Assembly: GCA_025024175.1 (NCBI GenBank)
Contig: QCXZ01000042.1
Span: 8,263,501 to 8,327,500 of the forward strand
Reading direction: 5' to 3'
DNA from: Rhyzopertha dominica
Taxonomy: Eukaryota > Arthropoda > Insecta > Coleoptera > Bostrichidae
Length of the DNA stretch: 64,000 nucleotides
Positions within the stretch are counted from its first letter, which is position 1. Each line of letters begins with the position of its first letter. The translations under genes were made by a program, and so were the position numbers. A model generated the notes under the pieces. The model did not search any database. It saw only the letters and a program-made list of their open reading frames with translations, and was not told where the DNA came from. This document shows, piece after piece, positions 1-64,000 of the stretch.

Positions 1-1081
1 AAATTTCAGGCATATACATTTTAAGCAGCTAAATATGCATCTTTACTGTACCGAATTTCAAATAAGTGCGTTCTTCATGCCTTTTTGAGCTTAGTTCATA
101 AACATATCATTTCTAAAAAGTTTATGACCAAGTAAGAGTGTTATTGATTAACTAATATTGCTTTTCTTTAAATATTTTTCCCAAGACACTGTCCCATATT
201 CAGGGTGAATTAACGAGCGGAAATTGGTTTAAAATGAGAGCATAGTTGTACCTATAGATAAAAATTATTCGATTGTCGTATGTCATTCAGTACATATTTT
301 ACATTTTGTGCAAAATTTGAAGTTTGCTGCGTTTCATGCTTTTTTGTAGTTCTCAGAAACCAAGTGGAATAGCCCACTTTTTCAGATGTTTTACGGGTAC
401 ATTTTTCTGAAGTTTCATAAAATTAATTGATGCCAATATTTACCGATTCAATTATGTATACTAATTGTTCAAGGGACACCATATTTTTTTTAAAAATTGT
501 CGATGATAGCATCAGATTTGTTTTCTGTTGTTGGTATCTGCCACCAACAGTCCTTGAGAAGAGATCGTTTATTAAAATTTCAAACCTACTCTGAACTGTA
601 TACATATGGCTCTGAAATTAATTCACAGCCTTAGATTGATATCATTTCTAATTACTATGGAATTATTGACTAGTATTGGTTCCAGGGAGATACTAGGTGT
701 TGTCCATGCCGTTCGAAGAAGTGAGATATTTGCATAAGAGTGAGCATTACATTCTTTTGGTTGTCATGTTCTACTTGGTATCTCTTGAAACTCGTTAGCG
801 CCATATAATTAGACAGATTCAGCAACTGTCAGGTAGGTAATACTAATATATGGTTAAAGTAGCCTGAAAATGCCATCTTAGCACTAGAATTGTTTGTGAT
901 ATTTGCTGCTTCAGCTCATTAATGCAGAACAAGTGGTTCTACCTTAGTACAAGCTCTCTAATCTAACGTACACTTTAAAAGCCTTGGCCACGCGTACCTC
1001 CCTTATTTAGCAACGATCTTGTTAGACACCTGCAGGGAAACGTGGCTGCGAAATCGCACTGAGTAATAATCGGTGCTGTTA
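1..1081. other. AT-rich non-coding stretch
   Basis: No convincing gene, RNA or mobile element is visible. Short open frames here are AT-rich, of low complexity and match no family I recognise. Confidence 0.5.
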
Positions 1082-1190
1082 CAGTTATACACGGTGTTGT
1101 CAGATCAGCAAGGTATATTTTGAATCATAAAGATTGTTGCAGAATGGATCTAAACAGACAAATCTATATTATGAAAGTAAGAATTTAGGA
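1082..1190 (+). repeat. Possible remnant of a second, ribozyme-less unit
   Basis: The first 20 bases (CAGTTATACACGGTGTTGTC) resemble the left edge of the hammerhead unit at 1344-1363. The 13-mer AAATCTATATTAT at 1160-1172 recurs at 1464-1476 on the right edge of that unit, followed in both places by GTAA and GAATT. The middle does not align and is about 42 bp shorter. This could be a decayed tandem copy that lost the ribozyme core, or a chance match in AT-rich DNA. Confidence 0.25.
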
Positions 1191-1349
1191 TGGCAATGCC
1201 ATCTGTCAGCATTACACTGACATGATGACAAAGCCACCTAGCTGCCTTAACGGGAACTACTTCCTAAAGTAAGTGACCTGTAGCCTGACAAATTGGCATG
1301 CAACTGCATACTTCAATTTGACAGCAGGCCCCCACGGCAAAACCAGTTC

Positions 1350-1451
1350 TATGCCGTGTTGTCTACACTAGACCTAAACTGCACTGATGAGCTGTAATGA
1401 CAGCGAAATAGTACTATCTGCAGTTGGTTGAGGTGTAGACAGCACAGCATA
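1350..1451 (+). ncRNA. Hammerhead ribozyme, type I (complete core)
   Basis: Predicted self-cleaving RNA motif. The core box CUGAUGA lies at 1384-1390. Stem II is GCUGU (1391-1395), tetraloop AAUG (1396-1399) and ACAGC (1400-1404). The second core box GAA is 1405-1407. Stem III is AUAG (1408-1411), a two-base loop UA, and CUAU (1414-1417), so A15.1-U16.1 is present. The cleavage-site nucleotide (H17) is C1418, with scission predicted before U1419. Inner stem I pairs AACUGCA (1377-1383) perfectly with UGCAGUU (1419-1425). After an internal loop (1369-1376 and 1426-1432), an outer stem I pairs 1350-1368 with 1433-1451: 17 Watson-Crick pairs, one G-U and one mismatch. Stem I is the open stem, hence type I. 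The tiny stem III is typical of metazoan ribozymes carried by SINE-like repeats, Penelope-like elements and retrozymes (established knowledge). Activity is inferred, not shown. The repeat unit seems to extend over roughly 1344-1476. Confidence 0.85.
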
Positions 1452-1476
1452 GACATGCATTTTAAATCTATATTAT

Positions 1477-2139
1477 ACCCGTAAAGAATTATTTCAAGCT
1501 TTCGTGGTTCATAGATTACCATTTGATGATTGAGTGATAAGGACATCATCAAAGGTGAGAGAAATGTTTCTTTCGACTTCCATTTTGAATTTCTTACTCG
1601 AATGCTTGGAATTGAGCTGATTCAAAAGACATATCCGCGCCGACGTAACGAAGTCAGGTTTTGGGTTTTACACCTGATGACTTCATGGCTAAACATGAGT
1701 CGGAAATTAGATAGTCTATAATGGAATTAACTATGAAATGTTAATAAATGGAAGTGCAACATTTTTTATATAACGTCAAAGAGTTTGAAATTGAAAACAC
1801 GTGAAGCCATTTTCAACGTTTAGTTCTTTAGAAGACTCACTAAGAACTTGACATTAATATAGGGTAGAGGCTTTCAATGGAACTTTTTAAGGATGTTTCG
1901 ATTTTTTCGAAGCCAGCTCGACTCCATTTCCTAACTAAAGGAGTCACTGCAAAGATTACGTTTCAGTAATACTGAAACGGAATCTAAACTACAAGTACAA
2001 GACATACAACAAGGATCAGACTTTGCAGTCTTTAGTTGAGATGCTAACAGAACAGAAAGGTATCTTTTTTAGAGGAATTAAGTTTACGCTATATCATCTA
2101 ATCTTTCAGAACCACCGATCACAGGTATATCTCCATTCT
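1477..2139. other. AT-rich non-coding stretch
   Basis: Nothing recognisable. A 63-codon open frame near 1530-1721 has no family resemblance and is treated as chance. Confidence 0.45.
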
Positions 2140-2560
2140 CTGCATCATGCTTTCTCCAACCGACTATCGTTCCTCCAAGCAAACTTCGGCAATACCTCTC
2201 ATGGATTCTAGCNCTAGATGGACGCTCCGAATGGCAGGTGCAATTTGCCCACCGGTATTATGCGCGTCCCACTATCGTCGACGGATAATGCATATTGTTT
2301 TATGGACGGCAGGACCACGCCCAGCTACCATACACTTCCGTGAAATACAGCAGATCGAGCCAAAACTGGAGCGAGCGTAATCATAGGAAAAAGATATCAA
2401 CGCCGCCCGAAATGGGCATATTGATGGGCTTGCCACGAGTTGAATAATTACTAGATGTGCCGCGCATTTTTATTAGCGGAGTTATGCACTAATTGTTTCT
2501 GGGCTTTCTACGGTCGACATTATTTCCTGTCACGACAACCAGATTTTTTTTCTAGGTGTA
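2140..2560. promoter_or_regulatory. Balanced-composition block, candidate cis-regulatory
   Basis: This block is clearly more GC-balanced than its surroundings and has no protein signal. It contains GCACTAATTG near 2486 and GAATAATTAC near 2441 (homeodomain-type cores), and TTTTTATTAGCGG near 2468 (an AT core flanked by GCGC). Regulatory function is inferred from composition and motif content only. Confidence 0.25.
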
Positions 2561-2944
2561 CTATAGTCGCGAGATACGTGAGGTAGCGTTTAGACAAAAA
2601 ATTTGGGTTTCATAAGAGAAGGAAGCAACGTGTGGCTAAGGAACGGGAGCTTTTTCGTATTTATTCTGTTTTCACTATATCCGATGGTCGCTGAAAAAGA
2701 AACTTTTATATTTAAGGACTATTGGTAGTGGTTACTTCGAACCATGATTTTTGCGAAGGAAACAGCAGGTGGGGAAAAATAGATGGCAGTGTGAGTAGAA
2801 TATTTATCAAACATAGGGCGGTATGCCATTTATTTGACAGTGTATTGTACAAACATGGAAATATTTGCAGGCACATTTCCTCCAGTTTATCAATGTCTAA
2901 TTCATATGTGAAGCAATCAATAAAAATAAGATATAAATAAGATA

Positions 2945-3290
2945 TTCTTAAAGCGTCAACTGATGAAACCAGTTCAATCTAGAGTCAAGAAAAACGCCCA
3001 GAAACTTACCTTAAGTACATTGATATTACTTTCCGTGTACCTATTTAATAGTAAAGCTTATAAATAGTTTTAATACCATTCAGCGCAAGCTTCTTTGTTT
3101 TTTTTATAGTGATATGGGAAGTATCATACGTAAACTAGACTAAAGCACTTGTGCATACTTGAGTTGATGTCACTGATTAAGAAAACAAACAGTATAGGTC
3201 CTAGAACTGACCGCTGCGGAACACCGTTCCGTACTTTTCGATGTTTTGACTCTGGGTCACAGGGAATGAGCCAAAATTCGTATGGATCTA
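2945..3290 (-). pseudogene. LINE reverse transcriptase fragment
   Basis: On the minus strand, 3225 down to about 3120 reads GVPQRSVLGPILF followed by a YV-stop-Y sequence. This matches the GVPQGSVLGPILF motif (RT domain 4) and a mutated YADD box of non-LTR retrotransposons. The G of PQG is replaced by R and the first catalytic Asp codon is a stop. Further downstream in the element's sense (3008 to 2953), FLGVFLDSRLNW matches the segment after the YADD domain, so most sequence between the two has been deleted. It is an inactive relic with no start or end visible. Confidence 0.7.
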
Positions 3291-5059
3291 AATTAATGAT
3301 CAGCGTAAATACATTTTAACAGTTTTAAATAAGTTAAATCTTTTGGGCCATTACGGTACCCAACCTTTTGATACTAATCTAATTTTTCTTATTCTGACTT
3401 ATTTTTTTCTATAAAAAATAACAGTATTTTCATTTCTGGATATACAATAAATATAGATATAAATATAAATAGATAATAAATGCTGTAGAAATAAACTACT
3501 TCTGTAATTCTGAACAATTATTTTTAATAAAGTATTCAATGTGTTCAAGGAATGCTCAACTTGCTCTAGCTGAAGGACAGCAGTGCCAATGTAATCGCTA
3601 ATATTCCATGCAAGAAGCTACATGTACGTCTATATAAGAACGTTCGGGGACTGATTCAGTTTTTTTTTAATGGCATTGTATTGTATTTGTATCCTGCTTA
3701 TTCAATTGAAGGCATTGTTCGAGGAATAAAATAAAATCACTAACTTTTTATGTCGGATTTTCATTATATATTAAATTCCAAGCAAAATGTTATTAGATAC
3801 ATATGCCTTAAACAAACATGGTATATTACCCTAAGATTCAAAATGGGTGAGCGTGATGACTCTACCATATACATAAAAAATTTCACCCAACTAACATAAG
3901 AATCACAGAGTGTTTAAGTAGCTTTATGAATATTTAATTTGCCAAATGTTGTGTAAGTAAAACCGTTGTAAAACTTAGCTGGCCCAATGGTAGTTCCTGG
4001 TTGCAACTTAATATCTTAATAACTTAAATCTCTCTTGTGCGAATGCTGTCAAAATACTGACTAAGCATATCAATCACTTTTGATAACGAGCAATTTCACT
4101 TCTTTTTAGGTATTTCCTAACAGTTAAGATGGAAGATTCATTGAAAATTGCTTTTTAAACAGGAACATAAGTTTAACCAAATAAAGCGGCTAGTCTGTGC
4201 CGCAGCAGTTCTTTCCATGCGAAAATCTCCAAATTTACAACGGAGAAAGCCATTTTTGCATAAAAAAACTCCTACACCTGCTCATCCAAACATTCGCAGA
4301 CTTATATACGACGAAGCTAAGTGTGTCCCTGGGCTAAAATTAATGAATATCGAATTCATCTTTGTCCACCCACGATTCCAAATTCATAAACGGTGATGTC
4401 AGGGGTCACATTCTTTGCGACCACGAAAATTAACAGGATGAGTACAATGCACGGAATTGTGTAACGTTTTCTCCTCGACGAAGAAGTTTTCCGTTGGATG
4501 CGATGCGACTGTGTCAGGAGATTAAATATTTTGTTAATGCTCAATCATGCATTTATTCATGAACGGAGCCCTTTCATAGACAAGTGTGGGCAAATAATTT
4601 GTGTAGGGAAACAAAAGAATAAAATGAGGGATGTGCTCTCTTCTATTAAGTACCCAATGAACTGATTTCCCAAAATTTAAGATTGTCATCTGTTATACAT
4701 AATTTATAATTTTGTCCTTGATTTTTAAAAATCGTTTAAATACAATTGCACAGTAAGTGTGAAACTGTGGTTTTGGTATGATTCGTAAGAAGTACAAAAA
4801 TCTTGCGCAGTAACCAGGGTAACAAATAGATCTAAAATGCAGCATTTCCGTCACTGTAAACGACTTTAGGAAATTTTACCGTCACAGGTCAAGGAGAACT
4901 CTGCCACGTTAGGAAAGGGATTCAGTAGCTATAAAATTTGCTTTAACAAAAAAAAATCTTGGCAGTATAGATGGTTGCAATATTGAAGCACCATAAGGAT
5001 TGATGGTAAAGACAGCCATTCATGTATACCTCTCGAAGTAGTGCTTGCTGGAATAAACG
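3291..5059. other. AT-rich non-coding stretch
   Basis: No gene or element could be supported. There is A/T simple sequence around 3440-3480. An 82-codon open frame at 4148-4396 has no family features. Confidence 0.45.
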
Positions 5060-5146
5060 AATGTGTCAAGGTTAATTTTGAGTAATTTTTTTTTTGTAAA
5101 CTTAAATAACTAGTGAGTAAAATAAATAACCTGACCTGACCTGACC
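5060..5146 (+). repeat. Probable 3' tail of a retroposon, (CCTGA)n
   Basis: A TAAATAACTAGTGAG / AAATAAATAA stretch ends in three tandem CCTGA units plus CC at 5130-5146. Short tandem pentamers after an A/T-rich 3' untranslated region are typical of truncated non-LTR elements. No coding part is attached, so family and left boundary are unknown. Confidence 0.35.
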
Positions 5147-5734
5147 CAATCGGGTTTCTCTTTACTGCAAAACAAACTACCTCATAATATTAGCTAGCTA
5201 ACAAAATTCCAGAAGCGAGTATGACAATAGCCAGGATAAGGGAAAATGATGCAATATTTAATATTACTTTTTTGAAAAATAAATAGCATTGCCCGGTTTA
5301 GTCCTTAATTAAAGAATTTTTTTACTAAACAGTTCCAGCTAAATCAAAAAGATATGCATGATGGAATAACACTGAATTTCAACTTTCGACGATGAACTGC
5401 ATAGATCAGCGAGAAGGTTAAATGAGGTAATATTTCCAGTTTTCTGCGCTTAAGTTTATGCATGGTTTATTAGATATTTAAAAAAAAACAATCGCCTATC
5501 TTTAAGCTTAAGGAGGTTTTTAAAAATGTGGGAATTATAGCCATTTCTGTTTTATTTTAAATCTAGTTTGGCATGGAAAAATGAAATATATTTCTCTTAA
5601 ATATTGCAAAACAAAACATTTTCAAAACCTTTGATGAATTGTTCGAACAAAGTACTACTTAGTATTTACACATGTTTAAAGTAAAAGAACTCACATACTA
5701 AATGATTATAGATAGTGTTCAACAAGTTTCTTTA

Positions 5735-6040
5735 ACGGCTTCTCATGTTATGATAGGGTGCTCTGTCTTCTTGAAACCATAGTACAAGTATGTAAGTTTA
5801 GTTCATCCAATTTCGTTCTGGTGGAATTAGAACTTCGTTGTTCAATATGACGAGGATTTTCTCGCACACAAAGATGTTATTTATGTCTGTTAAACAAACT
5901 GCACCTTACAAATCGTGTTTCATCGCTCCAAAGAACTTTTAATGAAAATTATGGGTTGGCTCTGCACAACATGATTTTTAACCATTCGCAGAATTCTGTG
6001 TGTCTGGCAGTAACTCATAATTTATATTGATAAAGCGCCT
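5735..6040 (-). pseudogene. Tc1/mariner-like transposase fragment
   Basis: The minus strand, pieced across several frames, gives FCEWL (5997-5983), VLWSDETRFV (5936-5907), HLCARENPRHIEQRS (5876-5833) and WFQEDRAPYHNMR (5780-5742). These correspond in order to the F-CxW region, the first catalytic Asp in WSDE, the RENP segment and the second Asp in QxDxAPxH of transposases in the DUF4817-associated Tc1/mariner group. Frameshifts and deletions separate every block. The third acidic residue and both termini are missing. Confidence 0.7.
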
Positions 6041-6639
6041 CTTTCTCGCTCTAATAAAATAAGCCAACTAACACGTTTGTTTCTGTAACTTCGTTTATTT
6101 CCTTTGGTATACTGGAGGAGCTACAAGTTTTCAAATTATTATAAAATCAAACTACTATTCTAGTTATTTGTCAAATTATAAAGGATAAACGGGTTGATAT
6201 TGATAATTAAATATCCACTAAGCTTTAAACGTTAAAAAAAATCTTGCAAAACTGCAAACCTTTTTCCTCTATTCTCTTAGAATCTTGTGCTAACCATCGA
6301 ATGAACCGTTATTTATAGAACAAGAAATTTTGAACAAAATACCTTGATTCAAAAAAGGTAATTGATAAATCTACCAAATATAAATCAAGGCGTAAATTTA
6401 TATAAAAAACCTTCGTTTTTTACTTATCCAGGCTACTTACTACATCCTTTCGGATCATTACTTCCTTTCAAATTTTTTGTGCCTTGAAATATTTACCCCC
6501 AGAAGCCTCTGACCGTCTGAAACCGACTGTGCTCAAGTGAGATCTTTCTGAGGTTATTCCTCCATGACTACTTCTCATAGTCGATCATTTGCATACTTTT
6601 TTCAACGAAATGCCGCGGTAATTATGCATTTTCATCATT
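6041..6639. other. AT-rich non-coding stretch
   Basis: Nothing identifiable beyond the flank of the transposase relic. Confidence 0.4.
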
Positions 6640-7200
6640 CATGAATGCTAATAACCCGCATGCTTAATTGCAAAAAAGCCAGTGCCTAAACCTGAATGAA
6701 TTCGTGCTGCTCTTATTAACCCAGCAATGTAATTACTAAACACAGACTTTGCGCACCGACAAGCCAAAAAGAGAATCGCCTAATGAACACGGAGCTTCGA
6801 AAACACTTTCTAACATGGAATTACCATTAAGAATTTTCGAATTTCGTACAAAAATACGCGTCTAATCACACTATACAACAGCACCCAGGCATACTCCGTT
6901 GAATTATCAATTATAGTATAATGGTTGGTTTACATCGTATTACACCGCAATTATTCACTCATAAATTGCGTTTAAATTGGTGGCCTGCGCATGTAGATAC
7001 GCTTTGGGGTTAAATTGTGTATGGAAACTTGCTCTTTTTGCGGTCGGCGAGCTGTCAGCCAGGAAACGGGGATTTCTACTTATTAGTTTGCCGCGTAAAC
7101 CTGTTGTGATTTCTCTAGAAATGGTACGGCACACCGGATAATTTTGCTTAATTAATAAATGTGACACAGAACGATGCTAGCGCATGGAATTAATGGGAAT
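6640..7200. promoter_or_regulatory. Candidate cis-regulatory block rich in homeodomain cores
   Basis: Several TAATT-type cores stand out against a balanced background: CTTAATTGC (6663-6671), GTAATTAC (around 6729-6736), TCAATTAT (6907-6914), GCAATTATTC (around 6948), CTTAATTAATAAAT (7147-7160) and GAATTAATGGG (around 7188). No ORF shows family resemblance. Enhancer function is an inference; conservation would decide it. Confidence 0.3.
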
Positions 7201-10200
7201 GTATGGGACATAAATCAGATTTTNNATACGGTTCACTACAAACAGTGGCGGNGGTTGCACTTGACATTTTTTAAAATTAAATATAACCAAACCTCCAATT
7301 CATTAGATTCGATTAAAACATATACGAACTGAATATGTCGAGACCAGCTTCACCCCGATCAAAGCCAACCTTTTAGTGAGCTCATTTTGCATGCTTCGCC
7401 TATTTTTTTCATAGCCACACACTCCGTCACTGTCGTGATTTAACGCATTTACAGACCGTGCAGACTCTCGGATCAATTTTCCAGTTGGCAAGCCCTAATC
7501 GACTTGAAATTCCTGGCCGTATATAATTTAATTACAGCGCAGTCTCGTAGAATCTCAAATACTGTGCCAGCGCAATAAAAACTGAAGATGTCGATTGCAC
7601 AACACGGAGCATCACTTGAATATTATGTAAGTGAAAAACAGTCTACGGATTAGGTAGATAAGTCAAGTGTAGTGTTTGTATATCAAAGAACATCTACGCC
7701 TAAAATTGATACTTCAAAAAAGTTATGTACTTCTGGTTATAAGCTTCGTTATTTTAAATGAGGTACCCTGAATGTTAAAGCGATTGAAACGACTATATAT
7801 TTACCTACACATTCTTTTTGTACAAGTTACGAAACTAAAAAGTTAGTTATGTTTATACTAACTTGAACCGTTTTTCATCTACTGATCAACTCTTAGTCTA
7901 AAATTTATTTTGTGCTAGCCAATGATGTACATAGGCAAGGCATTAAATATTTGAGTATTTCTATGTGTAAGATACTAAAACCAAAAAACAATCCGAAGCC
8001 TTGAAAAGAAAACATGTTAAAACTTACAAAATTCAATCGATACTGTGTAAGACTATGAAATACTTTTGTAACTTTTGTATGACTTGTTAAGACTAACTAT
8101 GCTAGTTAAAGAGCGTCTAAATAACATATATGGTTCTAAACTTTCCGGAAATTTCTGCAACAATTGTACCATACGGCGTCCAGTTATGTTGTCGTACAAA
8201 TCGTTTTCATTTAGACAGTTATCAACGCATGTCTTAAAAGTTAGATATTAGTACAGCTAATTACTACTGTTTCCCACTAAGAGCAAATGTATGCCACTAT
8301 AATGCAAAAGACATAAATTTTGCTCTTAAATTAGTCAGTTCTCCCAATGTACCGCAAGTTTCGCCAATTGATGCTCTTTGATGAATATCGATCAGACAAA
8401 TATACGACATGGATTGGAAAGCTGCAAATGAACATCGCATTTTTCAGAAAATTTCTGAAATTGAGGGCTATTGAAGATAATAATCGATTACTACTAATTA
8501 AAAAAATAACTTTTTTAAATTAAATCTGTTCTAAAGAGCTTTTTGGATTTAACTGCTTTCCAAAAACTTTGAGATCATGTTAACCACTAACTAAACAAAG
8601 CTTGATTTGCACAAAACAAAAATAGCCAAATAGTGCTAAAATTGGAAAACAGACATACAATCGAAAATGCCTCGCTCCATTCCCTAATTTAGTAGCATAC
8701 CGATTGGCACTGTTGCCATTTTATAGTTAGAAGTTTTGTTATGTCCTAGTATCTTATAGATTGAAATGAAAAGGTGGGAAGCTANCTCAATAACGTTTGC
8801 TCCTTTAGTTTAAACGAAGAAAAATGCGAAAAATTATGATATTAGGTATTCGTTATTGGATGCATTGGGTACACATTTTCCTATCATTTTTGGTTAACAT
8901 CGTGTATTTGTATGTGGAAAAATATACCTATGGGTTCATGCCAAATCCATACTTAACGTAAATATTTTCAATACAGCGAATCATCATATTTTTCTGGAAG
9001 CAGCATTGTTGCAATTTTCCATTTTATATAAAAAGTTTGAACCGTAATGTAATCACATTCCTAATTTCAGACGTGTAAATATTCTTAATGCTTGATTTAA
9101 TGTATGTAAGAGGCTAGAATTTTATTTATCAGCAAATCATTAACTTTTTTCAACTAAATAATATTAAGTTTCTTCAACTAAATACATCATCCATTTTTAA
9201 TATCATCAACTTGAAGGTTTGTAAAGAAAGGATCAAGTGTGTATTGCGATAGTACCAGGATTGTTGATAGAGTCTAAGCTATTGAAGTTTTAGGATCTAA
9301 AGCGATTAAATTACATCATATTGTGAGTATGGTTGCTTAAGGAACAAAACGAATTCGAGCTATTTTAAGTAAAAGAAAAAATGTGGAAATTAGCTATAAG
9401 AGTCTACTGAATGATCAATAAATAACAATTGAAAACAAAGTAGTAATTATGTATTAGTTTTTCACAGCAAATGCTCAAAATTTTGTACATTTATATGGAA
9501 ACACTTGCCGATCCTTTTGATAGTTTCTACATGAATCGATAGGAACTTGTAAATGTTGGAGGTTTGTGTTTGCATTCACTTGACTTTTATGGTCCCAAAA
9601 ACAAATAATCTTTTCACGATTTTTACAATTTTGTTAATGAAACTTTTGAATTGCGAGTAGTTTCTAAATAATACAGACATGGTTGTACCATGAAAGTTTC
9701 ATTAAAATTTCATAATAAATCGAAGGGGGTAACAATATATTTAAAATAAGGTCAAGGTGGCAGTCAGCTGCAATCAGAGCAAAAGATTATTTTTTTAAAA
9801 TAAGAACATTGATGGCAACTTGCGAAAGAACGAGAAAAATCTTCGTTAAAAAAAACTTTTTTGGAAGTGGTTTTACATATACTCAAGACAAATGACCCTA
9901 TATATTCACTGAATGCTCTTCAGTGGTATTTCTACCTAAATAATTAATAAAATTAGGATACAGCTGCACACTATTTGATACGAGAACGTGGAAGACAATA
10001 ATCTTAGTAAGCAAAAACGTTGCTCAGAAGAGAGAAGCAGCAAAGAGTTTGGGGAAACAATACAACAGTTGGACCATGGCTCATTCTAAACAAAAAAAAG
10101 ACAATCAAGGAACATTTCTTTTAAGTAAAACTTCAAGGTTGTGGCGCATACCCTTTGATAATGAAACCATTACGTTTCAATATGCTGGTGAATTTTCTAT

Positions 10201-10204
10201 GCAT
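7201..10204. other. AT-rich non-coding stretch
   Basis: There are uncertain bases at 7224-7225, 7252 and 8785. I find no gene, tRNA or recognisable element, and open frames are short and uninformative. Confidence 0.45.
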
Positions 10205-10620
10205 ATTAAGTGGAGGCCGAATTAATTTTAGGCCGGCGTCGCTTGCATGCCATTAAGAAGCAGACGTGCTGCCAAATGGCGGGTCCGCAGGCCGCCCCGC
10301 GCTGAATAGGTTGCGATTATCCGGGTATATTAAAAGAGCATTAACACAAAAAGGTGTGAACCTAATGGCTGTCACGATATGCATGCGGCCTTCTGAAAAA
10401 TGCGTGTGCAAGCGTGCAATACTTGCTCCACCCACCGCTTTGATACGACCCATGCGACCGGAAGATTTATTAAATGCTAATGTCATCCGAGGTAAACAAT
10501 TGCGCATAAAGTTCAACGGGCAGATAAGCCTTTCGAGGTATTTATTGCACCCACTGGTTTGTTTCATTATGCTCCGGTTTTGAAACCCTGGTGACAAGCT
10601 TTAAGGTTATCTCGCATATA
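10205..10620. promoter_or_regulatory. GC-balanced block, open on both strands
   Basis: Long open frames exist on both strands over the same bases (105 codons at 10266-10583 on plus, 114 codons at 10253-10597 on minus). That reflects locally higher GC rather than a gene. Neither product has a recognisable motif or repeat. GAATTAATTTT flanked by GGCC words occurs near 10218-10233. Best read as a non-coding, possibly regulatory block; a small unrecognised exon cannot be excluded. Confidence 0.25.
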
Positions 10621-12497
10621 ACGCGGACATTCAATGCATTTATACCTCAATATTCAATTAATATAAAAATATAGCATATCAGATTATCAGCAAATATGCC
10701 ATATGCAAGATAAAAAAGGTTTGCTCTCTTTGACAGGTGATAGAAACCGAGACCTCCAGAGCGTCACTCTGAAGTTCTTGACTGTACACCACTAAGGCTC
10801 TCCGTTCCTAGCCTCAAACAAATAAAGATCGTACTAAATATTTCACCTTCAGTAAATGACAGAAAATCTGAAAATGTATGTAGTGGACGTAATATTTGCT
10901 GGTAATCCATAGTTTTACTTTCTTTCGTGACACACTTGAATTTAAACAGGCTACTTGTCCAAAAGCATTACCAACGGTTTGAGAAAATCGATAGCTAGGA
11001 TTATTTAGAATAACTTTTAATCTAAGGCGTTATTACCATTTCAGTAGTACCTATATATTATTTTATCACTATTAAAGAAATAGTACACCTGAGTATTAGT
11101 TGCTTATAAATGAACTTCATGCTTACTAAGTACTAGACAGGAACTAGTGTAGATTGTGAGCATAGGATTTCTGCAAACTCATCTAGTCATCCAATTGACA
11201 ATAAAATGTCCTGCAAGTATATTTTGTGACATCTAGCATAGTAATCGACTCTAGCCTCCATCTAAACTAAAATCAAGTAATAACAAAANGCCATGATTAC
11301 ANGAATGAAATAACAAAGTTAAACCAAGTATATTNAGATGCNATTGCTTAATTTTGTTGTCGTGTTCAAATATTGTGCTAAACTTGTTAGAAAGTCATTC
11401 GGTACCAAGATTATGACGCTTTAAATTGAGAAAAACTAACATCTCCCATAGATTTTGCTGCTTGAATTCAATGAAACTTGTGGTACCACTGACTGGAATC
11501 ATCAGTCCATCAGTGCTGTCTATGGACTAGGGTACACTGTAGAAAGAAAAGTTCGAAAACTTTAAGGCGCACAATTTTGGTCTAAACGCATTCCGTTGTG
11601 GACGCTCTTAGCGCTTCTTGAAGAGCACAATCGTTATAAACAAGAGGAACGCCAAAAATATGGTGCACGAATGCCTCATATAGTTACCGCTTGCACTGCT
11701 GTAATTGTGGTGTCCATATTTAAAGTGTTAAAAACAATGGCCTGACAAATGTAGCAAGCAACTCTTCGCGTTAAGCACAGCTTTTGCCCTCGGAAGACAA
11801 TTTTTACAAATTCATTCTTTTGATATTTATGAAAAAACTTAACTTCAATATATTATATCAACAGTTTACCTAATTACATAAATTTTAAATTATATAATGA
11901 TTAAGTAATAAATGCAATGCAGCAATAAGGGAGATGTTAAGACTAACCCTTAGTGATACCGAATTAAATTATATCTAATGCAGATAATATATTGTAGAAA
12001 ATTAGTTGGCAGTAAACCCTACAGACAGGGTGTCATATTATGAAGCCACATTTCGCACTAGAAAGCAGACAAAACAATCTTAAAGCTAAGTAACCATAGT
12101 TACGATAGATAAAGCCATATGCCTAGTAAGCAATGGATACTGTATTGTCATATCTTTGAAGAGCTGAACTCGGTTAAGAACTACCAAGTGGTGGTCATCG
12201 ATAATAAAATTCGGGTCAAAATTATCTGTTATCTTATCTTACAATAAAAGTATTAATAGAAAATCTTTTAAGGCGAGTCTTTGATAACATCTGATTTACA
12301 GATTGCTTAAGGCGAATACAATGTGAAGAAGGAGTACATTTTAAGGAACAAGCACAATAAAGTTCCTAAATTGGAACCTTGGGGAATGTCTATCGAAGAA
12401 AAAAGTTTGATAACGGAGACTTTACATGATAAAGAAGTAATTAAGAGTCATAAAAACTTATATCAAACAGATTCCTTAACGATTTTCGTTAACTACA
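10621..12497. other. AT-rich non-coding stretch
   Basis: Uncertain bases lie at 11289, 11302, 11335 and 11342. A small imperfect inverted repeat around CACTGACTG / CATCAGTG (11488-11516) lacks any ribozyme core. Nothing else stands out. Confidence 0.45.
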
Positions 12498-12510
12498 TCT
12501 AATGTATGTT

Positions 12511-13454
12511 TATTTATTTAATCGTGTCTGAGCTACACTTTTTACATCAATAACTAGAGAGTAAGTAAACATAATAACATATAGACAGAAATAGGTATAA
12601 ATAAAAACACATAAAAGTATAAAACACATAAAAGTATACGACGTTCACAAGCGTCACAAGTCAGGTTGGTTGGTTAGATAGCTCATATCTCCTTCCAGTG
12701 TCTGGCACATTGCACTGCCGCATCATTCGCCTCCCACAGGTCCTGAATAGTGCAAGGAGTCTGTAGGGATGGACAGGACAGAAGGTGTTCCATCGTTTGT
12801 GTCTCTCCACAGACGCATGAGTCGTCCTCGGCATATCCCCATCTTAGCAAGTTATCTCCGGATCTTCCCATTTGGCATCTGATTCTGTTGAGGTTTTTCC
12901 AGGTCTTCCAGTCTAGTTGGGATCCGGCAGGAAGATGTTCTGTTGGGTTCCATGGGGAGATGTTGTTTTCTACCAGCCGCTGTCTCCACATTGCTTCTTT
13001 GGCAGCCGATTTGGAGTCTGTCATTGGGTTGGTGGACCTTATGAAACTCTTCCGGGATTTGAGTCTAGAGGGTGGGGTCTCATGTCCGTATAGTGGGTGT
13101 CTTTCATCCAGTGCCTGTCTACTTCGTTCTGCCATGCATAAGGCCTGTCGCCTGATTTGAGGGGGAGCTATTCCCGCTAACATATATAGGTGGTCCAGAT
13201 TAGATGGTTTTAGGCAGCCTGTGATCAATCTGCAAGAGTCATTTAGGATGGGATCTATTTTGCTGGCATGTGTCGATCTAGACCATACAGGGCATGCATA
13301 TTCGGCCGGGGCAAAACAAAGGGCAAGGGATGTTGATCGTAATACATCCGGTTGGGCCCCCCAGTGGGAACTGACGAGCTTACGGACAACACCATTCCTT
13401 GTATTAACTTTTGCTCTAGTTTTCTCCACACTGAGCTACACAGTAGTATTGAAC
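12511..13454 (-). mobile_element. 5'-truncated LINE copy with 13-bp TSD
   Basis: The element is bounded by identical 13-mers TCTAATGTATGTT at 12498-12510 and 13455-13467, a target-site duplication made by target-primed reverse transcription. It carries the C-terminal part of a LINE ORF2, then a 3' untranslated region of about 170 bp. That region has a 17-bp tandem repeat (ACACATAAAAGTAT words near 12606-12638) and ends in an AAATAAATA-rich tail next to the target. Truncation at the 5' side is the usual result of aborted reverse transcription. The uninterrupted 3' ORF and the perfect TSD suggest a younger insertion than the other LINE pieces here. Confidence 0.85.
12683..13432 (-). pseudogene. 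LINE ORF2 C-terminal region (Jockey-like)
   Basis: About 248 codons are open without interruption to the stop at 12683, but the reading frame has no true start because the element is 5'-truncated. The protein begins after the catalytic RT motifs. It has the conserved RTS/ALxxxPAEYACPVWSRS segment (thumb region; HWGAQPDVLRS precedes it), then ILNDSCRLITGCL and GIAPPxIRR. It ends with a Cys/His cluster: C-x-C-G-x(3)-QTMEHLL-x-C, a zinc-knuckle-like motif common at the C-terminus of Jockey-type proteins. No endonuclease or YADD box remains, so it cannot act alone. It is related to, but a different family from, the element at 15795-17680. Confidence 0.85.
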
Positions 13455-13467
13455 TCTAATGTATGTT

Positions 13468-15399
13468 ACCAACACATAATAATTAAATTCAGTTATTTCT
13501 AATAACAATGTAGACATAAAATATACTGGAAACTACCGTTTAATTTTGTAAAAGAACTTGATGACTTGTTTAGTGAACTAAGAACCTCTTGTGATTAATA
13601 CGTCTAACTTTNAACGAAAATGTCTGCACAAGTGCGCTATTATTTTTAAGCGAAGTTAAAAATATTCTTACTAGTAGTAAGAAGGTGGCAAATGTTTGAT
13701 GCAGTCGTGATACCGAAAAGTAGACGATGACCTCAATTAAGTTGCTCAAATGATCTGTCATTTAGACGATCTAGACCTGTCAACAGCGTTTACCTCTTAA
13801 TATCGTCCCGATAAAAAACGGCACCCAATACAATACAGCTAATTGACATTTAAATTCGATAAGACAAAACACGGTCCACTGCCAAAACCATAATTACGAG
13901 ATTGTTAGATGCGGGACTGGCTGTAATTAAGGTTGTTGTTCTTGACAGCCGATTTGTATACATCCAATAGTTTATTAATATCAAAGACGCGTGCATCGCT
14001 TTGTTCTGTGGCAACATTGCTATGTAAATGAAGTGTGATAAATGGCAATGAATGGACGTGACCCACTGGCCGTTTTGAAGAGATCAAGTTGTCTCAGATC
14101 ATAACACAGTGGCGTTGCATGCTAGGGTACTGATGGTCACATGGTAAAAGCAAATAACAATCTACTGTTGATTTTTGATCAGTTATGGTGTGGATATGAT
14201 AAATCAAGTTTTGGTAGAGAACTTATATCTGATTTGAATCACACAATTCTTACTTCTTGTTTCAAAGGCGATTTGATTCTTAAGGGTTTCCTAAACTGCA
14301 CAGAATTACACGAGATGATTAATATAGAAGTAAAATAGTACCCGGGTCCAAAAAGTAATGCAACATGCAGAAGAGCATGATTTTTATAAAACTAGATCAA
14401 CAGCACTAAACTTAGGTGTCTTGAAGATGGATATTTTATATACAAACCCAGCTAAACAATTTTAGAGTGTCTTAAATCTAACTTTCACTTCAATTTATCG
14501 ACTACTACAGAGATCATTTAACCTTGCCCATGCTGATGGACTGCCACTGCTCCACCCCTCGATTTTTGCTCCGCTCAAGTATGACTTGTATAAATTCTGT
14601 TCCATGCGCTCGGTTCGCCGATAATACTTCCTGCCCGCTGATAAATGTTAATGGCGTATTATAATGTCAAGATATTCAATCAAAGCTAGAAGTTTTCCCG
14701 GCCTTGCGTGATTTTTAGGCTCATTTCCAGGAGGAGCTCGTTCAGTTCCACGACAAAATAATTTACCTCGCAGACAAGCTTATGAGTGGAGCCAATTGAA
14801 TCTGAGGACTGAAAGCATTAGTTGTCAGTTAACCGTTGCGGCAATGCCATCAATGAGAGGAGGTTTTTAAGGAACAATGACAGCCATTATAAATAATAGT
14901 TTCTCGGTTAGCCGCATGTGCGGTTTAAGTGCGTTTGTCACGTGGACATTCTAGTCAAGTAGTAAATGAACGCTGATGAGTTTCAACGTGTTTAACTACA
15001 GTATCGGCAAGATAGATTTTTTTCTGTTTTTTCTTCTTCAATTATTAAATAGTATTCTTGATACGTATGGTTCATGTGTGAAAGAATACTTTATGTACCC
15101 CACTCCACCTCCCAACAGAAATTTTCAGACCAACGAGTTTGAAGTATGTATGGGTGCTGTTTCTACATTTTTACATACTTTTCTTTCTTATATTACATAC
15201 CTTCCTTTTGTGTAATTGGGTCCTCGTTAGTTACAAAAGAATACTAATGGTAAATAAACAAAGTAAGTGGGCCAATAAGCAAACTGCCAGTTCTTTAAAC
15301 AATCCTGTAAAAATTGTTTATCCACAGCTGAAGTGTTTCGTGGAAAAATATAGTATTCTGCCTCTCACTCAGTCTGATTTGCGTTGTAATTAGGTATAG
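13468..15399. other. Non-coding stretch with balanced blocks
   Basis: Two more balanced blocks lie at about 13790-14110 and 14530-14960. The first has GCTAATTGAC near 13838, ATAATTACG near 13890 and TAATTAAGG near 13924. A short GGGTCCAAAAAGTAATGC at 14344-14361 recalls mariner ends but no transposase follows. No gene is supported. Confidence 0.4.
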
Positions 15400-15790
15400 A
15401 ACCACAAAGTCACCGACATCACCACAGAATGTGATCAGTGGCAACCAATCTGAATTAACAACTATTATTAAAGGAGTCCAGCATAGCAGTATCCTAGGTC
15501 CCCTTCTATTTTCTATATAAACTGCTGATTTTTGAAAGTCTCTTAATTTCTGCAATTCCCATCAATATGCCGACGATACTCAAATATACTGTTCGTTTTT
15601 CCTTAAGGAAAGAAATGTCGCTGCCAGAATGATTAATTCTCACTTATATACTGATATACAGCAGGTTTCTCACTTACATGGACTCACTCTTAAAGGACCA
15701 AAAACAGAAATTGTCGCATTTGGTCCTGGCCGGCAAGTCATATTAGAACCAACCGTTAATGAAACATATAAACTATCATCATTAATTTCG
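15400..15790 (+). pseudogene. LINE reverse transcriptase fragment (family B)
   Basis: The plus strand reads NQSELTTIIKGVQHSSILGP, LLFSI-stop-TADF and then HQYADDTQIYCSF, equivalent to the GVPQGSILGPLLF and YADD motifs of a non-LTR RT. The catalytic YADD is intact (around 15567-15578). After a frameshift, MINSHLYTDIQQVSHLHGLTL and PKKT-like GPKTEIVAFGPGRQ continue the post-YADD region. The stop inside FSI-x-TADF and the degenerate PQG (QHSS) show it is dead. It ends where the next LINE begins, near 15790, in the same orientation. Confidence 0.75.
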
Positions 15791-15794
15791 CTTA

Positions 15795-16235
15795 ATGTTT
15801 TTAAAAAAGATGAAGGAAAAACTTCGTCAGTTAAGAAAAAGATGCGAACCTTCAGTAGAGTTGTCACAATTATTCTCATTCGAAGAACTTCGGCAAGCTA
15901 TTTGTGCTCTCAAAGCCCGCAAAGCTGCTGGTTTTGACGGTATTTATCCAGGATTCTTGAAGAACTTGGGACCGAATGCTTTAAAATGGTTGTTGTTGTT
16001 CTATAATAATATTTTAGATACATATACTCTGACAAGTTTGCTTCAGAAAACAAAGGTGATTGCCCTTCTGAGTGTCTGCCACAAGTTACTAGAGAAATTA
16101 CTCTGCCAGAGAATAGGACCTATTACTGAAGACTCATTCCCGAAGGATCAAGCAGGTTTTAGGAAGAACAGATGTTGCTGTGACCAAGTCTTGGCTCTAA
16201 CAATGCATTCTGAAGTTGGTTTCCAGAAACATTGA
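15795..16235 (+). pseudogene. LINE RT, N-terminal palm/fingers part
   Basis: The frame reads FSFEELRQAICALKARKAAGFDGI, the RT domain 1 signature (K-x-x-K-A-x-G-x-D-G-I). PGFLKNLGPNALKWLL and LLQKTKVIALL follow, then directly SVCHKLLEKLLCQRI and DQAGFRKNRCCCDQV (domain 3 region). About 18 codons with the usual KPGKDP...SYRPISLL motif are missing between ALL and SVCHK, consistent with deletion between two LL-coding repeats. The frame ends just past GFQKH by a one-base frameshift; the continuation is the fragment starting at 16232. Confidence 0.8.
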
Positions 16236-16540
16236 AAACTGGAGTAGTGTGCATAGACTTATCGGCGGTCTATGATACTGCATGGAAAGATGGATTGATC
16301 CTCAAACTATTTAATACTCTGAAAAGTGGAAAGATTGTGAAGCTCATTGAGCGAATGTTGTCCCAACGTCAATTCAGAGTGTTTCTGGGAGAGAAAAGTA
16401 GCAAATTCAGGATTTTGAATAACGGTCTTCCACAAGGATCGGTTCTGTCACCTATTCTTTTCAACCTTTACATAAGTGACCTTCCAGTAACTCAATCGAG
16501 AAAATTTGTGTATGCAGACGACATGGCATTGACTTTATAA
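16232..16540 (+). pseudogene. LINE RT catalytic palm part
   Basis: The frame contains CIDLSAVYDTAWKDGL (motif A, catalytic Asp at 16256-16258), LNNGLPQGSVLSPILFNLYI (domain 4) and FVYADDMALTL (motif C, YADD at 16511-16522). All three catalytic aspartates survive. The frame ends at TAA 16538-16540, where SKDF continues in the same frame after the stop, so this is a point nonsense change and not the natural end. Confidence 0.85.
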
Positions 16541-16604
16541 AGTAAAGACTTTTCTGTCCTTAAACAAAATCTTTCAAGAGACATTGAGATTATGAATTTT
16601 AAAG

Positions 16605-17480
16605 CCTGGCGCCTGCGCTTGTTTTCATCTCAACAAACATCAAAAATCGAAACAACTTCAAGTTATGTCAAATAATATAATTCTTAACCAGAACTTCTCG
16701 ACGAAATACCTTGGAGTGACCCTAGATACGTCTCTGACGTACGAAGAAACATCTAGAAAACATCAGTATAAAAAATTACAGACCAGAAATAGCATTCTGC
16801 ATCAGCTTCCTGGTACAAGTTGTGGTGCAGATGCAAGTGTACTCCGTACTTCTGCAACTGCCTTGCTTTGTAGCATTGCTGAGTACTGCTATCCCGTTTG
16901 GAAAAACAGGAAAAACTGACACTCAACTGAATTCTGCAATGTCACTTATCGTGAACAATTAAGTCAACTCCATCAATTTGACTTCCGATTCCTTCAAACA
17001 TTACTCCTCCGGAGATTCGCACACAGTTTGCTACGTATAAGGATTGGCAAAAATAACAGCAGCTCCTAATGAGTTTCTGATTTCACGAGATCTGCAAGTT
17101 ACCTACAATCCAGCTAACTTGCAGAAACCCTCTGTTGACAGAAGATTTCCTGCGTGCTCCTTATACCATTGAAGATGAATGGTATTCTGCTTGGCAACTT
17201 AAGAAATATGATATATTCAATCAACAGCTTATAGACGATCCTACAGAAAAGGTAGCAGGAACTGACTTCCCGAAAAAGTTTTGGGTTACTCTAAATCACC
17301 GTCGCACTAGTCATGGGAAATGCAACTTTTTTCTTACTAAATGGAATTCTTTTATCAATCCTTGCTTGTGAAACTGGAGACCCCCTCCAAACAATTGAGC
17401 ATATGGTCATGCATGGTTCTGCATCTATCCATCGTGTTAATGAAGATGTTGAAGACTGGCTTAAGACCATCGAGATCTGA
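16605..17480 (+). pseudogene. LINE ORF2 thumb and C-terminal part
   Basis: Pieces in shifting frames: KYLGVTLDTSLTYEE and LRTSATALLCSIAEYCYPVW (16665-16919), then APYTIEDEW and KKFWVTLNHRRTSHGKCNFF (17135-17330). Finally CETGDPLQTIEHMVMHG leads to VEDWLKTIEI-stop at 17480. The order matches the Jockey-type C-terminus, with the Cys/His cluster partly retained. A deletion of about 28 bp near 16618 removed the NPxKTEV segment that the sister copy at 19050 still has. Confidence 0.8.
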
Positions 17481-17757
17481 TTGGAGTTTTTCTGTGATAT
17501 TCTTCAATACTCCATCCAGAATGAATACATACATGTATACATATATGTATCTATTCTGAATAGAGCGCAAATGCGAGATCTTTTTTCTTTCAACGCTTTT
17601 ATAAAAGTCGACCGTAGTCGCATGAAATTAACAGAACTGTTTAATGTATTAATGATTTTCATAAGAATAAATAAAATATATACATATTTTAGGATAATCC
17701 ATAATAATGATAGTAAACAACAGAAAACTGGAAACGAAAACAATTCTGCTCATCTTC

Positions 17758-17793
17758 AGTCGAAAAACGAAAGGCTGTTTTTGCTTTTCGACT
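17758..17793. repeat. Small inverted repeat
   Basis: AGTCGAAAA (17758-17766) pairs with TTTTCGACT near 17784-17793. Inner A-rich/T-rich arms extend the hairpin with two mismatches. It lies just past the LINE 3' end. Function is unknown; it may be chance or part of a small element. Confidence 0.35.
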
Positions 17794-18059
17794 AGTTGAG
17801 CAAGGGATCTAGCTGGCTCTTACAATATTTTTGATGCTATCGAAGCAGAAAGAGAAGTAGAACAGGATACCATAAATCTTCAATCTACATCGGAAGAAAA
17901 AAATTAACCAACCAACTCAAACACTTTTGCAACCAACGGCTGAGTCTTTAACAATTCACAATGTTTAAGGCGACCTCAATGCACATAAACAATAAACCAT
18001 TAAAGAATAATGTTATACGTAAAAAGGCCTATTTTCATCATCATTTCATTTGTTATTCA

Positions 18060-18740
18060 GCAGCAACTATGTTACCTGGTGATGCTTCATCCCAATCATT
18101 TCGCTATATGGAGAAAAAGCTTTCTTACAGAAAATAACCAAGCAAGAAACCAGTGACAATTCTTGTCTACAAGCCATTAATTATGACATGTCATTGACTC
18201 ATACACGACAGCTTCACGACCATTGAATATTGTATACTAACCGACACATGCAACGTACCAACAATGTCAAGTCTTTGAGTGCTGCGACGGCCCTATCTGG
18301 TGTCTTCATTGACCGAATCAAGTACGCGCTACACGTATAGAATTCCCCCTGGTTGAACAGGTGTCATTTTCCATCTGAATCCATTCATCATGACATCGCC
18401 GGTATACAAAGTCGGTTTTGTCGTCGCAACCCGTTTTACAGCTACTATAGGAAGGCGTGACTGTGGATATCTTTAAATATGGCAGTGGCGTTCCACGCGC
18501 TCTGCTCCACAGCAAGGTCATGCCTTAGTTATGCACCGCATAAAATAATCATGAACTTGGTGCAACGCTTGCGGACTGTAAATTTTTCGATCGTTCTCCG
18601 TTGTCCGCTATCACGGTGACTTGGAAATCTGCAAGGACGCGCCAGCCAACTCGATTTACATCGATATATTTATAGATATTGCAGGAAACGCAAGCTTAGC
18701 GCTACGGTGTCTGAGATTATCCTGCATGCTGCAGCGATCG
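18060..18740. promoter_or_regulatory. Balanced-composition block
   Basis: This is a block of roughly balanced base composition with no ORF of recognisable type, set between two LINE copies in AT-rich DNA. It has many CG-containing words (GACGGCCC, CGCCGGTATAC, GTCGTCGCAACCC). Regulatory role is a guess from composition. Confidence 0.2.
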
Positions 18741-19049
18741 GCTTGGTTCAATAATTTCCTTTTTTTTTCTAATTCTTAACCATGATTTACCTCACTAGGT
18801 ATTTCAGTTTGCGATATAGTGCGCTAACACTCTGCTGAAAGATAATAATGCATTTTATACCCAACAGAAAATTCCATTAACAGGATAAAAAACAATTGTT
18901 TTGCGTAAATACACTGTATAGCAATATACTATTCAATTAAATAACAATAATAATGATACATTATACAATATCTACTATTGCAGGTGTGAGGTCCAAAACC
19001 TAGCGTCCCAAATTATGCTTGTTTTTTACATAAATTATGAGTACTAACC

Positions 19050-19605
19050 TGGCGCATGTGCCCTAATCCATTGAAGACAGAAGTAACTTGCTTTCATCTC
19101 AACAATCATCAAAAGAGGAAACAGCTTCAAGTTATGTCAAATAACATAATTCTTAAACATAACTTCTCGCCAAAAAACCTTGGAGTGACTCTAAATACGT
19201 CTCTAACGTACAAGAAACATCTAGAAAACGTCAGTAAAAAATTACAGACTAGAAATAACATTCTGCATAAGCTTGCTGGTACAAGTTGGGGTGCAAATGC
19301 AAATGTACTCCGTACTTCTGCAACTGCCTTGCTTTATAGCACTGTTGCTGCTGTTGATGCAGGTGTTAAAGACTGGCTTAAGAAAATAGAGATCTGATTG
19401 GAGTTTTCTGCGGTTTTCTTCAATACTCTATCCAGAATAAATACATACATGTATGTATCTATTATGGATAAAGCGCAAATGCGAGATCTCTTAACGTTGA
19501 ATGATAATATTTTTTTTCTTTCAAAGCTTTTATAAAAGTCGACCGTAGTCGCATGAAATTAACAGTACTGTGGAATGTATTAATGATTTCATTAGAATAT
19601 ATATA
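19050..19605 (+). mobile_element. Internally deleted sister LINE copy
   Basis: The frame reads NPLKTEVTCFHLNN, KNLGVTLNTSLTYKKHLENV, KLQTRNNILHKLAGTSWGAN and LRTSATALLYST. It then jumps straight to VKDWLKKIEI-stop at 19396. Compared with 16605-17480, about 560 bp between the equivalents of 16877 and 17440 are gone, yet the frame stays open (113 codons from 19056). The 3' untranslated region aligns with 17481-17680, including the ATACATGTAT palindromic words and AAAGTCGACCGTAGTCGCAT. Same family and orientation as the copy 1.4 kb upstream. Confidence 0.85.
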
Positions 19606-20379
19606 TGTACTAAAGAACAAAGTGATCTTCATGCTTATGATAATTAATACAAATAAACAATAAATTTTATAATACAGAAATACCGTTAATAACAAAACTA
19701 ATTTCTTATAGCACGACGAAAATAGTGTTAAAAGTAGGTAATGCATTGTTTTTTTGAATTAATGAGTAATCGTAATGAATCACTGTTTCAATCACTGGCT
19801 AGTGTCTATAGGTAACAGTTTATTACTTTACATTTCGCTTTGATCTTGGAAGATCATAAACTTTTTTGCAAAAGTGTAGAGGTTTTCTTCCTTTAATAAC
19901 TGCAAAGAGAAATTTCTCTTAGTTTCTGATATTCTTGTGATGAAAGTCATCGATTGCACGAAGTAATATAGGTATATCGCGGAGATTTCAACGCTAGCAC
20001 AGAAGAGTAACCTATAACCATTATTTTGCTATTTTAGGTAGTAGAAACGAAATTGAAACAAAGAAGATGAAGGAAAAGCTGTACATATTCCAACAGTAGC
20101 CTCATTAGAGACCAAAGCGGAAACAACCGTAGGGAAATCGTTAAAATTGGTGGTTTAAAAAGGAGTTACATTTGTGTAAATCTATAAGGAAAGCGCTATT
20201 GCTTTCCATTCGCAAACGACATTTCCTCTTATTATCGTTAAAATTAATGTATTAAGCTTGTTATTTTTAGCCAACTGCGTATATGAATATTAAAATTTAT
20301 TACAGCTCCGTGTGCAAAGAGATTGACAACTTCTCTGCGTGTAAGGAATGACATGTGATTATACCGGCAAAGTATGCGG
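19606..20379. other. AT-rich non-coding stretch
   Basis: Nothing recognisable after the LINE tail. Confidence 0.4.
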
Positions 20380-20700
20380 TGATCTCACGGGAATCCAAAA
20401 GGAAATTAAAATACGCCAGAAACGAATTACCTACTGTGCTATTAACTTATCGCGCAAATTTCCATCTGCAATTATACCGATGGCTTTTCCCGCTGCAATC
20501 ACATCGGAAGGCAGTTCTAACCTTTGCGAATTAATATGCAAAGATATTAGCGGCATACGTAAAAACGCCGGCCGTGCGCTTGTAAACCCAAATAGACATA
20601 TCCTTATTTGTAGCGGTTTCCATTTAGGCTTGCGTTACGATGTTATCGAAAAGCTGCGGAATAAACGTCGGCGGTGAGATGAAAATAACCACGTAGCAAG
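20380..20700. promoter_or_regulatory. Balanced block with an uninformative open frame
   Basis: A 109-codon frame (20348-20677, plus) covers this block, but its product has no motif, repeat or family resemblance and the frame is explained by lower AT content. AAATACGCC, CGCGCAAATTT and GAATTAATATGC words occur. Listed as a candidate conserved non-coding block. A single exon of an unknown gene is the alternative. Confidence 0.2.
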
Positions 20701-21595
20701 CGTAAAGATTATAACCAATAATTAAACAGCATTATAGAATATTGGTGATACACGAAAATATTCGATGCCTCGTAAAAAGTGTTTATGGCAGCCGTAAACA
20801 AAAGAGTTGCGCAACGTACACGAAAGGCGTGTAACACATCCAGTGAATTATTACGTTGGGTATGCTGATGATAGTATCAATGGTTTATTTCAGAACAAGT
20901 TAAAGGTATTCTTCCTATAATTTTTATTAATTGGCTCTCTCTCCTAGCGTGACGCTTTGAAAAGCCTAAACAAGTGTACCCGCAAAATTTAATACGAAAG
21001 AAGCTATTAACACCATACGAACATCATAAAATTGTCGTTATGCAGGGTGGGTCGGAATGATGCTGACGGCAATCAAAATTTAGCACCATGTGTTTTATTA
21101 CGATGGGCTAACTGCCGGTCAAGTATTTCCCCTCTCAGTCTTTAAAAACAATAGCAGCAAAGGTGCTGGCCTTTTTACCAGCTGTTCCGTTATAAAAAAA
21201 GACACATAAAATATTTAGGTTTACTCATTTTCATGATGGTAGTTCAAGATATACAACACGTTTGTTTCCTTGGCTGTACAGATCAGAGGTTCCTAACAGA
21301 TTGTTCTGTTTTTGCACCTTATAAGTTCGTCTGACAATTACGGGCTATTTTGTTTCTTCTGTGAAAAATTTTAATACAAATAATCGTCTAAATCTAGTGG
21401 TAACAGTTTGTGCTCTGTAAGTAAAGAAGAAAATGAAGAGTCTAAAATTTGTTGCACTTTATATGTAGCTACATGATGGTTTAGAATTATACAACCTTAA
21501 CACAAAGAAGACCTCACTCTTAATCAAATATTAAACTCTACGCAGTGTCTAACCCGTGAGCGTAAAATTTAGCACTAAATATGCTTATCTGAAAT
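20701..21595. other. AT-rich non-coding stretch
   Basis: No gene is supported. A YADDS-like string near 20860 stands alone without neighbouring RT motifs. Confidence 0.4.
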
Positions 21596-22066
21596 TCAAA
21601 ATGAGTACAATTCTCCTATACATAAAAGTCTGAAATGAAACACATTTAAACAAAGAACACATGGATGCTGTGGATTTTTATTTTTCCTTCTCTTGTATAG
21701 TAGTAATGTGAAAACGAAAATGCCAATTTTGGAAACTGCAATTATTATTGTATTAGTGATCGGAGTCGGATTGTTATTCGCAGTGCTGGCTTCTGCGCTA
21801 CTTTGGTTGTTGAAGATGTTATGTATTTGTTCGGTCATCCCAGCTATTTTAGATTCAAGCAATTGACGTATTTTCAAGAAATACCTTTGTCTTCGTTTCA
21901 TTTTGGGGTACATTCTATATATTACTAATGATGACACTGGTGATGCCAATAGGGTAACACTATATGTACCGATAAGAGTAGAGCCCTGTAGTACAGGCAA
22001 CAGTGGCAGCATGAAGTGGAAGCTTTTAATTACAAGGTCACATGTCACATAAATTATACCATGCAA
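21596..22066 (-). CDS. Unassigned 156-codon open frame
   Basis: This is the longest open frame that does not belong to a transposable element. The product has a hydrophobic stretch (residues about 15-50), a basic segment (KMKRRQRYFLKIRQ), an Asn/Ser/Thr-rich part (NNQSSAEASTANNN) and a second hydrophobic stretch followed by KRRKNK. I do not recognise a family. A membrane protein exon is conceivable, but in 64 kb of AT-rich DNA a chance frame of this size is also plausible. No splice or promoter evidence was found. Confidence 0.12.
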   Translation of the reverse strand: MHGIIYVTCDLVIKSFHFMLPLLPVLQGSTLIGTYSVTLLASPVSSLVIYRMYPKMKRRQRYFLKIRQLLESKIAGMTEQIHNIFNNQSSAEASTANNNPTPITNTIIIAVSKIGIFVFTLLLYKRRKNKNPQHPCVLCLNVFHFRLLCIGELYSF

Positions 22067-24170
22067 ACTGGTAGTGGCGGCGAGACCAACGATATCGAAA
22101 TAGAAACAGATATAACGTTAAAGGCAAATGGTGAACTAACATGTTCGACATGTCAGTAGACAAGTGCAATGATAGTTTAAAAGCCTATAATCCCCAGAAA
22201 TTATAATCGAATGAGTTACTTTAATTAGAGATACAATAATTGTCAATTTAAGCGTTATTTGACTCCAATTCCTTATACAAAATTGTTAGTTTTAACTTCA
22301 ATATGCGATTAAAATTTATAATTATATCATACGCACATGGGTTTGCAAGTACATGAGTTTCTTAAACAATGCAACGCGCTAAGATTAAGGGTGTAGGTAC
22401 CGTTTTTACAGCCTATCCACAATTTTTTTTTGTTATTTATTGAGTCTTCACTGTATTGTTCTGACACTGCACTTNATATCCACCGTTCATATACTAGTAT
22501 AATAAGATTAGTTCCGGTAAACTGTTTCGGAATATTTTCAAATTGATTGAGTTCTTGTGCATCTGTAATTTTCGCTAACATGAAATACCTACACACTCCA
22601 AGAAGACTTTTGATCNCTATCTGCCAAGTAATTTTCTGCTTCAATCACGCTCGGTGGTGTGGTAGGTTATCTCATTTCGTTTTTGGAATCCATAGTTTTT
22701 GATTTTCAATAACTTTCACTTTTAAAAGTTTTAAGTTTAATTAAATTCAAAACGGACTGTCAATGTTTAATGTCTAAATATAGCACTTTGAGATTGCTTT
22801 CATCCACACTTTAGCAGATTTCGGAATCATCCTGATCAAAAAGATATTATTAATAATTAATACCTGACAAACGCTTGAAGAAACGTGCAACATTTTCCAT
22901 TATGATCGTTAACATCTGCACAAACCATTATAAACAAAAGAAGAAAAGATTACTTTAAATCATACTTTTTCTACGTGCAAAGGTTAAAATTACTTGATTT
23001 ATCATGACTTCAGAGCTTTGAACTTCTATTTTTAGGCAGCAGCAACTGGAGCGCAAAGAATGTGTGTCCATCAAAAGAACTAAGTCACAATTTCAATTAA
23101 TAATTCGTCCTTTACCACACGAAACACACTTTTTGTTTGGCATTAGCGACGAATACTTTGGTCACGGATGCAACGCCGCTTCTCGCTCTACTTGTCTTCG
23201 TATTGGACGTTTGGAGTCGTTAAAGAGGACATCGATGGACTGGCGATGGCAAATTAAGTAGTAATTGTGTAGTAGTTATGTTTGTTGCAGTTATTTTGGC
23301 ACAGATCTTTTATTACAGTTGAATTTTTGTTAGGAAACTCGGTACATACTTAAAATTCAATACTTTTGGTTTCTGAAAGACTACGACAGATATCTGACTT
23401 AAACTGAACCAGAGAAAATTGTTATGTAGTTACAGTTTTACATAATTTAACATTAGAGTCCTAAAACGTGCACTGCCAGTTTGAATTTAATTAAACTCGG
23501 TCTGTTGCTAGGCACATAATGGTTGGCCTTTTTTGTATCGTATTTATATATGAAATTAGCTCCTAGAACAGGTATTTCAGTTATTTCTTGCTAATTAGCA
23601 AATGAATAAATATTAATGTTAATCTGGTGAACCGTTATCGGAGAAACCGATACTTAGGTCGAATCACATTTTCCTATATATGCACAAGTGCGTTATATTT
23701 GGTCAACAGGAAATCAAGGTTATTCTGAAATAGTTATATCAATAATTATGCCTACAGATAGGCATAACGTACGACTAATAGTTAAGTGGTTCAGATGGAA
23801 ACCTGAAGTAGAAAAGATTGAAATATGAGCTTTTTACTAGGTACTTACAAGAGGAAAGTAATGATATGTCACTTATGTTAATAACTCCTTTGAAACATTC
23901 TTAACATAAGTATAGCAGAAAAAATACGAGTGTCGGTTTTAAGAGCATAAAACTGTTCGAACAAGAATTTTGCAGTAAATGGTGTTATGCTCTAAAAAAT
24001 ATTAATCGTAATGAAGTAAAAGTATGCACCAAGGTTTATGAGAAATAATCGTTTCTTAGGAAAGTTAGCTGTCAATTAGATCGAAAGAATTACCCTGATA
24101 TAGATACTTGTAGGTGTCTCAGTATACGGTTGTACAGAAGTCGAAAATAGGAAACTGAAACTGAAAAAAC
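22067..24170. other. AT-rich non-coding stretch
   Basis: Ambiguous bases lie at 22475 and 22616. A 105-codon minus frame (22327-22644) spans both Ns and has no recognisable motif. Nothing else can be supported. Confidence 0.4.
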
Positions 24171-24181
24171 ATGCATTGGTA

Positions 24182-24784
24182 TAGTACACCAAACGAAAAT
24201 TTGTTTTTATTGCTTTGCCCTCGCAATGGCCCATCATAATATCCAAAAGTGGTTCAAAGAGGACTTTTTAACAAATCTAGCACCTAATGGAGTAATTGTT
24301 TTAGACAATTCCAGTTATCACTGGGTATTGAGAAATAAAATACCCAGCACTGCTTCAAAATAGGGGAAATCATGGAATTTTTGTATGAACAAACATTTTC
24401 TGAAGAGTCTTATATAAAAAAGGAACTCTTTGAAATTGTAAGAATATTTAATTTTAAGAAAAAAGAATATAATCGACGATATTTCAATGGAAACCGGATA
24501 TGCAATCTTGAAAACACCTAAATACCATTCGATAGAAATGGCCTAGCGAACATTAAAACGCAATCTCCAGGTGATAGTGTTAGTGATGATGAAATGGAAG
24601 ACAACGCAGATTACAATTACTTCTTAACTATTTATTTTAAAGTTGACAATTTTTTCACTTTTAATATATTTAATAATAAACGGTTTCTATTTTAATTACA
24701 CCAATGACCTCTTTGTATATATGTGTAGTATTAACTATTAAATACGCTAAGGGCAATAAAATCGAGTGTTTGTTTGGTGTACTA
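24182..24784 (+). mobile_element. Internally deleted Tc1-like DNA transposon with TIRs
   Basis: This 603-bp element is flanked by TA duplications (24180-24181 and 24785-24786). The left end TAGTACACCAAAC (24182-24194) is the exact inverse of the right end (24772-24784). The inverted repeat continues imperfectly inward to TTTTTATTGC (left) and GGCAATAAAA (right). Directly inside the left repeat the reading frame starts in the middle of the transposase, so the N-terminal half (helix-turn-helix and first Asp) was deleted. Non-autonomous by structure. Confidence 0.85.
24230..24640 (+). pseudogene. Tc1-like DDE transposase, C-terminal half
   Basis: IQKWFKEDFLTNLAPNGVIVLDNSSYHW matches the segment of DDE superfamily (DDE_3) transposases around the second catalytic Asp (VxMDNAxYH). 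After a frameshift near 24358, IGEIMEFLYEQTFSEESYIKKELFEIV corresponds to the following helix-rich linker. GYAILKTPKYHSIEMA then retains the PxYHxxxNPIE region with the LNP part deleted but the acidic E kept. Several stops follow. It is inactive. Confidence 0.75.
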
Positions 24785-24899
24785 TATGCACTTTTAATAT
24801 CGCCATGTATGCAGCATTGAATATGCTGCAATTTCTTACGAAATCAGAAAATGTCCGTTTTCCCTTTTAGAAAGTATAATTGTCCTACCAATGCATTTT

Positions 24900-25330
24900 T
24901 CGTTTAAACTTGTAAATTTCACGATTGTCTCGCAAACCGAAATGGGCAACCGGCCGCTCGGCCGATCAAGAATTTGCCCCAGAAACGGGATAGCCTGCTA
25001 TTTACTTGTCCCTTTTGTTTGCAAATTATAGTGATTCCGCAGCGACTAAAATAGGATTGTGCAACTTTCTCTCTTGCAGCGCAGCGCAGTAATATCCGCC
25101 ACGGTCTTTTTTTGCGTCATTTAATTTAATAAGGCATCTATCGAAATGTGCTAATTGATGGCAGTCTGTTACCCCGCGACCTCAAAATGGTGAGGGACCC
25201 ATTGCGGTCAAATTAATACGAATTTGAAGCCATTAGGTTTGTTTGCTGAACGGATTATGGCGGAAGTTGACACAAATTGCACGGACAGACCACACAATCG
25301 TGGCTAACGATTTCATTGATTGATGATTTC
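24900..25330. promoter_or_regulatory. Candidate cis-regulatory block
   Basis: Higher GC than the surroundings, with CAACCGGCCGCTCGGCCG near 24949 (palindrome-like GGCCGctCGGCC), TTTAATTTAATAAGG near 25120, GTGCTAATTGATGG near 25149 and CAAATTAATACG near 25208. No ORF of note. Homeodomain-type cores suggest an enhancer; unproven. Confidence 0.3.
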
Positions 25331-27539
25331 TTTCACTAAACCTGTGTAAAAAAATTGGACAAACGTATTTTGTGTTCAGCTGATAGATTTTTTTAATGTG
25401 GTTCTGTCATAGGTTTTTTACAGTACTACAGTAGTAGCCCAGTTTCACTTTTTTTCAATTTGGTAACCATCACTGTCTGCAAACATCCAATAGTTTCTTT
25501 GATGTCCAATAAGAATGGTGTTTGTTAATATGCCATTTATGTCATATCAGGTAGCGATCTAGATAAGAAGGATGTTTGTGGATAAGGGGATTTTTGAGGA
25601 CTCCTTAGAGGTTCGTAATGGGTTTTGTTGCTATTGCTTGCTACACAAAAGGTACAAAATTAAACATCCAACAAGCAAATAGCTGATCTAACTGTCCTTA
25701 CTGATGAACATTTACTAACAGACTCGAGGGTGCTACTATAGTTTCAAATTTACGCTTGGCTGAGAAGATACATCTTTAGTGTGCGTCGATCAACTTTTGC
25801 AGACCACATGAACTTCACTTTAAAAATTAAGTTACGTTTAGTATTCCAATAAGGTTATACTTATCTGCTATTATTAAATATTTCTAAAATGGTCTGCAGG
25901 GTCAGACAATGTGCAGGGAGGTATTGTGTTAGTCAGGGAACGATTGATTGTCGAAACAATAACTCTAAGCTGTAAATTCTTAAAATAGTATAGAAGCAGT
26001 GTAAGTGGGTATATCGAATGTATTTGAGCAGTGACAATCTGAGATGTGGTAGCTAACAGAATTTAGTAGTTATCAGTTCAGTTCAGCGACTATTACATCA
26101 TGGAGAAGATATTGTTGGATTGACACAGTAATGATTAAGTAAGATGTAATCGTTCCTTTTGGCTTAAAGCAACTCTGAAAAGATCTTTAGTAGAATCCAT
26201 GAAAATTTGGGTAAGCATGTTAGGATAAGTAATATGTTCATAATTAACGTGTTATTTTACTATTAGGAACGAAAATTAAAAAAGTTATAAAATATAAATA
26301 TAAAATATAAATACATATAAAATATAGTCACCGCTGTTGCAATTTTAAAAACGAATCTCCACACTACTCAGCAGTATTCTAATTTAAAGCGATCAAATGA
26401 AAAGTACAAGATGAAAATGGCTTGAATTGCAGCGAATTGTTGAAAATAAATCAAAAGATCTTAACAGCTTTTGCCGAAATATGTTAAATGTGTCCATTAT
26501 AATACCTAATCTCTACTTTATTTCACGCTTCATATAGCCTCACCTTCTAATCAACAGCCGTATTAAATATTTGTTAATTTTTACAGAAAGTAACTAAGTA
26601 ACATTTATTTCCGTTGATTTTATAAACATGGTTCATAAAACAGCAAACTTTAAAACAATATTGGCCCTAAATTGGAGCCCTAAGGGAAGTCACTTAGTAC
26701 TTAGAAGTACGAACTGTAATCTCAACAGAATGTTCGTAGCAAAGGTACAAATATCGAATCAAATATTATATAAAACTACTTTACACAACTTAGGACAGTG
26801 CTATTGACTTTTCAAAACTACGATGAGCATCGCCGAATCCATCACATTTTATTTTAATATCGGCACTCACTGATAGAAACCTTGTAAAGTATGTTCGAAG
26901 AGCCGCAGGTCACCACAGTCGCTATTTGTCACAAGCCTCATAATCATTTGAGAACATGGAACCGAGCTGGCAAGTGAAGGCAACGCCAATATCCTGGAAA
27001 GGGTTAAATTCCAATTCATTTTCAGAATTAAGGATAAATTCTCTATACTCAAGTTTTTTCTAGCTAGGTACACAGGCAGATACCATGTTTTATAGGATTT
27101 CCACATTCTCTTTCATCTCATTTATAATGGATTTAGTAATCCATGTGGGATGGATATGCAGAACATTGCTATAGAAATCAAATACAGAAGAACTAAATAG
27201 TTAACCACTTATTCAAATGAAAATTTAGCAGATATGGTAAAAGTAAAGATGCTGCAGGGTTATAACGAACAGTAAGCACTTTAGAGGCTTAAAGAAGTAC
27301 ACAAACTTTCAGTGCTAATAAACTGAAGTGTCGTGATGTTCAATGTTGTGGTTGCCTTATTTATACGGCGCCTGCAACTAATAACACCACATACAGTACT
27401 GACGCCATGCAGGTAAGAAGAGTTACGAGACCGTACCCTTAGCTTCAAGGCCCGAAAAGAGACATTTAGAACATCGCATCCTTTCCTAGAAGGATAATTA
27501 ACACTGTCATCGGCTTGACGTTAAACATCAAATTAGATC
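25331..27539. other. AT-rich non-coding stretch
   Basis: A run of ATAAAATATAAAT words (26284-26325) is low-complexity sequence. Otherwise I see nothing. Confidence 0.45.
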
Positions 27540-28080
27540 ACTTCTGTGTATACTAACAACTTGTCTGGTTTGCCGACACAGCGCAAATATGCTTCCAGTT
27601 ATTTAAGGAACTCATTCCAATCTGGGGGACTTGTCTTATTATTGATTTAAACAGTCTGCCGCATACACGACTTATGAATTATTCATTGCAGACTGGCGCA
27701 CACGGTTAATAAGCGAAAGAGGCAGAATCCTTTAGAAGTTTGCACCAAACGAGATAAAATAAAAAATCAACGGCAAAAAGGCGATGTCCCAAAATTGCTG
27801 TGGATGCTAGAAATCGACTCTATTGTAGGTAATAAGGGAGATAAAGCATGCTAATTAATGTATGCATGTCGTAATTCCACCTGTCAGTCTTAACCATGGG
27901 ATATTTTCTTTGAGGAATTAGGAATAGCTTCATAATCGCATTACTTGCGCAGCTTGAATTATTTCGGCTTTCGCAGTGAATACACGAACATTTCCGATTA
28001 AAAACCGATCGACAAGAATTTTTTCCATCACTTTTATTTAACCCGTCTAGCTACTCGTCCAAATAACAACTATAATTTAC
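27540..28080. promoter_or_regulatory. Candidate cis-regulatory block
   Basis: Balanced composition with GCTAATTAATGTATGCATG near 27849, ATAATCGCATTAC near 27931, CACCTGTCAG near 27880 and TTTAAACAG near 27645. The TAATTA core next to a GCATGC-like word resembles insect developmental enhancers. Inference only. Confidence 0.25.
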
Positions 28081-29898
28081 TGAGTAATAAAAATCAATTA
28101 GACACGCAATACGTTTTTATCTGACCTTATTTGTTGGATATTAAATTGTACGTATAATTTCATTATACTTTCCATTACTATAATCCAAAGGATATTAGCG
28201 TGAACTTCACACCTGTGCTTAGAGACCATTAGCAGACTTTCTTTCCCGATATGGCGTGTTTTTCAGATCACACGGTGAAAATGTTGTTTGGCCATGTCAT
28301 TACTGAGGCGTTTGCTGCAGCCAGTTCTGTTACGTAAAATAGGTGTGGGAAAACTCATTTCCGAAACAGTTTTACAACCCTAGGGAAATTTATACTACCT
28401 TGTAACCCACAAGTTAGAACCGTTAGAACATTCAAACATTGCTGCGGGGTTCACATCGCTACGAAAAGAGAGAGTAGGATAACCATAAAATCTACTGAAA
28501 ACTCATTCACAAGCGTTTCGGAAAGGATGGTAAGGATATTTTCTAGATTACATCTTCGTAGCGAAGCTGCCATAGGCAATGTTACCCGGTGCAGAAATGA
28601 CAGCGACACACAATTCCAATAGCTGCCGCCAGCCAACAACATCCTTTTATTCGTTTTCCAATAATGCGACACTATATACTTGTCGCACGTCTTTATCGCA
28701 TATGTCAAGAGAGCTTTGCAAGTGTATAATTTGCAGGAGTCAAACAGGTGTCATTTAAACATTATTGTGCAAGGTTCTATTCATCATCATGGTTACGATG
28801 TATAAAGTGAGATCTCTTGAACTGAAAATAAAGGAAGTGGTAGGTGTTTAGTTGCTATATTCTATATATTGTGCTGCATACTAACAAGTGTCCAATATCC
28901 GTCGGTTACAAGTCTTAACTTTTATCAGTTAATGCATTTTCTGATGTAATTGATTTGGCAAGCATGCGTAGCTAAAGTTCAAATAATTTAACTGGATCTG
29001 CAAGCAGAACAATTCGATTGTCTTTGTAATGTTTCGTACTGCTACTGAATACTGTAAGTGGGTTAATTTGTTTCTTTTTGGATCCTAGGAATACAAATTC
29101 GCAAAGGCAGGATCGCAAAAACTCTGAAATGAAATCATACTTCAGATATGACAGAAAATGATGCCGCCTGAGAACAAAGGTAGAAGAAAAATTAAATTTT
29201 CATGCTTTTTCACAGATATTTTAGTTATAGTACTACACAATATGGATACTTGAAGAGGAATGTAAAAATTTCAATCAATGAGTGCACCTTTGAAACCATT
29301 CAACATAAGTAGTTTGGTTGAAGGTTGGAGTTTGTAATCACGAAAATTACATAAATGTAAACAAACTATATGAAACTTTTGGACAAAATTTATTTTCAAA
29401 CATTTGCGGAGTGTGATTTTTACCCCTAATTCCTCAAGAAAGTAAAGAACAACCTTTCTGAATTTTAGAAAGCTTTACACAGATTATGCCTTTTCGAGAA
29501 ATATCGAAATCGATAATAATTATTTCAACTTAAACAAAAATATGTTTGAAACATGTGTGGTTGTAGATGATTCGTTCGTAAACATATGTCAATTGAATGC
29601 CAGTAAGGTGAATTTAAAAGTAAAATTAAAAAACATAAAAGCGTAACTACTAATTTAAAAAACCATATTTCTCATTTTTGGACTCCAATTTGGAAAATGC
29701 AGAGGAAATTGAAAGTTTCAGCAATCGTGATGAAGAAGGTAAATAAATCTGACCAAGATTCTGATGTTAAAGATTCATCCTTTTTTTTGGAAACGGTGCA
29801 GATTTGTGTTTATTTTATACATGCAGGTTAGTTTGCTTCTGTATGAATGCAAGTAAAGTAAATGTGGAATAATAATACTGAAATAATTGAATAACTGA
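28081..29898. other. AT-rich non-coding stretch
   Basis: No gene or element identified. An 85-codon minus frame at 28451-28708 is featureless. Confidence 0.4.
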
Positions 29899-30004
29899 CA
29901 GAATGTTTTCTTCAGTTCCTTTAATAAAAGTGAAACAGATCTGTCTGTAGTAGGTTGCGGTGTAAACATCATAGACCATAGCATAGAGGTATCTGAGCTA
30001 AATC
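29899..30004 (+). ncRNA. Degenerate hammerhead copy 3 (3' half)
   Basis: From GAAA at 29932 onward this aligns without gaps to the ribozyme at 1405-1447: 32 of 43 positions by hand count. Stem III is ACAG (29935-29938), loop AU, CUGU (29941-29944), and the cleavage-site C is 29945. Relative to copy 1 the second pair changes U-A to C-G and pairing is kept. A stem II-like CUUU-AAUA-AAAG precedes GAA. The 5' core box is not recognisable (about UUCAGUU where CUGAUGA is expected) and the 5' strand of stem I is lost, so it should be inactive. Confidence 0.5.
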
Positions 30005-30479
30005 AAATGAAATGAATGAAGAGTCATGCTAGATTCGGGACTATTACACTACCCGTGTTTAGATTAGATGGTTAGAAACAGATTACAATGATAATTTGCT
30101 TATGTAAATTACTTTTGATATAGCATAAATAATAACAATTAATTTTTTATTTTATTTGATCTTATATCATACTTTTAGCCAACAAATTTAAGGGCAGTGA
30201 AGTCAAACAGCGATGTTTAGATTTTACAGAAGATGGAAAATGAATTATTACGTTCTGGGGGCATTTCCGAAAGTATACAGAACATCAATGTGAAAATTTA
30301 TCTTGTTATAAACAGTGTCTGTAAATAGCACTAGGGGAAAGATAACAGAATTTGCCGCAAAACAACTGAAGGAACGAAAGTTGAATTCAAACTACAAATA
30401 ATACTAAACGAGCGTAAATGCCAAAATTTAATAAGAACCACAAAATACATGTCGCTACACAACATTCTAATCATGTAAA
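30005..30479. other. AT-rich non-coding stretch
   Basis: Nothing recognisable. Confidence 0.4.
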
Positions 30480-30770
30480 CACTTTGCTAACGCGCTTTCC
30501 ATAAACAAATTCTTCGATTAGTTCTGCCCGATTTCTCCTTGCGGAAACCGATTCCAATCGAACGCATCGAAGTTGCCGGAGGCATGAGAAGAATAAGCCA
30601 GAGCAAAGTTCAGAACAGGTGCAGTGGTCAGTCAGGATCAGATTAGCTTATCTCGCTTCAGATTTAAACGCATGTGAGTTAGTGCGTTGCGCCTTGAACG
30701 CTCGAGGGCCGGTTTGCCCAAATATAGGTCGGTCAAAAATGCAGCTGATGCGCTGTTGCCATGTGAGAAA
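30480..30770. promoter_or_regulatory. Balanced-composition block
   Basis: CG-containing, non-repetitive sequence with no ORF, including AACGCTCGAGGGCCGG near 30697 and two AGCTTATC/GCTGATGCG-type words. Listed only because its composition contrasts with the flanks. Confidence 0.2.
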
Positions 30771-33229
30771 AGGGAGCTTTCGATGGGAATTTTTGTAAGA
30801 ACACTATGATGTGTGTTTCGTTCAGAGATTTTGTTTTTCCCGTGTGGAATACGTTAGCAGCTATAAAAGAGTTTATCAAAGGAATTAAACAAGGACTTGC
30901 TCAAAAAAGAGTTATATTTGCAGTGGTTGATGCGTATCCTTCTATTAATGTCAGAAAGATGCTGGTAGCTTATAATTTCGTCATTGGTTATTAATGGATC
31001 GACAATTTTGTCGACTAATTATGTTTTTAATACCAGAAATAATATTATTAACATATAGTAATCCTCATTTTTGGACCATTCATAATAAGAACGTCTGACG
31101 GGTGCCCATGGTTTACATTTCTTTTGAAACTTAACTTTTAATGCTACTGGTTGAAATCTCACTACAATTAAGTCAGGAAAACTGGACACAACATGATAGT
31201 ATTCTTCCTTGCTTTGCTAAGTAAATAATAGGCTGTTGCATCCTATTATCTACTTCTGGGACGGCTATAGGGGCTTGCTATACAAAAAAATGTAGAAATA
31301 AAGCACTTCTAGTTAGTGCAATAATTATTGTGGGTGCTACAGAAAACAATCGTTTTGATCGACAGGGGTGGAGAAGAACATTTTGATTAATTATTACATT
31401 AAAACAATGAATGCTTTCTTACAGATATTCTCCACGGATAAAAGACATCATACTACATAAATAAGTGAGTAAAGTTTGTTTGAGATTTCTAGTTGCCACA
31501 GCTAATGTAATCTCAATAAATTAATGTGATGGGATGAAATTCTTGACTCACAGGTAGACGATAAATAATTTTGCGTTACTTACTAGCTTCATGATCAGTA
31601 ATAGCCTTACATTTGCTTCTCAAATAACAGTTTAAAAGTTTGAAGAAGCTGTTCTACTTTTATTATGAAGGGGCAGATATTACGACGCTACTGTTAATAA
31701 TCTAACAGCAAAGACTTCAAAAATGCCAATGTGGCAGCACTGGACTTCGTTTGCCGGACAATGGCATCTCTCGTGGGCGTTCTTGGTACTCCAGCTTACA
31801 AAGATACTTTATTGCTTCGTTGCGAAATAAGGTCAAAATGTAATTTACAGTCGGGATATGCCGTGTAAGGAAGTCGCTGCATAAAATCCCGTTTCATATG
31901 GCAAATCCGAAGACAAAAAGCATGCATTCCTGAGCGGGATTCCAGATTTTTTTTTGCTGCTTGATGCAGATTGCGCTGACCCGAAATGTGACCCCGCAGA
32001 CAAAACGATATAGATCACGATGTGTATTTATGGTGACCACTCCATCGTATTACAGCTAAATCAGTTAGTAATAACAAAAGTAACCGCTTTAGTTACTGAC
32101 TCACATGAATAAGTAATACCTTTTCTATTTAAAATTTTTGATAAAGATCGATCAGATTTTCAGCTGACTTTTGACGTGGATACGTCTTACACCGCACTTT
32201 GAGGATCATTCTTGTGAAAATCGTTAGTGAACATCTAGAGATAGCTTTACGAATTACGACGTACATTGGTACGATCGCAAAGTACAGAGACCTACATTGC
32301 CAATGGGCCCAATGAGCATTTCAGCCCAATGGAGAAGGGCGGCGAAAAAAGAGGCAGTGTAATAGAATTACTTCTGCTATGTATTCAATCTTACTGATGT
32401 ATCATAGATAGAGCTTCCAGGAAATTTTTGTTATCGAATATTTTAATTTTCTTTCCATTTAACAAAATAAGTGAAAATTTTTGCTTTGTGGCTGACTGCA
32501 ATTGTACTTCTAGAAGCTCGTTTGGTGTATCATTACGCTTAAAGCGGGGAGCAGATGTAGATTTTTGTTAGCATTGCATACTAAAGTTACACAAGTGTTT
32601 ATTTTCTATGTGAGTTAGTATATCTGAATCGTAATGGATTCTTTATAGTTGAGAAATTGATTCCAAAGGCTTTTAGCGCTTTTTCTTACGTATGTAAACA
32701 GTAAACGGTGTTAATACTGTAATACTTAAATACTCCCCAAAATACTTGTACCTGATACAGATCTTGCCACAATGACCGTCTTTACTTTAAACAACAGACT
32801 CGAACTCCACATTACAACAAGAAAAAAAGCGTTGTATTCTTTGTAAGACGTACCGCTGGCTTCAGGTTAGCGATGATATAATCAGCAAACTGCCTATAAA
32901 TCCACTACTACAGCCTATTAAAGCCAAAACGAGTAAAAACGAGATTAGCTGATGCCACTTCGTATAACGACTTAATATAGGAATAAAATTTTGCACGAGA
33001 CGGATTATTTACGGTCAATTAAAAGAGTTTTTTCGCATTTGTTAACGAACTGCTCGCAGGAACTCTGTAGTTTATGTAAGATGAGCATTTTCTTGATTAA
33101 TTACAATCCAGGCATGATGCACATGATTACAGCATCCAAGACCCATATACCGTACGTCAGTATTACTGGCCGACGCGGCCACGTAACCATCCATTCATGA
33201 CCGCAGCAATTAGTAACAAGCATTTATAG
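30771..33229. other. AT-rich non-coding stretch
   Basis: A somewhat GC-balanced segment lies near 31730-32060. No gene or repeat can be supported. Confidence 0.4.
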
Positions 33230-33640
33230 ACTTACGTTTTATCCTTTTTGATTTCCTTGTTTATCAGCCCATCTTAGAAACCTGAAAATAATATAATAAC
33301 AGATCAGCTAGCCATGACTAATGCATTATAAATATGCCTATCCACGAATGAAAAAGCACGGGAGTATAATTAAAGCGAGCGAGTATGCTTTTCATGAAGT
33401 TTCTAATTTATCGCGCTAACATGTGTTTTTGTCGTTGGAAACCGATGGACCAGATGCTGAGCCTGACGAGAGGGAGTTAAAACGACAACATCGATTCAAG
33501 TCAGGCGGAATATATTTATAATAGTTCGTCGTTTGGGCCTCGGGCGTCGAGAGAAAGTCGGGATGGACAGTGGTTCCAATAATAGTACCCGTGCAGCGGC
33601 GTGTTTAGATTAAAATATAATTAAGTTGGACGCACGCTGT
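33230..33640. promoter_or_regulatory. Candidate cis-regulatory block
   Basis: Contains ATGCATTATAAATATGC near 33321, TATAATTAAAGCGAGCGAG near 33365, TTTATCGCGC near 33407 and AATATAATTAAG near 33615 in balanced sequence (GCGTCGAGAGAAAGTCGGG). No coding signature. Possible enhancer by composition and AT-core content. Confidence 0.25.
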
Positions 33641-36600
33641 GGTTTTCTGTGTGGTGTTGTGTTTATGGAATCTGTTACGACAGTCAATTGTTTATACAAG
33701 ATTTATTATTGGGCTCTTTTATATTAATGTCGGTAACTTAGGGAAAAACAAATATAATATAAGTCTGTATCTAAGAAATCGGATATTTTAGTAGAATACA
33801 CACATATGTTATATAAAATGGTGATCTCGCCTCCTACAGGCATTTTGTGAACGCCTTGCCAAAAAATTGTTTGCCTTCTACGCCGAACAGTCATCAAGGC
33901 ATTCTCCAACATTTTAAGTAAGAAGGTCTCAGTGAGACTTAAATTGTGTAGTCTATTTTGATATTCTGGTCATTTCTAAAACAAATGACTAATTAAATTG
34001 ATCAACTGTTTTCGGTAGCGTACAGTAGTTAGTTTCACTTGTTTTAAAAGCTCATTGTAGACTACCCTCATCCCAGAAAACGCAGAGCGTCTTCTTTTCG
34101 AAACGCAGTTTACTTGGCCGGTTGATTGGGTTTTACCTATAATTTCCGTCGTTTAGGATTCTCGAAATATATCCACTTTTCCTTAACGGTAACGATTCGA
34201 TGAAGAAATGACCTTTTTATACCTGTCCTACAATATCTCAGTCTGGCAGAGGCTATGGCCATCTATGTGTGAATTTCGGTTATGAGTATAAACATGGTAT
34301 GGGTTTATTCATAATAAGAACAATCTTCAAAGAGGTACAAGCTTTATTGTTATTTTTTTAAAGCTAATACAAGAAATTTAAACATATTTGGTTTTATCTT
34401 GACTACGAAAACGTTACCCTTTTATAAAGACGTGCAATTGTAAAAAAGAATAGTAGGAGACTAATATTAGGGGTTCATATGTAAACTTATATAGCTTTCT
34501 GGCAGTTACTTATAAGTATGGCCTAATTAATTGTCTGCAATAGTGGTTTCTCCGGGATTAAAGAATACATATTGAAAAAAAAGTTGACCGAACTTCCATA
34601 CGTTGATAAATATTGCAGCTGCAAAACTTATCATTTCACTATTAGATCTTACATCCTTACACGTACAATATTGTCCACTTACTTTTATAAGTATAATACA
34701 GGCAGTTGTTGCTGACTTGTAACTTGTACTTATTTGCTTCAGTTATGAGTCCAGATTCTGGTTAAATGTTTGATAGTGAACGTAACGTTTCAGACGATTT
34801 CGAGGTGAAATACTAAATGTAGGCTTTGCCCTAAAAGGCCAAACAACCAATCTCACTGGCACCATGCCAAGGGACGCTGCATGCCTCAAAAGTAGGGGCT
34901 CAGTAAGGCCTGAATTATTCTGCTTTTTCCTGCACTATACCTTAAGACTATGATAAACGTGTTTTTTCAGTAAGACTACTCCATACAAGATGATGGCTTA
35001 GGTATTTTGGATGTCCTGCAAGATCTCTTGCCTTATCGCCAATAAAACGCATATATTATAGCACTGGCAGGACACCAAGGATTTTGTTTTTAACGGGCCT
35101 ACAGTCTCTTACCAAAAGAAGGCAGCACACGCAGCACTACAATTTTATCAGGTTTACTTGTTTGACTGGAATTTTGAACTGCAGATATATAGTTGATGTC
35201 AGTTCAACTTCTGTCACGCAAAAAATGCAAGGCCCTTTCTATTCTCCAATTAATGAATGGTATAAGATCAAGTCAGAGAAATGACAGCCTATGCGAGTAA
35301 ATCACGAAAAACCAAACTGCGTAAGCTGTGATTTTTCTTTAGATAAAAATGCATTGCTTGAATGAACATAGGAACAAATGACAAAAGGTAAGACAGTTTC
35401 CAAACTCTGCGATAATGTGGTCCCTTATATTTGCATCACACTGAATCTCAGCAAAAAGTTTCATTCTTTATACAAAAATTAATGAGAGCATTTACCAAAT
35501 ACATTCATATGTTTATTACAGCGGAACAGTAATTTTACTTTATATAGTAATCTCAATTCTCAATTCAAAGTCAGAAAAAGTATTGCTTAATTTACGAAGG
35601 AATATTGTATTCGTTTAGGTAGTAAGTAAGTGAACAATGTGGCAAAACTCCAACCAACATCAAGCGGAAACAGATATCTTTATTACCCAAACGACTATTT
35701 TTATGCAACACACGCCGCAGGCACATTTTCTACAATTAACTCAAAAATTGCTCTATTAGAACTCCATTAAAAATAATGGATATAATTGCGGTGCGTGATC
35801 AAATTGGAATTCTTCCAAATTGTAATTGCAACAACAGGAAGCCATATTTGCCTCTCATCTCAATTAAATACATGTAATTACGTCGAGACTTTCATCTGTG
35901 AATACAAATGTAGCAGTTTTCTAGGGTTCGGGGTGGAAGTGCTTTTACATGTTAATTGATCGATTATTTTCCGTAATTCCATCAGAAAAATCGTCAAAAG
36001 TTGTTGAAGCGATATTGCAAATGAGTGTAATATTTCTTAAATAGCAGGTGCGCAAGTAGGTCGAAGAAGGAGACTATATGCGACACTGTTAGAAACGTTA
36101 TAATTAAAAGCTTAAAAAATTGTGATAAATCGGTGTAATTATATGATTAGTGGTAGCCTTCTTTATCCTCTCAAGACATTACCGCGATCAATGTAAATTA
36201 CACGGAAAAAAGCAGGATATTTAACATCGACATAAGAAAAGAGGTTAGATAAAAAAGAATGTAATGAAAACGTCAGGAAACCCAGCACATTAAGGCAGGA
36301 ATAAATTAAGATAGCAGAAGTGATATGAAAGCTCTGTGCCAATTAAGTTTTTTACGATACAAAACATTATTGCCAACTTAATTAAAAACACGCATGAGGT
36401 GCCATAATAGCAATTTTAAATATGACTGTGTTTATAATAATAAACGTTGGTGGCTTGTATATAAAACTTTCTATTCCAGCTTGAACTAGGCGGACCCCGT
36501 GCAAGCCTAGGAAATTGCCCAAATGTTCTTTAAATAAGCACGCTATTTAGGCGTAATGCAATTATGCTAATGGCCACCACTAACTGTCCGTGTAAAAGAT

Positions 36601-37949
36601 ACTATTTTTAAACTGACCAGTTCAACGTAGGCCGTGAGGGAATTTTTATTTATGGCAATCGGCCGCCTGGCTCGTACGTAACAAAAAACAGGTTTTCATG
36701 AATATGTGCATGGAAATCGATGTGTTTCTAATGCACAGAGATTGATGACGAAGTCGTAAATCTTGCCATCGTCCTTCCCAGCACATGACGGAATGGTTTA
36801 GCGCATGTTTGGGGTTAACCAAGATATTATCTCTGATCATTTTGTCCTGATTTTTAATGGTGAAAAAGCGACTATTAGTAATCCGATTAGAAACCCGTTT
36901 CATTGCTCCAGAATGCTAGAGATTTCTATTTAAATTATTCAAAACACTTTTGTAAATAACTGATACGTTCCAATAGCGGAGTTAAATAATTGATTCTTTG
37001 AGGTGACTGACCAAGCAATACTGCAGCAATTGCAGGTTATTAACTAAAGCACATGCAGCCTAAGTAAAATGCATTAGAGGCAAAAATTATTTCGTTCAAC
37101 CAGAAAATTATAGCGCTGGAATATGTATATCCAACCACTTCGAAGATCGTGATCTGATTGCAAATATAACCGATTTGTTATTAGTTGTAAAAAGCGAATA
37201 AATTATTTTGTAAGTTAAGGATCTTTCTGTGCAGTATAGATGAAACTATATATCAAAGTATGCATCTTTTAAGTAAGTTCCTTATACAGTTTGAGAAGGG
37301 TGATCGAAGGTGAATTAAAATGAGCAGAGCTAGGAATACCATAATAGAACGTTACAGGATTTTTGCTCTCTATGCGGGGAAACAAGATAGTTCACATAAC
37401 CAACAAAGAGATTTTGTAGAAATATTAAGCAATTAACTAAAGCGCTGTCTTTTACAACTGCTAAAAGACTTCTGATCACACCTCATTACAATTTATCTTG
37501 GTAGATAAATATTATACATTTAAAAAAAAATTGCAAATTAAAAAAAAACATTTTCAAGCATATTAATCTACTTTTTATGAAATGGCATCCAAACAATATA
37601 GCAATATTCCAATTTAGAACGAACAAGAGCGTTAAGGACTGTTTTAATAATAATATATCGTTAACATAACATAATATATCGTTAAAATCTTGTACAGTAA
37701 GACGCTTTACCATCTTGCTATTTTTCCTCTTGTCTGTTACAGAATCATTACTTACAAAAAAAAATATACTGCAATGATGTTCGTTACCTCAAGTTTCAAG
37801 CTGTATAAAGTATCCACCTGGCAAGAATTTTATAGCTGTATCGGATTGTTACAACTATTGTCAAGAAAGATCCCCCTAAATATGGGGCATTCCAAAAGAA
37901 TTTCATTTTTACTAGTAATCATGCAAAACTGAACTCAATATTTGAAACG
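33641..37949. other. AT-rich non-coding stretch
   Basis: No gene is supported over 4.3 kb. A balanced sub-block at 36420-36660 (for example GGCGGACCCCG near 36489 and GGCGTAATGCAATTATGC near 36550) may be another regulatory candidate. Confidence 0.4.
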
Positions 37950-38362
37950 TAAATCTTTGTTTTTGGTTTGAAGGCTTCCATGGTCTTTGTTTCTGAAGCG
38001 TGTCACATTTCTAGATTGAATGTCCTAGAATGTTCCATGACTTTATCAGGACGTCAATTTTGTTTTTTTCTGTATCGACAATGTGCCACATGTAGGGGCT
38101 CTTTAGTCTTCTATCAAATTTTCTATAATGTTCTCTGACCTGACATTGATTCTTAAGTTCACCATCGCGAGACGCGGGTTCTGCAAACTGCCAGAGTTGA
38201 CGATCCCATCGTCTTGTATTGAATGTTCTATGCGTTTCAATTTTTGTGCCACACTTGAAGATTCTTTCGTCTTTTATTGAATATTCTACGACCTTTTCCG
38301 GACGTCGATTTTTTGGCATCTCCTACTGAGGCAGGACGCAGTACAAACATCTCAGAAATGTC
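37950..38362 (+). repeat. Dispersed repeat, copy A, with internal duplication
   Basis: TTTTGGTTTGAAGGCTTCCA at 37960-37979 matches TTTTGGTTTGAAGGCATCCG at 50872-50891. The right end, CTGAGG (38326-38331) to GAAATGTC (38355-38362), is the diverged counterpart of CTGAGG...GAAACGTC at 50985-51018. Between them this copy has about 260 bp extra. Its ends carry a direct repeat (ATTGAATGTCC...TCAGGACGTCAATTTT at 38014-38060 versus ATTGAATATTC...TCCGGACGTCGATTTT at 38276-38313). A 102-codon minus frame covers the extra part but has no family match. The layout resembles 5' regions of Penelope-like elements; not proven. Confidence 0.4.
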
Positions 38363-40165
38363 AATGGCACCAACAAAAATGTGTTTCAGATCATCATTGT
38401 TTTGCGATATAAAAATGTTTTGCAGGGATCAACTGACACTATATATAAGTACTATACCTATGTATGTTTCGACAACTCACTATAATAAATAGAAAAATAA
38501 AATAATTCCAAAGCTAAGGATCTCAGCCAAATTTAGCGACCCTGATGATTTGGTAAGTAACGCATCATCTATGAGTGATGGTCAAAAGGAAGATGCTTTC
38601 GTGGTTTTTGCTCTGGATGATGTACCGAAGATTACGGAGGAGAATAATGATCATCCTTGTCACTATTTCAAATGGACTCATAACTTGTGTGGATAAAACA
38701 CACGAGCAGATAATTTTTAAAATTAAAGATAGCCCTAATATGAAATTGCCACAAATACTAGTCGTGTATAATGTATAATCTATAGGAAAGGTTTATCCTT
38801 TACACTTTACGCTTGGAGGAGAAAGAAGCAACTGCACAAGACTTAGTATTACGCTCGACCATTTAAGCGCTTGTAATTCCCATCAGCTACACATTTAGGC
38901 TCGTACGCCAACATCAACAACATTCATAACAACCCGAGATTCTTTGAATTTCTCGCTTCCTGATTGGCCAATAAACACCGGTTTTGAGCAAGCCTACCCG
39001 GTACTGGACACTCGTCTTTTTATGGACCAGTCTCAGCGCGGTCTTCCTGCAGCAGGTCGTTATTAATTTACGCTAAGTACTTCATTATATCAGATGTGTC
39101 GTAATGAGTATATTCAGAGCATCGTAAATTGCTCGTTTAAAGAATATCACGGAGGCGAAATGTCAAGCTGCGATTATCTCCTGGGGCATCTGTCTCTTTT
39201 TTGACACATTATAATACTTGTCAGATTTGCTCAAGCACTTAGAGGTCTCTATGTATTGGGTTTAAAGTAAAAGTGCTTTAAGTACAGTTCTTCAAATAGT
39301 TTTTGATCAGCACACATTTTAGCATTCACTGCTGTAAGCTATCACTAAAACACGCAATAATTAATTCAGCAGCAGGAGTGTTCCATTCTGACGTTTTTTA
39401 CGACTAACCGTTGAAGACGTTACAAGCCGCGGAAATAGCCTGGCTGTTCCTGTCAAGCAAGCTGTTGTTGAATTTTATTGAACACAGCTCAAGTTACTGT
39501 TTTCATGGATAGCACCGCGTGCGCAGCAGGTACTGCCAAATGAATGTGAGAAATATTAAACTTGTATATGTTAGTTGGGTAACATGCTACCAAAAGCAGC
39601 TTAATGTAATGTTGCGATAGTACTGAACCGTTAGGCGTTTACCCTCTACGATTGGGAAGAACACGCAGTTCCAACGGCAATTTAGATGCACCGTACACCG
39701 TATGAAGATGCAATTCATCATCAACTTTTTGTTAGAAGCTTTTTGCTAGTTGTCTTTGCATTTGTAATGTAACCAGTACATCGCCAAAATCGTACATAAT
39801 TCACATAATTACCGGAGTTAAGCGAACTCTGGAGATGCTACAGCAATGATACGCAGAAATATAGCTTTATACTACTTCTGTTGTAATTCAACATTAATTT
39901 TTTTAAGAATGTTGAGGACTGAATAGCAATAAGTTAATGAAAAGTAACTAAGATCTCAAACTAACTTCCTTAAGTGAATTGTAGCCGAGTTTGTAGAAAA
40001 AAGAAATTTTGGTAAGTTTAAGCCATGGCGTGTTATATAGGCAAGTTGTGGATGACGATGTTCTTTTCGTACTTATATACTTTCCAGTACATAATGGCAT
40101 TAGTCCTAAAAAACCAAAGAATGTAGAATAAATACTACATCTTGCTATAGATAGATCGTCATTCA
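38363..40165. other. Non-coding stretch
   Basis: An isolated acidic frame (ISAKFSDPDDLVSNASSMSDG, about 38521-38690) contains a GTAAGT donor-like word at 38551-38556 but no matching acceptor or family. It is not called as a gene. Confidence 0.35.
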
Positions 40166-40717
40166 ATGTTGTTTACCATGCACTCTGTGAAAAACGGACA
40201 ACCTCCGATCTTTGCTCTGCTGCCGGATAAGAATGAAGAAAGTTATTCCAATGTTTTTGGCTATATGAAAATAAAATGCCAAGAAATAGGTCTGTTGTTC
40301 GATCCAAAAAAGGCAGTGATTTTGAAATTTGTAATTCATTTGAGGTTACGAAAAGCGTGGCCTAACATAGAACTAACTGGATGCAGGTTCCATCTTCAAC
40401 AGTCGTGATGGAGGAAAATCCAAGAAGTAGGGCTTTCGTCGAAATACCGCAACAAAGATATATCTGACGTTGCGAAGTGGCTAGGGTGGACTTTTGGGTT
40501 GCCGTTTTTAAATCGCGTGAAAGTGAACGATTGCTTTATGGAAGATTTTATGTCGTTTACGCCAAATTGCAATAAAATTTACAAATGTGCGGACTACATA
40601 GTGGAAACATATATAGCCGAAGAAACGGTCCAGTTTCCTCCAATATGTGGACATATGTCGCAGGGCAACAAGGGAAAGTACAACAAATGCGTGCGAATCA
40701 TTTCATTCGAAATTTAA
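40166..40717 (+). pseudogene. MULE transposase fragment with one in-frame TGA
   Basis: 184 codons are open in one frame except for TGA at 40406-40408. The product MHSVKNGQPPIFALLPDKNEESYSNVF matches the start of the Mutator-like transposase DDE domain (IHxxKNGQ-PLVYALLPxKxExTY). FDPKKAVI equals the DFExAAI motif, with the family's acidic residue still present as D. TGCRFHLQQS-stop-WRKIQEVGLSSKY equals GCxFHLxQSxWRKIQxxGL. The later part (VAKWLGWTFGLPFLNRVKVNDCFMEDF) follows the usual LPALAFVPxxDV region. The N-terminal FLYWCH part and the C-terminal W/TNNxxEGWH block are absent. A single stop in an otherwise intact frame suggests fairly recent inactivation. Confidence 0.8.
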
Positions 40718-42589
40718 TATAAATTTTAATATGCCAATTTTTATAATTTGTACAATACAAATAACGTTTGATATAAAATATATAAACGTATCTCTAAATA
40801 AATGGTCAAGTAAACAAATTTGAATTAGTGAACTACTAGCCTACATCATCTTGATGATAACTTAAAGAAAAATAATTTTGTATCTAAAATATAAAATTTC
40901 TTTAGATACCTCGTATACCCCTATTTTGAAATTCTACATTTACAAATTAGAACCGTCACATCCAATCGTTTAAGATATACATGGCTATATAAACATTTTC
41001 ATTTTTATAACATTGATATACAAGATGTTTGTTTTTGCCAGCATGCCTAAAATATAATATTAATTTTGCAGAACTTGTAAAAAAAAATTTACAATCGTTA
41101 AAAATTGTTGTTGAGGGCGTGGGATACAATAATACAATGAATTTTTATATGTGCCACATCCAATTTTTATAAAAACGAGCATTCCTATTTTTTTTACAAA
41201 ATGATGCACAGAGGTTTTTAAATTTATAGCCTTCTTATACACCTTACTAAACAAACAATATTTGACAAAAATCTGTAGATTCTATAGTTATCTACCTTAT
41301 TTGGAAACATAAAAAATACAAAAATTGATTGCAAAATACAGGGTACCTACGAAAAATATGCTATTCACAAGTATTCACAAAATGTCAGCTTTTTGTTAAT
41401 TTATTTCAGTAGACCATTGACTTCAAACTTTCATTTCAGAACTTATACAACTTGACACAATTTTTCTTAAACTTTCACATTCTCTGAAAAAGGAACAACC
41501 TGTATGTTGCTCAAATATTTTCAATAGACAAGGATTTCTCAAACACTTGTATTCCCTGTATAATTATTTAGGGCTTCTATGAATATATAAAGATTAAATT
41601 TCCAACTTTGCGCGCTGCTGTAATATACCCAAAATTCTACCTCGTGCGCAACTGCAATGTCCCCTGATAATCCCATATGTTAATTTTTTTGTAAGCCAGA
41701 GAACTACTACAATAAAGCTGATCTTATCTAATTGGATTGCTTATGGGAGATTGCTGATGCCTAAAGAAACATTTTTATAGAATAGATATAGCAAATGATG
41801 ATACATATCGGAAGAGCGCGGATGAGGAAGAAATTCTGTGCCATATTCTACGTGAACGCCCAGTACTCATGGAGAAAAGACAAGGTTGCTTTAAGGTATA
41901 ATTTGCGGAACTTGAGCAAGTTCTCGTTTAATGTATTCTAAAATTTATTGAGAATACAGGATTAATAGGATAGCATACCTCTTAGGAGGCACTTATGGTA
42001 CAAGAAACTCAACCTTTAGTGCAGTGGACTTTCAACAACACACCCTATAAAATAGTAATACTTATTATAACAATATAACATGTAAAATCAACATGAAAAA
42101 TTGACAATGTTAAAAGCGACCGTTTGGTGTCTTCTGACACTTGAAAAGCGCTTATTAGGACTAATGCATACGTTTAAACAATTACGTGATTCCTAGTGCG
42201 TTTGCTTTAAGTCGGATTACTCGAAAAATCTCGAGAGTTGTGTCCAAGTCATGAATTCGCTTTGTTTTCAAACCTCACATTTTATAATTGTACGCTCGTA
42301 TTTGTACAAACTTCAAAAACTTTTGCGAGTTTAATAATTGTGGGTTATACTAAGCCATCTATTAGCAATTAACAGTATCACCCATACGTCTCTATGGGGA
42401 ACCTATACCGTGAACGGTAGTCCACAGTGATAAAGGTCTTTCATGTGAGGTATACCGCGGTACAGCAGTTACTTTTCTGGGTACCTGCAACAAAGCATTG
42501 CGAAATAGGTAAATAGGTTACTAAAAATGAAGTTGTCGAAGGGTAATCGCCGTGAAACTTTCTACGGCCACAAATTTAACCGTTTTATG
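40718..42589. other. Very AT-rich non-coding stretch
   Basis: Includes long A/T tracts around 40720-41180. No terminal repeats of the MULE were found. Nothing else recognisable. Confidence 0.4.
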
Positions 42590-43000
42590 ATCATGAGGCC
42601 GAACTGTTGATTTATTATGCGGCGTCTCGAATGCACCATAACAGTTGATCATTATTAGTCCCGGAGCGCGACCGCTATCGCTTTATCCGCTCCAGTGTCC
42701 ACACCGGCACTCATAAGCGTCCCGCATTATTAGACAGCGCGGAATATCAGCCAGTAATAATGCACAAATAAGGTACAAAACGCAGTCGCATTATGCGTCC
42801 GTTCGACAAACTCGGGGACCGTACCCTCAATCATCATTAGCGAACAGCGGGCCGCTTCACTCGAACGAATGTTTATTGCCGCCATATGTAGTGCGCTTTA
42901 TTTTAGCACCACGGCGGAAGAATACTAAACGCACACGTCCACGATCAAAAACCAGTTCGCACCTCCGGGTTGCCATTAATAATTCACGAGGCGCGTCCGA
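42590..43000. promoter_or_regulatory. Candidate cis-regulatory block (TTTAT and TAAT cores)
   Basis: One of the most GC-balanced blocks in the window. It has TTTATTATGC near 42611, CATTATTAGTCCCGG near 42650, GCATTATTAGAC near 42723, AATAATGCAC near 42754, GTTTATTGCCGCC (TTTATTGC at 42872-42879) and CATTAATAATTC near 42974. TTTATNR words are typical of Caudal/AbdB-class homeodomains and TAAT of others. No reading frame with family signature. Regulatory role inferred. Confidence 0.35.
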
Positions 43001-44489
43001 GCATCGTGTGAAATGAGATCTTCACGTACGACTTGTGCGGACGAAAAAGTTCCGGAGGTAATCTGGATGCAATTAAGGTGTTTGTTTTTCGGCTCTCAAC
43101 CCGAAATGCAAACAGAGCAAGTGGCTGCTGATTTGCATTCTGGAACGGATGCGTGGACAATCGAAATCGAGAAGAGCTATTTGCTTTTACTAAAATGTGT
43201 GTTCCATCACCCATCTCTAGTCAAATAAAAATAAAGGAAGAGTTTCTCGCTATTTATTATTTACATCTTCACCAAGAATCCAGAATGAACCTTTTTATCA
43301 AGTCGCATTCCTCCAATTTCGTGAATTATTGTCCCTAAGATAGAGGCAAACACATAAAAACAAATGCACTCTAATCTACCATTAACATTATTTGGTGAAA
43401 CGTGCAGTGACTTTTTTGAAACCCAATTCCTTTCGCTTCCAGACATATCTCTGCTATAAAGCATTGTGATTACCCTATCCTCCAACACCATGTCATGGAT
43501 AACTTAATATTTTCTCTAGTGACTACTTTTTTGGGAGTTCCTTCGTGTTTATACCTGGATTACCTGTTTTGAAGGCGCAGAATCACCCAATGTTTCCACC
43601 ATATCTTTATAAATTCCTCGTGGAGAGAAGTCTTATTTACACATGTAAATTATCTGGTGCTGATTGCCATTTCGCTGTATAATAAAATATAAAAGAATGA
43701 TAAAAGGATGCCAAAAGATATTTTGCAAGTTTACTTTTATTACAATTGGATATCTAAGTTTCAAGAAGAAACACTGTCTTCAGCCATTATGGAACCTCAA
43801 AAGATGATTACAAGTAAATCAAAAGATATGACTGCAAATGATGCTAAACCAACAAACACCAGTACTTCAAAAGTTTTTCTCGCCGAGATTGAGAAAGCAA
43901 AGGTATATAGGAAGTCAGTAACAAGCAAAAATGAAAAAAAAACCTTTGGAATAGGCAGATGATAGCGCAAATTCAAGCAGCAAAACAATTGCATTTCATT
44001 GCCGACATAGGAAGGAATGTATTTCTGGGTAAAAGCAAAAAAATTTCCATAGTTAAATAACCCTGAGTAGCTTCTATTTTATTCTTTCAGATGTAGAGGT
44101 ATTAATATTTTTTTGTAAGTTCGCGCAATTTATCTGCAGGTTGACAATTCTGTAAAAAATACCTTGTTCACGATATGTTTTTTTTTCATTTTCAATGATG
44201 TGAAGGCTTTAGTTCTTTCACAGATACCTAAAAATAGCTGGTTTATAGAGTAACAAAATAATAAGTCAACGTCCTGAAGCAAGACATATCTGTCAAAATA
44301 GTGATTTAATAAGTTATTGTTTCTTCTCGCGGTATGTTATTTTGTATCATGAAAAAGGACTTAGTGGGATATCAAAAAGCTATTGTAGCGCCTAACCTAC
44401 TTATTCACACAATTCAAATTAAGGATGTCAGAAATCTTTATGAATATAGTAATTATCATGTGCTTCATTGAGTATTGTAGAAAACGCCT
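43001..44489. other. AT-rich non-coding stretch
   Basis: Overlapping short frames at 43013-43491 are not supported as genes. Nothing else seen. Confidence 0.4.
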
Positions 44490-45020
44490 TTATGAATCAA
44501 CTAAGAGGAATTAAATCATCAAATATTATCATCATAATTTAACTGGAAGTAACCTTTAAATACTTACTATACTTTTGAAAACTTAGCGCTATATAAGTAT
44601 ATACAGAGATTGCAAAAAAAAGAGTAGGAAGCACAAAATGTGTTACATAAGAAGTGCTCTTGAAAACTACACACTTTAACTGGAAAACTAACACTAAATG
44701 GCATGCAATTTTTAGAGAAAATGCCTTGTGTTTACAGGGTACCCACTCCTATAGAAAGCATTTACTTGAAAATCGTACCCTACTGAAAATAGAAATATAC
44801 AAAGGGTACCTGGTTAAATATGATATTTTTATTTTAAGATAGTACGTGATGTTACTTGATCGTCAGGCATACGCATACAAATATATCTTTTATTACCCAT
44901 CTAGAACTTTTTTGCCTAAGAACTTTGCCTCCTGACCTTCCGTTGATATCTCCATTTAAATTCTGTTAAAGGTTGCCAAATGTGATTTTGTCCATCAATT
45001 TCTACTATATAGGTATAGGA
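44490..45020 (+). repeat. Diverged duplicate, copy A
   Basis: Aligns colinearly with 45175-45710: AATTTAACTGGAAG (44537-44550) versus AATTTGACTGGAAG (45227-45240), CGCTATATAAGTATATAC versus CTCTATATAAAGATATAC, AACTGGAAAACTAACACTAAATGG versus AACTAGAAAATTACTAAATGG in meaning, and TTCTGTTAAA (44961) versus TTCTGTTAAA (45637). The offset is about 680-740 bp and changes through indels. Old direct duplication or two copies of an unknown element. Confidence 0.6.
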
Positions 45021-45057
45021 ATTATTCCATCACGAGCAATACCATTTGTACCTATTG

Positions 45058-45069
45058 CCGTTGTCTGAA

Positions 45070-45101
<32 letters not shown>

Positions 45102-45112
45102 TCAGACAACGG
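45058..45112. repeat. Perfect 15-bp inverted repeat around an (ATT)n core
   Basis: The left arm CCGTTGTCTGAATAT (45058-45072) and right arm ATATTCAGACAACGG (45098-45112) are exact inverses, separated by 25 bp of TAT/ATT repeats. CAATACC (45038-45044) and GGTATTG (45111-45117) add a second, outer inverse pair. The structure sits between the two diverged duplicates. It could extrude as a cruciform or mark an element terminus. Confidence 0.85.
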
Positions 45113-45174
45113 TATTGTGAAAATTTAAGTTATTATGCAGTCCTCTCGAAAATGAAAAGCATTTGAGTTCATGT

Positions 45175-45710
45175 TTCATGAATCAAATAAGGTTAACCAA
45201 ATTAAAAAATATGTAATTAACTGCGTAATTTGACTGGAAGCTAGCTTTATCTAGTGTTATCAACTAATAAAAATATGTGAATTTATTCTATTTATTTATG
45301 ACTACTATGTGCTTCCGAAAATTTCAGCTCTATATAAAGATATACATTAGAAAAATTTTAGGTGTTTTTGAAATATACGCTTCAACTAGAAAATTACTAA
45401 ATGGTATGTGTGTTTTTAAAGGCAGAAAATGCATTGGGTTTTCAAATTCCCATGTTGAGGGCCTAATACTTTAAATAGTGTTGAAGATACAATTTCGGAA
45501 AGTGTAACTCTATAGTGATGTGGTTGGTTGCTTTACAGTTACTTTATTTTCGGATGGTGCGTGATTTTCCAATTTCAAGGTATGTAAGAAGTAACGCTAT
45601 CCTCCTGATCTTGCATTGAAATCTCCAAGTATTGAATTCTGTTAAAAGCTGTAAAATGTGAATGTTAGCTAACACTGGCTACTATAGTGTAGGTAGTTCA
45701 TATATAGCAG
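45175..45710 (+). repeat. Diverged duplicate, copy B
   Basis: Partner of 44490-45020 in the same orientation. It has about 50 bp extra near 45250-45300. Open frames at 45277-45474 and 44654-44842 fall in equivalent places of the two copies but are not the same frame with conserved protein, so I do not call a gene. Confidence 0.6.
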
Positions 45711-48700
45711 TATGCTATATTTATAGTGATTTAAATCTTTGTAACTGGATACCTTCAATAAATTTTGCATTTCGTCGACTTTGTCCTTCCATTTATCAAA
45801 TTTCATGTAGTGACTCTAAATCAAGTATGTGTGCGTGGATATCGCTAAATGACGACTGACATCTAAATCCTTTGACAAACAATTCATCACCAAAATAATA
45901 AAAGGAAAAACAGGAATGTCATACCTAGATCGTAAAACCAACTACAACGATACTTCAATAAAAACCAAAGCAATTAATTATGCTTTTTTTGGCCGTCCGC
46001 AACGGCATACCCGAAAAGCAGTTTAATAAATTATGAATTCTGATAATTGTACGTCGACCGTGGTGTGGCCGATAATAAGTCGGCTGTTCCCATTCGGCGG
46101 CAGATGAAGACATGCTCTACTTCCCGGGTACAATACGTGTATATCGCCACCTAGACGAGACAACTTATGTGCCATTGTTAAATTATATGGTATCCTCACA
46201 CGAACCAGCCGAAATGGATACCTGTTACTACGCATGAGGTGGCAGTGTATGCTAATGGGGGACGAGAAGAAACAGTTTCATTCATATTTTTATGTGGTGT
46301 TGCATGGTGCATTTTTTCGGAGCATGATTTTAGCTTTCAGTCAGGAATTCGGCAACCTCTTCTTTGATGCTTTATGAAAACGAAACAAACTGAAACAATT
46401 AATTAGAAAATATATGCTGCATTCATTTTTGGATACCGCAATGTGATCTGTGCTGTTTCGTAGGTACTACTTGTATTTCTGTAGTCAGTAACAAATAGGG
46501 TAAGTCCGGGAGTGATGCCTCACTTTTTTGAGTTTCTCGCCTATTTAAATAGCCCCAAAGAGACGAGAAATAATTTTAAACCTTTGCTAATCTATAACCC
46601 ACTTCAGTAGGTTCTATTTGTGAAAGTGGTGGCAACTGTTCCAGTGGTTTTTCTAGTGTGAATTTCTCCGTAGGGTCACTGAGGAAAATGGTCCTGGGAC
46701 CTGATCTAGCGATGGGTCAGGGTTATGCTTTCACTGGAACTGCGTTTGGTGGTAGAATATACCAGTCTTGGTTAGGTTCTTGGCCACAGAAGAAATGCGT
46801 AATCAGGTATGATCTATGGATTGAATTGAATCCAGATATTGCGTTGCAATAGGTTGGAACATTCCATTCCCCACGTTCCGTGGTTTTGCGTTTATAATTC
46901 GTCAGAATTTCTAGAAAGAAAAAATAAAATCAAAAATACGTATGGCATCTCAACCTCTGAAAAGACTTTTATTTTGCACAAAACGAAGGACTTTCGTGAT
47001 GGTATTAAAAAAATATTACCTCTAACTTGCAATTCTGAAAAAAACTAACGTTACTTAGCGTATAACAAAGAGAAGTTCCAAACACTTGGGACCTAGGTTA
47101 CTTTTAAACAACTCAAGACGCTGCACGGATTAAAACGCATTCTAATGGGGCATAGAAAAATTATAGCCTGTGGACATCCGACCCGGTGAGGTGTCTCTCC
47201 CGGACTTATTCTAACATTTTTGTTTTGTTTTTGACACTGTTTATTTTTTTTAATTTAAATTGATACGATTGATATGATAGTATCTAAATATCATATAAAA
47301 TACAATCTGAGATTATATCAAAACGTCAATGAAATAAATGGAAATCGCAGTAATTTCTGTTGACTAGCGCAACAACCACTGACGACTCCTAAGCTGACAA
47401 AAGTATTAACGTTGATGGAGTTGTTCAGAATGTCGCGGGCTAACTATATTGCAAGGTATGAATACGAGAATAACAACAAGAAATTGAAACAAAGGTATTC
47501 AAAGAATGTCTGCCCGAAAAATTCAAACAAATCAACAATTACCACGATCGAAAACTTTGGCTGGTTAATAATTTAAACTCAGCAACGATCACCAGCAAAA
47601 CAAATCAGGTTTGTCGTTGATTTCTCAAAAAATTCTAGAAACAGTAATCAAGTGTGCTAGAAAATTTTATTGTCAGATGAGAGAAGATTTGCTAACGTCA
47701 AAGGCATATTTAATCAGAAAGCATACTTTGACTGAAACGATTCCATTCTGCATAGAGTTCCCCCCCCTGTTAAGAAATTTTCCAAAATATTCGGCCCTAA
47801 TGGTTGACACATTAGAAGAGCACATATTTGATGAGCCACATTTTTCTGAGGGGCATCCGATATTAGTATCGTTCCTACAAAATACGTTACAAGACGATTT
47901 AGGGGATATTCCATTACATATTGCAAGAAAATGAGCTAGGCCACAGATCTCAACTACATGTACAATGAAAAGTACGCCGTCTTCAAAATTTTTTAAAATA
48001 TGCAACACAAAAATCTGGATAACTTTTGTATAAAACAGTTTTTTGTATTTTCAACGGAAGAAATACGTATACTTAGCCCATGACCCTCTATATAAATTTT
48101 AATGAAACCTAATTTAAAGTGGCACATATAATGGTTTAGTTTTTACACAGATTAGAGATGGCGCAGGATTACATGAGTGATATCTCTTCCCAATATATGC
48201 AGTTTTTGAGAAAAAAGAAAATTAATAAATATGTCACAAAAACAAAGAAAAATCGTTCGGTTAGGATGGGAGAGCATAAGGTGCCAGCAACATTACGAAA
48301 GTACAAACAGACATAAAAGAAGCCGAGGTATTATACGCACTATAAATCTGCAATAAATTGTGATAAAATTAATTTACAGCTGCGCAAGTTCCGTATCGAA
48401 TCCAGCATTTACGACCTTAACACCAATGATTGAGAGCGATGCGCTGCATCTCTCTCACTGAAGCTAAATTACTGGCGATGGAAGACACATATTGGCAATC
48501 AAGGTTTTTGCTCTTGGTTTGGCACGAACTATGCATCGTCCTGACAAAGAAAATGTTAAAATAACAGGTTACTAACGCGCCGGACAATACTCGTTACTTT
48601 TCTTATAAAGGACTGTTGTTCGTAATGTAAATATAATAATACACGTGACTTCTTTCGAATGTAATGAATGAAGCGCGCTGATGTTAAGAAAAAGCCCTAG

Positions 48701-49489
48701 GTCAAGTGGGCGCTCACGCGCCTAAGACAAGGAAGCGCTGATTGTTATTACTGGATGGCACAATTTGAGGTTTAAAATTATAGCGTAGATTCACTTGGTC
48801 TTATAAGGTACGAGGAAAAAAATGAAACTGGATGAAAGTAGTTGGAATTGTTTAAAAAGCTTGTTCGTTAACTTCAAGCATGAAGCTTCTGCCTTACCAT
48901 CCATGAAGACTTCGACGTATTATCATCTCATAACTCATACGAAGATGAAATTTTATGCCCATGGTTATGTAAAATAATCTTTTTAAAGATAATGTCTTTC
49001 AAATCTCATCAAACATCGCACAGATAACATTAATTCTGTACCATACATCAGAAAATACTGGAGCAGAAGTTGTGTATTGCCTTGGGATGGTGTTGAAAGC
49101 CTACTACAATGAAGATCCAGCATATTACATCCCCATATCTCCCAAGAAGTATATTATCCATAAGTAATAATGGAAAAACCGTTATACTATCATCACAAGT
49201 ACTGCATATTCAGATATAATACGACACGGAGTTTCATCCTTATCCATGCATTTCCTACATCTACTCTTAACTGTTTCTTTAAACCTCAAACATATTTAAT
49301 AATTGTTGTAGCCCGGGAACGTCCATTGATGGATTTGTACTACCATACAAAGGAAGCTTGTGTATCTATGGAAATCACAACTTTGATTCAAACCCATATT
49401 CGGTTTTATTCTTCATAATCTTCTAGCGATGATGAGGCTTGAAGGTCAACTTTGTATGCAGTGCTAATCCCAATTATTTGACTTCATTC
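45711..49489. other. Non-coding stretch with two balanced blocks
   Basis: Balanced blocks lie at about 46010-46260 (GTACGTCGACCGTGG, TACTTCCCGGGTAC) and 48330-48760 (CGCGCTGATG, GGGCGCTCACGCG). A 107-codon plus frame at 47611-47934 (ISQKILETVIKCARKFYCQ) has balanced codons but no family I recognise and is left uncalled. Confidence 0.35.
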
Positions 49490-49695
49490 TTTAGCAGATC
49501 TTGTACCAGAGTTGAACTCCTTCAACTGCTAAAGACTTCTTCTTTGGCGGAACACAAAAGCTATTGCTAACGTTTTTGTATAGAATACCCATGCGGTGCC
49601 TTTTTGCAGTTAATTCGCTTAATTCGGTCAAATGGGGTTCTATCAAAAGCTTTTTGAATATCAAGACAGAACGAATGGCCGCGCTAAACAAAAAT
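49490..49695 (-). pseudogene. LINE reverse transcriptase fragment (motif A)
   Basis: On the minus strand HSFCLDIQKAFDRTPFDRIKRI (about 49685-49620) matches RT motif A, [FL]LDIEKAFDRTPHDRL. The catalytic Asp and the partner Asp of AFD are present. A later GVQ-GTRSAK (about 49518-49492, after a frameshift) may be the PQG motif B (GVRQGS). The piece is short and isolated, with no 3' tail. Confidence 0.5.
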
Positions 49696-50379
49696 CACTT
49701 TAATCACGCTTCGAGCTTATAAGGATACAGGAGGTAACTAATATGCAACAATTTACTGCCATTACAGTTCCTATTTTCCCATTACGAGATCGTATAGCAA
49801 GGTAGTTAGTTCTTCTTCTATAACAGTCATTATACGCAGTCAGTATTATAATTTCAAGACATCTTTCACTTACTGAGACAGTCGTTTAGCAACGTGTAAA
49901 TATAGGACTCCCTTTACTTAATAACCATGCAGCGGGCTATACTTTTGCAGCAGTACTAATTAAAATTTACGATAATGTCCGTAGCTGTGGTGGAATAAAT
50001 TCTGCGCAGAGCCATCAACGGTAAGGAAGAAAATAACGGCAGCCAACGGTATTTTGAATGGGGTGTCGTAATTTTTTGGGAGATTGTAGGTTATGAGGTT
50101 TATAGCAAATAAATATTGTATTTAGAAGGGTGAGTTTAAACAAATTATTATATATTTGACCCACCTAGGAATTGAACGCATGTTGGTGAGGGCACTGAAG
50201 ATGCAAGAATTAAATTAAGTAAAATAATGTCCTATATGATAAGTGGAAGGAACTGCTTTGTTTAAGGTTAACTAAAGAGAAGATAAAGCTAAAAAACATA
50301 CATTTTCTTGTTTTCTTCAAAAACTCCTATTCAGTAAACATCCAATATCGTACTGGAGTTCATACTGAAAAAACTGTAT
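49696..50379. other. AT-rich non-coding stretch
   Basis: Nothing recognisable. Confidence 0.4.
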
Positions 50380-50640
50380 GGATCTGCCCGAGTGATGTCG
50401 AGGCTCGCACGTATGCTAATTTGAAATCGAAGACCATGAAAGGCAGACTCTATAATCTCGCCTGCTAGATGGATGTTAAATTAACGAGTAGTTTCCGGCC
50501 CACACACGAAATTTCACGCTTTTCGCGACTGTAGTAGCTCATATTGGCAATTATTGTAATAGGCGAGCAAAACCGCCGCTGGCCGGCGATGGATAATTAT
50601 AAATAACGATTTAGTGGACTGCTGGCATGTGGGGCTGATA
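50380..50640. promoter_or_regulatory. Candidate cis-regulatory block
   Basis: Balanced block with TTAAATTAACGAG near 50476, GGCAATTATTGTAATAGGC near 50546, CCGCCGCTGGCCGGCG near 50571 and GATAATTATAAATAACG near 50589. The alternation of GC words and AT homeodomain cores is characteristic of insect enhancers. Inference. Confidence 0.35.
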
Positions 50641-50733
50641 TTAAAGATCAGAGGAGGCTGAGGTTATGTTAATTTTGCAAAGTCGATGGTTATCTGTCAT
50701 CCGTAATTTATGGGATTATATTTTTTTGATTGT

Positions 50734-51022
50734 GGAATGGAAGGATTTTGGTTTGATGAAGTATGGATCGCAGATCCTCATTCAACCAATACAACGAGCG
50801 CCTTATAGCAATGGATTTGTAAAAACATTCGATGTAAAGAAACTTCTGTGTGAAATAATGGAATGGAAGCGTTTTGGTTTGAAGGCATCCGTGGTTGCTT
50901 TCCGAGCTGTTTCCCACATTCCTTGTTTGGTCTTGACGTCGCTGTCTTGCTCAGCAGTAGCTCTGAGCAATTTAAAAGCTACTTCTGAGGACGACACCGA
51001 CATGAGTGTCGAAACGTCGAGA
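50734..51022 (+). repeat. Dispersed repeat, copy B, with hammerhead-like motif
   Basis: Opens with a direct repeat: GGAATGGAAG-NN-TTTGGTTTGA occurs at 50734-50755 and 50860-50882. It shares TTTTGGTTTGAAGGC with 37960-37974. Its right part has CTGAGGA (50985-50991), stem GACAC (50993-50997), loop, stem GTGTC (51006-51010), GAA (51011-51013), then ACGT and C51018. This is hammerhead-like, but one extra C (50992) separates the core from stem II and no stem I partner is visible. Such CTGAnGA...GTCGAAACGTC signatures accompany Penelope-type and related retroelements in many animals (general knowledge). A 145-codon plus frame over the repeat (50666-51103) is not a recognised protein. Confidence 0.5.
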
Positions 51023-52094
51023 CCCAACAAGCAACGTGGAAATCAGCCGGAGAACAAGATGTCATGCTATGGACATACTGAAATAGTCACAAACTGGTAT
51101 TGAAAACAGTGTTGAATTAATTTAATGAATGAGCAGTGAGGGGAAACAATTGTAAGCCGTATAGGTAGTAATACAATTAAATTTTATCAGAAATACTTGA
51201 AAGCTTTCGGTCATTTATATGATGTGATTTCAAAAATGTTTAAAAAGTTGGTAGTAAAGAGTTAGACGAAAAAGGTGAAGGATCTCACTGACAACATGAA
51301 AGCTAATGCATCAACAACAAGGTAACAATTGATGCATTTTCAGAGCATTATGTGACAGACACTACTCATATAACTTACTGGCCAATTGCATTCCTACCTC
51401 AAAATGAACAGTAATACCATTGTACTGCAGGAGTTTTTTAATCTTATACGTGCCAAACGTAATAAAGAAGCTACTACAGCTTTGACTTTTATGGTTTATA
51501 GGGAAATTCTTAAGATAAACAAATCTTAAGAACATGTAATTATTTATATCAATTTCAAACTAACAACTCTAGAAACCTACACTAAACAGTATGCATCATG
51601 TGTATAAATAATCAGTTAGTACTCTTGCCATAACCTCTTCTAATAGCTTTCTCCAGATGATTTGCAGAAAGAAATATTAGCATCAAGTACTCAAGATACA
51701 CTACGATGGAATAGACGCAATAACTACTTTGTTTGCGGTGCATTTGCAAATTAAGTAAGCCGTTTCCAATTTGAGAAAAACATTGTTCCGATTCATCAAC
51801 AAGCACATAAATATATATTTAATTAGTATATAGATGTGTCAAAGACAAATAATTCCTTGTCAATCAACGATAGCAAAATCGCAGGATTGTTAAAGATATT
51901 TCTTAGGATATAGCAAGCTACATCTCTACACAGAATACCAACATATAATAGAAAAATTAAAAAATATTTAAAATATTTATTTTAAGATCATTGACGACAC
52001 GACGAAGAAACAACGTCACTATAATAAAACTATATGCATTTATTACTCAATGAATTGATCTAGGATATTTCCGAACGCGCTTTGCAACGATACT
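51023..52094. other. AT-rich non-coding stretch
   Basis: A 10-bp inverted repeat AATGCATCAA / TTGATGCATT lies at 51305-51314 and 51329-51338. No gene supported. Confidence 0.4.
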
Positions 52095-52410
52095 CCAAGA
52101 AAAGATATTTGGTGCACCGGTACATTCTGGTCTAGCCGTAAGTTAATTCTTTGATAACGAGTTTGCTATCAGATGGACAGGCTGGAGGGTAGTTGTAGAA
52201 TGACCACCCCGATCGCCAGATTTGACTTCTTTAGATTTTTCTGTGGGGTCATTTAAAAGTATGGTACACGTAAATCCATACACATTGGAAGAATTCGTAT
52301 TCGAGCTGAAATGCCATTACTACCTCCAGACGTCAAACACAACATTTAAATAAGGGTCAATCTGCTACTTGGGCAATGTCAAGTTGTTAATGGACTGCAA
52401 TTTGAGTATT
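52095..52410 (+). pseudogene. Tc1/mariner-like transposase fragment
   Basis: One frame with three stops reads GAPVHSGLAVS, FFDNEFAIRWTGW, PPRSPDLTSLDF, SFKSMVHVNPYTLEEF. This is the QDGAPxH...WIGR...WPPRSPDLTPLDFFLWG...VY segment of DUF4817-associated transposases, with the third acidic residue (SPDLTxLD) kept. A shifted GQCQVVNGLQFEYL-like tail follows. The 5' half and both inverted repeats are missing. Related to, but not the same copy as, 57205-58177. Confidence 0.75.
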
Positions 52411-52460
52411 TGGGTGCGTAAAGTGCTTTTTTGCTAATTTTAAATCTTGTTAATTTATTA

Positions 52461-52488
52461 AATGTGAAGACCTTTTGGTCTTCACATT
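52461..52488. repeat. Perfect 12-bp hairpin
   Basis: AATGTGAAGACC (52461-52472), loop TTTT, GGTCTTCACATT (52477-52488). It lies just beyond the transposase relic, so it may be part of that element's 3' end. No T-tract that would suggest a Pol III terminator function. Confidence 0.8.
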
Positions 52489-53439
52489 GATTTTCACAGT
52501 GATTTTTCACTCGATTACGTTTTTTTATTTGTTTTTATGTCAAATGACATTATGGTTGAGTTCCTTAGACATTAGAGCTCGAACGAGACAAAAAAATTCA
52601 TACGGTTCTATTAAAAAAATTGTTTTATCCATCTCAAACTAATCTCCGAGTATTTTTTTAATTTTATGCAAATAACTTAATTTACCTATACCGTCACTGA
52701 TAACTTTACATTGAATTAGTTCAAAACCAACAAAAAATGGGCGATCTTTACTCTGATACCTAAACTTCAACTTAGCTCTGAAATTAACCCTCCATTCTTA
52801 GATAGTTTGCAGAGTTTTTGGAGTCTGCGCCCATACTTTCCGCTTCAACTGTCAGTTTACTTCCGCTTCAGTGTCTGCTCGAACAGTATATGTATATACA
52901 GTCGTGAGAACAGAACAGAGAGCTTTGTAACGAGGCGACCAAGCCAAGGACGTCTGTGATTTACGGTCGACCAAGTTACCGAACTAATGGAGAGTGGCGC
53001 GCACTCAGGAACTTGTAGGGAGTACTGCAAGAAGCGCTGTCNAAACGTTTACAAAATATGATTGATGGAATTCTTGAAGATTAATACCTGCAATTGTGGC
53101 TTGAGAAGANCTTACCTTTCGTGTGCAGTTTGGTTTATTGAAGGATTTCTACTCTTTTAAAATGTTTTCCTCAAAACCTATGCATGATTTTTAACATTTC
53201 CAGAGTTCATGTGCCAGTTTTCCCGAACTACATGGAAAAAATGACAATTATAAAAAACAACAGTCACCAAAAATCTCATAGGAGACAGGAGAAACGTACC
53301 TATCCCGCGTATGCTACGCCACTGGCAATACAACATAAGTAATAACACCGGACCAGTTGAGATCGTTCTAATCCGGCACCTTTGGCTAAGTACCTAATTA
53401 AATCAAATAACTGTTGTTTTAATTTAGTTGTGGTGTTCG
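52489..53439. other. Non-coding stretch
   Basis: CTTCCGCTTCA occurs twice 24 bp apart near 52838-52875. Ns at 53042 and 53110. No gene supported. Confidence 0.4.
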
Positions 53440-54060
53440 CGTGTCGCTACTGATTAATTGTTGTAATACGGATGTCACTCGTACATGAATAATAGTTAAT
53501 TATGCGTGGTTCTGAACGGCAGGCTGGCATTAATCACGACGAATATGGGAGGAGACGTGCAATAGTGTGTAGGCAGTACGTATGCTGTTCGACAGAGGAG
53601 CTAAAACTTGCTACTGTTGATGCTAGGTTAGTTCTGCGGTTGCCCATGCTATCTAATTAAGAAGGCGCAAAAATTACGTGCATGTTTCACGGATAATTAA
53701 ACATAAAATACTGCAACAAAATGAAGTAACAATTCGTAGTGGATGCCAGATGCGCGGAAGGCAGTCAGCATTAGGAAATGTCATAGAACGTGGTAAATCG
53801 TCACTTCCAATTTTCGCAATTTGCAAATCGAAACCGTCATTTATTGTCTCCACCAAAGAGAAGGCAATTTTTTTAATGGTTCCATTACATAATGTGTAAA
53901 GTATTCGTGGGAACATTTTCAGTCATTTTAATATAGATAGATACGAAATTTGCTATTTCTTTAATGCATTTCGCTACGCAGCAAGAAGTCGAATCCGCAA
54001 GTCGTGGGCAAAGATTTATGCATAAATTGACCGCTGAAATTCGTTACGATTGCGCAAGGT
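53440..54060. promoter_or_regulatory. Balanced-composition block
   Basis: Contains ACTGATTAATTG (53449-53460), AGTTAATTATGCGTGG near 53493, ATCTAATTAAG near 53650 and GGATAATTAAAC near 53692. Overlapping frames on both strands (53674-53916 minus, 53678-53899 plus) reflect composition. Candidate enhancer, inference only. Confidence 0.3.
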
Positions 54061-56059
54061 TGATCAAGTCCGACCAAGTAAATTAATTGTTGTTTTCTGT
54101 CTTACCTGGCAAAACTCGATCAGCATAAATTTGTTTGGTAAACTTTGTATAATATCAAAGATCAATCACGAATGTACCTACAATCTATTGAATTATATTT
54201 GGAAGGACTACTGTCCAATCAAATTTTGTGCCTGGAGGTACTACTAACTTCTATTTATACTTTAAGAGTTTACTCAAAGGTTTACGTAAACATATGCGCC
54301 AGTATTCGTAAAGCAGTGCATCCTGTGACATACCTCTTTTATTTTAACAGCACTTGTCGGGTAAAGCAATCACTGTGTGTCGTCAATAGCAATATTAACC
54401 CAAATTATCATTCTGACCCTTTCCTTATATAAAAGTGACTTTGAAGTGACAGGTGTGACATGCCAGTAATAACCATTATAAAATACTGAAAATTCTGCTG
54501 TAATTATTTCATAAAATGACGTGTAGTACATTATCAAGTGCTTAAAAATACTTTACAGTCTTTATGAGTGTAGAATATGGCTGACAACTTTTAATTATGA
54601 TGCAGAAGAACAAATAATTCATGCTATGCGAAGTGGAAACATGAGTGTAATGTTACTTTCTTGCTCTGCTATAGAAAAACTAGAAATAGTAATCTATACG
54701 TGACAACATTAAATCAAAGACAGTATCCAAATATATGAAAGATTATTTAAAACTAAGAATTAAGGGCCCACTGTTAAGTTTGATGATTTACCTTAAAAGA
54801 GAGAAAAATGATATTAAGCATATGGATTTTGCACTATAATATTGCATACAATTTGAATCTTAAAAAAAAGTTAATACAGATCAACAGGTCCAAAACAGGT
54901 TACAGTCTTGGTATGCCTGTAAAGGACTGGTTTTGATTATGTATATTGCATGTTTCTTTCGCCATTTGATATTGTGTTTGCATAAACGCTATGCAAAGAC
55001 TTAAAAATGTGCAATGACAGTATATTAAATATGTATGCCCTAAACTGCTTATAATAATGATTTTCTGTTTCAATATTCCCTAGTTGAAAGTTGGACGTAA
55101 GGTTTACGATTTGTGCTTTATTCGTATTGCTTTAAATGGACTACTCTGAAGTGCTTTTTTGTCTTATGTTTGTGAGTGTGGGCAGGAACAAAGTTAGAAA
55201 CTCTTTGCATATGACAAACTATAGAGTGTGTTGACGTGATATCACAAAGCTAATCTAGAAGGAACCTGGAAGCCCACCAAACCTAAGTTAGTAATAATGG
55301 AGCATTAAAATTGTCACAGTTGTACACTTTTGTGAACTGATGTGATAAGTAACATAATGGGGCCGTAGAAGGGTTATCATTCTACAGATTTTAGCCTGAA
55401 AAAGATAATACTGAAAAGATTTGTGAATTAAGGTTGAAAAGAAGGAAAGAGCTAAACAATTAATAATTAATCACGTATGTGAAGTATATAAGGCCTCCAG
55501 CGTACGTAAAATTATAAATAAAAAGAGTGTTTTAGTTAATGCATCATCAATCTATCCTTGTGAAATTCGGGGGTCCCTTGAGTGGGTGATCTTGCATGCA
55601 CTTGGAAGCAGTGAAGCAGAAAACAGTAAACTTCGCACATCGAAAAACGAAATCGTATAATATATTCAACTAAATGCAGTAGAACAGGAGCTGCTTGTAG
55701 AAGTAGGATAACTCTTGTTATTCCTTTATCCAAGAGGAATTATAACCACGTTGTTTTCTACGTAAATTACACAAATTTCTGAACGGAAATTGTGCAATCT
55801 GGACCTCGCATACCTCCTGGCGGTTTGATCGTGAGAAGGTAAGCAGCTACTAAGCTTAAGGCAACCATGCAAATTGAACCTAATCTACATACCTACTTGC
55901 CAGAATATCAATAACCGACACTAGAATTTTCATCTGATATTACTAGTGCACTACTAGAGCATGCAACATCAAATCGTTTGTTATTAAAATTTTCGGAATG
56001 AAGAGTACGCAACTTCCTGTTAGGTAGCCGCAAGTAGAAGCCAGCTTAGGCCGGTGGAT
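54061..56059. other. AT-rich non-coding stretch
   Basis: No gene or repeat can be supported. Confidence 0.4.
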
Positions 56060-56520
56060 TTCAATTTTAGCAAATTACCGTCACGCCAGGATCTAATAAC
56101 AGCCGCTAACGCCTCAGAGTGCAGCTTTGGTGATTTTTTTTTCGGAGCATTAACTTTTTCCCGCAAAACGGATCCATAGCTGGCAGTATTTTGACCTCAA
56201 TAGGCGCCGCGCGGATATTAGCGGCAGCCATGCAATACGAGAATTAGCGAAATAAAATATACCCACCGCGCATGGAATTTCTAATGAAAGTGCCTCAATA
56301 ATTATCATTTATTCAGGCAATTATCGTTTGGATGTAAATACGGCAGGGAGATGGCCTGCAGTTTCCCATGCGGGATCGATGGCTGAAAGAGTGACGTAAC
56401 ACGTGTGCACTGATACGAATTTGCATGGATTTGCATACCGGCTACCTCTGATAGATCGGGAGCTGCTTTGGACAACCAGTAGCCGAAGGCAGTGGCGGTT
56501 CGCAGAATATGTCGTCTAAA
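56060..56520. promoter_or_regulatory. Strong enhancer-like block: CRE-like, E-box, two octamers
   Basis: Within 45 bp lie TGACGTAA (56392-56399, bZIP/CRE-like), CACGTG (56400-56405, bHLH E-box) and two identical octamers ATTTGCAT (56419-56426 and 56429-56436). The octamers are the POU-domain consensus, repeated at a 10-bp step. The same block has GCAAATTACC near 56079, TCTAATAACAGC near 56093, CAATAATTATC near 56295 and GCAATTATCG near 56318. There is no ORF. The motif cluster is visible in the sequence; its function is inferred. Confidence 0.4.
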
Positions 56521-56801
56521 ATGTGTTAGCGGTTTAGAACAAAAAAAAATATTGCAATTTTCTAATTACCTCGACAACAGTTAATCGTTATAGTTGTATT
56601 ATATCAATATTAAAAGATACATCTGGGTATCCATCCCAGAAATATAACTCGCTTCTACTGTACAATGTCAAGTTGTGGAATGTGTTAAAGCAGCTGCCAT
56701 CTAGATACTGCTATATGATTTACAGCTGCTGCAAGAAAAAAGAAAACAAAATACAAAATCCCTGGATTTGACGATGATGACTTAAAATGAATGTAGAAAG
56801 C

Positions 56802-56870
56802 TTTAACCGGGACTTGAACCCTGGAACCCTGCGTTCAAAGTGTGATCCCACTACAACACCAAAGTCCTAT
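56802..56870 (-). repeat. tRNA-derived sequence (SINE head or tRNA pseudogene)
   Basis: On the minus strand, a Pol III A-box-like TGGTGTTGTAGTGG (56861-56848) is followed about 28 nt later by a canonical B box GGTTCAAGTCC (56820-56810) inside GGGTTCAAGTCCC. A D-arm-like and a T-arm-like region are present. The 5' and 3' flanks do not form a 7-bp acceptor stem and one T-stem pair is mismatched, so it is not a functional tRNA. A tRNA-related SINE head is the likeliest reading; no body or second copy was found here. Confidence 0.55.
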
Positions 56871-57204
56871 TCAGATTCGAGATCAAGGTGGCACATATGC
56901 ATCAAAGTTTAACTGCATGTAACGTTACTGAAGGCCACCCAGCCCATTTGTAGCTGAATCGCTCGTCGCTAAGTATTTTCGAACTACAGGCGAAAATTGT
57001 CATTCATCAATATAATACAAGATATTTCACGAACGATAATGACCTTGACGAAATTAAAAATGCAACCCAAAATACATTCTCATAGCCAATGTGGTTATGT
57101 TACGTAATAGTATTATTTCAAAACTAAATTGGGAATCCATGACGGCTATGCGCTATGGTTCCTGTCACTGTATTTATTAAAAGCCAAAATGTATTAAAAT
57201 GATG

Positions 57205-58177
57205 AAAAAACAGATATGATTTTGATTTATGGTGAATGCAAGAAAAATGCCTACGCTGCTGCCCGTTTATACAGACAACATTTCCAAATAGAAGAGCTTC
57301 TGCCGATACAATTTTCAAGAGACTTGAATTAACTTTAAGGACAAACTGGCCACCACTAAAAGGTCAAGAGAAAGAACAGGCCCTGACAATGAAATTAGAG
57401 TATTGGAAATGATTAACGAAAATCCACATATTAGTCTGCCTTCAGTGCACCGAATAATTAAAGGCAATCAATTTCATCCGTATCACTTGCAATTGGTTCA
57501 GGCCTTAAAGGAGACAGATTATCCTAAAAGAGTGGCTTTTTGCAACTTTTTTCGGGAACACCAAAATTTGAATGTGAGATTTTATGACATTTGCTTCTCA
57601 GATGAGGCAAGATTTTCTAATAATGGTGGAGTTAAGAAACATAACATGTATTATTATGCGCAAGAAAATCCACGTTGGATTCGAGAAGGACATTTTCAAC
57701 TATCTATTCGACGAATGCCTCGTGCGGAATATTGGAGAATCATATTGTTAGGCCTTATTTTTTTCGCGACAGTTTAAACGGTAATACTTATCTAAATTTT
57801 TTAAGAAACATTTTACTGGTACTTTTCCAAAATGTAAATTTAGAAGTAAGACAAGATGGGGCACCTGCGCATTATCATAGAATAGTGCGAAATCATCTTG
57901 ATTTGGTTTTGCCTAAGCGATGGATAGGAAGGGGTTCAATTAATCCTTGCCCACCGAGAAGCCCCGACCTTACTCCTTTGGATTTTTTTTCTGTAGGAAA
58001 TGGTAAAAGAGTATACCAAATACCAATTGAAAGTGTAGAACATTTAGAAAATAAAATATGTGATGCATGTAGATCCATCACTCCAGAAATGTTAAAGCAT
58101 GTTAAAAGATTGTTTTGAGCACGAATTCAAGCTTGTGAAAACCGGGAAGGACCACATCTTGAGCATTTCTTACATTA
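57205..58177 (+). pseudogene. Tc1/mariner-like transposase, near full length (DUF4817 type)
   Basis: Starts in DMILIYGECKKNAYAAARLYRQ (57213-57278), the DUF4817 helix-turn-helix entry. It continues KRSRERTGPDNEIRVLEMINENP, SVHRIIKGNQFHPYHLQLVQAL and YPKRVAFCNFF, then the catalytic blocks. First acidic: CFSDEARFSNNGG. RENP-like block: QENPRWIRE. Then GILENHIVRPYFF, NTYLNFLRNILL, second: RQDGAPAHYH, RWIGRG, third: PPRSPDLTPLDFF, and the C-terminal ACRSITPEMLKHV...GPHLEHFL-stop at 58177. All three acidic residues remain. It is broken by a frameshift near 57700, loss of the MWFQ segment before QDGA, a short deletion in the second HTH (usual SQTSVHRIL), a stop after KRLF (58116-58118) and a frame shift near 57300. 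AATAAA at 58186-58191 could be its polyadenylation signal. Terminal inverted repeats were not recognised. Confidence 0.9.
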
Positions 58178-58191
58178 ATTTTATTGAATAA

Positions 58192-60399
58192 ACATTTTAC
58201 AAATAAAATTTGTTTTACAATGCCGAATTTCCTTGAAGCAAATGATTGAAGTTTATGTCAAAGTTTGCGAATTTATACAGCTCTCTACGTTTTTTTAAGA
58301 CGATGAACAATTAACAATGTTACCTCTGCAAATGTATTTTGGATTGATTTTTAATTTCGTCTAGGGCATTACCATTCTGTATAATTTGGGTTGCATTTAG
58401 CTGATGGTAGCCAGAATCTGGCCACCGTAGCGAATTTCGCTACAAATGCGCCGCTTGGCGTTCAGTAGCATTACATGCAGAATTATTTCTCGGAACAATA
58501 GAACATCATATGTCCTTATCTTTAACAAATTCAAGAACAAGAGGTAGGGTATTTCATTACGTATTGCTACGAATATTACATATTGCTGGCATAATCGATT
58601 ATGAATATTCTTTGCCTTTCCATGGGTTCTAAAGCAGTTGGTTGTTTATTGAAGCAAGTGATTTTAACTTGGTAAAGTTCTTGTCGACCTACCACCACAA
58701 CAAAGCGAGACGCTCCATCCTTGTTTGCGGGTATCTAGGTCAGTGAGGAGGATACCTCAGCTGCGTTCTTGAGACTCGTCTTTTTTCCCACTATTAAGGC
58801 ATCAGTTGTGGAGAAAGATGAACGTCGGGTAACAATGGATGTAGGATCTAGTTAAACCAATTAATCTGATTTTTACAGCATTGTGTTGGTGTTTATTAAA
58901 CAGATCTAAACGGCTGGCGATCATCCAGGAGATTAGAAAAGTAGACTCCTTGATGGGAGCACGGTAAACAGCGCCATTTGTTGGTCGAGATGCCAGTAAG
59001 GTTATTAAGTGCTTATGGAAGCTTTTCGACGGATATGAGCAGTCATGTTTAATTAGAAAGAAATGCGCGGTACGTCCTGATTGTTAATCTCCGCAGAGGA
59101 AAACCGAACGCTTGTGACGTGTATTCAACAATGATTCAGGAAACATAAATAGCTGCATTGTATCGTAAATGACACTTGCTATTAAATCATGAGGAGGAAA
59201 TACCTAAGTCGCACATCCGAATCAAATAAGATTTTATTGTACCTACACCTGTTGACTTTTGTCTTATAATGAATGATGTAGCTATCTTTAGATTTATTTC
59301 AACAAAAATCAACGTTATAAGTGAAACTTATAAACAATTTGATTTTCACAACACAAGCAAACGGTCGGAAGTTTATGTATTCTGATTGGACATAAAACTC
59401 CTAAAAAAGTAATATGAGACCTTAATTTGGACGTAAAAAGTTTGGGAACAGGCTTAACACCTGGATTTATTTTACGTAGAAGAATTTAAATTAGAAAAAT
59501 ACTTCACGTAGTGATAGGAGTTCTCATCATCAACACTNTACGACTTATTCTTGCCTACATCAGCAAACCATGATGGCTATGACATCTTTCAGCCTGAAGT
59601 TTGAAGATCTAAAAAGCTGTTTTAAGCAAAAACATTTGAGTACCGCGCAAGAAGACGATCCATAAATTATTTTGACTGGCTTTAGGGAAACGTGCATAAT
59701 AACTAATAAGGTATCTTTGAATCCATAAGCCGCTGTCAGTGGGCCAAAATAATACCACTGATGGCACTAAATATAACGAAGTGCATTGTGGAAAAATTAA
59801 TCTGATCAAAAACTGCAAATATATTGGAAATTCTGTATCCATTTCATTATAATAATGAGAGGAAAAGAATTAATTAAAATAACCTCCTAATCGTCGATTG
59901 TCAACCCAGAAGCAACAAAAATTGGCGACCGACGCGTAACATTTGTCTTGCCTAGATACAAGTTTTGAAGAAACCGTGAAACGTAAAAAGATTATAGTGA
60001 TCAATTTTATTTATTAACATAAAAAATTCTACTTTATATACGACTGTATTAAAAATTCGAATATTCCCCATATTTTGGGTACAATAATAAATAAAAATCT
60101 TTGATGGCCAATCCCAAACACGTTATCTAATTTATTACTATGGGTCGTAAGTAGAGATTTATAGTGTAGATTAGCCATATTGTGAAATTGTTTTTAACAG
60201 TAATTGCCTGAGGATGGAACATTAGTGAGAGCCCAGAAACCGGTAGCAAATTAAAGTTTATGGGTTTGACAAAAAAAAAGTTAAGTAGTATCAATACAGT
60301 TCGTATATTGATTTTTGGCATAAGAAGGTAATTCAAGCGCCACAAATTTCTTCTACGGTTTGCGTCCTGACCGTCCGTTGAAGTCTCCAAGGAATGATG
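58192..60399. other. Non-coding stretch
   Basis: A balanced block lies at about 58800-59110. N at 59538. No coding family recognised; 77- to 87-codon frames at 59609-59842 and 60127-60390 (minus) are featureless. Confidence 0.4.
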
Positions 60400-60740
60400 C
60401 TTTGAATTAATCGACCCGCAATTACCGCAGCGCTACAAGACAAAGGCAGGTCGCTGTCAACACCGAATTATTTAACTGCGATGTTCGGCAGTTTCATTCG
60501 GACTTGGGCAGATTTAAATTGGCCACCGCGACAAGCTGCGACTGCACTTCCTGGCAGATTAAGGAGCTCCTGCGTGAAATATAGGACAGGCTGAAGATTA
60601 ATCCGGGGCCGTGGGTCCGCTTGTGTCCACATTTTATTGCCGATGAAGAAAAAAGCGGGAGGTATGCCGGGAATGAAAATTTAATGCCGGTGGACTGCTG
60701 GCTTCTGTTCAGGAATGGAATGCTCTGAGCCTGCCTTGAT
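60400..60740. promoter_or_regulatory. Candidate cis-regulatory block
   Basis: GC-balanced block with GAATTAATCGACCCGCAATTACC near 60404 in two parts (GAATTAATCG, CGCAATTACCG), CCGAATTATTTAAC near 60462 and AGATTAATCCGGGGCC near 60594 (TAATCC, the K50 homeodomain site). No reading frame. Enhancer role inferred. Confidence 0.35.
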
Positions 60741-61514
60741 CATTTGTGTATTTCGCGGGAAATGTTTTTGGATACTCCAAAAATGATAAATTTCAAGAAG
60801 GTGCTTTTAATTGCAAAAAATACTTTTATTTTATTGTTTCCTAAACGTTCGAATTTTTCTTAATTACTGGTTTTTAGGATGCCAACAAAAAATATTTTTA
60901 TATACTTTTTATTTCTGTTTATTATATATTTTAAGAACAGTTGACCTATTAATAATAATTTTTTGTCATCTAATACCTACATATTTATCACGGTTTCCAA
61001 AGGAAGACCTAAACCGAGGAAATGTATTTATGTGCAGATTTGTTGGTTCTACCTATATATTTTCAAGTTGTAGTTATTTCCAAGAAATCTTGAGAATTAC
61101 CGTTCAATATTATAAAAATTTCTGTTCTTTGCGGTATAGTGGAAACGCCTTGATTTTCTGCTCAGCACTCCACAGCTGAACAACTTATTTTTGCTATGAC
61201 AACAAGTACAAGGATAAAGTATGTCATGTCAGCCACCGTATCAGAAATCCGCTCTGCGAAGCTTGCAAAATAACTTTTGACTTATAATCAAAAAGTTCTA
61301 ATCCAGGCACAGCTGACATTTCTTAAATATATTACCTACAATAAACACAATTACATCTTCTTATAGCCATCATAAATCTCTTAAGTAGGTGTAAATTCAA
61401 GGACGAAGTAAATGTATTATTTAGACTACCCATACGAATATCTAATGAATTCTACAGAATGAGTCCTGTCTAGAATGACAGTAACATCTAGTAATACCAA
61501 CGAATAAAAATTTA
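60741..61514. other. AT-rich non-coding stretch
   Basis: A 122-codon plus frame at 60811-61179, rich in Phe/Ile/Leu/Tyr, reflects T-rich DNA. No gene supported. Confidence 0.4.
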
Positions 61515-61540
61515 AATACTGATTACCTAAAATGTCTTTC

Positions 61541-61640
61541 TGTGCTATGCTGTCTGCAGCACAACCAACCACACACGGATCCACTTCGCTTTTGTTAAAG
61601 CGCATAAGTACAGTTTAGGTCTAGTGCAGATAGCATGGCA
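61541..61640 (-). ncRNA. Hammerhead ribozyme copy 2 (core mutated)
   Basis: Read on the minus strand it aligns with 1350-1451 at nearly equal length. Outer stem I: ATGCTATCTGCAC against GTGCTGCAGACAGCAT. The unpaired TAGACCTA and the start of inner stem I AACTGTA are conserved. Stem II is GCUUU-AACA-AAAGC, where the G-C pair of copy 1 is replaced by U-A. Stem III is GUGG-AU-CCGU. Core changes: CUUAUGC instead of CUGAUGA (two invariant positions altered) and G at the cleavage position instead of A/C/U. It should therefore be inactive. The flank after stem I (ATTTTAGGTAATC) resembles ATTTTAAATC at 1459-1468, so the repeat reaches about 61515. Confidence 0.75.
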
Positions 61641-63322
61641 TTATATATTACAGAATTTCAGAGGAAGTTAACTTTACCCTGGTAGNTCGGTATGTACTAT
61701 GTACCTGAACGTTATAATACTTACAGATACAGCAGAATACCACTGTGTTTTAGCAGAACGGGCAAATACCGTAATATAAATAAAAATGGGAGGAAGAGGA
61801 AGTAGTTCTCTTAGCAGCGACTAGATTGTTTTGTCATCGTTTCCACTAACAGAAAATAGTAAATGACCAATGACTTTTTATTGTGTTCAGTTCTAATGCA
61901 GCTATATACTTTATTCAGACAAATCAATTTTTAAATATTAATCACAAAAATATGTTAAGCTGCGAAACTCACATGGATTTTTGAAAATGGACTTACATTA
62001 AACCTATTATTACTACTACAGAAATTCTACAAGAACATCTATATAGACTTTAGGTATGTTTGTTATACGAAAAATATGCAATTTGTTGTGTATGAGGACG
62101 ATCCGTTAATAATTTTCGACACTGAGCATCTAATTCCAGCCAGCCTGAAGAGATGATGGTCTGTTTCAAATTCCTAGATAAAAAATAACTCTCCTCTGTG
62201 TTACAAATAACAAATACCTACTTATTCACATAAAAATCTTCCGCAGCTTGACAGCTCTATGTTTATAACAAGTATTTACCGAAAAATTAGTCTATTGACT
62301 TTGCAGGATCTATACGTTATAAAGCCAGTTTGCGTTTCAGTAGAAACAGGGCTTTCATTCAAGCAATGCGGATAAACGACCTCGGCAACAGAAGTTCAAA
62401 TATTTGCGCTGTTTTACCGTGGCTAGGCAAACATGATTTCACTTTTAAAAATACAGTATTTATCCAGTGTAGTAGGCTGAGGTCCTTTATTGATTTGCAC
62501 AACGTTCAAATAGGCTTTTTACTANCGTTTTTAAAAGTGCAAACAGAATTTACACACGTGAGCTATAAACTGTAAAATGGCGGTAAGCTACTGCTTCCTG
62601 CAACAGCAGGGTATGACGCATATATTTATCAACGATGGTGCGTTGACTAGCAAAGAAGGATTGCCCACATGCTCGATCTGTTGAAGTGCTTTTATCCTAT
62701 ATATAAAAAAACGATCTTTCGCTACACTGTGGTTAATTTATTGTTCTCATATACCCACAAAAAAAGGTCTCTGTTTCTTGAATTTGCTGCATATTTAAAA
62801 GTCGTGATGTATACCTCGTTTTGCGTTTCGGTTTCCGTATTTCACAATAATTGTTGCTATATAGCCTTGCATGCTGTCAAGTGCAGTTTTTTATTACTGC
62901 TGAATGTATCGAATTGTGTCGGTCCGCCCCTATATCTGAAAAAAATCACGTCACGTAAACGTAATGCGCGATCACGTCATGGCACCTGAAGTATTTCATA
63001 AACCGGAATCGTTGCGTCCATACAGACAGAAAACACAAATCCAGTCAACCGGACTATGGGCAAAAAAACCTCAGTCATACCTATCGATATTCCGAGATAT
63101 TTCCGTCATGCAAAAGCATAACGCCGGCAGTAATCGCTTCATTTTCAGGATATACGTTTGAGAGCTTTTAAGTTCGCATGAATTTTACGTATAATACAGC
63201 TAAAAATAGTGGGAAGAACTGGTTTTTTTTTAATCACTAGACCTTTTAAACGGAAATATGTTCTATGATAAAAAAGATGTTTCTTAAAATCACAATTTTA
63301 ATTGTCTTAACTAATAAATTTA
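61641..63322. other. Non-coding stretch
   Basis: Ns at 61686 and 62525. A moderately GC-balanced part lies at 62580-63170. No gene or element recognised. Confidence 0.4.
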
Positions 63323-63350
63323 AATATATACATATATGTATATATTGAAT

Positions 63351-63390
<40 letters not shown>
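63323..63390. repeat. AT palindrome and (AT)n microsatellite
   Basis: A perfect 24-bp palindrome spans 63323-63346 (centre CATATATG). It is followed by an uninterrupted AT dinucleotide run from about 63356 to 63390. Confidence 0.9.
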
Positions 63391-63393
<3 letters not shown>

Positions 63394-64000
63394 TGTTGCA
63401 AAAGTTAGAAACAAAATTCATAACTTCCCTTTTGAATGATCTCTTTAAAAAGTCCTTGGGCAGGTCAATTTTGTTTTGCAAAAATTCACGATCAAAATAT
63501 TATTATTAAAAATTGTTCTTAAATAAAAATTGTGACGTGGACATGTCACTTTTGTTTTGGCGTACAATCTGTACAATACTAGTGATGGCCAGTGCCATCT
63601 AACGGTGCCAATAGGATAACATTAGCTCTGTACGTTGTACAATTCCCTGTAAGTGATCAATCCAATAGATGAATGAAAGACGTATGTTTGATCGTTCCTA
63701 ATTGCAAGAAGGTGGTAAAAGCAATGGTGAAACAAATTGTTCGCCATGCCAAAAATTGATCGTCGCCTTATTCTCCGTCTTAAAAGTTTATCTCTTGTAA
63801 TAATAATAAACTTACGACAGAGGTTGAAATGTTGTGGTGGAAATCGGGTGACTTTCTTCACGGTTGTGCAAATACTTGATACTGGAAAGGCTGAAATTTC
63901 TGAAAACTTGACCTATGATTTGTTCATTTTTCAACTGATTACGTCGTTCTGGAAGATGAAAAAGAAGTAAAATTTATTGCGGATATGGCAATATGGTAAG
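63391..64000. other. Unassigned sequence at the window edge
   Basis: Begins GTTGCAAAAGTTAGAAACAAAATTC right after the AT run (in parts GTTGCAAAAGTTAG and AAACAAAATTC), a start reminiscent of mariner/Tc1 element ends that often insert into TA runs. No transposase motif is visible before the window ends. Overlapping frames at 63622-63861 (minus) and 63737-63970 (plus) are not assignable. Confidence 0.25.

Follow-up and report, generated by a model that had tools for sequence, protein, structure and literature searches.

Within the window, that is, the whole 64,000-nucleotide stretch of Rhyzopertha dominica DNA analyzed here, we found two copies of a short element that carries a hammerhead module: copy A, enclosed by an exact 13-bp direct repeat and with its catalytic core in place, and copy B, on the minus strand, whose core has decayed (Table 1). 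The type I features found in copy A are (i) the CUGANGA and GAA boxes, (ii) A15.1 and U16.1 (1408 and 1417), (iii) a cleavable H17, here C17, and (iv) three helices, of which stem I is open-ended. The initial annotation had located every core base (CTGATGA, GAA, U16.1 and C17) where we find it. Its perfect 5-bp stem II with an AAUG loop (1391-1395 with 1400-1404) and its 7-bp inner stem I were likewise confirmed, as was an outer stem I of 19 positions with one mismatch, in which 1351-1369 and 1432-1450 form 18 pairs interrupted at 1355/1446. Pairing continues outwards to 1348/1453 and inwards between 1371-1374 and 1426-1429, for a total of 25 outer pairs, and the predicted fold contains both an internal loop in stem I and the AAUG loop on stem II. 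The 4-bp stem III that had been described stands insofar as four complementary pairs exist (1408-1411 with 1414-1417, in the self-complementary AUAGUACUAU), but these would enclose a loop of 2 nt, so that as a hairpin helix III more likely has 3 bp closed by GUAC. At the sequence level, the assignment of copy A to the type I hammerheads is supported, with cleavage predicted after C1418.

Table 1. Coordinates of the two element copies and of the parts of the hammerhead module.
Feature	Position	Strand	Basis
Direct repeat, left copy (AAATCTATATTAT), probable target-site duplication	1160..1172	+	exact 13-mer
Copy A, 291-bp element	1173..1463	+	direct repeat; right edge also end of similarity with copy B
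Upstream block, copy A	1219..1265	+	local alignment with copy B
Outer stem I, 5' side, extended (25 pairs with 1426-1453)	1348..1374	+	fold and pairing
Inner stem I, 5' strand (partner 1419-1425)	1377..1383	+	architecture scan and pairing
Core CUGAUGA	1384..1390	+	sequence
Stem II, 5 bp, AAUG loop; one both-sides change relative to copy B	1391..1404	+	pairing comparison
Core GAA	1405..1407	+	sequence
Helix III (AUAGUACUAU); 3 bp as hairpin, 10 bp between two molecules	1408..1417	+	scan and fold
C17, predicted cleavage after this base	1418..1418	+	sequence
Inner stem I, 3' strand	1419..1425	+	architecture scan and pairing
Outer stem I, 3' side, extended	1426..1453	+	fold and pairing
Direct repeat, right copy	1464..1476	+	exact 13-mer
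Copy B hammerhead module; 114 nt aligned at 75% identity, most stem pairing retained, catalytic core decayed	61528..61641	-	BLAST and pairing
Upstream block, copy B	61797..61843	-	local alignment with copy A

The view that such an assembly is very unlikely to arise by chance was borne out. A scan of both strands for the type I arrangement only (stem I of at least 5 bp, stem II of at least 4 and helix III of at least 3) returned a single site in the window, and 300 dinucleotide-preserving shuffles, amounting to 38.4 Mb over both strands, returned none. The bare core CTGANGA...GAAA is not rare, with seven occurrences against 3.5 expected and six of 100 shuffles reaching seven, and the evidential weight therefore rests on the stems. 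Folding of 1340-1470 gave a z-score of -7.2, equalled by none of 200 shuffles. The covariance check against Rfam that had been proposed went the other way, as no family reached its gathering score in the window. The best match, obtained when 1250-1550 was searched alone, was to RF02275 (Hammerhead_HH9), to which copy A aligns end to end at 28 bits, below the gathering score of 52; its E-value of 3.8e-5 for 301 bases becomes about 0.008 for 64 kb by simple scaling. This family is an intronic hammerhead of amniotes. Matches to microRNA precursors (mir-592 in copy A, 14.8 bits, E 2.8; mir-1789 in copy B, 14.5 bits, E 4.5) were regarded as chance.

Copy B was recovered by a BLAST search of 1100-1560 against the window (61641-61528, E 1.5e-17). 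It lies about 60 kb from copy A. Four of its core positions are substituted (U for G5, C for A9, G for A15.1 and G for C17), so that it falls outside the type I core pattern and should be dead, and an Rfam search of this copy gave no hammerhead match. The stems tell a different story: copy B retains 35 of the 38 pairs that copy A forms within the alignment (25 unchanged, six with a change on one side and four with changes on both), the three broken pairs all lying in the outer stem. In the hammerhead proper, i.e. inner stem I, stem II and helix III, all 16 pairs are kept, seven of them with changes. The four both-sides changes from A to B are G-C to A-U at 1356/1445, A-U to G-C at 1365/1436, G-C to U-A at 1394/1401 and A-U to G-C at 1410/1415. 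When the same substitutions were placed at random in 100,000 trials, at least 35 pairs were kept in a fraction of 5e-5 and at least four both-sides changes occurred in a fraction of 0.014; sliding the partners by one to three columns left at most one both-sides pair. A within-pair shuffle, a weak control with two sequences, reached the observed covariation in 39 of 500 cases. These paired changes suggest that the stems, extended stem I included, have been under structural constraint in this lineage. The structure would have been kept while the source was active, and the core of copy B was probably lost after insertion.

The long hairpin arms also match as inverted repeats of DNA, and could be accounted for by a DNA fold-back element or by a hairpin that arose by chance, whose hammerhead-like core would have no activity as a ribozyme; the frequency of the bare core and its loss in copy B could be read in the same sense. 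However, shuffling never reproduced the whole architecture, paired changes conserve stems II and III besides the long arms, and the core bases checked are all kept in copy A. We thus regard a DNA hairpin devoid of ribozyme function as highly improbable.

The left edge of copy A is set solely by the direct repeat, which is probably a target-site duplication. At random places with the same geometry, a repeat of at least 13 nt occurred in one of 3000 cases, possibly the copy A locus itself. In a second control, comparing the left flank with random pieces, 15 of 3000 pieces gave a match of at least 13 nt. Ten of these matches measured 33 or 61 nt and were attributed to the left flank being compared with itself; the other five measured 13 nt, and some of them may be the right repeat copy itself. 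The flanks of copy B share a direct match of 8 nt at most. The direct repeat might instead be the remainder of a second tandem unit, since a loose similarity extends beyond it, up to 28 nt at 75%; this fits less well, as 13 identical bases followed by a break are better explained by a target-site duplication. Both copies in the window are single rather than tandem and share the 3' end ...CATTTTA. They also share a collinear upstream block, whose strict core (1224-1265 in copy A) has an alignment score equalled in one of 2000 shuffles and three of 2000 window pieces, and which is separated from the module by 85 nt in copy A against 155 nt in copy B. Their 3' flanks have a best local match of 14 nt, a value without a control, and copies A and B therefore look like separate insertions rather than one duplicated segment.

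In composition, copy A has 44.7% GC compared with 36.9% in its 500-bp flanks. Folded as a circle it reaches -101.4 kcal/mol, against -66.9 +/- 4.6 for 200 shuffles, none of which was as low, with 71% of its bases paired (58% in shuffles; 67% in its linear form). The 5' part alone (1173-1346) folds at -53.9 kcal/mol, against -37.4 +/- 3.9 in shuffles. The carrier, for which the initial annotation had no name and which it thought possibly new, can now be described as a dispersed repeat of short length that is probably bounded by a 13-bp target-site duplication and is present a second time in decayed form. A covariance model built from both copies and run over the window with filters off returned 26 matches, namely the two copies, their reverse strands (where the model meets the same hairpin in the opposite direction) and 22 weak matches at E of at least 0.049 that were taken as chance, with no convincing third copy. 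Patterns derived from the arms found no further copies in viral or genome contig collections, which says little, as these collections are mostly not animal DNA. A looser hammerhead pattern matched three viral contigs, which were dropped, having no Rfam match at the gathering score.

Remains of other mobile elements lie in the same window. On the minus strand, 12683-13435 is an open frame of 250 amino acids related to non-LTR reverse transcriptases, with no Pfam match; among 120 listed of 423 matches to its 249-aa stretch at 12683-13432, the best is from the beetle Callosobruchus chinensis (68%), and Gonioctena quinquepunctata reaches 67% over 53% of the query, consistent with the insect-like setting that had been proposed. 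The other named entries among these 120 are from a moth, an aphid, a psyllid, a sand fly, another beetle at 45% and two fishes. Broken reverse transcriptase pieces occupy 15536-16919 and 19041-19397 (plus strand; RVT_1 in two tested ORFs, one of them below the cut-off), the latter piece resembling by eye a second copy of the 16596-16919 part. A weak RVT_1 remnant (3127-3315, minus strand; E 0.0026, below the cut-off) lies about 1.7 kb from the hammerhead. A Tc3/mariner-like transposase spans two overlapping frames at 57328-58118 (plus strand); the best match of its ORF 57645-58118 is a JGI protein at 58%, and the named entries among 120 listed of 244 are other insects and spiders, with no beetle. 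As mobile elements may pass from one species to another, these protein matches point to a beetle host only weakly. At 1953-1985 there is an inverted repeat with 16-nt arms, 94% complementary and 1 nt apart.

According to passages of PMC7761336, the hammerheads of Penelope-like elements are minimal, of type I, arranged in tandem and possibly active as dimers, and the module could be a detached pseudo-LTR piece of such an element. The helix III of copy A, weak in the predicted monomer fold as it is in these elements, would suit this origin, as would its AT-rich direct repeat, given that a Penelope-like enzyme prefers AT-rich sites (a passage of PMC11167929). On the other hand, both copies stop at the same 3' end and resemble each other over a short block further upstream, and those parts of PMC7761336 describe minimal Penelope hammerheads as usually without non-conserved bases in helix III, whereas copy A has a helix III of 3-4 bp. 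In agreement with the initial annotation, which saw no adjoining Penelope-type reverse transcriptase, the ORFs tested (10 of the 18 listed around copy A and 10 of the 20 around copy B, 20 of 38 in all) gave no match to a Penelope-type or GIY-YIG domain; a decayed remnant could lie in ORFs shorter than 58 amino acids or in the rest of those listed. On this evidence, a Penelope origin is unlikely.

Insertion of a SINE driven by a LINE leaves single copies with a common 3' end and direct repeats, which is the pattern seen here, including the 13-bp repeat. If the element were SINE-like, an uncut linear RNA would be the template and the hammerhead would serve to trim the RNA or to separate transcripts, with no circle involved; schistosome repeats with hammerheads contain a tRNA (PMC4918200, in part). 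Against this, ARAGORN found no tRNA in the window, Rfam gave for 1100-1345 just two matches, both sub-threshold and on the minus strand, and the promoter patterns gave a single weak match resembling an A box and a few loose ones to the B box, the full B-box pattern being absent. We consider a SINE-like element quite improbable.

Our preferred reading, to which we assign a probability of about 0.72, is that copy A represents a short non-autonomous retroelement, present as a monomer, of the kind known from animals as retrozymes, with a circle-based mechanism. The motif, its pairing, the second copy and the direct repeat are seen directly; cleavage, dimer action, multimers, circles and reverse transcription in trans are inferred steps, which would be ordered as follows. 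Transcription would yield RNA whose type I hammerhead cuts after C1418, alone or, as the palindrome in helix III suggests, paired with a second hammerhead, and multimeric transcripts would thereby release unit-length RNAs. These would be circularized by a host ligase, and a reverse transcriptase supplied by another retroelement would go round a circle about once from a start near the AUUUUA end, insertion then producing a target-site duplication of about 13 bp. Both copies contain the whole hammerhead module inside the element, with no half modules at the two ends, which points to a circle or an uncut RNA as the molecule copied, as a cut linear monomer used as template would leave half hammerheads at both ends. 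A single copy, with one self-cut, cannot give unit-length RNA, and multimers or other loci would therefore be needed.

Helix III bears on whether cutting would involve one molecule or two. In the predicted monomer fold of copy A its pair probability is 0.001 and the core is paired otherwise, while for two 49-nt cores the prediction is an exact double hammerhead joined by the palindrome of 10 nt; both energies leave out tertiary contacts. The gain in energy on dimerization is ordinary, 193 of 500 shuffles gaining as much, and the energy argument for dimer action was dropped, the palindrome alone remaining. In copy B, helix III (GUGGAUCCGU) differs from copy A at six of 10 bases and is self-complementary if G-U pairs are allowed, and its predicted dimer is not an exact double hammerhead. 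Since helix III of copy A is palindromic, the ribozyme might act as a dimer. Passages of PMC7229834 report better cutting as dimers for amphibian retrozymes, with their weak helix III and palindromic tetraloop, and call a two-pair helix III with a tetraloop similar to invertebrate ones; both these passages and others in PMC7761336 describe most invertebrate retrozyme hammerheads as cleaving well as monomers, and PMC7761336 credits most invertebrate hammerheads with a stable helix III. The three-pair helix III of copy A may thus be sufficient for cutting as a monomer. It is tempting to go further and to picture an insect retrozyme family whose members move singly and have fixed ends, reverse transcription making exactly one turn of the circle from an invariant priming site, the conserved extended stem I holding the ribozyme together and the palindromic helix III making cutting dependent on RNA concentration, but we hold this fuller scheme to be rather doubtful. 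From genomic copies of such a hammerhead element, single, with a common 3' end and probably with a target-site duplication, one could read where priming occurs and how many times the circle is travelled.

Hammerheads in repetitive DNA are described in other animals. None was reported for a beetle in the open-licence PMC literature on Coleoptera, Tribolium, Callosobruchus and beetle satellite DNA, as judged from titles and the beginnings of abstracts. In the cave crickets Dolichopoda, pDo500 (PMC2837043, in part) is likewise an insect hammerhead in repetitive DNA with compensatory changes and a proposed extended-stem-I form; it differs in being satellite DNA and in its proposed double form, where stems I and II are intermolecular and helix III stays within each molecule. 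The satellite hammerheads of newt and axolotl (HHR_Amex1, from sections of PMC7229834) resemble copy A in a weak helix III closed by a palindromic tetraloop and in a possible action as dimers, but theirs is a one-pair helix III in tandem repeats, as opposed to three pairs and two non-tandem copies in 64 kb here. The closest likeness is to animal non-LTR retrozymes, which the same sections describe as units of 170-400 nt with a type I hammerhead, less than 50% GC, no LTR and a highly self-paired RNA, with retrozyme-like repeats reported in insects too; their integration is treated, there and in PMC7761336, as a proposed model. Copy A agrees in its 291 nt and its GC content, if the direct repeat marks its ends, and in the extent of self-pairing as a circle. 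Target-site duplications of retrozymes, when present, are given as longer than the 4 bp of plants (PMC7229834), with 15 bp in Nematostella (PMC4918200); copy A has a probable one of 13 bp and no LTR was seen in it, and copy B has a repeat of at most 8 nt. Stem I of copy A is extended by 25 pairs, and our copies are single, whereas published animal retrozymes are usually tandem (PMC7229834). Altogether, the sequence evidence makes it most likely that the carrier is close to the published non-LTR retrozymes, as those sections of PMC7229834 portray them, and belongs to a kind of element already known.
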